From NCBI GenBank assembly GCA_022573285.1, contig JACZUF010000014.1, positions 1-64,000 on the forward strand: 64,000 bases of DNA. Direction: 5' to 3'. The notes under the pieces are model-generated. The model was given only the letters and a program-made list of their open reading frames with translations, was not told where the DNA came from and did not search any database. This document shows positions 1 through 64,000 of this stretch, one piece after another. The stretch comes from Chloroflexota bacterium (lineage in GTDB: Bacteria; Chloroflexota; Dehalococcoidia; Lucifugimonadales; UBA3495). Position 1 is the first letter of the stretch; the number at the start of each line of letters is the position of its first letter. The translations under genes and the position numbers were made by a program.

Positions 1-130
1 GGTGGGGGCGGGTTTTAAACCCGCCCCTACGACGTTGATGCTAAAGATGCGATGACAGCCAATCCCTATCTCCCGCTCACCCTGGGATTGTAGAAGGGTC
101 CTGCCTCCATCTCAGACGTGGTTCGACGGG

Positions 131-958
131 CTATCCGGGAGAGGAACTGGGGTCCAGACCCTGAAGATGGCGCCGGTCTTCCGCCGCCTGCTCTGAGCGG
201 CCAAGTTGGGCGTAGGCTTCCGCCCGGCGCTGCCACGCGTCGGCGTAGTCGGGGTCCAAGGCGATGGCCTTGGTGAATTGGTCAATTGCCTCTTGGTACT
301 TCCCCTCGTCATACCACTCAATTCCCCGTGAGGTCATAACCGCGGCCGTGGGGGCTATGCCGGGCTCGAAGGTCCCCCAAGGCACGTGCTCCGTCTCCGG
401 CTCCTCTTCTGCTTCCGCAGATTCGGCCTCAGGAGATTGGTCAGTCTCAACCGCCGGCCCTTGGGCGCTCTCGGTGGCTGGCGCCTCCGCAACTTGGGCA
501 GTCTCAGTCTCCGACACAGGAGGTTCCGCGGCCGGGGGTTCAACGGCGGAGACCTCTGCCTTCTCAGGCGGCTTGGCGACAGAGGTGGAGGGTACGGTGG
601 TCTGAGTTGGGGGTTGCGCCGGGGAAGCCTGGGCCCCCTCTTGTTCTTCCGGTGAGTAGGCCTCGTTCAGGTCCCAACCGCAACCGGTGCAGAAATGCTG
701 ACCTTCTGAGTAGGACTTGGCGCAACGGCCACAGGACAAACGGTCTGGCTGGACGGCGGGGTCAGTGGTCGGGCGCTTGATGAACAACAACACCAACACG
801 GGAACGACGCCCAGCAGGGCCGACTCGGGCAAATTCAGAAGGCTCAACATTAGCGCTGCACCCCCCCAGCCCCAGGGGTTGCGCCCCTTGGAGATCGCCA
901 AGCGGGCGGTCCAGAGAGCTACCGCAAAAATCACCGGGTAAAGGAAAACGTCACCCAA
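131..958 (-). CDS. Membrane-anchored zinc-ribbon / low-complexity linker / TPR protein
   Basis: N-terminal hydrophobic segments, CGRCAKSYSEGQHFCTGCG zinc ribbon, Pro/Ala/Glu-rich linker, C-terminal TPR-like GIEWYDEGKYQEAIDQFTKAIALDPDYADAWQRRAEAYAQLG. Confidence 0.7.
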   Translation of the reverse strand: MGDVFLYPVIFAVALWTARLAISKGRNPWGWGGAALMLSLLNLPESALLGVVPVLVLLFIKRPTTDPAVQPDRLSCGRCAKSYSEGQHFCTGCGWDLNEAYSPEEQEGAQASPAQPPTQTTVPSTSVAKPPEKAEVSAVEPPAAEPPVSETETAQVAEAPATESAQGPAVETDQSPEAESAEAEEEPETEHVPWGTFEPGIAPTAAVMTSRGIEWYDEGKYQEAIDQFTKAIALDPDYADAWQRRAEAYAQLGRSEQAAEDRRHLQGLDPSSSPG

Positions 959-1239
959 GGCTTTTATCCTCTATCCTGCCTGTCACCGCCGGGGCTGCAC
1001 AGACAGAGACTCCCCCGTGCCAGAGGCAATGGCAAGTATTCTAATAATGAATATACACCCGTATCGGGCACTCGGCAACGCCGGAGGCTGGGTTTGGCAG
1101 CGGGATGGAGTGCATCTTGGAGATGTAGTCCCCAATCCCCGCAGTATAAACTCCAGACCAAGGCCCGGCGGTTCAAGGCGGGACCCGTCCGGAAGAAATA
1201 GCCAAAACCGGACCCATAACAATTCATGTACGACGAAAA

Positions 1240-1269
1240 TTGACAGGGTAAAATTCGTACTGCTAGAAT
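1240..1269 (+). promoter_or_regulatory. Putative sigma70-type promoter TTGACA-N18-TAGAAT upstream of fbp
   Basis: TTGACA at 1240-1245 and TAGAAT at 1264-1269, 190 nt upstream of the fbp start. Confidence 0.4.
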
Positions 1270-1458
1270 TGGTCGCGGCCTGGACGCGGAAGCCTGATCA
1301 CGTCTGTTGAAAGCCTGACGGATAGGGCTAACGTGTCGCTGATTTCCTGCATTATTTATCGCTGCCATTACGGAATGTTCTCTCAATAAAACAGTAGTTA
1401 TAGACCCGGTACAGCTAATGAAATCATGGACCGGGTTATTCAGTGCGGGAGGTGACGC

Positions 1459-2436
1459 GTGCCGGTGGCAGAACATCGTACTACTCTTCAGGAATACGTA
1501 ATTCTAGAGTGTCAGGAAAAAGGACAGCATGACGGCCTAGACGCTGTAATCATGGCCATCGCAGATGGTTCTTGCCGAGTCCAGCAACAGGTCCAACAGG
1601 CCGCCTTGGCCGACGTGCTGGGCGTCACGGGCGAGACCAACGTGCAGGGCGAGATTGTCCAACGTCTGGACAAGGCCAGTTCGGACATTTTCGTGGAGAC
1701 GCTCTCCCAGTCCGGTCACGTGGCCGCCATAGGCTGCGAAGAGATAGAAAAGCCGGTCATTATCGAGGGGGACGTCGCAGACGGTTATATCGTCTTGATG
1801 GACCCCCTCGACGGCTCGTCAAATATCGACGTTGCCGTGAGCATCGGCTCCATCTTCGGGATCTGGCGAAAGAAGCCCGGCGAGACCGTCAACGAGGACT
1901 CTTTGCTCAGGCCCGGCAACGAGCAGATCGCCGCGGCGTATGTGGTGTATGGTTCGAGCACCGTGTTGGTCCTGGCCACCAAGAACAACGTCTGCGGATT
2001 CACATTAGACTGCGCATCTGGCGTCTTTGCCGTGACTCATCCCCACATCAAGATTCCTGCGGAATGCGCTTATTACAGCACCAATGAGGGCAACAATAAA
2101 GTCTTGGACGAGCCCACCAAAAAGGCCATCGCCTTTCTCCGGGACAAGTATTCCCAACGGTACGTGGGTTCTTTGGTGGCCGATTTTCACCGGAACCTCT
2201 TGAAGGGCGGTATCTTCGCCTATCCAGCCGACCAGAACCGGAAGGACGGCCGCCTGCGGCTGATGTATGAGGCAAATCCCTTGGGCTATGTGGCCGAACA
2301 AGCCGGCGGGGCCGCTTCAACAGGTTACCAAAGGATATTGGACATCGTCCCCCAACAACTGCACCAGCGGACTCCGCTGATCTTGGGGAATAAAGATGTT
2401 GTCGAGCAGACGGTGTTGGTGATTAACGGCGGCTAG
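1459..2436 (+). CDS. fbp: Class I fructose-1,6-bisphosphatase
   Basis: GCEEIEKPVI, DPLDGSSNIDVAVSIGSIFGIW, Y-x-GSLVADFHRNLLKGGIFAYP and LMYEANPLGYVAEQAGG motifs. Confidence 0.95.
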   Translation: MPVAEHRTTLQEYVILECQEKGQHDGLDAVIMAIADGSCRVQQQVQQAALADVLGVTGETNVQGEIVQRLDKASSDIFVETLSQSGHVAAIGCEEIEKPVIIEGDVADGYIVLMDPLDGSSNIDVAVSIGSIFGIWRKKPGETVNEDSLLRPGNEQIAAAYVVYGSSTVLVLATKNNVCGFTLDCASGVFAVTHPHIKIPAECAYYSTNEGNNKVLDEPTKKAIAFLRDKYSQRYVGSLVADFHRNLLKGGIFAYPADQNRKDGRLRLMYEANPLGYVAEQAGGAASTGYQRILDIVPQQLHQRTPLILGNKDVVEQTVLVINGG

Positions 2437-2491
2437 GGGGCTTGCTCGGCACCGGACATAACCAGGAAAATACGGGCAGGAGGCGTGATCC

Positions 2492-3526
2492 ATGGATGAG
2501 CAGCGACTGGTCAAGACCGCTCAGGCGTTGGTCGCCGAGAAAAAGGGTATCCTGGCAGCCGACGAAAGCGCCGGCACCATAAAGAGACGGTTCGACAGCA
2601 TAAACGTGGAGTCCACCGAGGATAGCCGGCGCAACTACCGCGAGATGCTGTTCCGCACGGCCGGGGTTGCCGATTTTGTCAGCGGCGTGATCCTGTTCGA
2701 CGAGACCATCCGCCAGGATGGCGCCGACGGCACGCCGATGGTCAAGGTGTTGTCGGACCAAGGAATCATCCCCGGTATCAAGGTCGACAAGGGCACCGTG
2801 CCCCTTCCGGAGGCCGCGGATGAGTTGGTTACGGAGGGCCTGGACGGCCTGCGCGACCGCCTCAAGGAATACGTCGAGTTGGGAGCAGGCTTCACCAAGT
2901 GGCGGGCGGTGATCAGCATCAGCGACAACACCCCCACCTCCTACGGCCTGGCCGCCAATGCCCACGCCCTGGCCCGGTTCGCGGCCTTGAGCCAAGAAGC
3001 AGGCTTGGTGCCCATCGTGGAACCGGAGATCCTCCGGGATGGCGGCCACAGCATCGAAAGATGTTTTGAGGTCACCGAGGAAACCCTGCGGGAGGTCTTC
3101 GACCAGTTGGCCCAGCAGAAAGTTCTTCTTGAGGGAATGCTGCTAAAGCCCAGTATGGTGATCTCCGGGGGTTCCGCGGCCCAGCGCGCCGGGCCGGAAG
3201 AAGTCGCTGAGAAGACCATTGAATGCTTCAAGCGGGTTTTGCCCGCATCGGTCCCCGGCGTGGTCTTTCTCTCCGGTGGCGAGCCCGACGGGTCGGTAAC
3301 GGCCAATCTCAATGCCCTCAACCAGCGGGCGAACGACGTTGGAGCGCCTTGGGAACTCAGCTTCTCCTTCGGCCGGAGCCTGCAGGGCGCACCGCTAGCG
3401 GCCTGGGCAGGAAAGGCGGAGAACACAGAGGCCGCTGCATTGGCCTTCTACACGCGGGCCCGGCTCACCAGCGCGGCTCGGCAGGGCGTCTACGTCCCGG
3501 AAGAGCAGGAGGTGTCCGCCGTCTAG
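2492..3526 (+). CDS. Class I fructose-bisphosphate aldolase
   Basis: KGILAADESAGTIKRRF, KWRAVI, GLVPIVEPEIL, LLEGMLLKPSMV, VVFLSGG motifs. Confidence 0.95.
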   Translation: MDEQRLVKTAQALVAEKKGILAADESAGTIKRRFDSINVESTEDSRRNYREMLFRTAGVADFVSGVILFDETIRQDGADGTPMVKVLSDQGIIPGIKVDKGTVPLPEAADELVTEGLDGLRDRLKEYVELGAGFTKWRAVISISDNTPTSYGLAANAHALARFAALSQEAGLVPIVEPEILRDGGHSIERCFEVTEETLREVFDQLAQQKVLLEGMLLKPSMVISGGSAAQRAGPEEVAEKTIECFKRVLPASVPGVVFLSGGEPDGSVTANLNALNQRANDVGAPWELSFSFGRSLQGAPLAAWAGKAENTEAAALAFYTRARLTSAARQGVYVPEEQEVSAV

Positions 3527-3701
3527 GCAGAGCCGCCTTCGTCATTCCGGCCTAGTCGTGGATTCAGATTCTCCCGTTATTCATAGCGGAAGCGCGTTTG
3601 TTAAATAAGTAGGGGCATCCCGATTCCGTCGGGACCGTGCCCCTACTCAGGGTAACCACTCTGGGTCCCGGCTTTAGGCGGGAACGACGGCGTTGTTCCC
3701 G

Positions 3702-5501
3702 TTATCCAGGTTGCTCGGTGATCCGCAGGGACAACTCGTCCAGTTGCGACTGGGATACGGGAGTGGGCGCGTCGAACAACAGGTCCGTCCCACTCTGGGT
3801 CTTGGGGAAGGCGATCACGTCCCGGATGGATGGGCTGCCGCAGAGTATCGCCACCAGCCGGTCGATTCCCGGCGCTATGCCTCCGTGGGGCGGCGCGCCG
3901 TACTCGAAGGCCTCCAGTATCTGGCCGAACCGGGAGTTCATCTCCTCCTTCGAGTAACCCAGTATCTCGAAGACCTTCTCCTGAAGCCGGCGGTTGTGTA
4001 TCCGGATGCTGCCGCTGGCCAGTTCGGAACCGTTGCACACCAGGTCATAGGCCTTGGATTCGATGGCCCCGAGATCGCTGCCGTCCAACTCCTCCTCTTG
4101 GCCCTCGGCGGGCGAGGTAAAGGGATGGTGGGAGGAGTCCCAACGCTTGGCGTCCTCGTTCCACTCGAATAGCGGGAACCGGGTGATGAAGGCAAAGGCC
4201 AACTCGTCGGGGTCCGGTAGTTTCAGCAAGTCCCCCACATGCGTCCGCATCACGGCGAGCCAGGCGTTCAACCGGGGCTGAGGTCCCGCCATCAGCAGCA
4301 CCAAGTCGCCGGGGCCTGCGCCCATCCGGTCCGCCAGGCGCTGGTGCCATTCGGCCGGCATGCGGAGCCCGGCCGACTGTAGGATATCCTCTCCGGTCTG
4401 CTGCCCCACCGTGCCGCCGCCCCGGTACCGGATGTAGCTCAGACCGCCGGCCCCCGCCGCCTTGGCGGCGTCCTCCAGGTCCCGGACCTGGGAGGTGGTG
4501 AACTGGGCTTGGCCGGGCACGACGAAGCCCTTGATGTGCCCGCCGCCCTCGACAGTGGAGAGAAACACCCTGAATTCGGTCTCGCCGGCTAGGTCGGACA
4601 CGTCGGTCATCTCAAGGCCGAAACGCAGGTCCGGCTTGTCGGTCGCGTAACGGTCCATCGCCTCGTCATAGCTGATCCTGGGGAACGGTTTCCGGAGCTT
4701 TTTTTCCGGCGTCACCGACTCGATCATCCCGGTGTACAGCTCTTCGGTCAGGTCCAGGATGTCGTTTTCCTCGACGAAGCTCATCTCAAGGTCCAACTGA
4801 GTGAACTCCAGTTGCCGGTCGGCGCGCAGGTCTTCGTCACGGAAGCAGCGCGCGATCTGGAAATACCGCTCGATGCCGGCGACCATCAGCAGCTGCTTCA
4901 TCTGCTGCGGTGATTGGGGCAGGGCGTAGAAACTGCCGGGCTGCATCCTGCTGGGCACCAGGAAATCTCTGGCCCCTTCCGGGGTGCTCTTGATGAGGAT
5001 GGGCGTCTCAATCTCAAGAAAGTCGCGTTGGTCCAGAAAGTCCCGGATGTATTTGACCACTTTGTGCCGCAGTATCAGGTTGCGCAGCATGGGCGGACGC
5101 CGCAGGTCTAGGTAGCGGTACCGGAGGCGCAGGCTTTCGTCGGCTTCCGCGTCTTCCTCGATATAGAAGGGAGGGGTCAGTGAACGGTTCAGGACCGTTA
5201 GCTCCGAGGCCATCACCTCTACATCCCCGGTGGCTATGGCCGGGTTCTCGCTGCCTTGAGGGCGGGCCTTGACCGTGCCCTTGACCTGCACGACCCATTC
5301 CGGCCTGACCTCTTCGGCGATGCGGCTGGCATCGGCGGCGGTCTCCGGATTGAATACCACCTGGACGATGCCCGACCGGTCGCGCAGGTCCAGAAAGATG
5401 ATCCCGCCGTGGTCTCGCCTCCGGCCGATCCAACCTGCCAAGGTGACTTGGTCGCCGGCGTTCTCTCCCCTCAGGGCGCCGCAATCCGCGCTGCGCAGCA
5501 C
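3702..5501 (-). CDS. aspS: Aspartyl-tRNA synthetase (bacterial type, GAD insertion)
   Basis: LAGWIGRRRDHGGIIFLDLRDRSGIVQVV, RCFRDEDLRADRQLEFTQLDLEMSFV, GIAPGIDRLVAILCGSPSIRDVIAFPK. Confidence 0.97.
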   Translation of the reverse strand: MLRSADCGALRGENAGDQVTLAGWIGRRRDHGGIIFLDLRDRSGIVQVVFNPETAADASRIAEEVRPEWVVQVKGTVKARPQGSENPAIATGDVEVMASELTVLNRSLTPPFYIEEDAEADESLRLRYRYLDLRRPPMLRNLILRHKVVKYIRDFLDQRDFLEIETPILIKSTPEGARDFLVPSRMQPGSFYALPQSPQQMKQLLMVAGIERYFQIARCFRDEDLRADRQLEFTQLDLEMSFVEENDILDLTEELYTGMIESVTPEKKLRKPFPRISYDEAMDRYATDKPDLRFGLEMTDVSDLAGETEFRVFLSTVEGGGHIKGFVVPGQAQFTTSQVRDLEDAAKAAGAGGLSYIRYRGGGTVGQQTGEDILQSAGLRMPAEWHQRLADRMGAGPGDLVLLMAGPQPRLNAWLAVMRTHVGDLLKLPDPDELAFAFITRFPLFEWNEDAKRWDSSHHPFTSPAEGQEEELDGSDLGAIESKAYDLVCNGSELASGSIRIHNRRLQEKVFEILGYSKEEMNSRFGQILEAFEYGAPPHGGIAPGIDRLVAILCGSPSIRDVIAFPKTQSGTDLLFDAPTPVSQSQLDELSLRITEQPG

Positions 5502-5609
5502 GCAATTCCTCCGCTATCTGTTGATGTGATGATACGCCCATCGGCCGCCGGGGAAGCAATGGGCCCGCCTGGTCCATCGCCCTGGTTTTTGGCCTTTGAT
5601 TATTCGCTT

Positions 5610-7436
5610 CTAATTACCGGGGAAGACCTGGAATATGTCTTGGATGGGGCTTTCTTGTTGTTTGGTCAGTCCCGCCACCGCCTCGGCCAGTTCCTGGGGC
5701 GAGTCCACCGGCGGTAGACACACAGTATCCAGGCAAACGTGGGCCCTGGCGACGGTATCGCCATCGGCGGCCATGACGGTCTTGATCTCCAGGTTGGGCT
5801 GGGGAAGGCGGACGGCGGCGGCCAGGAGTTTCTGACAGCCGGGGTCTTCGGGACGGCCCTCGATGGTCACTTCCACCATGGTGTTCTTCAACAGGTGCAC
5901 TGCGAGACCGTAATCGGCGGCAAATTCTCCCTGCTCTCGGAAGGTCTCAACGAATGCGTTTAATGTCGCCTCCGCGATCTGCCGGTAGTCTTCGTTCCTG
6001 GTGGTCTGGTACAGGCGGGTCAGCGCCTGAGCCGCGGCCGTGTTGTCGGCCAGGTTCTTTTCCCTGACCTGCAGATGCCCGATAGCGTCCGGGTCCTCTT
6101 CGGTGTCGAAGAATCCACCGCCTTCTTGGTCGAAGAAGCGGTCCACCATGATTCGGGCCACGTCAACGGCCCGTTCAAGGTAGGACTCCGCGGCGGTGTT
6201 GCCGTGGGCCTGGACCAGGGCGGTCAACAGCCAGGTCCAGTCGGTGAAAAACGCCGGCCCGTCGGACGGCCCATGCTCCGAATATACATGACTGAATGAG
6301 CCGCTTTGGGCCATGGAGTCCAGCTTGTCCAGCACTTGGATGGCGGTGGTCTGTAACGAGGGTTCGCCCAGCTTCCAAGCCGCTTCCAGGAGCACGGTGA
6401 CCGCCAACGCGTTGCTGTTGGCATAACACGACGGGTCTGGCGCCGGCCGCTCCTCTATCGTCCGCCGGTCTGGGTCCAGTGAGAAGTAGTCCGAATGTGC
6501 GCCCTGACTGCCCCGGAATCCGGGTGTGGCCGGGTCGTACAGTTGTTCCAACAGGTAATCTATGGTCTGCTTCGCCGTTTTCCGGTATTGGGGACGATCC
6601 AGCAGGATGCCGGCGTCCAGAAACTCCCGGGCCAGGCCCAGATTGTCCTCCAGCATCTTTTCGTGCTGGGGCTCGGTCCAATCAGCCCGGGCGCAGTTCC
6701 TAAAGAACCCGCCGTCGAGGCTGTCAAACACCTGGCCCTCGGACATGCCGTCCAGGGTCTTTGTGAGCATTGAGGCATAGAAGTCTTCGCCGCTGGTGCG
6801 GTACAGGTGGTTCACAAAGCGCACTATTGACGCGTTGGGGAACTTGGGCTCGTTGCCAAACCCGCCGTTGGCGGAATCGTAAGAGCCGGCGACAATGCGG
6901 GAGACCCGGTCGACCACCAACTCCTCCAGTTCAGCCCCGGCGGCGGCCCGGCCGGCGTGCTCTTTGCGCCGGGTCAGCAGGTCTCTGGCCTGAGTATAGA
7001 GGGTGGTCCGGTCGTTCTTATAGGCGTCGATGAACTCGGATATCATGGCGATCAACTGATCGGGGGGCAGGTAGGTAGCTCCGCCGATGAGACCGCCGTG
7101 TCCGGTCAGGAAGGCCGTGGTGGGCCAGCCGCCCACGTTGTACCTGAAGTTGATGTCCGGCCGGTGGTCGTTGTCCACCCGCACCGGTATGAAGTTCTCG
7201 TTGAGCAGGTCCTGGACGTCAGGGTCGGAATAACTGGTCTCGTCCATCACGTGGCACCAGTAGCACCAGACCGCAGAGATGGACAGCAGAACGGGTTTGT
7301 CTTCTTCCTGGGCTTTGGCGAAAGCTGCGGGGCCCCAAGGCTGCCAATTGATCAGGTGGGCCTGGTTCGGATTGGGCGAAAAAAGGAACTCGGACAATGG
7401 GGCCGCCTTTATGGTGTCGCTCTCTCGCGTTGCCAA
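5610..7436 (-). CDS. Thioredoxin domain-containing protein (DUF255 / YyaL-SSP411 family)
   Basis: LINWQPWGPAAFAKAQEEDKPVLLSISAVWCYWCHVMDETSYSDP; (alpha/alpha)-barrel-like C-terminus. Confidence 0.88.
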   Translation of the reverse strand: MATRESDTIKAAPLSEFLFSPNPNQAHLINWQPWGPAAFAKAQEEDKPVLLSISAVWCYWCHVMDETSYSDPDVQDLLNENFIPVRVDNDHRPDINFRYNVGGWPTTAFLTGHGGLIGGATYLPPDQLIAMISEFIDAYKNDRTTLYTQARDLLTRRKEHAGRAAAGAELEELVVDRVSRIVAGSYDSANGGFGNEPKFPNASIVRFVNHLYRTSGEDFYASMLTKTLDGMSEGQVFDSLDGGFFRNCARADWTEPQHEKMLEDNLGLAREFLDAGILLDRPQYRKTAKQTIDYLLEQLYDPATPGFRGSQGAHSDYFSLDPDRRTIEERPAPDPSCYANSNALAVTVLLEAAWKLGEPSLQTTAIQVLDKLDSMAQSGSFSHVYSEHGPSDGPAFFTDWTWLLTALVQAHGNTAAESYLERAVDVARIMVDRFFDQEGGGFFDTEEDPDAIGHLQVREKNLADNTAAAQALTRLYQTTRNEDYRQIAEATLNAFVETFREQGEFAADYGLAVHLLKNTMVEVTIEGRPEDPGCQKLLAAAVRLPQPNLEIKTVMAADGDTVARAHVCLDTVCLPPVDSPQELAEAVAGLTKQQESPIQDIFQVFPGN

Positions 7437-7583
7437 GAATTAAGCCGTCATTATCGAGGGTCAGGAGGCATGGAAAGTGCTTAGCAACGTTAGCATAGCC
7501 CCCCTGGATTATCAATTGGAGGGCCAGAGTATTCTCAATGAAGGCCGGACCGTGGAGGCGGGACCGAAACGCCTCAGCCGCTG

Positions 7584-10500
7584 CTAAATCGTCACCAAGT
7601 CCGGCCGGTCCATCTGGTAACCGGCGTGAGAGATCGGGACGCTCAACACGACCTTGGCCTGGTCCATGATCTCGGGGCTGGCGTTGGCCAGGTCGACTAA
7701 AGAACCGTTCTCCATCGAGGCGATGGGAAGGCCGTCGCGGAGCACCAGGCGGTTACGCACCACCGCGGACACCCGGGGTCCGGGCGAGATGATCCCGGCA
7801 AGGTTCAGCGGGTCGCAGGCCGATATGGCGATAAAGCGGCCGTCGGGCTCGGTGTTCTTGGTCTTGCGCAGTAGTTCGACCGCTTCGGGCAGGGCGAACT
7901 GCTCCCCGATGAAGCCGGACACGAACCGTCCTCCTCTGATCTCTCCCCGGGCCTCCAGACGGCGCAGGACCCGCACCAGGTCGCGCCACCGGTAGGACAG
8001 GGCGTCCCGTGCCAATAGCTCCGGGAACAACACGCCGTAACGGTCCAGGAGTTGGCGGGCGATGGGCTCGCTGCGGTCGTCCACGGGGTCAATGGGCTCC
8101 AGAAGCGACCAACGGCTGTAACCGCGCCTGCGGTTTTGGCCGGTGCGTCCATTACGGCTATCCCGCCCGCTGCGCCGGGGCCGCCGGCCAAGACTCCGAG
8201 GGCCTCCCAGCCGCCGGCGCAGGGCCTCGACCCCGTCAACGGTGACCCGTCCGGAGGCGGCCAAGGACCAGAGGGCCTCTTCCACGTCCGAGGGCAGCCG
8301 CTGGGTCGCCGACACGATGTCGGAGAGGAAAGACGCTCCCCGCCGGCTCAACACCTCAACCACTTCTTTCGCCGCGCCGGTCAGTCCTTCCGCATCTTGG
8401 CCGGTGGGTCCGAGAACCCAGTCCAAGGAATCGCGCAGGACCATGGTTATGGGTGTGGCCCTGGAGAAGGACGGCCGTCCCTTGGACGGGGCGCCGCCAT
8501 CCTGTTGGCCGTTTTGTTGTAACGAAACGCGGCCCCAGGCCACCTCTCCGCCCAGGCAGAGACGGTCCAGCATCACCGGGCTGTAGTCCGACACCCGGGA
8601 GAGCAGGACTTCGTCTTCGATGGCCCCCGCTGCAGACTCAAATCCCTGTAGCTGCTCTATCGCAGCCAGCAAGCCCCCCTCTCCCTGTAGCCGCGCCGCC
8701 GGGTCTACGTGCTGCCACCGGAGTAAGAAGCGCATGAAGACGGCCGGCGGGACCGGTTCGACCTCCCGCCGCAGGGTGTCGATGGTCGACCGGTGAATCC
8801 GGGCCAGTATGCGGCGGTCACAGAACTCCTCTCCTTCCACCCCGGTCCTGAAACTGCCGCGGAGCACGACGCCTTCATTCTCCAGGCGTCCAAACGCATA
8901 TTGGATGTCGTCCTGGGGTATGCCCAACGACTGGACGGCTTCCGTGACGGTCAGCGGGCCGGAGCACTCCACCCAGCCTCGCAACACCGAATGGATGTTG
9001 TCTTCCCGGACACCATCCCCGTCCAGAAGGTGGGCCGGAGGACTGGGGTCGATATTGGCGTCAGGGTATATCGGCTGCAGGAGCGAAAGCCGTTCGGCGG
9101 CGGCCCAGTAGGCGACGCCATCCGATTCCATGCGGTAGGCCCGGCCGGCGGCCACCAGGGATTCGAACCATTGCGGTATGGCGCCCGTTCCTTCTGCGAC
9201 AACCATGGTCAAAGCGGTGGATTCGGGCAGCACTCCCAGCACCAAGAGAGCGTCATGTAATTCGTCGGCGTCCCGCATCCTGGGCCAGGCGTTGGCCGAT
9301 TCCCGTTGGATGGCGGCGGGGTCTAGGGCGCTCAGGTCGCGGGAGTCTTCGGGCAGCGCCCGCCTCAAGGAAACCGCCCTGGCGCGGCGCTCCTCCAACG
9401 GTGCGTCGTCCAAGAAAGCGTAGGGCATGGCGTTCAGTATCTGGTGGGAAAAGGCCGAGGGCTGCACCGTGTCCCGGCCGAATATCTCGATGCTCCCATC
9501 GCTGATGCCGGCCAGCAACTCCTTGCAGCCTTCGACATCCATTGCCTCGGTTAGGCAATCGCGCATGGTCTCGAATACCAGGGGATGATCGGGGACTTGG
9601 ATGTCGCCGGGCATGGCGTTGTCCTGGCAGGCCACCTGGGCTGGGAACACCGCCGCCAATAGGTCGTCGGACCGCATTCGGACCAGTGGCGCTGGGACCT
9701 TGCGACCTCCGGTGTGCCGCAGGACCGCCAGGGACCTGGTTGCGTTCCAACGCCAGCGGGTGCCAAACAGCGGCGCCTGCAGGATGGCCTGCTCAAGCAC
9801 GTCCTGGATGGTCCGTTCGTTCAGGTAGGTGAAGATTTCATCCACGGGCATGGACAAGCCCGGCCCCAGGGAGAAATTCAAGCCGTCGTCGGTGGCCGAG
9901 GCCTGCAATTCGAAATCAAAGGCGCGGCAGATCCTCTTGCGCAGCGCCATGCCCCAAGCCCGGTTGATCCTGGCCCCAAAGGGAGCGTGGATCACCAGTT
10001 GCATGCCGCCGCTTTCGTCGAAGAAGCGTTCGGCGACCACCTTGCTCTTGGAGGGCACGACTCCCAGGACCCGTTTGCCCTCCTCCAAGTAGGCGACCAA
10101 TTGCCGGCTGGACTCCCGGTCCACACCGGACTCGGCAATCACCCAATCTTGGGCTTTGACGTGATCGTCCAGGCGCTGGTCGATGCCTTCCCGCAGTTCG
10201 GAGACCTCCTGGGACAGTTCCCAGGTACGGCCGGGCGCTTCACCCAGCCAGAAGGGGATAGTCGGCGGTTGGCCCTGGGCGTCTTCCACCCGGACCTTGC
10301 CGCTCTCCACCCGGCGGATTTTCCACGCAGTGTTTCCCAGCAGGAACACGTCGCCGGCCAGGCTCTCGATGGCAAAATCCTCGTTGACCGTGCCGATGAA
10401 GGTTTCCTCCGGGTCGAGTATGACATCGTAGTCGGCATTGTCCGGGATCGCGCCGCCGCTGGTCATGGCCGCGATGGGCGCGCCGCGTCTCCCCTTCACC

Positions 10501-11942
10501 TTCAGGTTGATGCCGTCCCGGTGTAGGTAGGCCCCACGCCGGCCCTGGCTGAGCGTGAACCCGTTGGACAAGACGTCCACGACCTGGTCGAACTTCTCCC
10601 TGGGCAGCTCGCGGTACGGATAGGCCTTCCGGCAGAGATCGAACAACTCCTCTTCGGGCCATTCCTCCTGGGCGCAGGACGCCACCATCTGCTGGGCCAT
10701 AACGTCCAGCGGCCACGGGGGAATCTTGAGGGTGTCCAGGTTCCCGCGCTTGACCGCCCGGGCCAGGGCGACGCACTCGGCCAACTCATCCCTGGTGAGT
10801 GGGTACAGACGTCCCTTGGGAGTCCCTCCGACCTGGTGCCCAGAGCGTCCCACGCGCTGCAGCAACACGCCGATGGACCGGGGCGAGCCGATCTGGCAGA
10901 CCAGATCGACGACGCCGATGTCGATGCCTAATTCCAAGGACGCAGTGGCCACGCACACCTTGACCTGCCCGGCCCTAAGTTTCTCTTCCGCCGCCAGACG
11001 GGTGGTCCGGGACAGGCTGCCGTGATGGGCGACCACCTCCTCGTCTCCCAGACGCTCCGATAGCTGATGGGAGATTCGTTCCACCAACCTTCGCGTGTTG
11101 ACGAAGACCAGGGTCGTGCCGTGGGCGCGGACCAGGTCGGTCACGGAGTCCAGGGCCTCGGCCCACATCTCGTGGGAGGCGATGGGCCCCAACTCCCGCT
11201 GGGGCAACTGGATGGCCAGGTCGATGGTCCGGGCGTGGCCGGTGTCCACGATCAGGCAGTCGGGCTTGCCGTCGGTTGCGATGAAATCGTTTCCCACCAA
11301 CAGCCGTCCGATTTCTTCAATGGGGCGTTGGGTCGCGGACAATCCGATTCGCACTATTGGGTTCTCCGCCAGAGCGCAGAGCCGTTCGACGGACAGCGAG
11401 AGATGAGAGCCGCGCTTGTTCCCGGCAACAGCGTGAATCTCATCCAGGATGAGTGTGTGGACCCCGGTCAGCCCCTGGCGGCCGCTCCGGGAGGTCAACA
11501 GTATGTACAGGGATTCGGGGGTGGTTATCAGGATATGGGGCGGTCTCTTGGCCATTTTGGCCCGTTCCGAGGCCCTGGTGTCCCCGGTGCGCACGGCGGC
11601 CCGTATCTCCGGCAGAGGGGTGCCGGCGGCCTCGGCCAGAGCGGCGATCTCTTCCAACGGCGTGGTCAGGTTCTTCTGGATGTCGTTGGAGAGGGCCTTC
11701 AGCGGCGATACGTAGACCACCTGGGTGGAGTCGGGTATCTCACCGGAGAGGCCTTGGCGGACCAGCTTGTCGATGCAGGTGAGGAACGCCGCCAGGGTCT
11801 TGCCCGAACCCGTCGGAGCGGCGATCAGGGTGTGGCGTCCTTGGGCGATGGCGGGCCACCCCTCTAATTGGGCGTCGGTAGGCTCAGCGAACCTGCTTTT
11901 GAACCACTCTTGGACCAAGGGATGGAATCGAGAAAGGGGCAT
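7584..11942 (-). CDS. Large Lhr-family DEAD/DEAH box helicase
   Basis: TLIAAPTGSGKTLAAF, YVSPLKALSNDIQKNL, LDEIHAV, GLSATQRP, QRVGRSGHQVGG; 1452 aa with the long Lhr-type C-terminus. Confidence 0.93.
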   Translation of the reverse strand: MPLSRFHPLVQEWFKSRFAEPTDAQLEGWPAIAQGRHTLIAAPTGSGKTLAAFLTCIDKLVRQGLSGEIPDSTQVVYVSPLKALSNDIQKNLTTPLEEIAALAEAAGTPLPEIRAAVRTGDTRASERAKMAKRPPHILITTPESLYILLTSRSGRQGLTGVHTLILDEIHAVAGNKRGSHLSLSVERLCALAENPIVRIGLSATQRPIEEIGRLLVGNDFIATDGKPDCLIVDTGHARTIDLAIQLPQRELGPIASHEMWAEALDSVTDLVRAHGTTLVFVNTRRLVERISHQLSERLGDEEVVAHHGSLSRTTRLAAEEKLRAGQVKVCVATASLELGIDIGVVDLVCQIGSPRSIGVLLQRVGRSGHQVGGTPKGRLYPLTRDELAECVALARAVKRGNLDTLKIPPWPLDVMAQQMVASCAQEEWPEEELFDLCRKAYPYRELPREKFDQVVDVLSNGFTLSQGRRGAYLHRDGINLKVKGRRGAPIAAMTSGGAIPDNADYDVILDPEETFIGTVNEDFAIESLAGDVFLLGNTAWKIRRVESGKVRVEDAQGQPPTIPFWLGEAPGRTWELSQEVSELREGIDQRLDDHVKAQDWVIAESGVDRESSRQLVAYLEEGKRVLGVVPSKSKVVAERFFDESGGMQLVIHAPFGARINRAWGMALRKRICRAFDFELQASATDDGLNFSLGPGLSMPVDEIFTYLNERTIQDVLEQAILQAPLFGTRWRWNATRSLAVLRHTGGRKVPAPLVRMRSDDLLAAVFPAQVACQDNAMPGDIQVPDHPLVFETMRDCLTEAMDVEGCKELLAGISDGSIEIFGRDTVQPSAFSHQILNAMPYAFLDDAPLEERRARAVSLRRALPEDSRDLSALDPAAIQRESANAWPRMRDADELHDALLVLGVLPESTALTMVVAEGTGAIPQWFESLVAAGRAYRMESDGVAYWAAAERLSLLQPIYPDANIDPSPPAHLLDGDGVREDNIHSVLRGWVECSGPLTVTEAVQSLGIPQDDIQYAFGRLENEGVVLRGSFRTGVEGEEFCDRRILARIHRSTIDTLRREVEPVPPAVFMRFLLRWQHVDPAARLQGEGGLLAAIEQLQGFESAAGAIEDEVLLSRVSDYSPVMLDRLCLGGEVAWGRVSLQQNGQQDGGAPSKGRPSFSRATPITMVLRDSLDWVLGPTGQDAEGLTGAAKEVVEVLSRRGASFLSDIVSATQRLPSDVEEALWSLAASGRVTVDGVEALRRRLGGPRSLGRRPRRSGRDSRNGRTGQNRRRGYSRWSLLEPIDPVDDRSEPIARQLLDRYGVLFPELLARDALSYRWRDLVRVLRRLEARGEIRGGRFVSGFIGEQFALPEAVELLRKTKNTEPDGRFIAISACDPLNLAGIISPGPRVSAVVRNRLVLRDGLPIASMENGSLVDLANASPEIMDQAKVVLSVPISHAGYQMDRPDLVTI

Positions 11943-12160
11943 GGCGAAATTTTAGCACAGGGCCATCTTTGAAAGCCTTTACATAATCGGTCCCAAAATG
12001 CCACAACTCCATCGGCGTTTGTCAGTCGCCAAGACGGTCTACGGGGTGTTTTCGCGGGACGATGTTGGGGTATGCTATGCTCCCGGCCGCCTGGATAATA
12101 GGCATGGAAAAACGGGCGTGTCCGCAGTAAAAGGCCTCCAAAAGGTGAGTTGAGGCGCAG

Positions 12161-12973
12161 ATGGCTGAGATACTGGAATTCAAGCCAAATCCTTTCAACG
12201 GCATAGCCGTTGCTCCATCGGGATTGCCTGACGACCCGAATGAATTTGACACCAGGCTGGCCGGGTCCATGGAGCAATGGTCCGCCGATGGATTTTTAAC
12301 TGTCTGGCTGGAGATACCCAAGGTCCAATCGGCGCTGATACCCAAGGCCATCGACCGGGGGTTCGATTTCCACCATACGGGCAACGACTATATCCTGCTG
12401 ACCTGCCGCCTGGTGGAAGGGGCGCAAATACCGCCGTTCGCCACCCACTACATCGGCATCGGCGGGGTGGTATTGACCCCGGAGAAAGACCTGCTGGTGG
12501 TCAGGGAGAAATACGGGGTCGGCGGCCGGCCGCCGACCTTGAAGCTGCCCGGCGGTGCGCTGCAGGCCGGGGAACACTTGGGTCAGGCGGTCGAGCGAGA
12601 GGTCCTGGAGGAGACGGGCGTTAAAGCCGTGTTCGAGTCCATCGCCTGTTTCCGCCAATGGCACGGCTACCGGTACGGAAAGTCGGATATCTACTTCGTG
12701 GGCAAACTGCGCCCACTCAGCAAAGAAATCACCATGCAGTCCGATGAGATCCAAGAATGTCTCTGGATGCCGGTGGACGAATTCATCGGCTCCGAGAGCA
12801 TCGCCAACTTCAACAAGCAGATTGTCCGCGCCGCCTTGGAATCCGACGGCATGGTCCAGTCGTTCATCGAAGGTTTCGGCGGTCCCGACTCCCGCGAGTA
12901 CTTCATGCCCAGGCACCTGATCGACGGCAAGGGAGTGGTGCCCTTTCCCACCGACCCCGCGTCGTTTTCTTAG
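12161..12973 (+). CDS. NUDIX hydrolase
   Basis: Nudix box GGALQAGEHLGQAVEREVLEETGVKA. Confidence 0.9.
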   Translation: MAEILEFKPNPFNGIAVAPSGLPDDPNEFDTRLAGSMEQWSADGFLTVWLEIPKVQSALIPKAIDRGFDFHHTGNDYILLTCRLVEGAQIPPFATHYIGIGGVVLTPEKDLLVVREKYGVGGRPPTLKLPGGALQAGEHLGQAVEREVLEETGVKAVFESIACFRQWHGYRYGKSDIYFVGKLRPLSKEITMQSDEIQECLWMPVDEFIGSESIANFNKQIVRAALESDGMVQSFIEGFGGPDSREYFMPRHLIDGKGVVPFPTDPASFS

Positions 12974-13188
12974 GCTTCCGGCCGACAGGTCACTGGTGAT
13001 TTCGATTCCGCGCCTGCGTTGCCGCTTGACGTTGTGCCATTGGGCCGGGTATCGACAATCCGAACCCGCCCCTGCCGCCGTATAGTCCTTGTGTAGCAGT
13101 TGAAAATGTCCTTGGCTAGGGAGATGGTCAGCAGAAACAACAAACGAGGCTCTCGGTTAATTTCAAGAGCCTCATTCCGTGACAAAAA

Positions 13189-13264
13189 TGGCGCGCCTGG
13201 CAGGACTCGAACCTGCAACCCCTGGGTTCGAAGCCCAGTACTCTATCCATTGAGCTACAGGCGC
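13189..13264 (-). tRNA. tRNA-Arg (anticodon TCG)
   Basis: Minus strand GCGCCTGTAGCTCAATGGATAGAGTACTGGGCTTCGAACCCAGGGGTTGCAGGTTCGAGTCCTGCCAGGCGCGCCA; full cloverleaf, 7-bp acceptor, encoded CCA. Confidence 0.96.
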
Positions 13265-13295
13265 ATCTAAAGGGGGAATCGAGTAGAATTGCTGT

Positions 13296-13373
13296 TGGGG
13301 CGAGCGACGGGATTCGAACCCGTGATCTCCTGTGCCACAGACAGGCGCCTTAGGCCTCTTGGCTACGCTCGCC
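13296..13373 (-). tRNA. tRNA-His (anticodon GTG)
   Basis: Minus strand G-GCGAGCG...CCTGTCTGTGGCACAGG...GGTTCGAATCCCGTCGCTCGC-C-CCA; extra G-1 opposite C73 as expected for tRNA-His, encoded CCA. Confidence 0.95.
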
Positions 13374-13643
13374 ACGATGGGTTTGACCGCCGTGCTCAGG
13401 AGGGCCCGACCCAGCCAAAGAGAGTGGTGAATAGGCTTGAATATGTTAGCAAATGGGCGTGCCTCTTACAAGGAGAGACAGCTAGCGCCGGCGGACCAAC
13501 CTGGGTGGTTTTCTAGCTAAATACCGGCGCATTCCATTAAATTAGGGTTGCCGGGCTAACTAAAATAGGCCCACGCCAAAACGTCGTGGCCCGGCGCTAC
13601 CCGATACCGGCAAGCTCTATCCCGGCTATTGAGGAACAACAAC

Positions 13644-15317
13644 ATGGGTTGGAAGCTACTGCCCCTAATCCTCGGCCTGCTTTTCTTGGCGGCCGCCTGT
13701 TCCGGGTCGTCCGGCGGTGGCAACGGGTCCGCCACCGAGTCGCCGGAGGCCACCGCGCCAGCCGTTGCAGCGTCGTCCAGCGAATCAACCGGCGGCGGCG
13801 AACCACTGGAAGGGGGGCGTTTCGTCCGCCTCTTCGTGGACCCGCCCACCCTTGACCCGCACCTGACCACCGACGCGACCTCCGCCACGATAATTGTCGA
13901 GGTGTTCGGTGGGCTGGTAACCATCGACGCCAACCTGGATGTGGTGCCCGATTTGGCCGAAGGCTGGGACATCTCCGCCGACGGACGGGTCTACACCTTC
14001 AGGATACGCCCGGACGCGACGTTCCACGACGGCAAACCGGTCACCGCGGAGGATGTTCGCTGGTCTCTGGAACGGGTTACTAATCCCCTGACTGAAGCTC
14101 CCAACGTTGACTCATACTTGGGAGATATCGTGGGCGTGGACGAGAAACTGGCCGGAGACGCCCTGACGATCTCCGGTGTCCGCGTCATCAACGAACGCAC
14201 CATAGAGATCACCATCGACCAACCCAAGTCGTATTTCCTAGCCAAGCTCACCTACCCAACAGCCTTTGTGCTGGACCGGGAAAACGTGGAAGCCAACCCC
14301 AAGAACTGGTTCCGCAAGCCCAACGGCACCGGTCCATTCCGGATGACCGAATACAAGGTCGGCGAGACACTGATCCTCAGCCGCAACGAAGGCTACCACC
14401 TGGGCCCGCCCAAACTGGCCGAGGTGGAGATGATCCTAAGCGGCGGAACGTCGATGCTGATGTACGAAAATGACGAGATCGATATCGCCGGCGTCAGCCT
14501 GGCCGACCTTGACCGGCTGCTCGACCCAAGCAACCGCCTCAACGCCGAACTCAAGAGGGCCGCTCCGTCCTTCAGTATCCAGTACATCGGCTTGAACGTG
14601 AACGAGCCGCCCCTGGACGACCGCAAGGTGCGCCAAGCTCTGAATCTGGCCATCGACAAGAAAGAGATCGCCACCATCGTGCTGGGCGACCAGGTTGTGC
14701 CGGCCACCGGGATCCTGCCACCAGGCTTCCCCGGATTCAGCAAATCAGTATCCGGCTACGGTTTCGACCCGGAAAGGGCCAGGCAACTGTTGCGGGAGTC
14801 CAAGTACGGTGACGACCTGGAAAACCTGCCTCCCATCACCATCACGACTCCGGGCAGCTTCGGCGCCAACGTAAGCCTGGACATGGAAGTGGTCCTCGCG
14901 ATGTGGGAGAAGAACCTGGGGATCAAGACCGAGTTTCAACAGACTGAATTCGCCACTTTCTTGAAGGACCTGAACAAGCGGCGCTTCCAGATGTTCGACA
15001 TCGGTTGGATCGCCGATTACCCCGACCCAGAGAACTTCCTGGACATATTGTTCTACAGCGACAGCAGCAACAACCACACCAATTACAGCAACCCGGATGT
15101 TGATGCCCTGCTGGAAAAGGCCAGGGTGGAAACCGACGAAACCCTGCGCTTCCGCATCTACAACCAGGTCGAGCAAATGATCTTGGACGATGCGCCTTGG
15201 ATCCCCCTCTGGTACAGCGGCGAGCGGTATCTATTGGTGAAGCCCTACGTGCATGACTACCTACAGACGCCGCTGATCATTCCCAAACTCAGGCACGTTT
15301 ACCTGACAAAAGATTAG
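13644..15317 (+). CDS. Peptide-type ABC transporter substrate-binding lipoprotein (SBP family 5)
   Basis: Lipobox LFLAAAC, GWDISADGRVYTFRIRPDATFHDGKPVTAEDV, DRKVRQALNLAIDKKEI; likely ATG at 13644 rather than the TTG at 13629. Confidence 0.92.
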   Translation: MGWKLLPLILGLLFLAAACSGSSGGGNGSATESPEATAPAVAASSSESTGGGEPLEGGRFVRLFVDPPTLDPHLTTDATSATIIVEVFGGLVTIDANLDVVPDLAEGWDISADGRVYTFRIRPDATFHDGKPVTAEDVRWSLERVTNPLTEAPNVDSYLGDIVGVDEKLAGDALTISGVRVINERTIEITIDQPKSYFLAKLTYPTAFVLDRENVEANPKNWFRKPNGTGPFRMTEYKVGETLILSRNEGYHLGPPKLAEVEMILSGGTSMLMYENDEIDIAGVSLADLDRLLDPSNRLNAELKRAAPSFSIQYIGLNVNEPPLDDRKVRQALNLAIDKKEIATIVLGDQVVPATGILPPGFPGFSKSVSGYGFDPERARQLLRESKYGDDLENLPPITITTPGSFGANVSLDMEVVLAMWEKNLGIKTEFQQTEFATFLKDLNKRRFQMFDIGWIADYPDPENFLDILFYSDSSNNHTNYSNPDVDALLEKARVETDETLRFRIYNQVEQMILDDAPWIPLWYSGERYLLVKPYVHDYLQTPLIIPKLRHVYLTKD

Positions 15318-15332
15318 GGGCCGGGCGCTAGC

Positions 15333-16277
15333 ATGGGCACCTACATAATTCGCCGGTTGGCCTGGCTGCCCGTCATCCTGGTGATTATCTCGTTTATCAC
15401 CTTCGCCCTGGGGCGGTTTGGGCCGGGCGACCCGGTCGAGATCCTCATGGGCCAATACAACGACGAGAGGGTCATCGAGCGCATCCGGGAGCAACGGGGC
15501 CTCAACGACAATATTTTCGTCCAGTACGGCCGCTACGTTAAGAACGTGACCCGCGGCGATTTTGGCGAGAGCTTCAAGTACCGCGGCCGCACCGTGGCCG
15601 AGCTCCTGAAAAAGAAGATGTGGGTCTCCGCCCAGCTCAACATCGCGGCCCTCATTCTCTCGGTTTCCATCGGCATCCCGCTGGGCCTGTTTGCCGCGCT
15701 CAAGCAGGGGACGCTGTGGGACACCAGCACGGTTGCCTTTACGCTTCTGGGCCAGTCCATACCTGTTTTCCTCACTGCGCCCGTCTTATTGCTGGTGTTC
15801 GCCCTAAAGCTAGACATCCTTCCGACCCACGGCTGGGGCGGCTTTTTCGACACCCGCATCATCCTGCCGGCGGTCGCAATGGGCGTCCCCGGCATCGCCA
15901 TAATCACCAGGTTGACCCGCGCCAGCACCATGGAGGTAATCAGCCAGGACTACGTCCGCACCGCCCGGGCCAAGGGGCTGCCCGAATCTGTCGTGCAGCG
16001 GCGTCACATCCTGCGGAACGCCATGATCCCGGTGATAACCATGCTTGGCTTTTCCCTGGCTGGGCTGGCGTTCACCTCTTTCATAGTGGAGCGGTTCTTC
16101 GGTATCCCCGGCGTCGGGAACCTATTCATCGAGGCCATCTTCGCCCGGGACTATCCCATCATCAACGCGGTAATAATCATCGGCACCACGTTTTTCGTGG
16201 CGGCCAACCTGATCGTTGACCTGATATACCCGTGGCTCGACCCAAGGATCAGGCTGGGAGGCGCCTATGCTGCGTGA
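15333..16277 (+). CDS. ABC transporter permease, DppB type
   Basis: GTYIIRRLAWLPVILVIISFITFAL; EAA loop VRTARAKGLPESVVQRRHILRNAMIPVITMLG. Confidence 0.92.
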   Translation: MGTYIIRRLAWLPVILVIISFITFALGRFGPGDPVEILMGQYNDERVIERIREQRGLNDNIFVQYGRYVKNVTRGDFGESFKYRGRTVAELLKKKMWVSAQLNIAALILSVSIGIPLGLFAALKQGTLWDTSTVAFTLLGQSIPVFLTAPVLLLVFALKLDILPTHGWGGFFDTRIILPAVAMGVPGIAIITRLTRASTMEVISQDYVRTARAKGLPESVVQRRHILRNAMIPVITMLGFSLAGLAFTSFIVERFFGIPGVGNLFIEAIFARDYPIINAVIIIGTTFFVAANLIVDLIYPWLDPRIRLGGAYAA

Positions 16278-17232
16278 CGAGGCCGAACCGGCCCTCGGTC
16301 CACAGCTCCGGACCAGCCGCAGCTACTGGGCCATCTCTTTCCGCCGGTTGCTCCGTAAAAAGGTCGGCGTCACCTGCCTGGCATTGATCTTGCTGTTATA
16401 TGGTTCCGGGATACTGGCCCCGCTGGTCACGCCCTACGGTTATAACGACCAAGACCTGTCGATCACCAAGCAGGGGCCGAGTATCAGCCACCCCTTCGGG
16501 ACCGACCGCTTGGGCCGGGATATCCTGACCCGCATCATCTATGGGCTGCGCACCACCGTCATCATCACCATCGCGACCCTGCTCACCGGCAGTCTCGCGA
16601 TCGGCATCACCATGGGGTTGCTTGCGGGCTATTTCGGTAAATTTATCGACACCTTGATCATGCGGGTGGGGGAGGTGTCTTCAGCTTTCCCCGAGATCTT
16701 CCTGGTGTTGATAATCATATCCACGCTCAAGCCCCCGATCACTGAGTGGGTCCGCGGAGTGGAAGACACCATCGGCATAGATATCATAAGTCTGGGTATA
16801 GTGGACTACTTCGTGCTGTCTCTGGCCCTGGCCATCTTCTCCTGGTTCGGCATGGCCAGGTTGGTGCGCGGTCAGGTCCTCCAGGCCCGGGAGAACCAAT
16901 ACGTGGAAGCGGCGCGGGCCATCGGCGCTTCCACGCCGCGGATCTTGTCGCGGCACGTGTTGCCCAACGTAATGGGGCCGGTGATAGTGATGGTATCGGC
17001 GGGGCTGGCCGGAGTGGCCGGGTCGGAGATATTTTTGAGTTTCCTGGGGATCGGGATACAGCCGCCGACACCCAGTTTGGGGCTCATGATCTTCGAGAAC
17101 GGCAGTATCTCAGTCCTGCGCTCCAATCCTCATCTGCTGCTCTTCCCCGTTCTCACGTTGTCCTTGCTGCTCTTCACCTTCAACCTGTTGGGTGACGCGG
17201 TGAACGACGCCTTCAACCCCAGGGCCCGCTGA
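16267..17232 (+). CDS. ABC transporter permease, DppC type
   Basis: HPFGTDRLGRDILTRIIYGLRTT; ENQYVEAARAIGASTPRILSRHVLPN; overlaps the upstream permease stop. Confidence 0.92.
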   Translation: MLRDEAEPALGPQLRTSRSYWAISFRRLLRKKVGVTCLALILLLYGSGILAPLVTPYGYNDQDLSITKQGPSISHPFGTDRLGRDILTRIIYGLRTTVIITIATLLTGSLAIGITMGLLAGYFGKFIDTLIMRVGEVSSAFPEIFLVLIIISTLKPPITEWVRGVEDTIGIDIISLGIVDYFVLSLALAIFSWFGMARLVRGQVLQARENQYVEAARAIGASTPRILSRHVLPNVMGPVIVMVSAGLAGVAGSEIFLSFLGIGIQPPTPSLGLMIFENGSISVLRSNPHLLLFPVLTLSLLLFTFNLLGDAVNDAFNPRAR

Positions 17233-17534
17233 TCCCCCGGCAACCACCGGCGTAAACCTCCAAGCAAACGTGCCCTTTACGGGGAGCGCAGGCCTACTGT
17301 GCGGGCTTGTCTCAAAATTGATATTAATGACCCGTCGCCCCGATGGAATCGGGGCTCCACGCACGCCTCCTCCTGTCAACCCGAACGTGGCAAGGGGCCT
17401 CGTTCTCTCTGCGCCGTCATTCACTCAGTCGAAACGAGATTCTACGTCGCTACGCTCCTCGGAATGACAGTATTGAGGCAAGCGCCTGCTGCGGCAAAAG
17501 GTGGGTTATGCCTGGGAGTGCGCCTGGGGTTCGC

Positions 17535-18995
17535 CTAGAGAAAGGGCCAGCGGCGGCGAAGCCTGGGCAGGGCCATCAGACCCAAAGGAGCGCCCAGCAA
17601 CAGCAACATCCCCACACCCGCGGGAACGTTGGCTGAATCACCGGCCGGGGCATTGCAACCCGGAGAAGTGGAACCGCCCTGGGAATCCTGGTCGCCTTCT
17701 CCCGTGGCCCCGGCCGGATTGGCTTCGGCGCCGGGAGTAGGCTCGGGGATGGCGGTCGGCTCGACGGCTGGTGCGGACTCGTCCTGGGAATCTTCGCCCT
17801 CAGAACCTTCGGCCTGGGAACTTTCTTCCTGTTCTTTGAGTTGGGATGCAAGTTCATCGGGGGACGGCAGCGGCTCCAGGCCCAGGGACTCCCGCCAGGC
17901 GGAATCAAGGCCAAATTGGTCGAAGCCGTAAACTTCCAGCAGCGCCTGGTCTATGTTTAGGGTGCGCTGCAGCACCGGGAATAGGGCCGCCATCCGTTCA
18001 TTGCCGTAGGTGTTGATCATGTAGAGAACAACGGAGCGGGCCTGACCGTAAGCAATGATGATGTCCTCAGGTGTGCCGCCGAAGGCGCTCAGGTACCAAA
18101 GTGGCTTGATACGCCGGGTAAAGATGCCGTAGCGCAGAGCGGCCTCGTAGTCGTCCGTGGGGTCGATGTTCCCATATTCGGCCAGACCTTCGTTGAGCCA
18201 CGAGGGCACTTGGCTCATGGCTGTCCCGGCCGCTTCGGCCACCAGCAGGTGGGTGAACTCATGGGACACCGTGCCGGTGACTGTTGGGTCGAACCCGTGG
18301 ACCAGCAACACCCGTTCGGCGGCGAAAGCCATACCCTGGGTCTGCAGCCCTTCGCTCACTGCCTGGGAGCGGAAGGGAAGGGCCGTCGCCATGTGCCGGT
18401 AGTTGTTGTAAGAGACGATGCGCAGGGGTTCGGTGGGCGCGATGCCCAGAACGGGCAGCATCCGCTCCAGGTTTTCTTGGGCCGCCCGAAGGACCGTCTC
18501 GGCGCGGTCACGGACGTATTCTCCGTAGTAATAAACCGTGATCAGGCCCTCAACCACCGTCTCCCATTCAAATCGGTTGTCCTGGTAGACGAATTCCTGG
18601 GACTCGGTGCGCACCACCGCGCCGGCCTTGTCGCGCACCTCGAACGAGAACTCAATCTTGGTACCGGGAGGGAAATAATCGCCGCCGCTGCCGCTGGGGA
18701 GTAGGGATTCTCCGGTGATACTGTTGCCGGGCTCGAAGTCAACGGAACGATACGCGCTGCGGCCTTTCTGGTCCACCTTGCTGAAGAAGACCCGGATGTC
18801 GTCTATCCCATCGGGACTATTGGCTACCACAGTGAACTTGATCCCGTCCGGGAATTGGCTCTCCGCTTTGGCCTCGACTACCTCGATGTTTCCTTCATCG
18901 GCGCGGGTAACCGCCGACGCCGAGACCGCCAGGCCGGCAAACAAGACGAGACTTGTGGCGAATACGAAAGCGCGCAACGTTACCTCTGGGAACAA
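17535..18995 (-). CDS. Secreted peptidase-MA-like gluzincin metallohydrolase with C-terminal TM/basic tail
   Basis: Signal peptide, GTVSHEFTHLLVAEAAG (HExxH), WLNEGLAEYGN; C-terminus GCNAPAGDSANVPAGVGMLLLLGAPLGLMALPRLRRRWPFL. Confidence 0.82.
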   Translation of the reverse strand: MFPEVTLRAFVFATSLVLFAGLAVSASAVTRADEGNIEVVEAKAESQFPDGIKFTVVANSPDGIDDIRVFFSKVDQKGRSAYRSVDFEPGNSITGESLLPSGSGGDYFPPGTKIEFSFEVRDKAGAVVRTESQEFVYQDNRFEWETVVEGLITVYYYGEYVRDRAETVLRAAQENLERMLPVLGIAPTEPLRIVSYNNYRHMATALPFRSQAVSEGLQTQGMAFAAERVLLVHGFDPTVTGTVSHEFTHLLVAEAAGTAMSQVPSWLNEGLAEYGNIDPTDDYEAALRYGIFTRRIKPLWYLSAFGGTPEDIIIAYGQARSVVLYMINTYGNERMAALFPVLQRTLNIDQALLEVYGFDQFGLDSAWRESLGLEPLPSPDELASQLKEQEESSQAEGSEGEDSQDESAPAVEPTAIPEPTPGAEANPAGATGEGDQDSQGGSTSPGCNAPAGDSANVPAGVGMLLLLGAPLGLMALPRLRRRWPFL

Positions 18996-19275
18996 GTTTA
19001 CGTTAGTGCTACGCCGATGTCGATAAACCGGACTCCCAGTGGACTTCAGCCGGGCTTAAATGGAAGCCTGAGTTAGCTGTCTTGACGGTGATTTTCAATA
19101 CGCCTAAAATCAACCACACGTACCCTACAGACACACGTATCCTGCAGGCGCCGGTAGGCCCAGGCCCGTTTGGTCGACGGCTCCGCTGACAAGGCTCCCC
19201 GGCTTAGCCGTGTGAACCCTTCTTCGCCGGTAGGCGTATCTTCGAGAATCTCCAACTTAAACGTGGTGCGGATAG

Positions 19276-20025
19276 ATGGCGATCAATGTCGGCCGGGTCT
19301 TGGACCTGAATTTCGAGCCCTTTTACATCGATATGGAGCGCCGGGGACTGGTCCTCCATGACCGGAAGCTCAAAGACATCCCCCAGGCTTTGCGCGAAGG
19401 GGACATCGACGCCGGGCCGGTGAGTCTGGCGGATAGTTTCTCTCTGGAGGACATCTGCGTTCCCGTGGCCGGGTTCTGCCTCGCGGCGGCGGACCGGGCC
19501 GGAAGCAACCTGTTGTACTCCAAGAAGCCTATGGAGGAACTCTCCGAGGCAACCATTGCCGCGGCAACCAGCGACTCCACCACCCGCAAGCTTTTCCAGG
19601 TGCTGCTGGCCCAAAAGCATCGGGGCAATTCCGATTCCTTCGTGGAGATGTCGGAAGAACATGACGCGTTCGTGATCTCCGGGGACGATGCCCTGCGCCG
19701 CCGCCGGGGAGCGAGGGGGTACGGGCACCGGTACGACCTGGGCGAAGAATGGCATGCCATGACCGGCCTGCCCTTCGTATTCGCCCGCTGGATGGCCCGG
19801 AAAGAATTGAGCGAAGACGAGATGCTGCTGGTGGAAGACACCCTCTACGTGGGCCTGGAGGACGGAGTGGACAGCCTGTTCCACCTGTCGGAACCCAAGG
19901 ACCACCTACTGATGATGGCGCGGGACATCGTCGATTACATCATCGGCTACCGGTATTTCGTGGGACTTTCCGAGCGCAAGTCCATCAACCTCTTCAAGGA
20001 CTACCTGGCCGAACTGCCTTCTTAG
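19276..20025 (+). CDS. MqnA/MqnD-family protein (futalosine-pathway menaquinone biosynthesis, chorismate dehydratase-like)
   Basis: DIDAGPVSLADSF, SDSTTRKLFQVLL, FVISGDDALR, YDLGEEWHAMTGLPFVFARWMAR. Confidence 0.82.
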   Translation: MAINVGRVLDLNFEPFYIDMERRGLVLHDRKLKDIPQALREGDIDAGPVSLADSFSLEDICVPVAGFCLAAADRAGSNLLYSKKPMEELSEATIAAATSDSTTRKLFQVLLAQKHRGNSDSFVEMSEEHDAFVISGDDALRRRRGARGYGHRYDLGEEWHAMTGLPFVFARWMARKELSEDEMLLVEDTLYVGLEDGVDSLFHLSEPKDHLLMMARDIVDYIIGYRYFVGLSERKSINLFKDYLAELPS

Positions 20026-20063
20026 GCCGTCGTCATCCACCGTCTCATGCTGGAGGTGCGCCT

Positions 20064-20927
20064 GTGGTGAAAGTAACCGAGGGCTGCTTTGAGGCCACGG
20101 GGCGCACGTCCATCATCTGCGACTTCTCGCCTCCCCGCTCCGGGGACCCCGGTGTCGTGGAGCAGGCCCAGATCGACGCCGACTTCATCTCCGTGGCCTA
20201 CAACCCCGGACGGGCCGTCAGGGCCAACTCGGCCATGTTGGCCGCCGCCATCCAGCGGTCCGGCAAGGACACCGTCTTTACCCTGGCCACCAGGGACATG
20301 AACAAGCTGGCGGTCCAGTCCCAATTATTGGGGGCCCAGATGCTGGGTGTGGAGAACGTGGTGGTGGTGCAGGGCGACCCATTCAGCGAGCGGGACCAGT
20401 CCAGGGTTGCTTCGGTCAACGACTACCAACCGACTGGGCTGATCGCAGCCATCGCCCAGATGAACCAGGGTCAGGACTTCAAGGAGAGCCAACTGCGGGC
20501 GGCCACTGATTTTTGTATCGGAGCGGCGGTGGACCTTGGCCGGGGCATCGAAGCAGAGGCCCAATTGGCGGTGCGGAAGGTACAAGCCGGGGCAATGTTC
20601 CTCATCACCCAACCCATCTTCGACGTGGACCAGGTGGCCCGGTACCGGGAGTCCTACGGCTATCACGCCGGGAAGGCCGGGACCCTGCCCGTCTACTTCG
20701 GCCTGCAGATTTTGGAACAGGACGGCGTGCTATTCAGTTCGGTGCCCGACTCGGTGCGCGGCGAATTGGAAGGCGGCCGGTCCGGCATCGACATCGCCCT
20801 CGAGCTTTATCAAAAGTTCCAAGAAACCCAGCTCAACAACATCTACCTAATGCCCCCCATCAAACGCGGCGGCGCCCGAAACTACCAAGCAGCCAAAGAG
20901 TTCCTGGCAAAAGCCGCCAGGATCTAA
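20064..20927 (+). CDS. metF: Methylenetetrahydrofolate reductase-family protein
   Basis: GTG start at 20064 with GGAGGTG upstream; DFSPPRSGDP, ADFISVAYNPG, ENVVVVQGDPF, GAMFLITQPIFD. The track start at 19749 is an out-of-frame extension into the previous gene. Confidence 0.87.
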   Translation: MVKVTEGCFEATGRTSIICDFSPPRSGDPGVVEQAQIDADFISVAYNPGRAVRANSAMLAAAIQRSGKDTVFTLATRDMNKLAVQSQLLGAQMLGVENVVVVQGDPFSERDQSRVASVNDYQPTGLIAAIAQMNQGQDFKESQLRAATDFCIGAAVDLGRGIEAEAQLAVRKVQAGAMFLITQPIFDVDQVARYRESYGYHAGKAGTLPVYFGLQILEQDGVLFSSVPDSVRGELEGGRSGIDIALELYQKFQETQLNNIYLMPPIKRGGARNYQAAKEFLAKAARI

Positions 20928-20954
20928 CAAACGAGACCGTTAGTAAATCTAGCA

Positions 20955-21001
20955 CCTACTTTCAGAAAACGCCGTTAGGGTCACCCGCTCACCCTGGGTT
21001 G
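20955..21001. repeat. Left half of a dispersed intergenic repeat (aligns with 29141-29187)
   Basis: ACCTA-CTTTCAGAAAACGCCGTTAGGGTCACCCGCTCACCCTG vs ACCTATCTTTGAGAAATTGCCGTTAAGGTCGTCCGCTCACCCTG at 29141. Confidence 0.7.
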
Positions 21002-21195
21002 AGCAATCGCCACCAACATATTTCTTGGCTTCGGGCATCGTTATTCAAGGTATTGGCGATTGGCTTGATCGGTTATCGGACCCGTCCTTATGCGATTTAT
21101 GGTGGAGATCGAGTAGCGTATCGATGAACTGGGCTTCGTTCCCTCTCCAAGACCGGGGCGGAGCTTCTATGCCACTTTAGCGAATAGGATAGCAG

Positions 21196-21224
21196 TTGAC
21201 GCGTTCGGGATGCCGTTTTATAGT
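21196..21224 (+). promoter_or_regulatory. Putative promoter TTGACG-N17-TATAGT for the coiled-coil repeat gene
   Basis: TTGACG 21196-21201 and TATAGT 21219-21224, 17-nt spacer, about 150 nt upstream of the start codon. Confidence 0.5.
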
Positions 21225-21374
21225 TTGAGCCATCTCGAGAGTCCTGTGTTCATAAAAATCAGTTTGATCCAGAAATCTCTATGTTATTCGGAATTACAGG
21301 CGGGTTAACGAAGAGACACTTGTTTATATTCTAAATTCTTATCTTGGATTCGTTAGAATTTTAAAGGTGATCAA

Positions 21375-22700
21375 ATGGTAATGCACGTAGCAAACAAAAT
21401 AAAAGAAGCAGCAATGCGGCTTAACAGAGCGAGATTTGGCACCGAGAGTCTAATGGACAGGTTATCTAGGGTCGTCCGAGCTAGGTGGAAGCTTCTGATG
21501 CGATGGCTGGTTGACGAAGCCTATCCTAGGGTGCCGGTGGTGTGGGACAAACTCAAGAGACTAATACCGTATAAGGGAATACTAGAAACTGAGAGGGAGG
21601 AAAGAAGAAAAGCTGAGGAAACCCACGAGAAAGAGATAGGAGACTTGCAGGCCCAGGCCCAACGGGTAAGAGAAGCAGGTTCTCAGGCCGAGGAGACCCA
21701 CAAGAAAGAGATCGGAGACTTGGAGGCCCAGGCGCAAGGTCTCAGAGATGAGGGTGCTCAGGCCGAGGAAACCCACAAGAAAGAGTTAGCTGACTTGCAG
21801 GCCCAGGCGCAAGGACTCAGAGAAGCAGGTTCTCAGGCCGAGGAAACCCACAAAAAAGAGATCGGAGACTTGCAGGCCCAGGCGCAAGGACTCAGAGATG
21901 AGGGTGCTCAAGCCGAGGAAACCCACAAGAAAGAGTTAGCTGACTTGCAGGCCCAGGCGCAAGGACTCAGAGATGAGGGTGCTCAGGCCGAGGAAACCCA
22001 CAAGAAAGAGATAGCTGACTTGCAGGCCCAGGCCCAGGGGCTCCGAGATGAGGGTGCTCAGGCCGAGGAGACCCACAAGAAAGAGATCGGGGACTTGCAG
22101 GCCCAGGCCCAGGGGCTCCGAGATGAGGGTGCTCAAGCCGAGGAGACCCACAAGAAAGAGATCGGAGACTTGCAGGCCCAGGCGCAAGGACTCAGAGAAG
22201 CAGGTTCTCAGGCCGAGGAAACCCACAAGAAAGAGATCGGAGACTTGCAGGCCCAGGCCCAAGGGCTCAGGGAAGCAGGTTCTCAGGCCGAGGAGACCCA
22301 CAAGAAAGAGCTAGCTGACTTGCAGGCCCAGGCGCAAGGTCTCAGAGATGAGGGTGCTCAGGCCGAGGAGACCCACAAGAAAGAGTTAGCTGACTTGCAG
22401 GCCCAGGCGCAAGGGCTCAGAGAAGAAGGCTCTCAAGCCGAGGAGACGCACAAAAAAGAAATCGGCGAATTGCAAGCACAAGCCCAAGGGCTCAGAAGAG
22501 CAGGTTCCCGAGCCGAGAAGACCCACAAAAAGGAGCTAGCTGACTTGCAGGCCCAGGCCCAAGGTCTGAGAGAAGAGGGCGCTCAAGCCGAGGCAAGGTT
22601 TAATTTATTAGAAGAAAGGTATCAATTATTAAGAGAACGTGTTACGGGAGCCCTTCAAGAACCAGCTGGCGAGGTGAACGATGCCGATCTAGCAGCTTAG
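21375..22700 (+). CDS. Long coiled-coil protein with 13 exact-length 25-aa repeats
   Basis: ATG at 21375 preceded by AAAGGTGATCAA; repeated AEETHKKE(IG/LA/IA)DLQAQAQGLR(EAGS/DEGA)Q. Confidence 0.85.
   Translation: MVMHVANKIKEAAMRLNRARFGTESLMDRLSRVVRARWKLLMRWLVDEAYPRVPVVWDKLKRLIPYKGILETEREERRKAEETHEKEIGDLQAQAQRVREAGSQAEETHKKEIGDLEAQAQGLRDEGAQAEETHKKELADLQAQAQGLREAGSQAEETHKKEIGDLQAQAQGLRDEGAQAEETHKKELADLQAQAQGLRDEGAQAEETHKKEIADLQAQAQGLRDEGAQAEETHKKEIGDLQAQAQGLRDEGAQAEETHKKEIGDLQAQAQGLREAGSQAEETHKKEIGDLQAQAQGLREAGSQAEETHKKELADLQAQAQGLRDEGAQAEETHKKELADLQAQAQGLREEGSQAEETHKKEIGELQAQAQGLRRAGSRAEKTHKKELADLQAQAQGLREEGAQAEARFNLLEERYQLLRERVTGALQEPAGEVNDADLAA
21612..22586 (+). repeat. 13 x 75-bp in-frame tandem repeat inside the coiled-coil CDS
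   Basis: Unit 1 starts at GCT 21612; the 14th (degenerate) unit starts at GCC 22587; 975 bp = 13 x 75 with no indels. Confidence 0.95.
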
Positions 22701-22731
22701 TGGTGGATGCCACAGAGATTCTGTCTACGGC

Positions 22732-22941
22732 ATGGTGGTTTTTACCGGCCTACCGACTCTGTGGGGACGCCCAAGGATCACACAGGATCAACGCCGTGAG
22801 TTGGCACGGGAAGTGTTCGATGAAATCCGGCTTCGGAATGGAAAGCTGGTCGCCGTCAAACCTCGACCAAAATACGCCCCTATCTTTGCGTACAGTCTTT
22901 GGAAAGAAAGCCGATATGTAGGTGACGAACGCTCAACCTAA
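22732..22941 (+). pseudogene. Possible C-terminal remnant of a recombinase-family protein
   Basis: RRELAREVFDEIRLRNGKLVAVKPRPKYAPIFAYSL resembles the distal tail of large serine recombinases; no catalytic domain present. Confidence 0.35.
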
Positions 22942-22945
22942 TCCC

Positions 22946-23040
22946 GTCGAAGGGCGCATAGTAGGTGGTTCGACATTCTTCCGCGTAAGGACACCACGAG
23001 CGGAATTAGTAACGCTGATTTTTGCGATCAGATACTAGCA
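22946..23040. repeat. Right half of the dispersed intergenic repeat (aligns with 29187-29310)
   Basis: GTCGAAGGGCGCATAG..GGTGGTTCGAC...CACCACGAGCGGAATTAGTAACGCTGATTTTTGCG..CAGATACTAGC vs the same order at 29187-29310. Confidence 0.85.
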
Positions 23041-23094
23041 GTCTTTTCTTTTGCTGATAGCTGAGTGCCCCGATTCTATCGGGGCTGACCGCTC

Positions 23095-24786
23095 CTACGG
23101 CGCCCAGGGCACGGGCGCCTCACTGTTGAATTGGTCCGTGACCACGTCCACCACCGCAGGCCGGCCCGAGGCGAAGGCCTGCTCCAGCGCGCTCTGGATA
23201 TCGCCCGGCTTCTCGACCCTGATGCCAAAGCAGCCCATGGACTCGGCGACCTTGGCGAGGTCCACGTCGGTGAACTGCCAGAGGACTTCGGGGGTGCCGC
23301 CCTCGATGCCCTGGTAGCCTCTTAAGTCGCCCCGGCGGTCCTGGATCAAGGCGTGGTTGTTGTTGATGACCGTCACCACGGGGATGTTGTTCCGGACGGC
23401 CGTCTCCAACTCGGCGATGTGATACCAGAACCCGCCGTCGCCGCTGAAGCACAGCACCGGCCGGTCGGGCAGGGCGCACTTGGCGCCCATGGCCGCCGAA
23501 AGTCCCCAGCCCAATGAGCCGGCGCAGCGGATGTATCCTTGGCCCGGCTCGTTCAGGTCCACCATCGAGCCGGTCCAGATGCCGGCGTGTCCGGTGTCGG
23601 CCACCAGCATGACGTCGGAAGGCAACCACTTAGTAATTTCGGTGCAGAGCCGCTGGGGGATGATGGGCACGGCGTCCGAGTTGGCCAAGGGGGCAACATC
23701 TTCCCGCCATTCCCGCACCAACTCCTGGGCCCGGGACACCCACCCGGTGCGGGCGCCGGCGGGCTCCGACGCCTCGATCAGACGGCGGGTGCTGGCCTTG
23801 GCGTCGCCCTGTAGCGCCACCTGTGCCGGGTAGGTGCGGCCCAGTTCCGACGGGTCGATGTCGATCTGGATCACCGGTGTTCCCATGGCTGGGACACGCC
23901 ACTCGTTGGTCACCTGACTTCCGGTGTGGCTGCCGATGTACAGCACCAGGTCGGCTTCGTGGACCACCCGGTTGGCGCACCAACGGGAGTACGAGCCCAC
24001 CACGCCCACGGCCAGGGGGTGATTGTCGGGAATGGTACCCTTGGCGTTCAGTGAGGTGGCCACTGGGATGTTCAGCATCTCCGCCAGTTCGACCACCTCT
24101 CTCTGGGCGCCAGAGGTGGTGACGCCGCCGCCGGCCACGATGACCGGGCGCTGGGCGTTGGCCAGTACTTGGGCCGCCTCCCGGACCCTCTCGGGCTCCG
24201 GTTCGGGCCGGAAGGCCGGCCGCCGGGTGAACGTCTCCTCCAGAATCACCTCCAGGTCGGCTTCTCCCTCCTCCACCACATTGCCGCTCATGCCCTCGAG
24301 GTCCAGGTGCACCGGGGCCGGGGCGCCGGTGGTCGCCTCGCGGAAGGCCTGCCGCAACAGGCCCGGGAGCTCGTTTACGGAGTCAACAACAGCGCTGAAC
24401 TTGGTGACCGAGGCGAAGGGTTTGGAATGTTCGATCTCCTGGTAGGCGTTCCGGTTCTGCTGCAGATTAGACTTGTGGCCGGTCAGGGCCACCACGGGGG
24501 AGAGGCCCAAGAAAGCGTCTTGCAGACCGGCGGCCAGGTTCGCCGCGCCCACCGACTGGGCCATGCAGACCCCTGGGCGGTTGGAAGCCCTGGCATAGCC
24601 ATCAGCCATGTACGCCGCTGCCTTCTCGCCGTGGGTCACAATGCGCTTGATGCCCAACAGGTCCATCTCGGCCAGGGCTTTACGGAGCACGGCGGGAGCG
24701 ATGAACACGTGGGTAACGCCGTAGGCTTTCAGTGTGTCGGCCAGGAATTTGCCCCCGCTCATCTTAGGCATGTCTTTCCCTCCCAA
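23095..24786 (-). CDS. Thiamine-pyrophosphate-dependent enzyme (acetolactate synthase / benzoylformate decarboxylase-like)
   Basis: HGEKAAAYMADGYARASNRPGVCMAQSVGAANLAAGLQDAF; GDGGFWYHIAELETAVRNNIPVVTVINNNHA TPP motif. Confidence 0.9.
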   Translation of the reverse strand: MGGKDMPKMSGGKFLADTLKAYGVTHVFIAPAVLRKALAEMDLLGIKRIVTHGEKAAAYMADGYARASNRPGVCMAQSVGAANLAAGLQDAFLGLSPVVALTGHKSNLQQNRNAYQEIEHSKPFASVTKFSAVVDSVNELPGLLRQAFREATTGAPAPVHLDLEGMSGNVVEEGEADLEVILEETFTRRPAFRPEPEPERVREAAQVLANAQRPVIVAGGGVTTSGAQREVVELAEMLNIPVATSLNAKGTIPDNHPLAVGVVGSYSRWCANRVVHEADLVLYIGSHTGSQVTNEWRVPAMGTPVIQIDIDPSELGRTYPAQVALQGDAKASTRRLIEASEPAGARTGWVSRAQELVREWREDVAPLANSDAVPIIPQRLCTEITKWLPSDVMLVADTGHAGIWTGSMVDLNEPGQGYIRCAGSLGWGLSAAMGAKCALPDRPVLCFSGDGGFWYHIAELETAVRNNIPVVTVINNNHALIQDRRGDLRGYQGIEGGTPEVLWQFTDVDLAKVAESMGCFGIRVEKPGDIQSALEQAFASGRPAVVDVVTDQFNSEAPVPWAP

Positions 24787-24823
24787 AATCCGATTAGCTA
24801 GTCATAACTAGGTCCGCGGGCTT

Positions 24824-25138
24824 CTAGATGCCCCGCTCATCGAATACCTCTTTGGCCACCCGAACGGCGTTGGCGCCAACGGGCCACCCGGCGTAAAAAG
24901 TGGTGTGCAAGATGACCTCGCTGATCTCCGTCTTGGTGACGCCGTTGTCCAACGCCCGGCCGATGTGGCCTTTGAGTTGGTCGGTCCGGTAGAGGGCCAC
25001 AAGGTTGGCCACGGTGATCAGGCTCCGGTCCCGCTTGGACAGTTCCGGGCGTTCCCAAATGTCTCCGAATAGGACGTCGGCGGACAACTCCGCCAATTTG
25101 GGCGATACCTCTTGCATTGCGCTGCGTGCTGTAGTCAT
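24824..25138 (-). CDS. Carboxymuconolactone decarboxylase-family protein
   Basis: LSKRDRSLITVANLVALYRTDQLKGHIGRALDNGVTKTEISEVILHTTFYAGWPVGANAVRVAKEVF. Confidence 0.9.
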   Translation of the reverse strand: MTTARSAMQEVSPKLAELSADVLFGDIWERPELSKRDRSLITVANLVALYRTDQLKGHIGRALDNGVTKTEISEVILHTTFYAGWPVGANAVRVAKEVFDERGI

Positions 25139-25174
25139 TCTTCGCTCCTCTGTGTTTTATCCGATCGTTATGTG

Positions 25175-25981
25175 TTACGGGGCAGGCACTGGGATGCCGG
25201 GACCCCAGGTGACGCCGAAATCCGCCCTTTCCACCCTTTGGCCGGTGAAGGTGGCCGCCTTCTGGGCGGCCAGCCACACCGCGGCGCAATTTATGGACTC
25301 GGGTTGTTCCATGGGTATGTGTCCGGTGCCGGGCCAGTCGCCGTGACGGTTCATCCAGGTGTCGACCCGGCCTGGGCTGAGGACATTGACCGCGATATCG
25401 TGTTCCCGGACCTCTTCAGCGAGGCTGAGGTAGGCCCGCTCCAATGCTGCTTTGCTCATGGAATAACCCACGCGGCCCTCCCGGTAGCCCAGAGAAGCCC
25501 CGGAGGTGATGCAGAAAATGGACCCGCCGCCCTTCTGCTCGACCATCGCGGGGAGGACGTATTTGCAGAGCAAGATCGGCCCCCGGATGTTCACCGCGAG
25601 ACAACGGTCAAGCAGGTCTTCTTCCAGGTCCATCACCGGGGATTCACAATCGACGCCGGCGTTGGAGACCACGATGTCGATGCGGCCGAAGTGTTTGACC
25701 GTCCGGTCGGCCAAGCGGCGCAGGTCCTCCGGCTTGGTGACGTCGCAGACGACCGGCAGGGCTTCGCCTCCGGATTCCGCTATGCGGCGGGCAGTGTCGT
25801 TGATTGTCCCCGAGCCGTACTTTTGGAATGGAGAGTCCGGAGGGGGTTCATGCTCGGTCCGGGAGGCGACCACCACCTGGGCGCCGGCGGCGGCGAAGGC
25901 CAGAGACATCGCCCTTCCGATGCCTCGGCTGCCGCCGGTCACGATGGCTACCTTGCCACGCAGTTCTCCTGTGGCGGCCAT
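25175..25981 (-). CDS. SDR-family NAD(P)-dependent oxidoreductase
   Basis: VAIVTGGSRGIGRAMSLAFAAAGAQVVVASR; VSNAGVD; YSMSKAALE. Confidence 0.93.
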   Translation of the reverse strand: MAATGELRGKVAIVTGGSRGIGRAMSLAFAAAGAQVVVASRTEHEPPPDSPFQKYGSGTINDTARRIAESGGEALPVVCDVTKPEDLRRLADRTVKHFGRIDIVVSNAGVDCESPVMDLEEDLLDRCLAVNIRGPILLCKYVLPAMVEQKGGGSIFCITSGASLGYREGRVGYSMSKAALERAYLSLAEEVREHDIAVNVLSPGRVDTWMNRHGDWPGTGHIPMEQPESINCAAVWLAAQKAATFTGQRVERADFGVTWGPGIPVPAP

Positions 25982-26031
25982 ACTTACTCCGTAGGCCCGC
26001 CCACTGGGTTATGGGGCTTGGGGGCGGACAC

Positions 26032-26463
26032 TTAAGAAATCAGGCGGAACTTGGGAAGGGTGATTTTGTCGTCCAGCTTCTCGAAAACCACTTCCACGGC
26101 CAGACCGATCTTGATGTTGGCTGGGTCCGGGTCAACGCCCACCAGGTTGCTGGGCATGCGCGGGCCCTCCTCCAACTCAACTATCACCGGCACGTAGGGA
26201 GCCTTGTCGCGGAAGGGGGGAGTGGGTCCCCGGTGGACGATGGCGAAGGTGTGGATTATGCCCTTGCCGCTGCTCTTGATCCAATCTGTGTCCCTGGAGA
26301 AACATTTGGGGCAGATGTCTCTGGGGTAGAAATAGGAGGAATCGCAGGCCTTACAATGGCGCAGCCACAGCTCTTCTACCTTGCATTTTTCCCAGTAATA
26401 ATCAGATTCCGGTTGGGGCTCGGGGGCCGGAATCGGGGGCGAGGACTGTTGCTGCTGGGTCAT
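26032..26463 (-). CDS. Zn-ribbon / OB-fold (DUF35) acyl-CoA-associated protein
   Basis: LRHCKACDSSYFYPRDICPKC; GKGIIHTFAIVHRG. Confidence 0.88.
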   Translation of the reverse strand: MTQQQQSSPPIPAPEPQPESDYYWEKCKVEELWLRHCKACDSSYFYPRDICPKCFSRDTDWIKSSGKGIIHTFAIVHRGPTPPFRDKAPYVPVIVELEEGPRMPSNLVGVDPDPANIKIGLAVEVVFEKLDDKITLPKFRLIS

Positions 26464-26676
26464 CGGCCACTCCTAACATTCGGCGCCGGGGCAACGCCTC
26501 CAAAAGAATAGGGACAAAAACCACAGGCGTCAAGAACCGGGCTGAGACGCCAATGCCGCACGGCATCGCCACGGTGTTGCGCCCTGGCCGGGCCTTCGGG
26601 TAACGTTGCCTGGAAGATTGCGGTCAAACCCATTTGCGCAAAACCCCAATGGGTATAGCCATGGAGGTCTCCCAGC

Positions 26677-27591
26677 ATGCGGATCGCGGTCATGGGGGCC
26701 GGCAGCACCGGCGGCTACTTCGGAGGGATGTTGGCCCGCGGCGGGAACGAGGTGTCCCTGATCGCCCGGGGAGCCCATCTGGAAGCCATAAAGTCGGATG
26801 GGCTGAAGGTGCTCCGGGACGATGAAGAGTTCACGGTGCGGTGCCAAGCCACCGATGACCCATCGGAGGTCGGCCCCGTGGACCTGACGCTTCTGTGCGT
26901 GAAGACCTACCAGAACGGGGATGCCCTCCCGCTGATGAAGCCGCTGGTAGGACCCGGCACCACTGTGCTGTGCCTCCAAAACGGGGTGGACAGCTATCTG
27001 ACGGCGGCCGAGGTCTTGGGTGAATCGTCGGTGCTTCCGGGGGCCGCCTTCATCGAGGCCGGGATGCCGGCGCCGGGGGTGGTCCGGCAGACGGGAAGTC
27101 TGGTGCGGATTATCTTGGGCGAGACCAACGGCGTTGAGACGGAGCGCTGCCGGGCCATCCGCGACGCATTTGTGGGAGCGGGAGTGCCCGCCGAGGTCGT
27201 GCCGGACATCAGGGCCGGCCTGTGGACAAAGTTCTTGTTCATCGCGACCATGGCCGGCGTCACGTCCATGGCCCGGGCCACCCTGGCGGAGCTCATGCCC
27301 CAACGTCAGTGGCGCAAGGTGGTCTTGGCTTGCCTGGCCGAGATCGACGCCGTAGGCAGGGCCTGCGGGGTTGATCTGCCCCAAGACATCGTGCCCAACA
27401 CCGTGAGTTACATAGAAGAGCATCTAGCCGATCTGCAGGCGTCGATGCACACCGACCTATTGGCCGGTCGCCCGCTGGAACTTGAGGCGTTGAACGGCGC
27501 GGTGGTGCGGGCCGGAAATGTGTCGGGTGTCGCCACGCCCATAAACGATGTGATATACGCCATGCTGAAGGCCCATCAAAAGGGGTCTTAA
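26677..27591 (+). CDS. 2-dehydropantoate 2-reductase family protein
   Basis: MRIAVMGAGSTGGYFGGMLARGGNEVSLIARG; TVLCLQNGVDS; KFLFIATMAGVTSMARATLAEL. Confidence 0.9.
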   Translation: MRIAVMGAGSTGGYFGGMLARGGNEVSLIARGAHLEAIKSDGLKVLRDDEEFTVRCQATDDPSEVGPVDLTLLCVKTYQNGDALPLMKPLVGPGTTVLCLQNGVDSYLTAAEVLGESSVLPGAAFIEAGMPAPGVVRQTGSLVRIILGETNGVETERCRAIRDAFVGAGVPAEVVPDIRAGLWTKFLFIATMAGVTSMARATLAELMPQRQWRKVVLACLAEIDAVGRACGVDLPQDIVPNTVSYIEEHLADLQASMHTDLLAGRPLELEALNGAVVRAGNVSGVATPINDVIYAMLKAHQKGS

Positions 27592-27611
27592 GCGGGAATG
27601 GAGCAGAATTG

Positions 27612-28145
27612 ATGGCGGAGACACCGGACAGCCATGACCTAGACAAACTGACCAGATGGCATCAAGGGCTGAACTCGGCGGCCGGAGGCCGGTTTCCAGT
27701 TTGCGCCGTATTCTTGACGTCTGGAGAAGATAACCGGGCCCACGACATCTTCCGGGTTTACCGGACGGCTTTCGAGGGGTTGGGGGCCGGGTTCCACGAC
27801 CTGGTTATCTTCGGGCAGCACGGCGCTTCCAGCACTTCGGCCGCAATGGTTCCCGGACTGGGGTTGTCGGGACTTCAGGTCCCCTTGCTGGCGCTGATCG
27901 CCCCCGGAGACCCACCCGTTTGCCACGCCACCGTCCTGCCTGCGGGCGCCCTACCGGAGGGAGAGCCGGAGGAAGATGGCGATGAAGTCCCTTGGAAGAA
28001 AGCGTTGGAGACCGTCAGAAGGGCAGTGGTAGAAGGGTCGCCACTTTCGCTGGAGGGCGTGGAGGGTTTGGGACGGAGGGAATTTCATGGCGGGACCCTT
28101 GCGGACTCCGTAGGGCTAGTGAAGCGGCAGGTGGAAAGGCTTTAG
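27612..28145 (+). CDS. Conserved-looking hypothetical protein (~177 aa)
   Basis: Open frame with ATG at 27612 directly downstream of the reductase; no recognised domain. Confidence 0.55.
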   Translation: MAETPDSHDLDKLTRWHQGLNSAAGGRFPVCAVFLTSGEDNRAHDIFRVYRTAFEGLGAGFHDLVIFGQHGASSTSAAMVPGLGLSGLQVPLLALIAPGDPPVCHATVLPAGALPEGEPEEDGDEVPWKKALETVRRAVVEGSPLSLEGVEGLGRREFHGGTLADSVGLVKRQVERL

Positions 28146-28276
28146 TCCGGAGATCGGAAGCCGTTTCAAAATGTGGTTCGACAGGCTCACTACGAACGGA
28201 AGGTGGTGTCTTTACCGTTCGTCCTGAGCCTGTCGAAGGACCCAACAACGGGTCATATTGGAATTTGAAAATGCCT

Positions 28277-29068
28277 CTAAAAGGCGGCCGCCAGCACAGC
28301 CCAGCCGCCCCAGGCCATCAGCAGCACTCCGGTCGCCCGGCTGACCTTTTGTCCGGCAGGGGCGACCTTCTCCGCCAGGACAAAGGCGGCCAGTGCGGCG
28401 ATCCACACCAGGTTCATCACCCCCAGCACGAAGAGCAGCGCCATCAGGACCCAGCAGCATCCCAGGCAGTACCTGCCGTGCAGCAAGCCCATCTTGAACG
28501 CCCCGGCGTTCCCCTCTCTCCAGTCGGACATCAGAAAGCTAAGGGGACTTCGGCAGTGGGTCAGGCAGACGTACTTCAAGCGGCTCCACTGGAAGACGCC
28601 GGCCGTCAAGAGCAGCCCGCCTCCCAGGTAGCCGCTGGAGCTTTCGCCCATCATTGAGGTCACCAGCGAAGCCTGGTGCAAGCCCCAGTTGCCCAGGGTG
28701 GCCCCGGCGGCAAACAAAGCCCAGACAACTATATAACCGGAGAGGAACACGCCGGTGGAGACGAATGGACCGGAATTCTCGCGGCGTTTGCGGTTGACGG
28801 TGGCGAACAGCAGGACCATGGGGGCGGCGCTGGGGACCATCATGGCCACCATCATCACCGACCACATCACGAACATCAGAACGAAGTCGACACCGTTCCA
28901 TGAACGGACGTTCCCCGCGGCAATCCCCATGGACATGCCAACGTCGGCGTTACTCTGGGCTAAGTAGACGGTGTACCCCCAGGCGATGGCCGCCACGGCC
29001 ACCACGCCGGCGATTACCAACGCCCGGTCACGCTTCAGGAGTGTTTCGATGGGTGTAGAGGTTTGCAT
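28277..29068 (-). CDS. DUF2182 integral membrane protein
   Basis: MWSVMMVAMMVPSAAPMVLLFATV; GLLHGRYCLGCCWVLMALLFVLGVMNLVWI. Confidence 0.88.
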   Translation of the reverse strand: MQTSTPIETLLKRDRALVIAGVVAVAAIAWGYTVYLAQSNADVGMSMGIAAGNVRSWNGVDFVLMFVMWSVMMVAMMVPSAAPMVLLFATVNRKRRENSGPFVSTGVFLSGYIVVWALFAAGATLGNWGLHQASLVTSMMGESSSGYLGGGLLLTAGVFQWSRLKYVCLTHCRSPLSFLMSDWREGNAGAFKMGLLHGRYCLGCCWVLMALLFVLGVMNLVWIAALAAFVLAEKVAPAGQKVSRATGVLLMAWGGWAVLAAAF

Positions 29069-29140
29069 CTGAAGGTTCGCTGGAGATTCGGTTCAGGGAG
29101 GCCGCACCAAAGGACGGCCCCCATTTGGTTCTCTATTACC

Positions 29141-29310
29141 TATCTTTGAGAAATTGCCGTTAAGGTCGTCCGCTCACCCTGAGCTTGTCGAAGGGCGCAT
29201 AGCGGGTGGTTCGACAAGTCTTCCCGATGCATCGGGAAGACTCGCGACCCCCGGTCGGAGCTCACCACAAGCGGAATTAATAACGCTGATTTTTGCGGCC
29301 AGGTACTAGC
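29141..29310. repeat. Uninterrupted copy of dispersed intergenic repeat (CCTGAGCTTGTCGAAGG family) containing a CCCGATGCATCGGG palindrome
   Basis: Shares left half with 20955-21001, right half with 22946-23040, central part with 34029-34095. Confidence 0.8.
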
Positions 29311-29336
29311 TGGTTGGAGCGGGGAATCAAGCAGCT

Positions 29337-29960
29337 TTATTGATTCGTCCACTCGACTGGTGCGAAGATACCGTTCTGGCCGCTGTGGTCGAATTTGATG
29401 TCCCCATGATCGACCTTCATGACCGAGGTGGTGGCGCTGTCGCCGTCGTTCCATATAAGACCGCCGCTGGGGAAAACTATGTGGACCTCATTCTCTTCGC
29501 CGGTTACCGGGTTGAGCAGAGGGGTCATCTTGGCTTCCAAGATTCCGTCGATGCTGAACCCACTGTTGCGGCCGTTCACGTCCATCTTGATGGGCACCAA
29601 GTTGGGACCGTCCAGGGAGGTGAGAGTGGTGGCCAAGATCTCCCAAGGCATCCCGCCGGCCTGGCCGGTGAGGATGGTCGCCAGGCCGCCCACCTGGTCC
29701 TGGCTGGCCGACTCGTCGATGAAGATTGCGGCGGCCCCGTTGCCCTCATGAATGGCCTTGGGCCATTTGATGGCCAATACCGCCTTCACGCCGGACAGAT
29801 CGACATCGCCAATCTTTCCTTCGTCCACGAACAGCCCAATAAGGGCTTCGCAGGAACCGTGGTCCGGGAAACCGCCGAAGTTGCAGTTGCAACCGGGGTC
29901 GCAGTTGCAGGTCTCCAGCCATTTGGCCTTGATCCGGTAGGGGGTCTTTGTTTGCGTCAT
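29337..29960 (-). CDS. DUF1326 domain-containing protein
   Basis: WLETCNCDPGCNCNFGGFPDHGSCEALIGLFVDEG. Confidence 0.9.
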   Translation of the reverse strand: MTQTKTPYRIKAKWLETCNCDPGCNCNFGGFPDHGSCEALIGLFVDEGKIGDVDLSGVKAVLAIKWPKAIHEGNGAAAIFIDESASQDQVGGLATILTGQAGGMPWEILATTLTSLDGPNLVPIKMDVNGRNSGFSIDGILEAKMTPLLNPVTGEENEVHIVFPSGGLIWNDGDSATTSVMKVDHGDIKFDHSGQNGIFAPVEWTNQ

Positions 29961-30101
29961 CAGGTGATTCTCCGAAATAGATTTGGATACCGGGATGGGT
30001 AACCGTGGCCCGGACTACCGGGGCCGGCGGGCCGGTTTTGGACGCCAATTTTAAGGTGGACAATTGAGGCTGACCATGCAGTCAAGATTATATTTCACAG
30101 C

Positions 30102-30129
30102 TTGACCGCGTGTCCAGTGATGCTATAAT
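30102..30129 (+). promoter_or_regulatory. Putative sigma70 promoter TTGACC-N16-TATAAT for the molybdenum hydroxylase operon
   Basis: TTGACC 30102-30107, TATAAT 30124-30129, GGAGGTG RBS before the TTG start at 30152. Confidence 0.6.
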
Positions 30130-30151
30130 CCCCGGCGCAGGAGGTGCCTAA

Positions 30152-31027
30152 TTGGAACCGTTTGAATTCGTAACACCGAGTAGCATTGAGGAAGCCGTAA
30201 AGGTCCTGGCTTCCAATGGAGACAAGGCCCGGATGATCGCCGGCGGCACCGATATTCTGGTGCAGATGCGCGCCGGACGCCGGACTCCCTCCGTAGTGGT
30301 GGATGTCAAGAGCATCCCAGAATTGAATGCCATGTCCTATGACGCCTCCAAAGGGCTGACATTGGGAGCGGCGGTGCCCTGTTACAAAATCTACCAAGAC
30401 CAGACCCTGGCCGCGGCCTACCCCGGACTGATCGACACCGCCTGGCTGATCGGCGGGATCCAGATCCAGGGCCGGGCCAGCATCGGCGGGAACGTCTGCA
30501 ACGCGGCCCCCAGCGGCGACTCCATCCCGGCGGTGATCGTTTTGAATGGCGTCTGCAACATCGCCGGGCCCAACGGGACCCGGGAACTGCCGACCGAGGA
30601 ATTCTGCACCGCTCCCGGCCAGAACGCCTTGGAGAACGGAGAGATGCTGGTCTCGATCTCCTTCCCGGCGCCACTGGCCAATTCGGGAGCCAACTACCAG
30701 CGTTTTATTCCCAGAAACGAGATGGACATCGCCGTTGTCGGAGTCGGTTCCAGCGTCTTGCTCGACGCCTCGGGCCAGAACTTCGTCTCGGCCCGCATCG
30801 CCCTGGCATCCGTGGCGCCCACCCCGGTGTTCGCCAAGGAAGCAGGCGACAGCCTGGCCGGCAAGGCCGTATCCGACGAGGCCATTCAACAGGCCTCCGA
30901 ATTGGCGATGGCCGCCGCCAAACCAATCAATGATATGCGCGGGACCATCCGCCAACGGATCCACCTGATCGGCGTATATACCCGCCGCACCTTGAACATC
31001 GCCATCGAACGGGCCAGGGGAGGTTAA
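30152..31027 (+). CDS. Xanthine dehydrogenase-family FAD-binding subunit (medium subunit)
   Basis: ARMIAGGTDILVQMRAGRRTP; GRASIGGNVCNAAPSGDSIPAVI. Confidence 0.93.
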   Translation: MEPFEFVTPSSIEEAVKVLASNGDKARMIAGGTDILVQMRAGRRTPSVVVDVKSIPELNAMSYDASKGLTLGAAVPCYKIYQDQTLAAAYPGLIDTAWLIGGIQIQGRASIGGNVCNAAPSGDSIPAVIVLNGVCNIAGPNGTRELPTEEFCTAPGQNALENGEMLVSISFPAPLANSGANYQRFIPRNEMDIAVVGVGSSVLLDASGQNFVSARIALASVAPTPVFAKEAGDSLAGKAVSDEAIQQASELAMAAAKPINDMRGTIRQRIHLIGVYTRRTLNIAIERARGG

Positions 31028-31028
31028 C

Positions 31029-31499
31029 ATGGCCACCGTAACCCAGGTACAGACCACCATAAACGGCGAGGAAATCAACTTCCTGTGCGAGCCTCGCCAG
31101 AGCCTGTTGGAAGTCCTGCGGGACGTCCTGGGCATGACCGGCACCAAAGAGGGATGCAACGACGGCAACTGCGGCGCCTGCACCATTATATTGGACGGCA
31201 GGATCGTCGATTCGTGCCTCGTCCTCGGCGTGGAGGCCCAGGGCAGTGACATCATGACCATCGAGGGCATGGCTTCTCCCGAGGGCCTGCACCCGTTGCA
31301 GCAGTCGTACTTGGAGAACGCCGCCCTACAGTGCGGCATCTGCACCCCTGGTTTCCTGCTGGCCTCCAAGGCCCTGCTGGACCAGGAGCCAGACGCCGAC
31401 GAAGGCCGTATCCGCCACTGGCTGGCGGGCAATCTCTGCCGCTGCACCGGCTACGACAAGATCGTCCGCGCCGTGCTGCAGGTAAGCAAGGCCAAATAA
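31029..31499 (+). CDS. (2Fe-2S)-binding small subunit of a molybdenum hydroxylase
   Basis: GTKEGCNDGNCGACTI; QCGICTPGF; GNLCRCTGY. Confidence 0.96.
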   Translation: MATVTQVQTTINGEEINFLCEPRQSLLEVLRDVLGMTGTKEGCNDGNCGACTIILDGRIVDSCLVLGVEAQGSDIMTIEGMASPEGLHPLQQSYLENAALQCGICTPGFLLASKALLDQEPDADEGRIRHWLAGNLCRCTGYDKIVRAVLQVSKAK

Positions 31500-31569
31500 G
31501 CGGCGTCCATTAATGGCATTCGACCGGAGCCATATGGCTCCGGTTTTAATTTATGGGGGTATTAAAAAA

Positions 31570-33861
31570 ATGACCTCAAACCAGGTTCTCTCGGAAGTCG
31601 AATATAACGTTGTCGGCAAGCGCCCCGTGCGCCCCGATGGCGTGGACAAGGTCACCGGGCGCGCCCAATACGGGGCCGACACCAATTTGACCGGAACGCT
31701 GCAGGCGAAGGTGCTACGCAGCCCCCACCCCCACGCCCGGATCAAATCCATCGACACCAGCAAGGCCGAGGCCTTTCCCGGCGTTAGGGCTGTCGTCACG
31801 GCCAAGGACCTGCCCTTTGCTTCACTATCCAAAGAGGAATTGGGCGGCGAATACACCGCGCTTAAATTCGCTTCGGACCACCTGTTGGCCAGCGATAAAG
31901 TGCTGTTTAAAGGCCATCCAATCGCTGCGGTGGCGGCGGTGAACGCTCACGTGGCCGAGTCGGCGTTGGCCTTGGTCCAAGTCGATTACGAGGTCCTGAA
32001 ATCGGTGGTGGACGTCCGCGACGCCATGAAGGACGGCGCCCCGTTGGTGCACGAAGACCTGCGGACCAACGACATGGGCGAGACTTCGGACAAGCCCAGC
32101 AATATCGCCGCCCACATGAGCTACGCAACCGGCGACATCGATAAGGGATTCGCCGAAGCCGACCTGGTGCTGGAACGGGAATACACCACCGCCACCGTCC
32201 ACCAGGGCTATATCGAGCCCCATAACACCACCGCCTTTTGGAATTCCGATGGCCAACTGAACCTCTGGACCAGCACCCAGGGAACATTCCAGGTGCGCGG
32301 CACCGTCGCCAGCGTGCTGCGGCTGCCCGTGTCCAAGGTCAAGGTCACCCCCATGGAGATCGGCGGCGGCTTCGGCGGCAAGATCACCGCCTACTTGGAC
32401 GCCATCGCCGCGCTCCTTTCCAAGAAGGCCGGCGTCCCCGTGAAGGCCCTGATGACCCGGTCTGAAGTGTTCGAAGCGTCAGGGCCGGCCCCTGCTTCGT
32501 GGATGCGGGTCAAGATCGGCGTCAAGAACAACGGGAAGATGACGGCCGTCGAGACCGAGATAGCCATGGAGGCCGGCGCCTACCCCGGTTCGCCGGCGAT
32601 GCAGGCCATCGTCTGCGCCTTCGCCTGCTACGACGTGGAGAACGGGAAGGTTGACGGCTACGACGTGGTGGTCAACAAACCCAAGACCGCCGCCTACCGT
32701 GCTCCCGGCTCGCCCCAGGCGGCCTTCGGAGTCGAGTCGCTGATCGACGAGATCTGCGGACAGTTGGGCCTCGACCCCATCGAGTTCCGCCTGTTGAACG
32801 CGGCCAAAGAGGGCACCCGCCGTATCGAGGGTCTGGTGGCCCGGCGCATCGGCCTGGTCGAATGTCTCGAGGCCGCCCGCAACCATGACCACTACAAGGC
32901 CAAGCTCAACGGCGGCACTGATGGCCGGGGCGTGGGCCGGGGCGTGGCCTGCGGCTACTGGCCCAACCGTGGCTTCCAGTCCAGCGTGGTGATGACCGTC
33001 AATTTCGATGGGGTCGTCAGCCTGATCATGGGCTCGGTGGACATCGGCGGCACCAGGGCCTCCATCGCCCAACAGACCGCCGAGACCCTGGGAATAGCCT
33101 ACGAAGACGTGAAACCCACGGTGGTGGACACCGACTCCATCGGCTACACCTTCATCACCGGCGGCAGCCGGACGTCCTTCGCCACGGGCCTGGCGGCCAT
33201 CGGCGCGGCCGAGGATGTCAAGAATCAGATGATCTCCCGGGCCGCCAAGATCTGGGACACCTCCGAAGACGACATTGAGTACGTGAACGGGGTGGTCAGC
33301 CACAAGTCCGACGAGGAACTCAGGTTCTCCTTCAAGGACTTGGCGCGTCAATTGGCCACCACCGGCGGTTCCATCTCGGGACGCTCCAACGTGGACCCAA
33401 CGGGAGAGGGCAACGGCTATGCCGTGCATCTCGTGGACGTGGCCGTGGACCCGGACACCGGCAAGACGGACGTCACCCGGTTCACGGCGATTCAGGACGC
33501 GGGCAAGGCGGTCCACCCCAGCTATGTCGAGGGACAGATGCAGGGTGGGGCGGTCCAGGGCATCGGCTGGGCCCTGAACGAGGAGTATTTCTTCGACCAA
33601 CAGGGCAAGATGCTGAACCCCACGTTCCTGGACTACCGCATGCCCACCACACTGGACCTGCCGATGATCGACACCGTGATCGTCGAGGTGGCCAACCCCG
33701 GCCATCCTTACGGAGTGCGTGGAGTGGGGGAGGCCTCGATTGTCCCACCGATGGCCGCCATCGGCAACGCTGTCCACGCGGCGACGGGTCACCGCATGCG
33801 CAACCTGCCCATTACCCCTGGCAGGATATTGGAGGCCGGCTGGGAGGATGGCGATAGCTAG
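31570..33861 (+). CDS. Xanthine dehydrogenase-family molybdopterin-binding large subunit
   Basis: Likely ATG at 31570 (MTSNQVL); GGGFGGKITAY, AYRAPGSPQAAFGVES, GVRGVGEASIVPPMAAIGNAV. Confidence 0.94.
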   Translation: MTSNQVLSEVEYNVVGKRPVRPDGVDKVTGRAQYGADTNLTGTLQAKVLRSPHPHARIKSIDTSKAEAFPGVRAVVTAKDLPFASLSKEELGGEYTALKFASDHLLASDKVLFKGHPIAAVAAVNAHVAESALALVQVDYEVLKSVVDVRDAMKDGAPLVHEDLRTNDMGETSDKPSNIAAHMSYATGDIDKGFAEADLVLEREYTTATVHQGYIEPHNTTAFWNSDGQLNLWTSTQGTFQVRGTVASVLRLPVSKVKVTPMEIGGGFGGKITAYLDAIAALLSKKAGVPVKALMTRSEVFEASGPAPASWMRVKIGVKNNGKMTAVETEIAMEAGAYPGSPAMQAIVCAFACYDVENGKVDGYDVVVNKPKTAAYRAPGSPQAAFGVESLIDEICGQLGLDPIEFRLLNAAKEGTRRIEGLVARRIGLVECLEAARNHDHYKAKLNGGTDGRGVGRGVACGYWPNRGFQSSVVMTVNFDGVVSLIMGSVDIGGTRASIAQQTAETLGIAYEDVKPTVVDTDSIGYTFITGGSRTSFATGLAAIGAAEDVKNQMISRAAKIWDTSEDDIEYVNGVVSHKSDEELRFSFKDLARQLATTGGSISGRSNVDPTGEGNGYAVHLVDVAVDPDTGKTDVTRFTAIQDAGKAVHPSYVEGQMQGGAVQGIGWALNEEYFFDQQGKMLNPTFLDYRMPTTLDLPMIDTVIVEVANPGHPYGVRGVGEASIVPPMAAIGNAVHAATGHRMRNLPITPGRILEAGWEDGDS

Positions 33862-33888
33862 CCCAACCACCTGACCATTGTCACCAAA

Positions 33889-33930
33889 ACCGTCCTTCCT
33901 TGCAGATCTGCCGGGAAGGACGGTTTTTTT
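33889..33930 (+). terminator. Rho-independent terminator after the molybdenum hydroxylase operon
   Basis: ACCGTCCTTCC...GGAAGGACGGT 11-bp stem followed by a T tract. Confidence 0.88.
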
Positions 33931-34256
33931 GACGGATGACAACGACGAGACAAATCCGCTCGTCCTGAGCCTGTCGAAGGATGCGCATAAACCATGCTCA
34001 TGGTGGAGAACAGTCTTAACTTAGGCGGTGGTTCGACAAATCCCCCGATGCATCGGGGAGACTCTCGACCCCCGGTCGGAGCTCACCATGAGCGGGAATC
34101 TTAACTTAGCCTCACCATGGACGGTCTTTCGTTTGCCCCGTCTGGATCGGTCCTCGATTGGGGTTGACAACCCCCGCGCCATATCGGAACCTGGATATGG
34201 CGGACTTAGCCAGGCCGCCATCCTTGGAAACGGAGCTTGGAGAAGGAGCCTGGAAA

Positions 34257-34523
34257 TTGGCCACAATATTCATCCCAACCATGCTCCAATCCCTAACGGC
34301 AGGCGCCAAGCAGGTCGAATGCGACGCCCGGAGCGTCCGTCAGGTCATCGAGCGTCTGGAAGAGTTGTACCCTGGCATCAAGGACCGGCTGGTCGAAGAC
34401 GGCGCGCTCCGGGCCAATCTGGCGGTCGCCATCGATGGCGACGTGGCTGTCATGGGCCTGCTGGAGAAGGTCGGCGAGAACAGCGAGGTACACTTTATCC
34501 CGGCCATCGGCGGAGGGCGTTAA
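34257..34523 (+). CDS. MoaD/ThiS ubiquitin-like small sulfur-carrier protein
   Basis: Probable TTG start at 34257 behind GAAGGAGCC; ATIFIPTMLQSLTAG...VRQVIERLEELYPGIKDRLVEDG...NLAVAIDGD...EVHFIPAIGGGR. Confidence 0.78.
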   Translation: MATIFIPTMLQSLTAGAKQVECDARSVRQVIERLEELYPGIKDRLVEDGALRANLAVAIDGDVAVMGLLEKVGENSEVHFIPAIGGGR

Positions 34524-34724
34524 CGTGTCCCCAGTCCGGTTGGGACTAGTGCCGCATCTAGGTAAATTTGACGAATACGATTTCACTCCCACTCTAACTT
34601 TCACTCTCCAGGGGCAGAGAGCTAGTCCCTTCCCCCTTGCGAGGGGGAAGGTTAGGTCCGACGAAATCGAGACTCACGACAAAGTCGGAGATGGGGGCCT
34701 GATTGGACCGAAGGACCGATTGAC

Positions 34725-35192
34725 ATGAAAGCCAAATCCCGGGTTGAATCCCCGGTTTCGGCTGGAGGCGTTGTCTACCGGAGGAACGGTGGCCAGTTGG
34801 AGACGGTGCTTTGCGGCCGCCTCCAACCGGTGCGTTGGAGCCTGGCCAAGGGCACTCCAGACCCCGGCGAGACCCTGGAGCAAACTGCTCTGCGGGAGGT
34901 CCGTGAGGAGACCGGCCTGGAGGTCGAGATCGACGGCCCACTGGGAAGCATCGACTATTGGTTTGCCGACCGGGGAAAGGATGTCCGCTACCACAAGACG
35001 GTGCATTTCTACCTGATGGTTGCGGTGGGCGGCGACACGGACCAGCACGACCCGGAGTTTGACGTTGTCCAATGGTTCAACGCCGAAGACGCGCTCAAAT
35101 CCCTGGCCTACGCCAATGAGGTAAACGTGCTGCAGCGGGCGTTTAACCTGATCGCGGAGAGCGATGGCGCCGGGCCGGGAGAGAGGGTCTAG
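34725..35192 (+). CDS. NUDIX hydrolase
   Basis: Nudix box GTPDPGETLEQTALREVREETGLEV. Confidence 0.9.
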   Translation: MKAKSRVESPVSAGGVVYRRNGGQLETVLCGRLQPVRWSLAKGTPDPGETLEQTALREVREETGLEVEIDGPLGSIDYWFADRGKDVRYHKTVHFYLMVAVGGDTDQHDPEFDVVQWFNAEDALKSLAYANEVNVLQRAFNLIAESDGAGPGERV

Positions 35193-35195
35193 GCG

Positions 35196-35816
35196 ATGCC
35201 GGAGCTGAGGGGCGCCCGGATAATATTGCGGGACAAGCGGGTCGAAGACGCCGAGAAGGACTACCAATGGCGCAGCGACCCGGAACTGGCCCGCCTGGAC
35301 GCCGCCATCCCTCTCACCATGTCTTTCGAACGCTACATGAAGCTGTTCGAAGACCAGTTGAAGTACCCCACCCCCGGGTCCCACCATTTTTCCATAGAAA
35401 CCCTAGCCACCGGCACCATGGATGGCAAGTTCATCGGCAACTGCATGTACTACGACCTGGATACGGTCAACTTGGAGGCCGAACTGGGGATCGTAGTCGG
35501 CGACCGCGATTACTGGAGCGACGGGTACGGCTACGATGCGGTGACCACGCTGCTCGACCACCTGTTCACCACCCGCAACCTGAAGCGGGTCTACCTGCAC
35601 ACGCTGGAGTGGAACAAACGCGCCCTGCGGAGTTTCTCCAACAGTGGGTTCAACCCGGTGCGGCCGGTCCGGCGGATGGCCCATGACTTCATACTCATGG
35701 AGGTCCTCCGGGACGATTGGTTGGCCCATGCGGAAGAGCAGCTGGCCGCCCGTTTCAGGGGACCGGACAAACCCGAAACCCAGACCCACCCGTCCGGTCA
35801 GACCACAGCCGGCTAG
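35196..35816 (+). CDS. GNAT-family N-acetyltransferase (RimJ/RimL-like)
   Basis: RDYWSDGYGYDAVTTLLDHLFTTRNLKRVYLHTLEWNKRALRSFSNSGF; stop shares CTAG with the convergent hisA stop. Confidence 0.88.
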   Translation: MPELRGARIILRDKRVEDAEKDYQWRSDPELARLDAAIPLTMSFERYMKLFEDQLKYPTPGSHHFSIETLATGTMDGKFIGNCMYYDLDTVNLEAELGIVVGDRDYWSDGYGYDAVTTLLDHLFTTRNLKRVYLHTLEWNKRALRSFSNSGFNPVRPVRRMAHDFILMEVLRDDWLAHAEEQLAARFRGPDKPETQTHPSGQTTAG

Positions 35817-36529
35817 GCCACGGCGGCTACGGCCTCGGCAAGATTGACCGCCCCGGTATATAGGGCCCGCCCCACGATCACTCCTTCAACCCCCGTCGGC
35901 AGCAACTCTTTGATGTGCTCGATGGAAGCGACGCCTCCCGACGCCAGCACCGCCAGGCCCGTTTCCCTGGCCAGTTGGGCGTTGGTCCCAATGTCGGGCC
36001 CCGTCAGCGCGCCGTCCCTGGAGATATCGGTGTAGAGCAGCCGCACAACCCCGATCTGGGCCATCCGGCGGGCCAGTTCCAGCACCGTAACGGTGCTGGC
36101 CTCGGTCCATCCCTGCAGCGCCACCAACCCGTCCTTGGCGTCCAGCGACACCACCACCCGCTGGCTGCCGTGCTTCCGGCAGACCTCTTGGACCATGTCC
36201 GGGTCGCGCACCGCTGCGGTGCCGATCACCACCCGGTCGGCGCCGGCGTCGAGCCAGGCCTCGGCGGCCGCCAGGTCTCGTATGCCGCCGCCCACCTGGA
36301 CCGGTATGTCGAGACCCCGGACGATGGATGCGATCACTTCCAGGTGGGCCGGTTTTCCCCGTACCGCCCCATCCAGGTCGACCAGGTGCAGCCGGCGGCC
36401 GCCCTGCTCCTGCCAGGACAGGGCCGTGGCCAATGGGTCGTCGGAGAACACGGTCTCCTGATTAAAGTCGCCTTGAAACAGCCGCACGCAACGGCCGTCT
36501 TTCAGGTCAATGGCTGGAATAACTTCCAT
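35813..36529 (-). CDS. hisA: Phosphoribosylformimino-5-aminoimidazole carboxamide ribotide isomerase
   Basis: VIPAIDLKDGRCVRLFQGDF, VQVGGGIRDL, LYTDISRDGALTGPD, VLASGGV. Confidence 0.95.
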   Translation of the reverse strand: MEVIPAIDLKDGRCVRLFQGDFNQETVFSDDPLATALSWQEQGGRRLHLVDLDGAVRGKPAHLEVIASIVRGLDIPVQVGGGIRDLAAAEAWLDAGADRVVIGTAAVRDPDMVQEVCRKHGSQRVVVSLDAKDGLVALQGWTEASTVTVLELARRMAQIGVVRLLYTDISRDGALTGPDIGTNAQLARETGLAVLASGGVASIEHIKELLPTGVEGVIVGRALYTGAVNLAEAVAAVA

Positions 36530-36606
36530 GGAGCAAACCTGTCGATTACCGATCGATTACCGGGATGGGACTCAGGGGGCAGTCCTGTGGAAAACCGGAA
36601 TGGGAC

Positions 36607-37269
36607 TCAGCCGGCGCCGGAGGGCTTACCGGACGCCAGGCCCCGGTCCGCCAGTCCAATAAAATTCTTGTAGAGTTGCAGCCCCGCTGGGCCACTCTTC
36701 TCCGGGTGGAACTGGGTGGCGACCAGGTTGTCCTTGGCGTAGACGCTGCAGAACGGGATGCCGTATTCGGTCGTGCCGCTGACGCCGGCCGGGTCTTCCG
36801 GTGCGGCGTAGTAGCTGTGCACGAAGTAAAAATAGCTGTCCTGGGGGATGCCGGCCAGCACCGGGTGCCGATTCGGTTGGTCCCCGTTTTGATCCAGAAA
36901 CCGGACGCTGTTCCAGCCCATGTGGGGCACCTTAAGCCCGGGCGGCAGCAGCTTGGTTTTGCCCGGAATCACGCCCAGGCAGGGCTTGTCTCCTTCCTCG
37001 GTCCGGTCCATGAGCAGTTGCAGGCCGAGGCAGACGCCCAAGAAGGGTCTTCCCGAGGCTATGTAGTCCCGGATGGGCCCCACCAGTTCCCGTTGGTTCA
37101 AGGCGTCCATGGCCGCGGGCCCTGAGCCCACGCCGGGCAGCACCACGGCGTCGGCGCGGTCAAACTCCGCCGCGTCGCCGGTGACTAGGGGAGTCACCCC
37201 TTGAGACTCCAACGCCCGCGAGACGCTGCGCAGGTTGCCCGAATCGTAATCGATAACCACCAGTTTCAT
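36607..37269 (-). CDS. hisH: Imidazole glycerol phosphate synthase, glutaminase subunit
   Basis: VVIDYDSGNLRSVSRALE, GVCLGLQLLMDRTEE, QFHPEKSGPAGLQLYKNF. Confidence 0.95.
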   Translation of the reverse strand: MKLVVIDYDSGNLRSVSRALESQGVTPLVTGDAAEFDRADAVVLPGVGSGPAAMDALNQRELVGPIRDYIASGRPFLGVCLGLQLLMDRTEEGDKPCLGVIPGKTKLLPPGLKVPHMGWNSVRFLDQNGDQPNRHPVLAGIPQDSYFYFVHSYYAAPEDPAGVSGTTEYGIPFCSVYAKDNLVATQFHPEKSGPAGLQLYKNFIGLADRGLASGKPSGAG

Positions 37270-37470
37270 TATTTCGTGTCTTTATCCCCTAATTATCCCC
37301 TAATTTTTGCAATGCAAGACCCGCAATCGTGTACTTGCCCGTTCGTGGTGAGCCCGTCGAACCACCGCTGCTCATGGGCCTGGCTTCTTACTCAGCGCCA
37401 TGGCTGGTACGCGCCCTTCGACAAGCTCAGGACGAACGGATATCGTCGGTATCTCCGATTCCCAAACCAG

Positions 37471-38061
37471 TCACGTGGCCCGTTCGATGGGCAGTTCCCG
37501 GTCCTCGTACCGGGCCAAGACGAACAGCAGGTCGCCCAGCCGGTTCAGATAGGTCATGATCAGGCTGTTGGTGAGCAGGTCCTGCTCGTTCATGGCCACC
37601 ACCCGGCGTTCGGCGGTGCGGATTACGCAGCGGGCCAGATCGATGGCGGCCGAGGCCTGGGACCCGCCGGGCAGGATGAATACCTTGGGCATCTCGAACT
37701 CCTCTTCCAAGGAGTCGATGGCCTTTTCCAGATTCGTCACCATCTCTTCGGTCACCGGCTTGAAATGCTGCTGGAACAACTCGTACTTTTCCGGGTCCGT
37801 GGCCAGCTCGGCGGCGATGGTGAACAACTCCCGCTGCAGGTCGCGCAGCAGGTCGTTGACCCGCTGGTCGCTGGTCATGGCCCGGGCCAGGCCCATGACG
37901 GAAACGGCTTCGTCGGTGATGCCGTAGGCCTCGGTGTTGGGGCTGTTCTTGGAGATCCGGCCTCCGTAGAGCAGGCTGGTCTCGCCGCCGTCGCCGAACT
38001 TGGTATAGACCTTTTTCCTGTAATCGTCCGATGTGGAAGAAGACACGCGCGGCACCTTCAA
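37471..38061 (-). CDS. Cob(I)yrinic acid a,c-diamide adenosyltransferase (PduO type)
   Basis: YTKFGDGGETSLLYGGRISKNSPNTEAYG; ILPGGSQASAAIDLARCVIRTAERRVV; YLNRLGDLLFVLAR. Confidence 0.93.
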   Translation of the reverse strand: MKVPRVSSSTSDDYRKKVYTKFGDGGETSLLYGGRISKNSPNTEAYGITDEAVSVMGLARAMTSDQRVNDLLRDLQRELFTIAAELATDPEKYELFQQHFKPVTEEMVTNLEKAIDSLEEEFEMPKVFILPGGSQASAAIDLARCVIRTAERRVVAMNEQDLLTNSLIMTYLNRLGDLLFVLARYEDRELPIERAT

Positions 38062-38201
38062 AATGACTGGTTAGGGAGTCGCCAACGGCCGAATATCAGG
38101 CGTGATATGGCCGGAAAGGCCAGGCTGCCGGCAAGTCGAATTGTAGCATAGGGGTTTGGTGGGGGCTATACTATCCACCACTCCAGAAGAGGTGCGATGT
38201 T

Positions 38202-38960
38202 ATGCCGCCGGAAGTGCGTGTCATTGGTGTCGAAGCCATGCCCGAGTTCAAGGAAGGGGACGACCTGGCGGGCCTGATGATCGACGCCGCCCAGGCCCAG
38301 GGCACGCCCATCGAGGCTGGAGACGTGCTGGTGGTGACCCAGAAAATTGTCTCCAAGGTCGAGGGCAAGGTGGTTAACATAAGTGACGTGGAGGCTTCGC
38401 CCCTGGCCATCGCCATCACCGAAGGCCACCGCCGGGACCCGCGGCACACCGAGTGGATCCTGCGGGAATCCAAACGCATCGTGCGCATGGACCATGGGGT
38501 GATCATCTCCGAGACCAAGCACGGGTTCTACTGCGCCAACGCCGGCATCGACGCGTCCAACATCCCGGGCAAAGACACCTTGGCCCTGCTGCCCGACGAC
38601 TCCGACGCCTCGGCCCGGGGCATCCGGCAGGCGGTGAAAGACCGGCTGGGCGTGGACGTGGCGGTGATCGTCTCCGACACCTTTGGCCGCCCCTGGCGCA
38701 ACGGCGCCACCGACGTGGCCATCGGCGTCGCCGGAATGGACCCCCTTCACAGCTATGTGGGCCAGACGGACAGCTTTGGCCATGAGCTGTTCACCACCGA
38801 GATCGCAGTCGCCGATGAACTGGCCGCCGCCGGGGAACTGGTGGGCGGCAAGGTGGCGGGCGTCCCCGTGAGCATCATCCGGGGTTACCCCTACATCCCC
38901 ATGGAAGACGCCAGCATCCAGCGTTTGCTGCGGGGGTCTGATAAGGACCTGTTTCGCTAG
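38202..38960 (+). CDS. cofE: Coenzyme F420-0:L-glutamate ligase
   Basis: GDVLVVTQKIVSKVEGKVV, DHGVIISETKHGFYCANAGID, VIVSDTFGRPWRNGATDVAIGVAG. Confidence 0.93.
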   Translation: MPPEVRVIGVEAMPEFKEGDDLAGLMIDAAQAQGTPIEAGDVLVVTQKIVSKVEGKVVNISDVEASPLAIAITEGHRRDPRHTEWILRESKRIVRMDHGVIISETKHGFYCANAGIDASNIPGKDTLALLPDDSDASARGIRQAVKDRLGVDVAVIVSDTFGRPWRNGATDVAIGVAGMDPLHSYVGQTDSFGHELFTTEIAVADELAAAGELVGGKVAGVPVSIIRGYPYIPMEDASIQRLLRGSDKDLFR

Positions 38961-38995
38961 GGCCATTAGTTTCAGCCAGACCCATTCCATCTTAT

Positions 38996-39221
38996 TGTCA
39001 TTCTGAAGCGTTCCCGATGCGTCGGGAAAGAATCTCGTTCCTGTTGGGCCAGGCCTGATCAAGAACAAAGAGACCCTTCGCTCCACTCAGGGTGACAGTG
39101 GGGGAGAAGGATTCGGTTACACACACCGCTGTCATTCTGAGGCGTCAGCCGAAGAATCCCGTTACCACCAGCCCTGCACTTATCAAGAACAAAGAGGCCC
39201 TTCGCTCCACTCAGCGTGGCA
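38996..39221. repeat. Two imperfect tandem copies of a TGTCATTCTGA...AAGAACAAAGAG(A/G)CCCTTCGCTCCACTCAG repeat
   Basis: Copy 1 about 38996-39098; copy 2 about 39131-39221. Confidence 0.75.
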
Positions 39222-39240
39222 TCGGCGGTGAACGGCCGTC

Positions 39241-40368
39241 TTACCCTTGCCCGGCATCGTCCGAGGAGGCGTCGTCACCGGCGAACAGCGGCAGTTGCTG
39301 CTCCTCCGGCTCCGCGGCTTCCGAAGTGTCTCCAAAGTTGGTGACGCCGACGCCCAGCAGCCGGAAGGTCCGCCCCGGTTCCAACTCCGCCGACAACAAC
39401 GCCCAGGCCGTCTCTTTGATCGGCTCTTCGGCATTGGTATGGTAGGGCAGGGTGGACTGGCGGGTGAAGGTGGTGAAGTCGGCCAGCCGCAGCTTCACCG
39501 TGACCGTCCGGCCCTTGAGGCCCTTGCGCTCCAACTGGTGGGCCACTCCGACCGCCTGGCGTTCCACCACGCTTCTCAATTCGGCCTCGTCGCCGACGTC
39601 GTTGGCGAAGGTGGTCTCCGAGGACAGTGATTTGGCGGCGCGCTCGGTGTGCACCGGCTCATCGTCCTGCCCCATCGCCTTGTCGCGGACGCCGGCGGCG
39701 CGCTGACCGAACATCCGGGCGAACCACTCCAGGGGTTGCTCCGCCAACTGGCCGATGGTCTCGATGCCCTCCCGGTGCAGCCGTTCCGCGGTCTTGGGGC
39801 CGATGCCCCACAGCTTGTTCACGGACAACGGCGCCAGGAACGCCGCTTCGTCTCCGGGCTGGACCACCACCAGACCGTCGGGCTTGTCCAGGTCCGAGCC
39901 GATCTTGGCCACCGTCTTGCAGGTGCCGACACCCACGGACAGGACCATCCCAGTCTCATCGGCGATACGGCGCTTGAGGTCCAGGGCGATTGCCAGAGGG
40001 GCCTGTCCGGCTTCGACCACGGCCGTCACGTCCAGATATGCTTCGTCGAGGGAAAGGGGTTCCACCAAGCCGGTCAGGTCCCGAAATATCGCCATCACCT
40101 CGCCCGACTTCTCCCGGTAGCGGCCGAACCTGGGAGGAACGATTATCCCCTGGGGGCAACGGTTCACGGCCGTCCGCATGGGCATGGCCGAGTGCACGCC
40201 AAACTCCCTGGCCTCGTAGGAAGCGGTGGCGACCACGCCCCTATTCTCCGGGCGGCCGCCGACCAGCACCGGCTTGCCCGCCAATTCCGGGTTGTCCAAC
40301 TGCTCTACGGTGGCGTAGAAGGCGTCCAGGTCGGCGTGGATGATGTGCCGCAATTGCCGAGACCTCAA
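39241..40368 (-). CDS. dinB: DNA polymerase IV (Y family)
   Basis: IIHADLDAFYATVEQLDNPELAGKPVLVGG, PLSLDEAYLDVT, LSVGVGTCKTVAKIGSDLDKPDGLVVV. Confidence 0.95.
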   Translation of the reverse strand: MRSRQLRHIIHADLDAFYATVEQLDNPELAGKPVLVGGRPENRGVVATASYEAREFGVHSAMPMRTAVNRCPQGIIVPPRFGRYREKSGEVMAIFRDLTGLVEPLSLDEAYLDVTAVVEAGQAPLAIALDLKRRIADETGMVLSVGVGTCKTVAKIGSDLDKPDGLVVVQPGDEAAFLAPLSVNKLWGIGPKTAERLHREGIETIGQLAEQPLEWFARMFGQRAAGVRDKAMGQDDEPVHTERAAKSLSSETTFANDVGDEAELRSVVERQAVGVAHQLERKGLKGRTVTVKLRLADFTTFTRQSTLPYHTNAEEPIKETAWALLSAELEPGRTFRLLGVGVTNFGDTSEAAEPEEQQLPLFAGDDASSDDAGQG

Positions 40369-40526
40369 CTACCCAAAAACTTAGGCCGGGATATCTTATT
40401 TTACTGCGGTTGGCGGCACGGGTCAGCCAGCCGGTTTCAGGTCGATTTCAGGTGATTGATCGGGATAATCACCGGATTGTCACGGGCCGGTTCGGTATCT
40501 TCGGGGAAGGACCATTGATTTCGATG

Positions 40527-40555
40527 TTGACGGAACAGGGGCGCGAGTGTATAAC
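40527..40555 (+). promoter_or_regulatory. Putative promoter TTGACG-N17-TATAAC upstream of the TetR/MMPL genes
   Basis: TTGACG 40527-40532, TATAAC 40550-40555; imperfect palindrome ACGAACATTCAT immediately downstream. Confidence 0.5.
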
Positions 40556-40606
40556 CGAACGAACATTCATTTTTAAAAGCGAACCGCCGTTTTTTATAGG
40601 TGTGCG

Positions 40607-41230
40607 ATGCCAAAGGTAAGTGATGCCCATATAGAAGCCCGTCACCAGCAGATATTGGAGGCGGCAAGGGCCTGCTTTGCCCGGCAGGGATTTCACCAGA
40701 CCAGCATCCAGGACATCTGCCGGGAAGCGGAATTGAGTCCCGGAGCGGTCTACAAGTATTTCCCGAGCAAAGAACACATCATCGCCGCCAGCTGTTTGGA
40801 CTGCCAGCAGGCTGGCATGGAGATGATCGAGTCGGCCAGGTCCCAGGGCGGGACGGCGCTACAGGCCCTCGATTTCCTAGTCGAACATGGATTCGGCATG
40901 CTCGATCAAGAGGAATCCCGGGAATTTATGATGATGAGCGTCCAGCTATGGTCGGAGGCGTTGCGCAGCTCCGAAGTAAAGGACGCTCTGTTGTCCGGGT
41001 CGTACGACACCTGGGTGCAGGGTCTGGCGGGATTATTCGAACAGGCCCAGAAAGAGGGCGATGTGGACCCTGGTCTGGACGCAACCTCATTTGCCCGGAT
41101 CATGTTTGGCCTGTGGCACGGACTACTCCTGCACAAGTCGCTGGACCCGGACATCGATGTCAATGCCTGTGCAAAATTGATGCAGGTCTTATACCACGGG
41201 ATATTCAGGACACCGGCGGAAACTCCATAG
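40607..41230 (+). CDS. TetR/AcrR-family transcriptional regulator
   Basis: RHQQILEAARACFARQGFHQTSIQDICREAELSPGAVYKYFPSKEHII. Confidence 0.95.
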   Translation: MPKVSDAHIEARHQQILEAARACFARQGFHQTSIQDICREAELSPGAVYKYFPSKEHIIAASCLDCQQAGMEMIESARSQGGTALQALDFLVEHGFGMLDQEESREFMMMSVQLWSEALRSSEVKDALLSGSYDTWVQGLAGLFEQAQKEGDVDPGLDATSFARIMFGLWHGLLLHKSLDPDIDVNACAKLMQVLYHGIFRTPAETP

Positions 41231-41279
41231 CAGCGGCGTCCGATTCAGATAGGGAACACAAATTGGGAGGAAATGACCG

Positions 41280-43511
41280 ATGGCGATGACTTTTTCAACG
41301 GAGAACCTGGCGAGAAGCAGCGCAACCCGTCCCTGGCGGGTGGTGGCAGTCTGGGTGTTCGTCTTTCTCGTGGGCGGATTTCTGATGGCCACGCTCCTTA
41401 AAGACGGCGAAACCACCGCGTTTGTCTTCACGGGCAATCCGGAGGTCAATCAGGGCTTGAAACTACTGGAGGACGAAATTCGGGGGCCCACCGGAACCAA
41501 CGAGATAGTTGTGATCGAATCATCGACTTTCACGGTTGATGACCCGCAGTTCCGGCAGGTGGTGGAGTCCTTGACCGCTAACCTGGCGCAGTTGGGTCCA
41601 GAGATCATCCGCTTGGAAACCCTGGGCAACTTCTACTCCACCGGCGCGACCCAATTGGTGTCCGGCGACCGCAAAACGACCCTTATCTCCTTCGTCATGG
41701 CCGGAGACTTCGACGACAACTCCGACAACATCCCCGATGTTGTGGACACGGTCCATGCGGCCCAGGGACAAAAAGGCTTCGGGATTTTAATCACCGGTCA
41801 GGCCACCATCGGTCTCGACCAACGGGAACTCGGCCAAGAGGACTTGCTAAAGGGTGAAATGTTCGGCATCCCAATCGCCCTAATCATCTTGATCGTGGTG
41901 CTGGGAGCCCTTGCGGCAGCGATTGTGCCCTTGGTGATGGCCATTGTGTCCATCGTGGTCGCCACAGGCGCGGCCGCCTTGGTGGGCCAGGTTTTCGAGC
42001 TGTCGTTCTTCGTGGAAAACATCATTACCATGATCGGACTGGCCGTGGGCATCGACTACTCCCTGTTTGTGATTTCCCGCTACCGTGAAGAGCGGGGCCG
42101 TGGGCTGGAGAAGATTGACGCCATCGCTCACGCCGGGGCAACGGCCACCCGGGCCGTGATATTCAGCGGCATGACCGTGGTGCTGGCCCTGCTCGGCATG
42201 TTGCTGATCCCCTTCAACATCTTCATCTCCATCGGCATCGGGGCAAGCCTGGTGGTGCTCGCCGCCATGGCGGCAGCCATGACGCTGTTGCCCGCCATAT
42301 TGGGCATCATGGGCGACAAGGTAAATTCCCTGAGGATTCCCTTCATCGGGAAGGGTCAGGCCAGCTTCGATCCCACCAAATCCAGTGGTTTCTGGGACAA
42401 GATCGTCCGGTTAGTCATGGCCCAGCCGGTAATAAGCCTATTACTATCCGGTGGACTATTGATCGCCGCAACGGTGCCTTTCTTCGGCATCAACACCGGG
42501 TTCGCCGGGGTATCCACTTTGCCAGATAAGCTGGAGTCCAAGCAGGCGTTCCTGGTGCTGGACGAGAAATTCTCCTTCGGGGAAGTCACCCCGGCCGAGA
42601 TCGTGATTCAAGGTGACATCGCATCGCCGGTGGTCCAAGCTAGTATTGATCGTCTGAGGGAACTCCTGGCCACCGATGCGGCTTTCAGCGAACCCAGGGA
42701 ACTGGAAATCTCCGACAGTGGCACCGTTGCCTTGTTGGCTGTGCCCGTGGCGGGAGATACATCCGGAGATGCCTCCATCGCGGCGGTAACACGCTTGCAT
42801 GATCTCTATGTGGTGGAAGCCTTCGCCGGCACCGACGCCAATGTTTACATAACCGGCGAGACGGCTTTCAACATCGAGTTCTTTGCCGTATCGGCCCGCT
42901 CGGCTTGGATCGTGTTCCCCTTCGTTCTGGGAGTCAGCTTCCTGCTGTTGACAGTGGTGTTCCGCTCCATACTGCTGCCAATCAAGGCCATCATCCTCAA
43001 CCTGTTGGCTGTGGGTGCCGCCTACGGCATCCTGGTGTTGGTCTTCCAGAAGGGATTCCTGGCCAGCGCATTCGGGTTCCAGGAGTCTCCCATCATCGAG
43101 GCCTGGATTCCGTTATTCCTGTTCACCATCCTGTTCGGGTTGTCCATGGACTACCACGTCTTCCTGCTGTCCCGCATCCGAGAGCGGTTCGACCAAACCC
43201 AGGACAATACCGAGTCGGTGGCCTTTGGCATCCGTTCCACCGGACGGCTGATCACCGGAGCGGCCCTGATCATGGTCGCCGTCTTCTGGGGATTCGCCAC
43301 GGGCTCCTTGGTGGGCCTGCAGCAGATGGGCTTCGGACTGGGCATAGCCATCCTGCTGGACGCCACCATCGTCCGGACCGTGATGGTGCCCGCGTCCATG
43401 AAGCTCTTGGGCAAGTGGAACTGGTACCTGCCCAATTGGCTGGAGTGGATTCCCAACGTGCGGTTCGAGCCCAAGAAACTGGCGCAGGCCCCAGCGCCCG
43501 CCGACGACTAA
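41280..43511 (+). CDS. MMPL/RND-family transporter
   Basis: IGLAVGIDYSLFVISRYREE; LFGLSMDYHVFLLSRIRERF; two 6-TM blocks with extracytoplasmic loops. Confidence 0.93.
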   Translation: MAMTFSTENLARSSATRPWRVVAVWVFVFLVGGFLMATLLKDGETTAFVFTGNPEVNQGLKLLEDEIRGPTGTNEIVVIESSTFTVDDPQFRQVVESLTANLAQLGPEIIRLETLGNFYSTGATQLVSGDRKTTLISFVMAGDFDDNSDNIPDVVDTVHAAQGQKGFGILITGQATIGLDQRELGQEDLLKGEMFGIPIALIILIVVLGALAAAIVPLVMAIVSIVVATGAAALVGQVFELSFFVENIITMIGLAVGIDYSLFVISRYREERGRGLEKIDAIAHAGATATRAVIFSGMTVVLALLGMLLIPFNIFISIGIGASLVVLAAMAAAMTLLPAILGIMGDKVNSLRIPFIGKGQASFDPTKSSGFWDKIVRLVMAQPVISLLLSGGLLIAATVPFFGINTGFAGVSTLPDKLESKQAFLVLDEKFSFGEVTPAEIVIQGDIASPVVQASIDRLRELLATDAAFSEPRELEISDSGTVALLAVPVAGDTSGDASIAAVTRLHDLYVVEAFAGTDANVYITGETAFNIEFFAVSARSAWIVFPFVLGVSFLLLTVVFRSILLPIKAIILNLLAVGAAYGILVLVFQKGFLASAFGFQESPIIEAWIPLFLFTILFGLSMDYHVFLLSRIRERFDQTQDNTESVAFGIRSTGRLITGAALIMVAVFWGFATGSLVGLQQMGFGLGIAILLDATIVRTVMVPASMKLLGKWNWYLPNWLEWIPNVRFEPKKLAQAPAPADD

Positions 43512-43791
43512 CCTAAACAACGGAGCTCAATCTGCGGAATGTAGGGGCAGGTTTGTAACCTGCCCTGCTCCGCGACAGTCATGTCCGAGAAAAGGCGGCG
43601 TCCCTCTCGCGTCGTCTAGGTTCTTGTAGATTGGCCAATGCGCGCAAAGGCTGGTTATAAACCCGCCCCTACATGTCTAATTCGCCGAGCCGTGGCGCGA
43701 GGCGGGCCGAGGCGATACAATACTCCCCGATTGGCGGCGCGGCGGCGTCCCGATTGGCAAACGAGAGTTCCAAGAGTTCTAAGGAGGCCTG

Positions 43792-45126
43792 ATGGCAACC
43801 ATACTAGAGGACTATATCGCCAAGCACCCCGGCTCCGCCCAGCGGCACCTGGAGGCTTCCAAACTGTTTCCCGACGGCGTTACCCACGATACCCGCTACG
43901 CCCAACCATTCCCGCTGTACATGACTCACGGCGAGGGGCCGCGAAAGTGGGACGTGGACGGCAACGAATACGTGGATTACGTGTCGGGCCACGGGGCGCT
44001 TTTGCTGGGACACTCTCACCCCGCCATCGCCGACGCCGTGAGCAAGCAGGTCCTGCGCGGCACCCACCTGGGCGCCTCAACGGAAGAGGAGGTCCGCTGG
44101 GCCAAGGCCATCAAGGCGCTGATGCCCTCCATCGAAAAGCTCCGGTTCCACAGCTCCGGCACCGAAGCGACTCTGATGGCCATGCGCTTGGCCCGCGCCT
44201 ATACCGGCAAGGACAAGATCATCAAGCTGCAGGACCATTTCCACGGTTGGCACGACTACGCCATGGCCGGTTCCGACCGCTCCGCCCCCGGCATCCCCGA
44301 AGCCAGTTGGGGCACCATGGTGGTAGTGCCGTCGGGTGACCTGAGCGCGGTTGAAGACGCCATCAAACGGGACCCGGACATCGCCGCCATCATTCTGGAA
44401 CCCACCGGCGCCCACTACGGCCAACTTCCCTTCGACACGCCCAATTATCTCAAGGGACTGCGGGAACTCACGGCCCAGAACGGGGTGGTCTTGATCTTCG
44501 ACGAGGTCGTTACCGGTTTCCGGGCCTCCCCCGGCGGCGCCCAGGTGCGCTACGGCATCAGCCCCGACCTGACCACCATGGCCAAGATCGTGGCGGGAGG
44601 ACTGCCCGGCGGGGCCATCGGCGGCAAGGCCGATATCATCGACATGATTGCCCACCGCAACGACCCGGACTGGGACAACACCCACCGCGTCTACCATCCC
44701 GGCACCTTCAACGGGAACCCACTATCCGCGGTGGCTGGGGCCACGGCCCTGGAGATGATCGCATCCCAGCCCATCAACCAGCAGGCCGACGCCATGGCCG
44801 CCAAGCTCAAGGCGGGACTCAACGAAGTGCTAAACCGGCTGGAGATCCCGGGTCACGCCCACGGCATCGCCTCGATGATCCACGTGGTACTGGCCGATTG
44901 TGATTGCGGCCGGGAGATCTGCACCATGTCCCACGCCAAGATCTCCGAGACCACCGCCTCTCCGGCGGTGACCGCCATGAAACGCGGCTTGCAGAACCGG
45001 GGCGTGGACATCATGGGCCGGGACGCCTTCTTGGTGTCCAGCACCCACACCGAAAAGGAGATCGACCAGACACTGAATGCCTTCCAAGAAACCATGACGG
45101 CGGTTCGGGCCGACGGGCTGATCTAA
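43792..45126 (+). CDS. Class III aminotransferase (glutamate-1-semialdehyde aminomutase-like)
   Basis: VDYVSGHGALLLGHSHPAIADAV, HSSGTEATLMAMRLAR, LIFDEVVTGFR, KIVAGGLPGGAIGG. Confidence 0.9.
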   Translation: MATILEDYIAKHPGSAQRHLEASKLFPDGVTHDTRYAQPFPLYMTHGEGPRKWDVDGNEYVDYVSGHGALLLGHSHPAIADAVSKQVLRGTHLGASTEEEVRWAKAIKALMPSIEKLRFHSSGTEATLMAMRLARAYTGKDKIIKLQDHFHGWHDYAMAGSDRSAPGIPEASWGTMVVVPSGDLSAVEDAIKRDPDIAAIILEPTGAHYGQLPFDTPNYLKGLRELTAQNGVVLIFDEVVTGFRASPGGAQVRYGISPDLTTMAKIVAGGLPGGAIGGKADIIDMIAHRNDPDWDNTHRVYHPGTFNGNPLSAVAGATALEMIASQPINQQADAMAAKLKAGLNEVLNRLEIPGHAHGIASMIHVVLADCDCGREICTMSHAKISETTASPAVTAMKRGLQNRGVDIMGRDAFLVSSTHTEKEIDQTLNAFQETMTAVRADGLI

Positions 45127-45234
45127 GGGCGATAGCCGTAGCGAAGGCGTTCAGCAAGTCGCTGATGCCCGCCGCTCCCAATTCTGGTAGAATTCCACAA
45201 TCCGAGTCCAAACCGCAATACGAGGTGATTCACC

Positions 45235-45963
45235 ATGCCTAGTTTTACCGACAAGCTGACCGTCGGCGGCAGCGAGATGGATATGTACGCCGCACTTCCA
45301 TCGGGTTCCGGGCCCCATCCAGCCGTCGTGATCGCCTTCCACGTGGGCGGGCTGGACGAGTTCGACAAGGCCATGGCCGACCGACTGGCCGAGGAGGGGT
45401 ACGTGGCCGTGGTGCCGGACCTTTTCCACCGGTTCTCCCAGGAAGTGATGGACGGGCCCCGATTGGACCGCCTGGGACACCTGAAGGATGCCGACATCAT
45501 CGCTGACATGAACGCCGCGGTTGATTTCCTCACCGGGAACTCCGCCATCGACAATGACCGCATCGGCGTCACCGGCTTCTGCATGGGCGGGCGCATCGCC
45601 TGGCTGATGGCCGCCACCAACCCCATCTTCAAGTGCACCGTCCCGTTCTACGGCGGAAATATCATGGGCAACTGGGGCCCCGGAGACACCCCATTCTCCA
45701 TGGCCGCCAAGATCAACTGCCCCATGCTCTTCCACTTCGGCTCGACGGACGGCAACCCATCGCCGGAAGACAAGGACAAACTGGATGCGGAGCTTACGCG
45801 CCTGGGCAAACCCCATGAGTTCCACTCCTACGAAGGGGCAGGGCACGCCTTCATGGACTTCACCAACCCGGAGCGCCATCACGAAGCGTCGGCCACGGCG
45901 GCCTGGCCTAGGACCATCGACTTCTTCAACAAACACCTGAAGGGCACCGCCGTTTCCGCCTAG
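45235..45963 (+). CDS. Dienelactone hydrolase-family protein
   Basis: GVTGFCMGGRIAWLMAATNP; C-terminal GAGHAFMDF. Confidence 0.92.
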   Translation: MPSFTDKLTVGGSEMDMYAALPSGSGPHPAVVIAFHVGGLDEFDKAMADRLAEEGYVAVVPDLFHRFSQEVMDGPRLDRLGHLKDADIIADMNAAVDFLTGNSAIDNDRIGVTGFCMGGRIAWLMAATNPIFKCTVPFYGGNIMGNWGPGDTPFSMAAKINCPMLFHFGSTDGNPSPEDKDKLDAELTRLGKPHEFHSYEGAGHAFMDFTNPERHHEASATAAWPRTIDFFNKHLKGTAVSA

Positions 45964-45996
45964 CGCTGTATATCGATAACTGATGAGAGGGGCTGA

Positions 45997-46728
45997 ATGC
46001 CGTCATATTGGGAAAAAGTACCGGTGAACGGGGCCGAGATGGACCTCTACGTCAGCGTTCCCGACGGCGACGGCCCCTTTCCAGCGGTGGTGGTCGCCCA
46101 ACATGCCAGCGGCGTGGACAAGTTCATCCAGGACATGACCGATAAACTGGCCGGTGAGGGCTACGCTGCCGTGGCCCCCGACCTTTTCCACCGGATTACC
46201 GACGAGATGGTGGAGAGCGCTGGAAAGTCCAAACGCGACCAACTCAGCGACCCGGAGATCGTCGACGACGTCAACGCCACGATTGGATTCCTACGCGGCC
46301 AATCGTCGGTGGACTTGGCCCGCGTCGGCGTGACCGGGTTCTGCATGGGAGGCCGGGTCACCTGGCTGGCCGCCGCCACCAATCCAATCTTCAAGGCCGC
46401 CGTGCCCTACTACGGCGGCAACATAATGGTCCCTTGGGGGAACGCCACCCAACCGCCCTTCGCAATCACGTCTGGGATAAAGTGCCCGGTGCTGTTCCAC
46501 TTCGGGGAGATCGACGAGAACCCGTCTCAGGAGGACATGCTGGCGCTGGACGCCGAGTTGACCAAGCACGGCGTCCAACATAAGTTCTACACCTATCCTG
46601 GAGCCAACCACGCCTTCATGAACCCGGCCAACCCGCAGCGGTACCAGAGAGCGGCGGCCGAGATGTCTTGGCCGAGGACCCTGGACTTCTTCGCCCAACA
46701 CCTGAAGGGCGCGGCGGTTGCCGGATAA
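45997..46728 (+). CDS. Dienelactone hydrolase-family protein (tandem paralogue)
   Basis: GVTGFCMGGRVTWLAAATNP; GANHAFMNPANPQRY. Confidence 0.92.
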   Translation: MPSYWEKVPVNGAEMDLYVSVPDGDGPFPAVVVAQHASGVDKFIQDMTDKLAGEGYAAVAPDLFHRITDEMVESAGKSKRDQLSDPEIVDDVNATIGFLRGQSSVDLARVGVTGFCMGGRVTWLAAATNPIFKAAVPYYGGNIMVPWGNATQPPFAITSGIKCPVLFHFGEIDENPSQEDMLALDAELTKHGVQHKFYTYPGANHAFMNPANPQRYQRAAAEMSWPRTLDFFAQHLKGAAVAG

Positions 46729-46786
46729 ATTCTACCGATTCTGACCCGGTCCATGCCTACTCAAGCAGACGAAGCAAGGAGAAACA

Positions 46787-47311
46787 ATGCCCCGCGTATC
46801 GCTAGATTTGGAAGTACCCGCCGACCTTGCGGTCGTTAAGACCACCGGCTGGAGGATCGCCTCTGGGCTGGTCCCGGGCGAACCCAACCAAGGCCTGGTA
46901 GCCGAGATGGGGGATAGCCCGGCCCGGCTGCCTGACTACGATGATTCCTGGTGGGAAAAGGACGCAAATGTCCAGGAGCGCCGCTCGGTTGGTTTCACAT
47001 TCGCTTGGTACCGCATCAAGATCACCATCCCCTCCGAGGTCAAGGGCGAGAAAGTGGCCGGAGGCCGCGTCTGGTTCGAGACCAACGTAGACAACTACGG
47101 CGAGGTCTACATCGACGGCAACATCGACCGGGACAAGTGGGTGGTTACGGGTAACAACACGCCCAAGCGCATCTTGATCGAAGACGCGGCAGTCCCCGGA
47201 ACGGAGCATGTCATCGCCGTTCTGGTGGCCAACGCGCCTTTGGGCGCGCCCGTGGGCACAATATTCATGCGGTACGCTACCCTAGCTTTTGAGCCGGCCC
47301 CCGGCGCATAA
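46787..47311 (+). CDS. Hypothetical protein resembling a galactose-binding / jelly-roll domain
   Basis: FTFAWYRIKITIPSEVKGEKVAGGRVWFETNVDNYGEVYIDGN resembles sugar-binding beta-sandwich domains. Confidence 0.6.
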   Translation: MPRVSLDLEVPADLAVVKTTGWRIASGLVPGEPNQGLVAEMGDSPARLPDYDDSWWEKDANVQERRSVGFTFAWYRIKITIPSEVKGEKVAGGRVWFETNVDNYGEVYIDGNIDRDKWVVTGNNTPKRILIEDAAVPGTEHVIAVLVANAPLGAPVGTIFMRYATLAFEPAPGA

Positions 47312-47400
47312 TCGATTCAACCGCACCAACGTGAGACCCGATTATCCGGCCGGCCGCCCGTTAACCAGGGGACCGGCCGTGTGGATTTACCGGAGGCGCC

Positions 47401-48885
47401 ATGAGCAGCCGCTCCTTCACAGGCAAACTGGCCGCGCCCGAATTCCCAGAGGGGCTGGAGTGGGTTAATACAGACCGGCCGCTTACCCTGCAGGAACTGA
47501 GGGGTAAGATCGTCGTCCTGGATTTCTGGACCTATTGTTGAATCAACTGCGCCCATATATTTCCGCAGTTGCGGAAGCTGGAAAAGAAGTATGTCAACGA
47601 GTTGGCCGTGGTCGGTGTCCATTCGGCCAAGTTCCCCAATGAGAAGGACACCGGCAATCTGAACAACGCCGTCCGCCGCTACGGGCTTGAGCACCCGGTG
47701 ATAAACGACGCCGAGTTCCAGATGTGGCAGCAATACTCCTGCCGGGCCTGGCCCACGCTGATGTTCATCGACCCTCTGGGCAACGTCGTCGGCAAGCATG
47801 AAGGCGAGATGACCTTCGATGCCTTCGACGGGCTGATCGGCCAGATGGTGACCCAGTTCGACGCCGATGGGGCTTTGGACCATAGGCCCCTGCCGTCCAC
47901 ATATCGAAGGTCTGAGGACACCACCCTCAGCTTCCCCGGCAAGGTCCTGGCCGACGGCCTTGGAGACCGCCTGTTCATCGCCGACACCAACCACAACCGC
48001 ATCGTGATAACTTCGCTGGGCGGCGCTGTGAAACAGGTGATCGGCAGCGGCGAAGAGTCCATGGCCGACGGCGGTTTCGCCGGTTGCGCCTTCAACCATC
48101 CTCAGGGAGTAGTCCTGGACGGCGAGACGCTCTACGTGGCTGATACCGAGAACCACGCCATCCGCAGGGTGGACCTGAACGCGGGCACGGTGGAAACCAT
48201 CGCCGGGACCGGAGAGCAGGGGCATACCAGGGACGGCCGGCGTCCGGGCCGGGCCATAGAGCTGTGCTCCCCTTACGACCTGCTGCACCACGGTGGAGTC
48301 ATCTACATCGCCATGGCCGGCGTCCACCAGCTATGGTCTTTGGACTTGGACGATGGCATGGCCGGGCCCTTTGCCGGAAATGGACGGGAGGCCATCACCG
48401 ACGGGTTCTTGGGCGCGGCGGAATTGGCCCAACCCTGCGGCATCACCACCGATGGAGTAAAACTATTCTTCACCGACAGCGAGACCAGTTCGGTGCGGTC
48501 GGCAGACATCGACCCTGCGGGGAGGGTGCAGACCATCGTGGGCCTGGACCTGTTCGTGTTTGGCGACGCCGACGGCTCTGACCACCACGTCCGCCTGCAA
48601 CACCCCATGGGCATCGCCCACTACGACGGGGTGCTCTACATCACCGACACCTATAACCATAAGATCAAGCGGGTGCTGCCGGCCACCAGGAGCGCATTCA
48701 CCATCTTGGGAACCGGCGCCCAGGGCCACACCGACGGGGCGGCGGACCAGGCCCAGTTCTCCGAGCCCAGCGGCATCAGCTTCGCCAACGGCAAGATGTA
48801 CATCGCCGACACCAACAACCACGCCATACGGGTTGCCGACGTCGACATGGGCGAGGTTTCCACCCTCCAGATCACCGGGCTTTAA
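47401..48885 (+). CDS. Putative selenoprotein: thioredoxin-like + NHL-repeat protein (NHLRC2-like), Sec encoded by TGA at 47539-47541
   Basis: ATG at 47401 behind CCGGAGGCGCC; frame reads ...[10 protein letters not shown]-[TGA][17 protein letters not shown]... continuous with the track ORF 47569-48885; family motif is WTYCCINC; NHL repeats [58 protein letters not shown]. Confidence 0.88.
47544..47571 (+). promoter_or_regulatory. SECIS-like hairpin immediately downstream of the in-frame TGA
   Basis: CAACTGCG-CCCATATATTTC-CGCAGTTG, perfect 8-bp stem, begins 2 nt after the TGA. Confidence 0.65.
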
Positions 48886-49144
48886 GCACCGGCAACCAAC
48901 AAACGTCATTCCAGCGAAGGCCGGAATCCAGACGCCCCGGTCCCAAATCACTTGCGTGTTGCTAGGCGAGCGGAATGAGGCCGTGGGGAGCGCCGCAGAC
49001 GATGTACTATTCGGTTTGACACTTGGAAGTTGGTTTTCGCTGGCTGTTCTGGGTTCCGGCCTGCCCCGGAACGACTGATGGAGGCGAAGGGTATCACTAA
49101 GGGTCAGGTTCGGAACGAGTCTAGCGTTCTCGCCGGACCGGCCG

Positions 49145-50020
49145 TTACTCCGGCGCTTGGCGGTGAATGGCCAGGATGCGGTCCAGGTGGGCCAGGTCCT
49201 GTTCCACGCTGGTGGAGCTCTCGGGGAAGTGCTTTAGCGCCAGTTCTTGGACCACCGGCACCTGCTCCGGGTCAAGTTCCAGCAGGATGATTCCGTGGTC
49301 CTTCAGCTTGTCCTCGGCTTGGAGCAAGAGCCGGCGGACTAGGTCCAATCCGTCGGGTCCCCCGTCCAGAGCCAACTCGGGTTCTTTTTGGACCTCCGGC
49401 TGGAGTGTGGGGATACGGTCCGTGGGGATATAGGGCAGATTGGCCACGATGAGATCGACGGGCTCCGGCACCGCCTCCAGCAGGTCGCCGATGGCCAGGC
49501 TCACCCGGTCGGCCACGCCGTGGGCCCGGATATTGAAAGACGCGACGTCCAATACCGCATCGTCCACATCCACGGCGAAGATCTTCGCCGCCGGCAGGTG
49601 AATGGCCAGGTTGATGGCGATGGCCCCGCTGCCGGTGCCGACGTCGGCGATGGTCAGTTCGGTCGATTCCATGCCCATCAACGCCATGAACAGGGCATGC
49701 TCCACCAGGCCCTCGGTCTCGGGGCGCGGTATCATCACCGCCGGCGTGACCATCACGCTGATGCCGTAGAACTCGCGTTGGCCTAGGATATAGGCCAATG
49801 GTTCCCGATCGAACCGGCGCTCCAAATTCGAGTCGAGAGCGGCCTGTTGTTGCCCGGACACCTCGGCTTCCTGCTCGGCGAAGATATTCTGCCGGGCCAT
49901 GCGCATCACGTTCATCACCAACACCTCCGCTTCCAGGCGGGCGTCGGGGATGCCGGCGGCTTCCAGCTTCTGATGGGTATCTTGAATGACGGTACGGAGC
50001 ACGGCCATGGACAGCTTCAT
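49145..50020 (-). CDS. prmC: Peptide chain release factor N5-glutamine methyltransferase
   Basis: IPRPETEGLVEHAL, IADVGTGSGAIAINLA, DLIVANLPYIP. Confidence 0.92.
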   Translation of the reverse strand: MKLSMAVLRTVIQDTHQKLEAAGIPDARLEAEVLVMNVMRMARQNIFAEQEAEVSGQQQAALDSNLERRFDREPLAYILGQREFYGISVMVTPAVMIPRPETEGLVEHALFMALMGMESTELTIADVGTGSGAIAINLAIHLPAAKIFAVDVDDAVLDVASFNIRAHGVADRVSLAIGDLLEAVPEPVDLIVANLPYIPTDRIPTLQPEVQKEPELALDGGPDGLDLVRRLLLQAEDKLKDHGIILLELDPEQVPVVQELALKHFPESSTSVEQDLAHLDRILAIHRQAPE

Positions 50021-50117
50021 GTCCTAAAAGGTCAACTGGTTTCGAGGGACAGGCAGGTCTCAAGTTGACGGAAACCTTCCAGGGCAAGGACGGTAATATT
50101 GAAACGCGGCTGCGCCG

Positions 50118-51197
50118 CTAGGCGGTGGTTTCGGCTAAGAGGCGTTCTTCTTCCCAGGCGCTCAGCCGGTCGAACATTTGGTCCAAGCCGCCGTCCATGA
50201 GCCGGGGAATGTCGTGGAAGTTTTCGTTGCTGCGGTGGTCGGTGACCCGGTCCTGGGGATAGTTATAGGTGCGGATCTTCTCCGAGCGTTCGGCCCCGCC
50301 CACCTGAGAGCGGCGGTTCTCGCTTATCTCGGCGTCCTGACGGCTCTGTTCGGCCTCGAACAACCGGGACCGGAGCATGGACATGGCCCTCTGCTTGTTC
50401 TTGTATTGAGAGCGTTCGTCCTGGCAGACGACGGTCAGGCCTGAGGGCACGTGGACTATGCGTACGGCTGTGGCCACTTTGTTGACGTTCTGACCACCGT
50501 GGCCGCCGGCGTGGAAGATGTCAATCCGCAGGTCGTCGGGGCTAATCTTCACCTCGATCTCGTCGACCACCGGCAGCACCGCCACTGTGGCTGTCGAGGT
50601 GTGGATCCGGCCTTGGGTCTCGGTGTTGGGGATGCGCTGGACCCGGTGCACACCGCTTTCGAACTTCATGCGGCTGAAAACGCCCTTCCCCTGTATCTCA
50701 AAAACGATCTTGTTGAATCCACCCACCTCTGTCGGGTTGGAGTCCATGACCTCGACCTTCCAACCTTGGTTCTGAGCGTAACGGGTGTAAGCACGGTAGA
50801 GGTCGGAGGCGAAGATACCAGCCTCGGCTCCGCCGGTGCCGGCCCGTATCTCTATGATCACGTCACGTTCATCGTTGGGATTCTTTGGCAGCAGGGCCAA
50901 CCGCAATGCCTGGGTCAACTCATCCAACTTATTTTGGGCGGCCTCGAGTTCTTCCTTGGCCATCTGGACCAATTCCAACTCAGAGGTCTCCCGCACCAAC
51001 GACTCAAGGTCAGCTATCTCACTGACCAGCTTTTTGTACTCGCTGCCGATGTTGACGAGGCTTTCCAGAGAAGCCCGTTCCCGTGCCAGCTCCTGAACGC
51101 GCTCGAAATTGGCCGCAATCTCAGGGTCCGCCATGGATTCTTCAATCTCATGGTAGCGGTTAATCACGGGGTCTAGTTTGTCGAGCAAGGTGGCCAT
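50118..51197 (-). CDS. prfA: Peptide chain release factor 1
   Basis: AGTGGAEAGIFASDLYRAYTRYA, HRVQRIPNTETQGRIHTS, HAGGHGGQNVNKVATAVRIVH. Confidence 0.96.
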   Translation of the reverse strand: MATLLDKLDPVINRYHEIEESMADPEIAANFERVQELARERASLESLVNIGSEYKKLVSEIADLESLVRETSELELVQMAKEELEAAQNKLDELTQALRLALLPKNPNDERDVIIEIRAGTGGAEAGIFASDLYRAYTRYAQNQGWKVEVMDSNPTEVGGFNKIVFEIQGKGVFSRMKFESGVHRVQRIPNTETQGRIHTSTATVAVLPVVDEIEVKISPDDLRIDIFHAGGHGGQNVNKVATAVRIVHVPSGLTVVCQDERSQYKNKQRAMSMLRSRLFEAEQSRQDAEISENRRSQVGGAERSEKIRTYNYPQDRVTDHRSNENFHDIPRLMDGGLDQMFDRLSAWEEERLLAETTA

Positions 51198-51379
51198 GAT
51201 TGATACTCTGGAGCAGTAAATATAATCGGAATAGGGGCGTCGAATACCGCAACGCTGAACCTAGTTTAACCTACGGCTCGGGGAGAAACAACCGCAATTC
51301 CGCTATGCAACAGGTAGAACAGCGGAGAAATCGGCCCCGGCATAGCCGGTCCTGATTGAGTTAGGCCCCAAACGGCTGG

Positions 51380-52096
51380 TCACTCTTTCACGCCCCAATG
51401 CAGGGCGACGGTTCCGAAACCGAGACGCTGGTAGCCTACGTCAGCCAGCCCCAGTCCCGAGAGCATCTCCGCCAGCCGGCCGGCGTCCAGGAAATGGTCC
51501 ACCGACCTGGGAAGATAGCAGTAGGCGGACCGGTCCCCGGCCACCAATCTGCCGATCAACGGGACCAATCCGTGAAACACCGGCCGGAAGAGGGCTGACC
51601 TTAGGCCCTGGGTCATGGGTGAAAGCTCCAATATGGCCACCCGGCCCCCTCGACGCACTACTCTGACCATCTCGGATAAGGCTTGCTCGACGTCCGGCAT
51701 GTTCCGGAGACTGAACCCCGCGGTGGCGCAGGCGAAACTGCCGTCGGCGAAGGGTAGGGAAAGGGCGTCGCCGGTCATCATGGTGACCGAGCCGGACATA
51801 CCGCGTGCTTTGACCTTGGAGCCGGCCCGCGAGACCATCTCCTGCAGCAGGTCTAGGCCCACGGCGTGGTCCACCTCGGGACGCCGGGCCAGTTCCAACG
51901 CCAAGTCGCCGGTGCCGCTGGACACGTCTATGGCCGGACCGTTGACCCCTTGGGCCGCCAGCGCCGCGGTGCGCCGTTTCCAGCGCCGGTGCAGGCCCAG
52001 AGTCATCAGGTCGTTCATCAGGTCGTAGCGGCCCGCAATTCGGGAGAAGAGGTCGGCGACGTAGCGCCGTTTCTCAGCGCCTTGGAGTTCGGCCAT
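51380..52096 (-). CDS. UbiE/MenG-type (demethyl)menaquinone methyltransferase
   Basis: YVADLFSRIAGRYDLMNDLMTLGLHRRWKRRT, GDALSLPFADGSFACATAGFSLRNM. Confidence 0.93.
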   Translation of the reverse strand: MAELQGAEKRRYVADLFSRIAGRYDLMNDLMTLGLHRRWKRRTAALAAQGVNGPAIDVSSGTGDLALELARRPEVDHAVGLDLLQEMVSRAGSKVKARGMSGSVTMMTGDALSLPFADGSFACATAGFSLRNMPDVEQALSEMVRVVRRGGRVAILELSPMTQGLRSALFRPVFHGLVPLIGRLVAGDRSAYCYLPRSVDHFLDAGRLAEMLSGLGLADVGYQRLGFGTVALHWGVKE

Positions 52097-52109
52097 TGGG
52101 AGGGCCGGC

Positions 52110-52712
52110 CTAGGTCTCTGGACCCTGATACTGCATCTCTTCGGGCATGGCCTGGTCCAGGCCCAGGGCCACGAATATCCGGGCCACCACGAAATTTACG
52201 ACGTCGCCGATGCCCTTGGGCCGCAGGTAGAAGGCGGGTTCGGGGGGGACGATCACGACCCCCATCCGGCTAAGGGTCAGCATGTTCTCCAGATGGATGC
52301 TGTGAAGAGGGGTTTCCCTGGGCACCAGCACCAGGGGACGCCGCTCCTTGAGACAGACGTCGGCGCTGCGGAGGAGCAGATTGCCGGACAGCCCACCCGC
52401 CAGCGATGCGATGCTGTTCATGCTGGCCGGGACGATCACCATCCCCGCGGTCGGATAGGTGCCGCTGGCCACCGGCGCCCTCAGGTCGTTTATCGGGTAA
52501 TGGACGAAGGCCGGGTGCTCCTGCCATTCGACCAACACGTCGTTGAAGTTCTCCCCAATCTCCTCCTGCCAGACCAGGCGGGCGGCGTTGGAACAGAGCG
52601 CCACCGTGGGTATGTCGCGGCGCAGCAGAGCGTCCACCGTGGCCCGGGCCATCACCGCCCCGCTGGCGCCGGTTATCCCGACTATGACCGGTTTCATTGG
52701 CTTGGCTGTCAT
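52110..52712 (-). CDS. UbiX-family flavin prenyltransferase
   Basis: IVGITGASGAVMARATVDALL, SGTYPTAGMVIVPASMNSIASLAGGLSGNLLLRSADVCLKERRPLVLVPRETPLHSIHLENM. Confidence 0.94.
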   Translation of the reverse strand: MTAKPMKPVIVGITGASGAVMARATVDALLRRDIPTVALCSNAARLVWQEEIGENFNDVLVEWQEHPAFVHYPINDLRAPVASGTYPTAGMVIVPASMNSIASLAGGLSGNLLLRSADVCLKERRPLVLVPRETPLHSIHLENMLTLSRMGVVIVPPEPAFYLRPKGIGDVVNFVVARIFVALGLDQAMPEEMQYQGPET

Positions 52713-53599
52713 AGCTCAACCGCCAGCACGGTGAAGAAGAGCAGCACCGTCGAAATCACGCTGTTGTATTGAAAGAGAGGAGAACGCAGCTTGGAGAGGT
52801 CGTCGGCCTTGAGCAAGCCGTTCTCCAAAGCCAGCAGGCTGACCGCGATGGCCCAGCCGATGAAGTAGTAGAAGGACAGGTTCATCCAAAAGCCCAGGGC
52901 CAACAAAGCGGCGGCGGCGGCAACGTGCATCACCTTGGTGGTACGGAGGGCGGCGGCGACGCCAAAGCGCTTGGCCAGGGAGTTGACACCGTATTTCCGG
53001 TCGAAATCGATGTCGGCGCAACCGTAGACGATATCGAACCCGCCCGCCCACAGGGCGACCACCACCGACAGCAACACCGCTTCAGGGTCGAGCCGGCCGG
53101 TGACGGCGATCCACGCCGCCGATGGAGAGATGGCCAGGGCCCAGCCCAAGAAGAAGTGACAGGCCCAGGTATGGTACTTGGCGAAGGAATACAAGACCAC
53201 GTAGGCGGCGGCCACCGGGGCCAGGGCCAAGGCCAGTCCGTTCAACTGGGAGGCGGCGTAGAAGAACACCCCGGTGCCGATCACCATCAGGCCAAGGACC
53301 TCCCAGGGCTGCAACAGACCCCGGGGCAGGTGGCGGTTGGCGGTGCGGGGGTTGACCGCGTCCTCCTTCCGGTGGACGAAGCGGTTGGCCGCCATGCCCA
53401 GGGTTCTCACCCCGGTCAGGGCCACGGTGATCCAGATAACCACGCTCCAACCGGGCCAGCCGTCGGCGGCCAGCACCATCCCAATGAAGCAGAAGGGCAG
53501 GGCGTAGAGCGACTCCCAGACCCGGATGGTCCCCAGGTACCGGGGCACCCTGGTTGCGATTATCCCTGCTGGGCTTTTTATTGCATTGGCGGCCGACAT
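52709..53599 (-). CDS. UbiA-like polyprenyltransferase
   Basis: RTLGMAANRFVHRKEDAVNPRTANRHLPRG, GFDIVYGCADIDFDRKYGVNSLAKRFG. Confidence 0.92.
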   Translation of the reverse strand: MSAANAIKSPAGIIATRVPRYLGTIRVWESLYALPFCFIGMVLAADGWPGWSVVIWITVALTGVRTLGMAANRFVHRKEDAVNPRTANRHLPRGLLQPWEVLGLMVIGTGVFFYAASQLNGLALALAPVAAAYVVLYSFAKYHTWACHFFLGWALAISPSAAWIAVTGRLDPEAVLLSVVVALWAGGFDIVYGCADIDFDRKYGVNSLAKRFGVAAALRTTKVMHVAAAAALLALGFWMNLSFYYFIGWAIAVSLLALENGLLKADDLSKLRSPLFQYNSVISTVLLFFTVLAVEL

Positions 53600-53690
53600 G
53601 CTCAGTATCTTCTCACAACGCCACGTCCAACGCCGCAGCGGGTGGTGATATCACCTAGATATGACTGGCCGGACGAATCGGCCAGGGCCG

Positions 53691-55151
53691 TCAGCCAATG
53701 CCGTAGTCGTCCCATTTCCGGTCGACCAGCTCTTTGACGGCCGGGTCCATGATGATGTCCGGCGGCCAGTCACCCTTACGCCCGCCCTCCAGAGGACCCT
53801 TGATGGTGGCGTCGATGCCGACCTTGCTGCCGAACTTGGGTGTCGGCGAGCCGATGTCCAAGTCGTCGATGGGGCCGGTGGAAAAGACGAAGTCCTGGGC
53901 CGGGTCTATGTTGTTGGTGACCCGCCAAGCAACCTCCGAGATATTGTGGACATCCACGTAATGGTCCACCACAATTATGGTCTTGGTCAGGCTCATCAAT
54001 CCCAGGCCCCAGAGGCCATGTATCACCTTTCGGCCTTGGCCTGGATATTCTTTCTTAACGGACACGATAACCAGATTGGTGAACGAGCCTTCGGCCGGCA
54101 TGTTGATGTCCACCACCTCGGGCAGGATCAACCTGATCATGGGTAGGAAGACCCGCTCGCTCACCTTGCCCATGTAGTAGTCCTCCATGGGCGGGCGGCC
54201 CACGATGGTGGCCGGGTAGATGGGCTCCCTCCGGTGGGTGATGCAGGTAACGTGGAACACCGGGTAGGGGTCCTCCATGGAATAGTAGCCGGTGTGGTCG
54301 CCGAAGGGACCCTCCTCCCGCTCTTCGCCGGGCGTCACGTAGCCTTCCAGCACTATCTCAGCTTGGGCCGGCACCAGCAGGTCGCTGGTCTTGGCCTTGA
54401 CCAGTTCGACACCCTCTTCGCGCAGGAACCCGGCCACCGCCATCTCGTCCATATCGGGCGGCAGGGGCGCCGAGCCGGTCCAGATGGTTGCCGGGTCGCC
54501 GCCCAGGGCCACTGCCACGTCCAGCTTATCCAGCCCCAGTTCGTGGCTCAGACGGTAGTGGTGTGTCCCTACCTTATGGGTCTGCCAGTGCATGCCGGTG
54601 GTCTGCTTGTCGTAGACCTGCATCCGGTAGATCCCGTAGTTCTGGATGCCTGTCTCCGGGTCTTTGGTGATGACCAGAGGCAGGGTGATGAAGGGGCCGC
54701 CGTCCAAGGGCCAGCACTTGAGAATCGGGAATTTATAAAGGTCGACCTCGTCCCCTTGGAGCACCACCTCCTGGCATGGGCCGTTGTTGACCGTCTTGGG
54801 CTGGAAAGAGCCCAGATGGACCAGTTGGCCCAGGGTGCGCAGTTTGTTCATCAGCCCTTGGGGCGGGCCGTGCATCAGGTCCAAAAGGCCCTCGACCCGG
54901 CCGACCACCGCGTCCAGGTTGTCTACTCCCAGGGCCCAGGCCATCCGTTGCTGGGACCCGAACATGTTGATGAACACCGGGGTGTTAAAGCCGGTGACGT
55001 TCTCAAACAACAGGGCCGGCCCGCCCGACTTTATCACCCGGTCGGCGATCTCGGTAATTTCCAACTCGTGACTGACCGGCGAAGTGATGCGGCGCAGATC
55101 ACCCTTCTCTTCCAGGAAACGTATGAATTCTCTCAGGTCTTTGAATTTCAT
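53691..55151 (-). CDS. UbiD-family decarboxylase
   Basis: MKFKDLREFIRFLEEKGDLRRI, GMHWQTHKVGTHHYR, EREEGPFGDHTGYYS. Confidence 0.94.
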   Translation of the reverse strand: MKFKDLREFIRFLEEKGDLRRITSPVSHELEITEIADRVIKSGGPALLFENVTGFNTPVFINMFGSQQRMAWALGVDNLDAVVGRVEGLLDLMHGPPQGLMNKLRTLGQLVHLGSFQPKTVNNGPCQEVVLQGDEVDLYKFPILKCWPLDGGPFITLPLVITKDPETGIQNYGIYRMQVYDKQTTGMHWQTHKVGTHHYRLSHELGLDKLDVAVALGGDPATIWTGSAPLPPDMDEMAVAGFLREEGVELVKAKTSDLLVPAQAEIVLEGYVTPGEEREEGPFGDHTGYYSMEDPYPVFHVTCITHRREPIYPATIVGRPPMEDYYMGKVSERVFLPMIRLILPEVVDINMPAEGSFTNLVIVSVKKEYPGQGRKVIHGLWGLGLMSLTKTIIVVDHYVDVHNISEVAWRVTNNIDPAQDFVFSTGPIDDLDIGSPTPKFGSKVGIDATIKGPLEGGRKGDWPPDIIMDPAVKELVDRKWDDYGIG

Positions 55152-55576
55152 TGGGATCTAAGGCCTCATGAATCACCGGGCCGCCGGCGCAGCCCGCCAG
55201 TGGTTATTTGGGAGCGTTGACATTGTAGCCCTTGGAAAGTCGCGGCTTCACGCGAAGATATTGTAGCCTTTGGAAAGTCATGCCTTCAACGGAATCGAGT
55301 GACGGATCAGTGTTGGGCGCGATGATCGTCGTCCCGGCGAATGCCGGGACCCAGGCTGGCTGCGCCAATCCTACTTCCTTGCGCCCGGAGGGGCGGGACT
55401 TCACCGGTGGTCAGCGGCCCGGACTTTATCCGCCTAGAAAAATTGCGCGACAAAGAGATGCCGCTGTATAGCAAGTAGCCGCCTGATCCTTTTGACACAT
55501 CGACCGAATGCCTGCCTGCGCAGCTATGATATGATTCCCTTCGCTGCGTTTCCGAGACGCGTCTAAGGACCTTTGA

Positions 55577-57607
55577 ATGAAACATTGGACGATTTCCGCC
55601 ATAGTTGGCGCAATTATTTTGGGGCTGGCGGCGTGCGGGGGGCAAGAATCTACACCCGTACCTGCGCCAACCCTTACGCCCTCGCCTGACATTCAGGCGG
55701 CCACCGCTGCGCCAACAGCGACTTCGACCCTGAGGCCCACCGCCGTGCCTCCGCAACCAACGGCCGTAGAGCCAGTAGCGGGTGGTGTCCCGACGGGTGC
55801 TCCCTGCAATTCCCCGGCGGAGGCCACGGCCATAGCGGACCAGGTGATGGGCTTGGTGGCCAGCCGGCGAGACCAGGGTACTCTGCCCCAAGAGGTAGAC
55901 GCAGTCTTGGCCACGTCGGACCCTGGTCCTCTAATCCTAAGCGGTGAAATTCCGGAGGCCTGCCGGTCGCTGAACCAGATCTCAGCGCTCCTGGAGGCAT
56001 CGGTGGTAACGGCAACACCGATGCCAACGCCCGCGCCGGCGCCTTCATCGTCATCCACACCCACCCCATCTCCGACGGCGACTCCGCCGATCGACGGCGG
56101 GACCGATGCCTCGTCGCCGGGGTTCGCCGCCGATGAGACCTCCATCATTACTGCGGCTTTCGCGCCCTATGGCACCGTCAGCACCCGCTTTGACAGCACC
56201 TATTTTTACGTTGAATCCAACGGTATCCCGGACCACCAGATGATGGTCAATATCATAGCCTGGATAGCCCAGGTACCCGTCCCCCAGCCCTATACGGGCA
56301 CCAATGCGTGGTCCATTCCCCTCCAGACCCAGTACGCCGCAAATCCGGTGAGCATAGAAACCGACTTGCAGCGGGGCGCCATCGCCATCGCCGTCAACGG
56401 CATTCCCATTTTTAATCCGTTGAACGCCTCGGGCTTAATTTCCAAAGAAATCGGTGAACTCGACGACTTCGGCGGCCATTCCGGCCGCGCCGACGACTAC
56501 CACTATCACGCGGCCCCGTTGCACTTAGAAAGTACTTCCAGAACGACGCCCATCGCCTACGCCCTGGACGGCTTTCCCATTTACGGCTCCCTCGAGCCCG
56601 ACGGATCGCCGATGGAACCCCTAGACCAGTACCACGGCCACGAGGCCGCCGACGGGTCATATCACTACCACGGCACGGACGAGTATCCCTACCTGATCGG
56701 CGCCATGCGGGGAGAGGTGATTCTGAGCGATGAATTCGCGTCGCCGCAAACTCAAATCGAGCCGCAAGCGGTCACCAGAGCCTTCCGCGACCCGCTGCAC
56801 CCTATCAACGGCGACGACCTGATTATCACCGCATTGACCGCCAACGGCGCTGGCAACGGCTACTTGCTGGAGTACACCATCGGCGGCGTGCTCGGCTCGG
56901 TAGAGTACAGCTGGACAGATTCGGATTTCTTTACCTTCGTCTTCAACGACGTCGACGGCACAACCACCACCGAGACGTTTCAGCGCCAAGGGCCAATGGA
57001 GGAGCCGCCTCCAGCTCCGGGCAACGGCGGCTCACCCCCACCGCCGGGCGACGGCGGCCAATCAACCGGCCAGGGCAGCACTAACGGCAGCGGCGCCGCG
57101 ACAGAGTCCGACGCCATTGTCCTGAGCAGCAGCGCCATAGAGAACGGCGTGCTGATGGACGCGTTTAAATGCGAAACAAGAAGCATGGAAGGCACCGAGG
57201 ACTCCATTCCGCTCTCCTGGTCTAATGTACCGTCCGATGCGCAATCGCTGGCTATCAGCATGCACCATTTCCCCAATCCCAACGATACGGACCCGTCAAG
57301 GGCCAACCACTACCTGCTGCTGTGGGGCATCGACCCTTCGGTAACAGAAATCGCCCACGGAGCGGCCGACGACGGTGCCTGGTACATGGGGTCGAACAAA
57401 GACGGCGCCGTCATTTCCTACACGTCCCCTTGCTCGCAGTCGGTCGGCACCCACGAGTACACCATTACGATCTATGCCTTGTCCGAAACGCCGGCGACCC
57501 TGCCCAAGGCCAGCTCGCTGGACGTCACCTACAGCGTCCTGCTGTCCGCAATAGAAACCGTCACCGTCTTGGGCAAGACCAGCCTGACCTTCGACGATGT
57601 AAATTAA
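55577..57607 (+). CDS. Lipoprotein with YHYH domain fused to C-terminal PEBP (YbhB/YbcL-like) domain
   Basis: Lipobox LGLAAC; DDYHYHAAPLHL...YALDGFPIYG...GSYHYHGTDEYPYLIGAMRGEV; C-terminal FKCETRSMEGTEDSIPLSWSNVPSDAQSLAISMHHFPNPN...NHYLLLWGIDPSV...TYSVL. Confidence 0.82.
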   Translation: MKHWTISAIVGAIILGLAACGGQESTPVPAPTLTPSPDIQAATAAPTATSTLRPTAVPPQPTAVEPVAGGVPTGAPCNSPAEATAIADQVMGLVASRRDQGTLPQEVDAVLATSDPGPLILSGEIPEACRSLNQISALLEASVVTATPMPTPAPAPSSSSTPTPSPTATPPIDGGTDASSPGFAADETSIITAAFAPYGTVSTRFDSTYFYVESNGIPDHQMMVNIIAWIAQVPVPQPYTGTNAWSIPLQTQYAANPVSIETDLQRGAIAIAVNGIPIFNPLNASGLISKEIGELDDFGGHSGRADDYHYHAAPLHLESTSRTTPIAYALDGFPIYGSLEPDGSPMEPLDQYHGHEAADGSYHYHGTDEYPYLIGAMRGEVILSDEFASPQTQIEPQAVTRAFRDPLHPINGDDLIITALTANGAGNGYLLEYTIGGVLGSVEYSWTDSDFFTFVFNDVDGTTTTETFQRQGPMEEPPPAPGNGGSPPPPGDGGQSTGQGSTNGSGAATESDAIVLSSSAIENGVLMDAFKCETRSMEGTEDSIPLSWSNVPSDAQSLAISMHHFPNPNDTDPSRANHYLLLWGIDPSVTEIAHGAADDGAWYMGSNKDGAVISYTSPCSQSVGTHEYTITIYALSETPATLPKASSLDVTYSVLLSAIETVTVLGKTSLTFDDVN

Positions 57608-57699
57608 AAACCGACTGCGGCCGTGGGGCCGCTCCACAACGAGCCGCGCGATCAAGTGAGCGCTCCACGGCGCGATGACCATCCGCAGGGCCCACAGCG

Positions 57700-57810
57700 C
57701 CACGTAGCGCTTCCGCCATCGTCACCAAGGGCCATCGGACCGTTGCCGTGGGCAAACATGTGGACGAGGCCTGCATGGCCGCGCTCTATCTGGAATCCGG
57801 CCATCGCCGA
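57700..57810 (+). pseudogene. Possible class II aldolase/adducin-family remnant
   Basis: Frame reads SAIVTKGHRTVAVGKHVDEACMAALYLESGHRRL, like the RGHGvvvVGkdveEA..A.yLE segment; no upstream catalytic region. Confidence 0.35.
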
Positions 57811-57848
57811 CTTGACGGGCGCGGAAGGGATTTAATCGAACAAAAACA

Positions 57849-57869
57849 GGGCTGGCAATTCGCCAGCCC
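57849..57869. terminator. Bidirectional rho-independent terminator
   Basis: GGGCTGGC-AATTC-GCCAGCCC with T-rich flanks on both strands. Confidence 0.75.
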
Positions 57870-57910
57870 CGTTTTCCGTTCTGCTCGGTCTCCTCTCTGG
57901 CCGAAGACGC

Positions 57911-58273
57911 TTAGAAACCCGCCGAAGACTCGGTGCGCATCTTACTGAAGCAATCACTGCAGTACACCGGCCGGTCGCCCCGGGGCCGGAAAGGCACCAT
58001 GGCGTCGTTGCCACACTCGGCGCAGTTAATCGGGTACATCTCTCTGGGTCCGTCCTGATACATCCCCCCAGACCTCTGCTCGGAGCGGCGCACTGCCCGG
58101 CAACTACGGCAGCGCTTGGGTTCGTTGCCGAACCCTCTGGCTTGGAAAAATTCCTGCTCCCCCGAGGTGAATATGAATTCTCCGCCACACTCCACGCAAG
58201 TAAGGGTCTTGTCTGACAATGCCACTGGTTGACCTCCTGGGTCCTCGCCCCCTAGTTTGGCTCCGCCGGTCAA
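57911..58273 (-). CDS. Double zinc-ribbon protein (CxxCG..F.FT.GEQEFFQARGF type)
   Basis: TLTCVECGGEFIFTSGEQEFFQARGFGNEPKRCRSCR and CAECGNDAMVPFRPRGDRPVYCSDCF; true start probably internal near VALSDKTL. Confidence 0.85.
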   Translation of the reverse strand: MTGGAKLGGEDPGGQPVALSDKTLTCVECGGEFIFTSGEQEFFQARGFGNEPKRCRSCRAVRRSEQRSGGMYQDGPREMYPINCAECGNDAMVPFRPRGDRPVYCSDCFSKMRTESSAGF

Positions 58274-58624
58274 CTGGCGCCGGTTGGAAACGATCCTCGT
58301 ATCCGAGAGTTTCTTGTACCCGCCCAGGCTGACCTTAGTTTTGCCTGGGGCACATTATACCCATTAAAATACCGGATGCAAGCGTAATTTCCGCCTATCT
58401 CCAAATACGTTGTTAAGGGTAATCCAGTATTGTGAATGCAGATAACAAACGAAATTCGTAATCATGATGGACGTTAATTTGTCACCATTATCCAGTATTT
58501 GGCCGTGTTCCCGTCCCGGCATGGCCGATATATCCTGATGGCCCTAACCCACCGATCGAAGGCGATGTTCCTGACTATGGTGAACACCAGGAATTTCTGT
58601 GGTTGGGCTGGGATAGGTGGTCCG

Positions 58625-59803
58625 CTAAGCCCCGTCTTCTGATGCGGTCCGGGGCGGCCGGTCTTCGTCCACCAGGAAACAGGACGACGCCTTGAAGACA
58701 GCCCACAACTGCTGTCCGGCCTGGATACCCATCTCCTCCAATGACGCCCCGGTAATGTGGCAGCGCAGGGTCTGCCCGCAGTCTAAAGTAACGGCATAAC
58801 CCGGTGGGCGGGGCTCGACCGAAATTACCTGCCCCCGAAGCCGGTTGCGGGCCGAAGAGCCGGATAGGTCTTCCTTGGCCAATATGATATCCGAAGCCCG
58901 GATGCCCACGGTGACGCGGTCGGGCTCACCGCTGGACTCCAAGCCTCCGGAGATGTGAGAGTCCAGGGGGACCTCCAAACGCAGACCCTGCCCAACGCAG
59001 GTCATGGTCCCATCCCTGGGGTTCCTTTCCTGGACCGTCAGATCGAATAGGTTCTCGACGCCCACCAACCGGGCCACCCGTCCCTGTCCCGGTTGCCCCA
59101 ACACCTCCAGCGGGTCCCCAGTGACCAGGACACGGCCTTGGTCGATGACCTGGACGGAGTCTCCCAGGGCCAATGCCTCCTCCCGGTCGTGGGTCACCAA
59201 CATCACCGGGACCGGGGACTGGGCCAACATCGCCCTGAGCTCACGGCGCAGGGTACGGCGCAGTTCGGCGTCCAATGACGCGAAGGGTTCGTCCAATAGC
59301 AGCATCGCCGGCCTGGACGCCAGGGCGCGGGCCAAGGCAACCCGCTGCTGCTGTCCTCCGGAAAGCTCCCAGGGGTAGCGGTCTTCCAGGCCACCCAACT
59401 GGAAGAGACCGGACAACTCCGAGACGCGTTCCCGGCCGGCGGGTGAGCCGCGGTCCTGAAGCCCAAAGGCGATATTGGCCGCCACTTTCAGATGGGGGAA
59501 CAGGTGGTATTGCTGGGTCAGATAGCCCAGCCGCCGTCGGTGGGTGGGGACCCAGACTCCATCGCTGCTGTCGTAGACGACCCGGCCGCCTACCTCCACG
59601 TGACCTCGCACCGGACGCAACAGTCCCGTGATGGCCCTGAGGGTGCTCGACTTGCCGGCGCCGGAGGGCCCGAACAGCACCAACACCTGTCCCGGCTCGA
59701 TCTCCCAATGGGTCTCCAGATGGAAGTTGCCCACCTGGCATTGGACCCAGCCATTGGCGGCCATTCCGCCGTTCTGCCGGCCCGTCACCGCCCCTGCTTT
59801 CAT
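58625..59803 (-). CDS. modC: Molybdate/tungstate ABC transporter ATP-binding protein with TOBE domain
   Basis: Start ATG at 59803 after AGGAG; LFGPSGAGKSSTLRAITGL, LSGGQQQRVALARALASRPAMLLLDEPFASLD, C-terminal TOBE. Confidence 0.9.
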   Translation of the reverse strand: MKAGAVTGRQNGGMAANGWVQCQVGNFHLETHWEIEPGQVLVLFGPSGAGKSSTLRAITGLLRPVRGHVEVGGRVVYDSSDGVWVPTHRRRLGYLTQQYHLFPHLKVAANIAFGLQDRGSPAGRERVSELSGLFQLGGLEDRYPWELSGGQQQRVALARALASRPAMLLLDEPFASLDAELRRTLRRELRAMLAQSPVPVMLVTHDREEALALGDSVQVIDQGRVLVTGDPLEVLGQPGQGRVARLVGVENLFDLTVQERNPRDGTMTCVGQGLRLEVPLDSHISGGLESSGEPDRVTVGIRASDIILAKEDLSGSSARNRLRGQVISVEPRPPGYAVTLDCGQTLRCHITGASLEEMGIQAGQQLWAVFKASSCFLVDEDRPPRTASEDGA

Positions 59804-59820
59804 TGTCGAATCTCCTAACA

Positions 59821-60651
59821 TCACCGCCCCTGCCACGGGCGCCGGGTGAGCAGTCCCAACACGGCCAGCATCAGGACCGAACCGGCCAACAGCATCACCG
59901 ACAGGGCCAGAGCGCTGTCCAGACTGGTCTCCATCTCCGTCATTATCGCCATTGGCATGGTCTGGGTCTCGCCAATCAGGTTTCCGGCGAACATCATAGT
60001 CGCCCCGAACTCGGAGAGCGCCCGCGCCCAAGCCAGGCCCAGACCAGTAAACATGGCGGGCCCGGCCAAAGGCAAGGTGATGCGAAAGAAGGTGCGCCAG
60101 GGCGACACTCCCAGGGTCTGCGCCACGTCTTCATAGTCCTTCGCCACCGATTGAAAGCCCAGTTTGGCGGACCGGATGAAGAAGGGCGAGGCCACGAAGA
60201 TCTGGGCGAAAACCACGGCCACGGTGGTGAAGGGGATGGTGATCCCCAAACCCTCCAGACCCGGGCCGATCAATCCGCTCCGGCCAAAGGCCATGAGCAT
60301 GGCCACCCCGGCCACCACCGGCGGCAAGACCAGGGGGAGTTCAACCAAACTGTCCACCACCCTGGCCCACAGGCTATCGCTCCGGGCCAGCAGGTAGGCG
60401 AAGGGCGTGCCCAGCAGCACCACCACCGCCATGCTGACGATGCTGGTGAACAAGGACAAACGCAGCGCCGTCAGGGCCACATCGCCGGTGACCGCATCCA
60501 GAAAATCGCTCTGCTGGGCAGCCCGGACGAGTAACGCAACCACCGGCAGGCCGATGAACAGCACGTATAAAACCGCGCCCCCTCCGCCCAATACCCCGGC
60601 GGGGTTGGCCGTGAGGCGGTTCACCGCATTCAGTCTCGCCAATTGGAACAT
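59821..60651 (-). CDS. modB: Molybdate ABC transporter permease
   Basis: ALRLSLFTSIVSMAVVVLLGTPFAYLLAR, DVAQTLGVSPWRTFFRITLPLAGPAMFTGLGLAWARALSEFGATMMFAGN. Confidence 0.93.
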   Translation of the reverse strand: MFQLARLNAVNRLTANPAGVLGGGGAVLYVLFIGLPVVALLVRAAQQSDFLDAVTGDVALTALRLSLFTSIVSMAVVVLLGTPFAYLLARSDSLWARVVDSLVELPLVLPPVVAGVAMLMAFGRSGLIGPGLEGLGITIPFTTVAVVFAQIFVASPFFIRSAKLGFQSVAKDYEDVAQTLGVSPWRTFFRITLPLAGPAMFTGLGLAWARALSEFGATMMFAGNLIGETQTMPMAIMTEMETSLDSALALSVMLLAGSVLMLAVLGLLTRRPWQGR

Positions 60652-60694
60652 CCTTTGTGCTGGGTCACGTTCGTCGTTGGCCTCATGATGAGAG

Positions 60695-61519
60695 TCACGG
60701 CGATCTGAACCCGTGTTCCTTCAGACGGCGTTGACCGGCTTCCGACAGGACGAATCGGACAAATTCCTGGGCCAACGCCGGCTCGGGCGCGTCCCGGAGC
60801 ACGGCAATAGGGTACTGGGCGCTCACATTGGCCGGTGTCGGGATGGGGATGACCCGGACGTCTCCTGACGCACGGGCTGCCGTAACATCGGTCTGGTAGA
60901 CGAACCCGGCATCGACCTCTCCCAGCGCAACCTTTTGGAGCACGTTCCGCACGTTGGGCTCCTCCGAAACCAGGTTGGCTAAAACGTCCTCCTCGAACTG
61001 GCTGCCCAGTCCCAAGGTGTCGTCCTGGGCCAGATTCCGTAGGGTCTGGCGGGAATACGAGCCTGCCGGGACACTGGAGTGGGCCAGGATCAACCGAACT
61101 CCGGGCCGTGCCAGGTCCGCCAAATCACGGACCAGGCCTTCCGGCATAGCGATTACCACCAGCGTGTTGGCGGCGAAATCAGCAGCCGGCCCCACGGTCA
61201 GCCCCGCCGCCGCCGCCCGGTCCATCTGCAGGTGGTCAGCTGAAGCGAAGACGTCGGCTTTGGCCCCGAATTCCAATTGGGACCGCAACCTCTGGCTGCC
61301 GCCAAAGTCCAACTTCACCTCGACGCCGGGATTTTCCGCTTCGAAGTCCCGGGCCACGTCCTTGAACGCCTCGGTCAACGACGATGCCGCAAGCACTCTC
61401 AGCGTCGCGCCGCTATCCCCACCGCAGGAGGCGGTCAAAAGCGCCAATGCGAGGAATAATATCTTTACCCGTCGTACCGGCAGGGCCAACTTAAGGGCTA
61501 AATTCGGTGATTTAGTCAT
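60695..61519 (-). CDS. modA: Molybdate ABC transporter substrate-binding protein
   Basis: LRVLAASSLTEAFKDVARDFEAENPGVEVKLDFGGSQRLRSQLEFGAKADVFASAD. Confidence 0.94.
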   Translation of the reverse strand: MTKSPNLALKLALPVRRVKILFLALALLTASCGGDSGATLRVLAASSLTEAFKDVARDFEAENPGVEVKLDFGGSQRLRSQLEFGAKADVFASADHLQMDRAAAAGLTVGPAADFAANTLVVIAMPEGLVRDLADLARPGVRLILAHSSVPAGSYSRQTLRNLAQDDTLGLGSQFEEDVLANLVSEEPNVRNVLQKVALGEVDAGFVYQTDVTAARASGDVRVIPIPTPANVSAQYPIAVLRDAPEPALAQEFVRFVLSEAGQRRLKEHGFRSP

Positions 61520-61539
61520 ATCTTGAGATTGGCCGATTG

Positions 61540-61580
61540 TAAAGTAAACTTGCTAAAGTATCAAGGTTAATGTACTTTTA
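61540..61580. promoter_or_regulatory. Putative operator region between modA and the divergent regulator
   Basis: TAAAGTA(A) 61540-61546, TAAAGTA 61554-61560 (14-nt phase), inverted TACTTTTA 61573-61580. Confidence 0.4.
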
Positions 61581-61584
61581 GGTC

Positions 61585-62727
61585 ATGCCCCGCAACAGCC
61601 ATACCCTTCAAAATAAACTGAAGCAGGCCCGCACCAAGGCTGGTCTCACTCAGGGCGAGTTGGCGGGGCAGACGCGCATCAGCCGTCAGGCCTACTCTTC
61701 ACTGGAATCCGGGAATGCCAACCCCTCCACCGAAGTTGCTTTGCGGTTGGCCCAAGCCCTGGGAAAAAGGGTCGAGTCGCTCTTTTATCTACCGGACCAA
61801 CCCTCGGTTGCTCTGGAAGCAGAGCTCGTCGCAGACTCCACCACTGGTTCCCGGTATAGCGCCACAGCCCAGCGGGCGCGTTTGTTCCGGGTGGGACAGA
61901 GACTGCTGGCCCGCCCTTTGGCCGGGCCGGATAACGCCCGCCACGCCGTGGTTGCCGCCGAAGGGTTGATCGTGTCCCAAGGAGGAGAAGGCCGGGTTAC
62001 GGTGCAGCCCTTCGACCATGAAGAAGTCGACTCGCCAACTCTGGCCATGCTGGGCTGCGACCCGGCGGTGGGCTTGCTGGAAACGGCCCTCCGCTCGAAG
62101 GGAGTGGCGCTCGTCGCCGGTGAAGAAAGCAGCCGCCAAGCGCTATTGGGCCTGGCCCGGGGCGAGGCTCACGTGGCCGGTTGTCACCTGCTGGACGAGG
62201 CCACCGGGACCTACAACAGTTCCTGGGTTCGGCAACTTGTGCCCTTTCCCTGCGAGTTGGTCACCTTCGCCTCCTGGCAGCAGGGCCTGATCGTCGCCTT
62301 AGGGAACCCAAAGCAGCTTCGAGGGGTGGCCGATCTGGCCAATCCGGGGGTCCGGCTGGTCAACCGCCAAACCGGTTCGGGAAGCAGAGCGCTCCTGGAC
62401 CGGGCCTTGGCCGGGGCCGGTGTTCCCACAGAGAGTGTGGACGGGTACGGACGGGAGGAATGGGGCCATCTCGCGGTGGCCGCTGTCGTGGCCTCGGGCA
62501 GCGCCGACGTGGGTATCGGGGTTAAAGCCGCCGCCGTTGCCATGGGCCTGGATTTCCTCCCCTTGGAGGAGGAGCGATACGACCTGGTGATCCCGGAACA
62601 CTTCATCAACGATGGGCCGGTCCAGGTGTTGTTGGACCTGCTCCGCCGTCCCGCGCTGCACCGCCGCGTGGAGAGTCTGGGCGGCTACGACGCCACCAAC
62701 ATGGGCATCCCAGCATCAACGGGTTAA
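61585..62727 (+). CDS. XRE-type HTH regulator fused to a periplasmic-binding-protein-like substrate domain
   Basis: LKQARTKAGLTQGELAGQTRISRQAYSSLESGNANPSTEVALRLAQAL; C-terminal LANPGVRLVNRQTGSGSRALLDRAL...HLAVAAVVASGSADVGIGVKAAA. Confidence 0.9.
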   Translation: MPRNSHTLQNKLKQARTKAGLTQGELAGQTRISRQAYSSLESGNANPSTEVALRLAQALGKRVESLFYLPDQPSVALEAELVADSTTGSRYSATAQRARLFRVGQRLLARPLAGPDNARHAVVAAEGLIVSQGGEGRVTVQPFDHEEVDSPTLAMLGCDPAVGLLETALRSKGVALVAGEESSRQALLGLARGEAHVAGCHLLDEATGTYNSSWVRQLVPFPCELVTFASWQQGLIVALGNPKQLRGVADLANPGVRLVNRQTGSGSRALLDRALAGAGVPTESVDGYGREEWGHLAVAAVVASGSADVGIGVKAAAVAMGLDFLPLEEERYDLVIPEHFINDGPVQVLLDLLRRPALHRRVESLGGYDATNMGIPASTG

Positions 62728-62882
62728 CCTCCCCCGCTTGACGCCGTCGTGGGCCTGGGTTGTAATGGGTCGGCCGGAGAGTGCGCCCGTAGACTTCCAC
62801 CCATGGACTTCCGTTGGAGTTTTACTGGCCGCCCCACCGGCCGACCGGCGGATGGTATCCGACCGCGAATTGGAGGTTAGCC

Positions 62883-63227
62883 ATGGCGATGGTACGATGT
62901 GTCACCGAGATGGGAATGGGCGTGGACGTCCACGGATTAGACTACACCAAAGCGGCCACCCGAGCGGTATTTGACGCCATTCATCACAGTAGTTTGGGAT
63001 TTCAGCGGATGCTGGGAAAGACCGCCGACGACATGACAGTCGATGTCACCATTGGCGTCTCCAAGCCGGACCAGGTGGACACCGCCGCCGTGGCCGCCAC
63101 ACTGCCCCATGGGACCGCCACCTGCAAGGCCGTTCTCGGCGGCCTGGAGATTCCCAGCGTGGACGGAAACGACGGGTTACTCATCGCCAACGCGGTCATC
63201 ATCGTCAGTTTCGACGACGGCAAATAG
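62883..63227 (+). CDS. Lin0512-family conserved hypothetical protein
   Basis: EMGMGVDVHGLDYTKAATRAVFDAIHHSSL...PHGTATCKAVLGGLEIPS; ATG at 62883. Confidence 0.75.
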   Translation: MAMVRCVTEMGMGVDVHGLDYTKAATRAVFDAIHHSSLGFQRMLGKTADDMTVDVTIGVSKPDQVDTAAVAATLPHGTATCKAVLGGLEIPSVDGNDGLLIANAVIIVSFDDGK

Positions 63228-63272
63228 CCCGCGCCAAGCACCATCTTCGAACCTGGTCGCCAAGCAATGAGA

Positions 63273-63297
63273 AAAGCCCAGGCAGAGCCTGGGCTTT
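63273..63297. terminator. Bidirectional terminator between convergent genes
   Basis: AAAGCCCAGGC-AGA-GCCTGGGCTTT perfect 11-bp stem. Confidence 0.88.
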
Positions 63298-63322
63298 CTT
63301 AGTTCGTCGGTTCGCGAGCGAG

Positions 63323-63523
63323 CTAGCTGCGGGTGGTCTTTGTGACGCCCAAGATGTTCAGCTTCATGTCTCCGGAATCCACTTTGTGGACGCCTTGGAG
63401 GTGTTCACTCATGTCTTTAACGACAGCGTCTTCCGTCTCGGCCTTGGCGACATAACGGCAACCCTTACCGGAAGCGTCCAGGGCTAGAGACAGCAGGGCG
63501 TTGCAACGTGCGAATTTAACCAT
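63323..63523 (-). CDS. Small DUF1059-like protein
   Basis: CRYVAKAETEDAVVKDMSEHLQGVH resembles the DUF1059 pattern. Confidence 0.55.
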   Translation of the reverse strand: MVKFARCNALLSLALDASGKGCRYVAKAETEDAVVKDMSEHLQGVHKVDSGDMKLNILGVTKTTRS

Positions 63524-63706
63524 CTTAATCTCCTCCCGTTTTTGGCCTGGTCAGAGAACCCGGCCCCAATCTGGCGATTTAGTAGCACAATTATTCGGCT
63601 TTCCGGGCATGTTGAAAACCGCGTTTCAAGCCAAGCCGCTTAACTACAACCGGCCCTAGTTTACTCGACTGAGCCCAACTCGTCCACAGGTCATTGCCTT
63701 GGTGAT

Positions 63707-64000
63707 TTATTGACCGCCGGATTTATCACGGGCCAGCCGGGCGATCTCCCATACCATTTCCGTCCGTCCGGCCCCGGTCAGCGTGATCCGCACCAGAGCG
63801 CGGCCTTGAACGAAGAACAGGGTCGAAGCTTCGTCTCCGTGCAATTGGTCGCCGATGACCCCCGAGTTGTCGTCAAACCCATCCACCGGCTGGGCCGTCA
63901 CGCCCTGGGCGGTCTGGTCCCGCTTGATCTCACCCAGGATGGTCAGGGCCAGATGCCCGGACTCAAAGAGCACCAGGCTCTCGAGGAGGGTGAAGTCAGG
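63707..64000 (-). CDS. C-terminal part of a hypothetical protein running off the window
   Basis: Open frame ending at 63707; upstream part beyond the window edge. Confidence 0.45.
   Translation of the reverse strand, partial: PDFTLLESLVLFESGHLALTILGEIKRDQTAQGVTAQPVDGFDDNSGVIGDQLHGDEASTLFFVQGRALVRITLTGAGRTEMVWEIARLARDKSGGQ

Follow-up and report, generated by a model that had tools for sequence, protein, structure and literature searches.

The window (64,000 nucleotides) is part of contig C70 in a draft genome of 3.17 Mb; a 1,944-bp element lies in it between a metF-like gene and a thiamine-diphosphate (TPP) enzyme gene. Very likely, this element is a non-autonomous member of an integrative family moved by a large serine recombinase (LSR), with an attachment site (attP) proposed to lie within the LSR gene. 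Members of the family have common boundaries, a REP-type target, inverted-repeat ends and varied cargo, and the window copy contains no recombinase of its own, only a C-terminal remnant that is homologous to the C-terminus of full-length LSRs. The features of the locus are collected in Table 1.

Table 1. Coordinates of the features at the metF–TPP enzyme locus, numbered from the first nucleotide of the window.
Feature	Position	Strand	Evidence
metF-like gene (methylenetetrahydrofolate reductase), left neighbour	20034..20927	+	Pfam MTHFR, E=1.8e-15
metF intrinsic terminator, left arm, cut at TA (20950-20951)	20933..20951	+	uninterrupted in sister genomes
MITE-like repeat, left segment, ending in the REP left half CCGCTCACCC and then T	20952..20995	+	
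Conserved left end, 31-codon frame WVEQSPPTYxLASGIVV..., proposed recombinase C-terminal piece	20995..21087	+	synonymous ratio 1.73
Inserted element, 1,944 bp	20996..22939	+	left boundary common to 60 copies; cross-genus alignments begin exactly there
Degraded similarity to tmRNA 3' end, inner edge of conserved left end	21100..21126	-	window score 10, weak
Cargo gene, 441-aa coiled-coil protein	21375..22700	+	
Tandem array within the cargo gene, 13 units of 75 bp (25 codons)	21615..22593	+	TRF, 86% matches
LSR C-terminal remnant, frame ending in TAA at the crossover (22939-22941)	22732..22941	+	78% identity to family tail, 45 residues
Right attP half-site, inverted-repeat partner of 20997-21024	22911..22938	+	21/28 identical
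REP right half and right MITE segment, TA next at 23036-23037	22940..23035	+	
metF terminator, right arm GCAGTCTTTTC	23038-23048		rejoined arms fold
TPP enzyme gene, right neighbour, convergent with metF	23095..24786	-	Pfam TPP_enzyme N, M and C domains
Uninterrupted MITE-like repeat, reference copy, TA on both sides	29136..29306	+	

Nested insertions in the metF terminator

Genomes of the same genus have a short metF–TPP interval that holds an uninterrupted intrinsic terminator; in L036 this reads GACCGCCAGATTACCTAGCGGTCTTTTT. The arms of this terminator are 2.1 kb apart in the window, each adjoining a TA, and when rejoined they fold as a terminator (-9.5 kcal/mol, z -3.6), indicating that the unit inserted at metF comprised the whole repeat together with the cargo. 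Relative to the sister genomes, the insertion is thus a MITE-like element plus cargo (20952-23035) with TA on both sides. The MITE-like element has imperfect terminal inverted repeats, G(T/C)ACCTA..., and several copies in the genome, not every one of which shows a clear TA duplication. It includes the REP CCGCTCACCCTGAGCTTGTCGAAGGG, and the 1,944-bp segment sits exactly within this REP, with its left boundary between T20995 and G20996. As read from these nested junctions, the MITE entered a TA of the metF terminator first, and the 1,944-bp element later entered the REP within the MITE. A MITE without cargo at the metF locus was not found in any relative; the cargo-free counterpart is seen as other MITE copies elsewhere in the same genome. 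In the nearest relative (G005:C29 near 22252, L032), the metF gene beside the TPP enzyme gene seems, as judged by eye, to be broken, and a leucine-rich-repeat-like gene is close.

The initial annotation had described a dispersed repeat split by cargo, and BLAST of 29141-29315 against the own genome recovered both halves where they had been placed (20959-20996 and 22930-23039), along with many further copies. The uninterrupted copy assigned to about 29141-29310 is present, its full extent being 29136-29306 (~171 bp), and its terminal inverted repeats are imperfect. With up to three mismatches allowed, the window contains 10 copies of the core CTGAGCTTGTCGAAG (1.5 expected), and the right-arm pattern GGAATTARTAACGCTGATTTTTGCG occurs twice (0 expected). 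The breakpoints given as ~21001/22945 have to be moved to T20995/G20996 and T22939/A22940; CGCTCAACC, immediately left of the right breakpoint, is the element's own attP arm. A crossover dinucleotide, which the annotation had suggested seeking at about the former positions, was deduced to be TG, at 20995-20996. At the right boundary of the window element it reads TA (22939-22940), a mutated TG. The 'recombinase-like tail' proved to be the C-terminus of an LSR, and the 'promoter-like sequence' ascribed to the cargo is at chance level (one found, 0.8 expected).

A family of elements with a REP-type target

Across the genus and family, 60 conserved left ends were found, and both ends are present in eight elements; for most of the left ends, no right end was present within the examined DNA. 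Matches between the window segment and its relatives are almost solely at the two ends, and several contigs carry both at variable spacing. The aligned left ends begin abruptly at GGGTTGAGCAATCGCC, and the sequence before this point differs, yet corresponds to the REP left half. The right ends read ..GGTGxCGxxCGCTCAACC up to the crossover and TGAGC..GTCGAA beyond it, i.e., C-terminal codons of the recombinase followed by the REP right half. In complete elements, the joined flanks restore a REP-type repeat. The same left boundary in 60 copies and the restored repeat support the earlier proposal that a mobile element was inserted into the centre of the repeat core.

The target qualifies as REP/BIME, being a short palindromic intergenic repeat of many copies that can form hairpins in pairs: 68 cores are found in the genome versus 0 in a reversed control, and folding of the paired form gives -30.9 kcal/mol (z -4.2). 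The left flanks of 57 copies have the consensus CCG(C/T)TC(A/G)TCC followed by the crossover T, which is the REP left half; 29 of the 57 flanks fit a strict REP-left-half pattern (background 3.4e-4 per position), and 53 have T at -1, with G usually the next base. TG is present in attB, attL, attR and the deduced attP, and we infer that it is the crossover dinucleotide. The targets at L108, L225 and L226 are a related repeat, TGAGCGAAGCGAAGG or similar; some other members adjoin other repeat types or no recognisable REP, and the distant relatives L092, L130 and L142 adjoin sequences that appear tRNA-like by eye. The locus of the L106 element is short and empty in four relatives, where the REP is missing too. 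The left flanks at L105 626, L189 1559 and L193 409 resemble the last 20-35 bp of a right end of the family, which suggests that insertion at these three loci occurred in tandem, into an older element.

Two pairs of copies from different genera are nearly identical from the crossover onwards: L116 and L187, whose upstream flanks are unrelated, share 96% identity in two blocks spanning ~5 kb from the crossover (position 0), and L122 and L185 share 99.8% identity from -2. Copies so similar that begin at the crossover suggest recent transfer between genera. Those relatives of the element that have names are MAGs of Chloroflexi and Dehalococcoidia; one relative is filed as Euryarchaeota and one as Planctomycetaceae; since the genomes are fragmented MAGs, foreign contigs are possible. 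No relatives were found in the phage, plasmid and viral-contig collections.

Recombinase gene and attachment site

Pfam assigns a Resolvase and a Recombinase domain to LSR proteins of the family (from G013:C73, L185 and L226). An intact full-length LSR is encoded in L226 and L231, and full-length LSR relatives match, by sequence, a conjugative-transposon recombinase and the SP-beta recombinase YokA, both in the PDB. The two ends of one element are mutual inverted repeats, as expected of an LSR attP, with 14-21 of 28 positions identical in the seven elements compared (21 in the window). Shuffles of the consensus half-site gave a mean of 6.5 and a largest value of 16, and two of the seven elements reach only 14, or 16, which equals this maximum, so half-site decay is likely. 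The deduced attP is a near-palindrome, ..GCTCAACC-TG-GGTTGAGC.., with the junction CGCTCAACCTGGGTTGAGC. The flanks fit precise recombination at a conserved attB with a common central dinucleotide.

In nine right ends (L105, L107, L108, L126, L225, L226, L229, L230 and L231), the LSR frame ends in a TGA whose first two bases are the crossover TG and whose remainder comes from the target. The window has TAA at this junction, and the LSR frame at L106, L192 and L218 reads through or stops early. At the left end, the continuation of the LSR frame is open over 31 codons and ends at a common stop, WVEQSPPTYVLASGIVVLAVGDWLNRLSNAA, which is lost in the window copy, and both the frame and its length are kept in two subfamilies, SPPTY and TPPAS; the consensus peptide ends SNAA. 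Over 36 copies, the observed/expected synonymous ratio is 1.73 in the LSR-continuing frame versus 0.65-1.36 in the other five, with pairwise substitution counts that are non-independent. Antisense coding of the left end was considered, since attP is symmetrical, and was set aside because the antisense frame ranked second (1.36). As judged from codon patterns, the left-end frame shows the signature of purifying selection in phase with the LSR, which points to one gene across attP. The attP would then lie within the LSR gene near its 3' end, and ~31 codons would be split off on integration. Neither an unsplit LSR gene nor a circular form was present among the matches listed in the genome collections, and none was found in phages, plasmids and viral contigs; MAG assemblies favour integrated forms. 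Contig G063:C8, examined as a possible closed circle across attP, was rejected because no LSR C-terminus is encoded at its start.

Taken as a mechanism, a circular form would recombine its attP with the central TG of a dispersed REP, ..CTCAYCC-TG-AGCYTGTCGAAGG.., which would serve as a multi-copy attB. The predicted products are CCT joined to GGGTTGAGC on the left and CTCAACC joined to TGAGC..GAAGG on the right. The integrated LSR gene would lose its last ~31 codons, retained at the opposite end of the element, and the TGA of the target would usually become its new stop. The window element, having entered the REP of a MITE that itself had gone into the metF terminator, would have kept both ends and the coiled-coil gene and lost most of the recombinase, so that its movement would require a recombinase in trans. 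The circular intermediate, the catalysis and translation across attP are all deduced from sequence.

Alternatively, the MITE could be the mobile unit, in which case the 2.1-kb locus would be a longer cargo-carrying transposon and the short copies its deletion derivatives. Terminal repeats and TA flanks do enclose the entire unit at the window locus, and in two other MITE copies, L112 and L113, family left ends occupy this position as well. Most family members, however, have the same ends without MITE repeats around them, so the inner element moves independently, and no transposase for the MITE was found; we regard this explanation as very unlikely. Capture of the cargo by homologous recombination or deletion between REPs, or independent placement of two truncated repeats, is a further option: the 68 REP cores make such events conceivable, and the right half contains a CGCTCAACCT that partly duplicates the core, but this 'duplicated' core is accounted for as an attP arm, and the identical nucleotide boundary recurs in 60 copies, also outside the MITE and across genera, which makes the idea highly improbable. 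IS110-family elements such as IS621 target REP sequences, and a REP-targeting transposase of this type could be invoked for the segment; yet the element end encodes a serine-recombinase C-terminus rather than a DEDD transposase, and relatives carry full LSR genes at that end, so that we give this option next to no credence.

A closer competitor accepts that an LSR moved the element and holds that attP is merely adjacent to the LSR gene, the left-end frame being a by-product of att-site DNA and the crossover TGA a coincidence. As an attP arm, the initial ~28 bp at this end would be conserved regardless of coding, no unsplit gene appears among the matches listed, and one antisense frame also has some synonymous excess. 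On the other hand, conservation extends ~90 bp past the attP arm, beyond the common stop codon, it is precisely the continuation of the LSR frame that has the ratio of 1.73, and the SPPTY and TPPAS subfamilies preserve frame and length. We consider an adjacent attP unlikely on this basis, while still a serious alternative, and favour an attP inside the LSR gene. The fuller proposal, that this is a bacterial LSR with attP in its own gene, that the free and integrated elements make different enzymes and that the ends also mobilise cassettes in trans, is in our judgement evenly poised between right and wrong. An LSR split at attP could possibly provide a built-in control of directionality.

In L110, L121, L195 and the G010:C59 locus (L094), another LSR gene lies near the left end on the opposite strand, running towards it, and some elements may have two recombinases. 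The left end contains no whole tRNA, tmRNA or Rfam genes. Its inner edge resembles the tmRNA 3' end of the own genome in 27 of 58 copies versus 2 of 474 control windows, in either orientation; the similarity lies at ~100-135 bp from the crossover in L119, L121, L202, L203 and L207, and runs into the tmRNA terminator in L207 and L119. Either a second attachment site or a remnant from an ancestor with tRNA/tmRNA targets could explain this edge.

Relation to known systems and cargo

Integrative elements with LSRs, including multi-targeting ones, are already known (PMC10083194), and the present family resembles them in having a Resolvase plus Recombinase LSR at one end, inverted attP half-sites, a central dinucleotide and many targets. 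It differs from them in its REP-type target, in the many recombinase-free copies with one or two cargo genes and in its apparently intragenic attP, and DUF4368, common in multi-targeting LSRs, is absent from the Pfam matches here (PMC10083194). PLE 1 of Vibrio cholerae is an LSR-driven anti-phage island whose chromosomal site is a copy of the dispersed multi-copy repeat VCR (PMC6002521). It shares with our family an LSR with a dispersed-repeat site, and is distinguished from it by the small cassettes, the REP target and the apparently split recombinase gene found here (PMC6002521). The mechanism class, whether a multi-target LSR or an LSR using a dispersed repeat, is therefore not new. Integron cassettes are likewise small and mobile, each with one or two cargo genes plus a recombination site, but no IntI, attC or array was seen in our case, where a serine recombinase and a REP target are found.

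The proposed split of the gene has parallels among tyrosine integrases. The suicidal SSV-type integrases of archaea have the att site within the gene, with int(N) and int(C) at opposite ends, and self-disrupting recombinases have been called exclusively archaeal in a review (PMC8371274). The proposed att site in the recombinase gene, with pieces at opposite ends, is similar; unlike the SSV type, the enzyme here is a bacterial serine recombinase (Pfam Resolvase plus Recombinase) and only the last ~31 residues are separated (PMC8371274), and as the loss is limited to these terminal residues the integrated enzyme may stay active. In the integration-dependent immunity of mycobacteriophage BPs, attP lies in the repressor gene, the junction is TGA and a C-terminal tail ending in AA is removed at integration (PMC9262239). 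The family described here would share the attP in a coding gene, the TGA junction and the removal of a tail ending in AA, and would differ from BPs, which has a tyrosine integrase, in that attP lies in the recombinase gene rather than the repressor gene (PMC9262239); the SNAA that ends the left-end peptide is suggestive of a degradation tag at most. A serine integrase with attP within its own gene was not found in the open-access literature searched. If true, suicidal integrases and integration-dependent switches would have a bacterial counterpart built on a serine recombinase, and an LSR gene spanning attP would let integration switch the enzyme form, which bears on the choice of direction by serine integrases without a known directionality factor. 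The attP and attB sequences given here are exact and testable, and recombinases with a REP-like multi-copy attB could possibly be used as tools.

With one mobile family and its cargo, a class of orphan genes and split repeats in uncultured Chloroflexota genomes is explained. Apart from the 1.9-kb window element with its coiled-coil gene, the cargo comprises SLFN/AlbA_2 (L105, 1.5 kb), zinc fingers plus B12/radical SAM (L106, 3.3 kb), DUF2330 plus a DEAD helicase (L107, 3.6 kb), a 1,462-aa protein with fibronectin-like repeats, seen by eye (L108, 4.9 kb), and a zinc finger (L124, 1.0 kb, with a weak right end, E = 3e-4). L192 (0.7 kb) has both ends present, and L218 (0.8 kb) contains a recombinase remnant only. 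In L185, the left end is followed 11 kb on by an LSR gene in the expected order that runs off the contig, with transporter and aminotransferase genes in between, so this is a likely autonomous member. The coiled-coil cargo protein has no relative in 39 related genomes, and its N-terminus gave only noise-level matches in 392 other genomes of the class; the best distant match was rejected as a relative because it falls in an amidohydrolase-like frame. From the similarity of its copies (13, at 86% identity), the 25-codon repeat of this protein appears to be recently expanded. Different left ends in L106, L117, L118, L123 and L124, from three genomes, are followed by one and the same zinc-finger cargo region (84-93% DNA identity), indicating that cargo is shared among elements.
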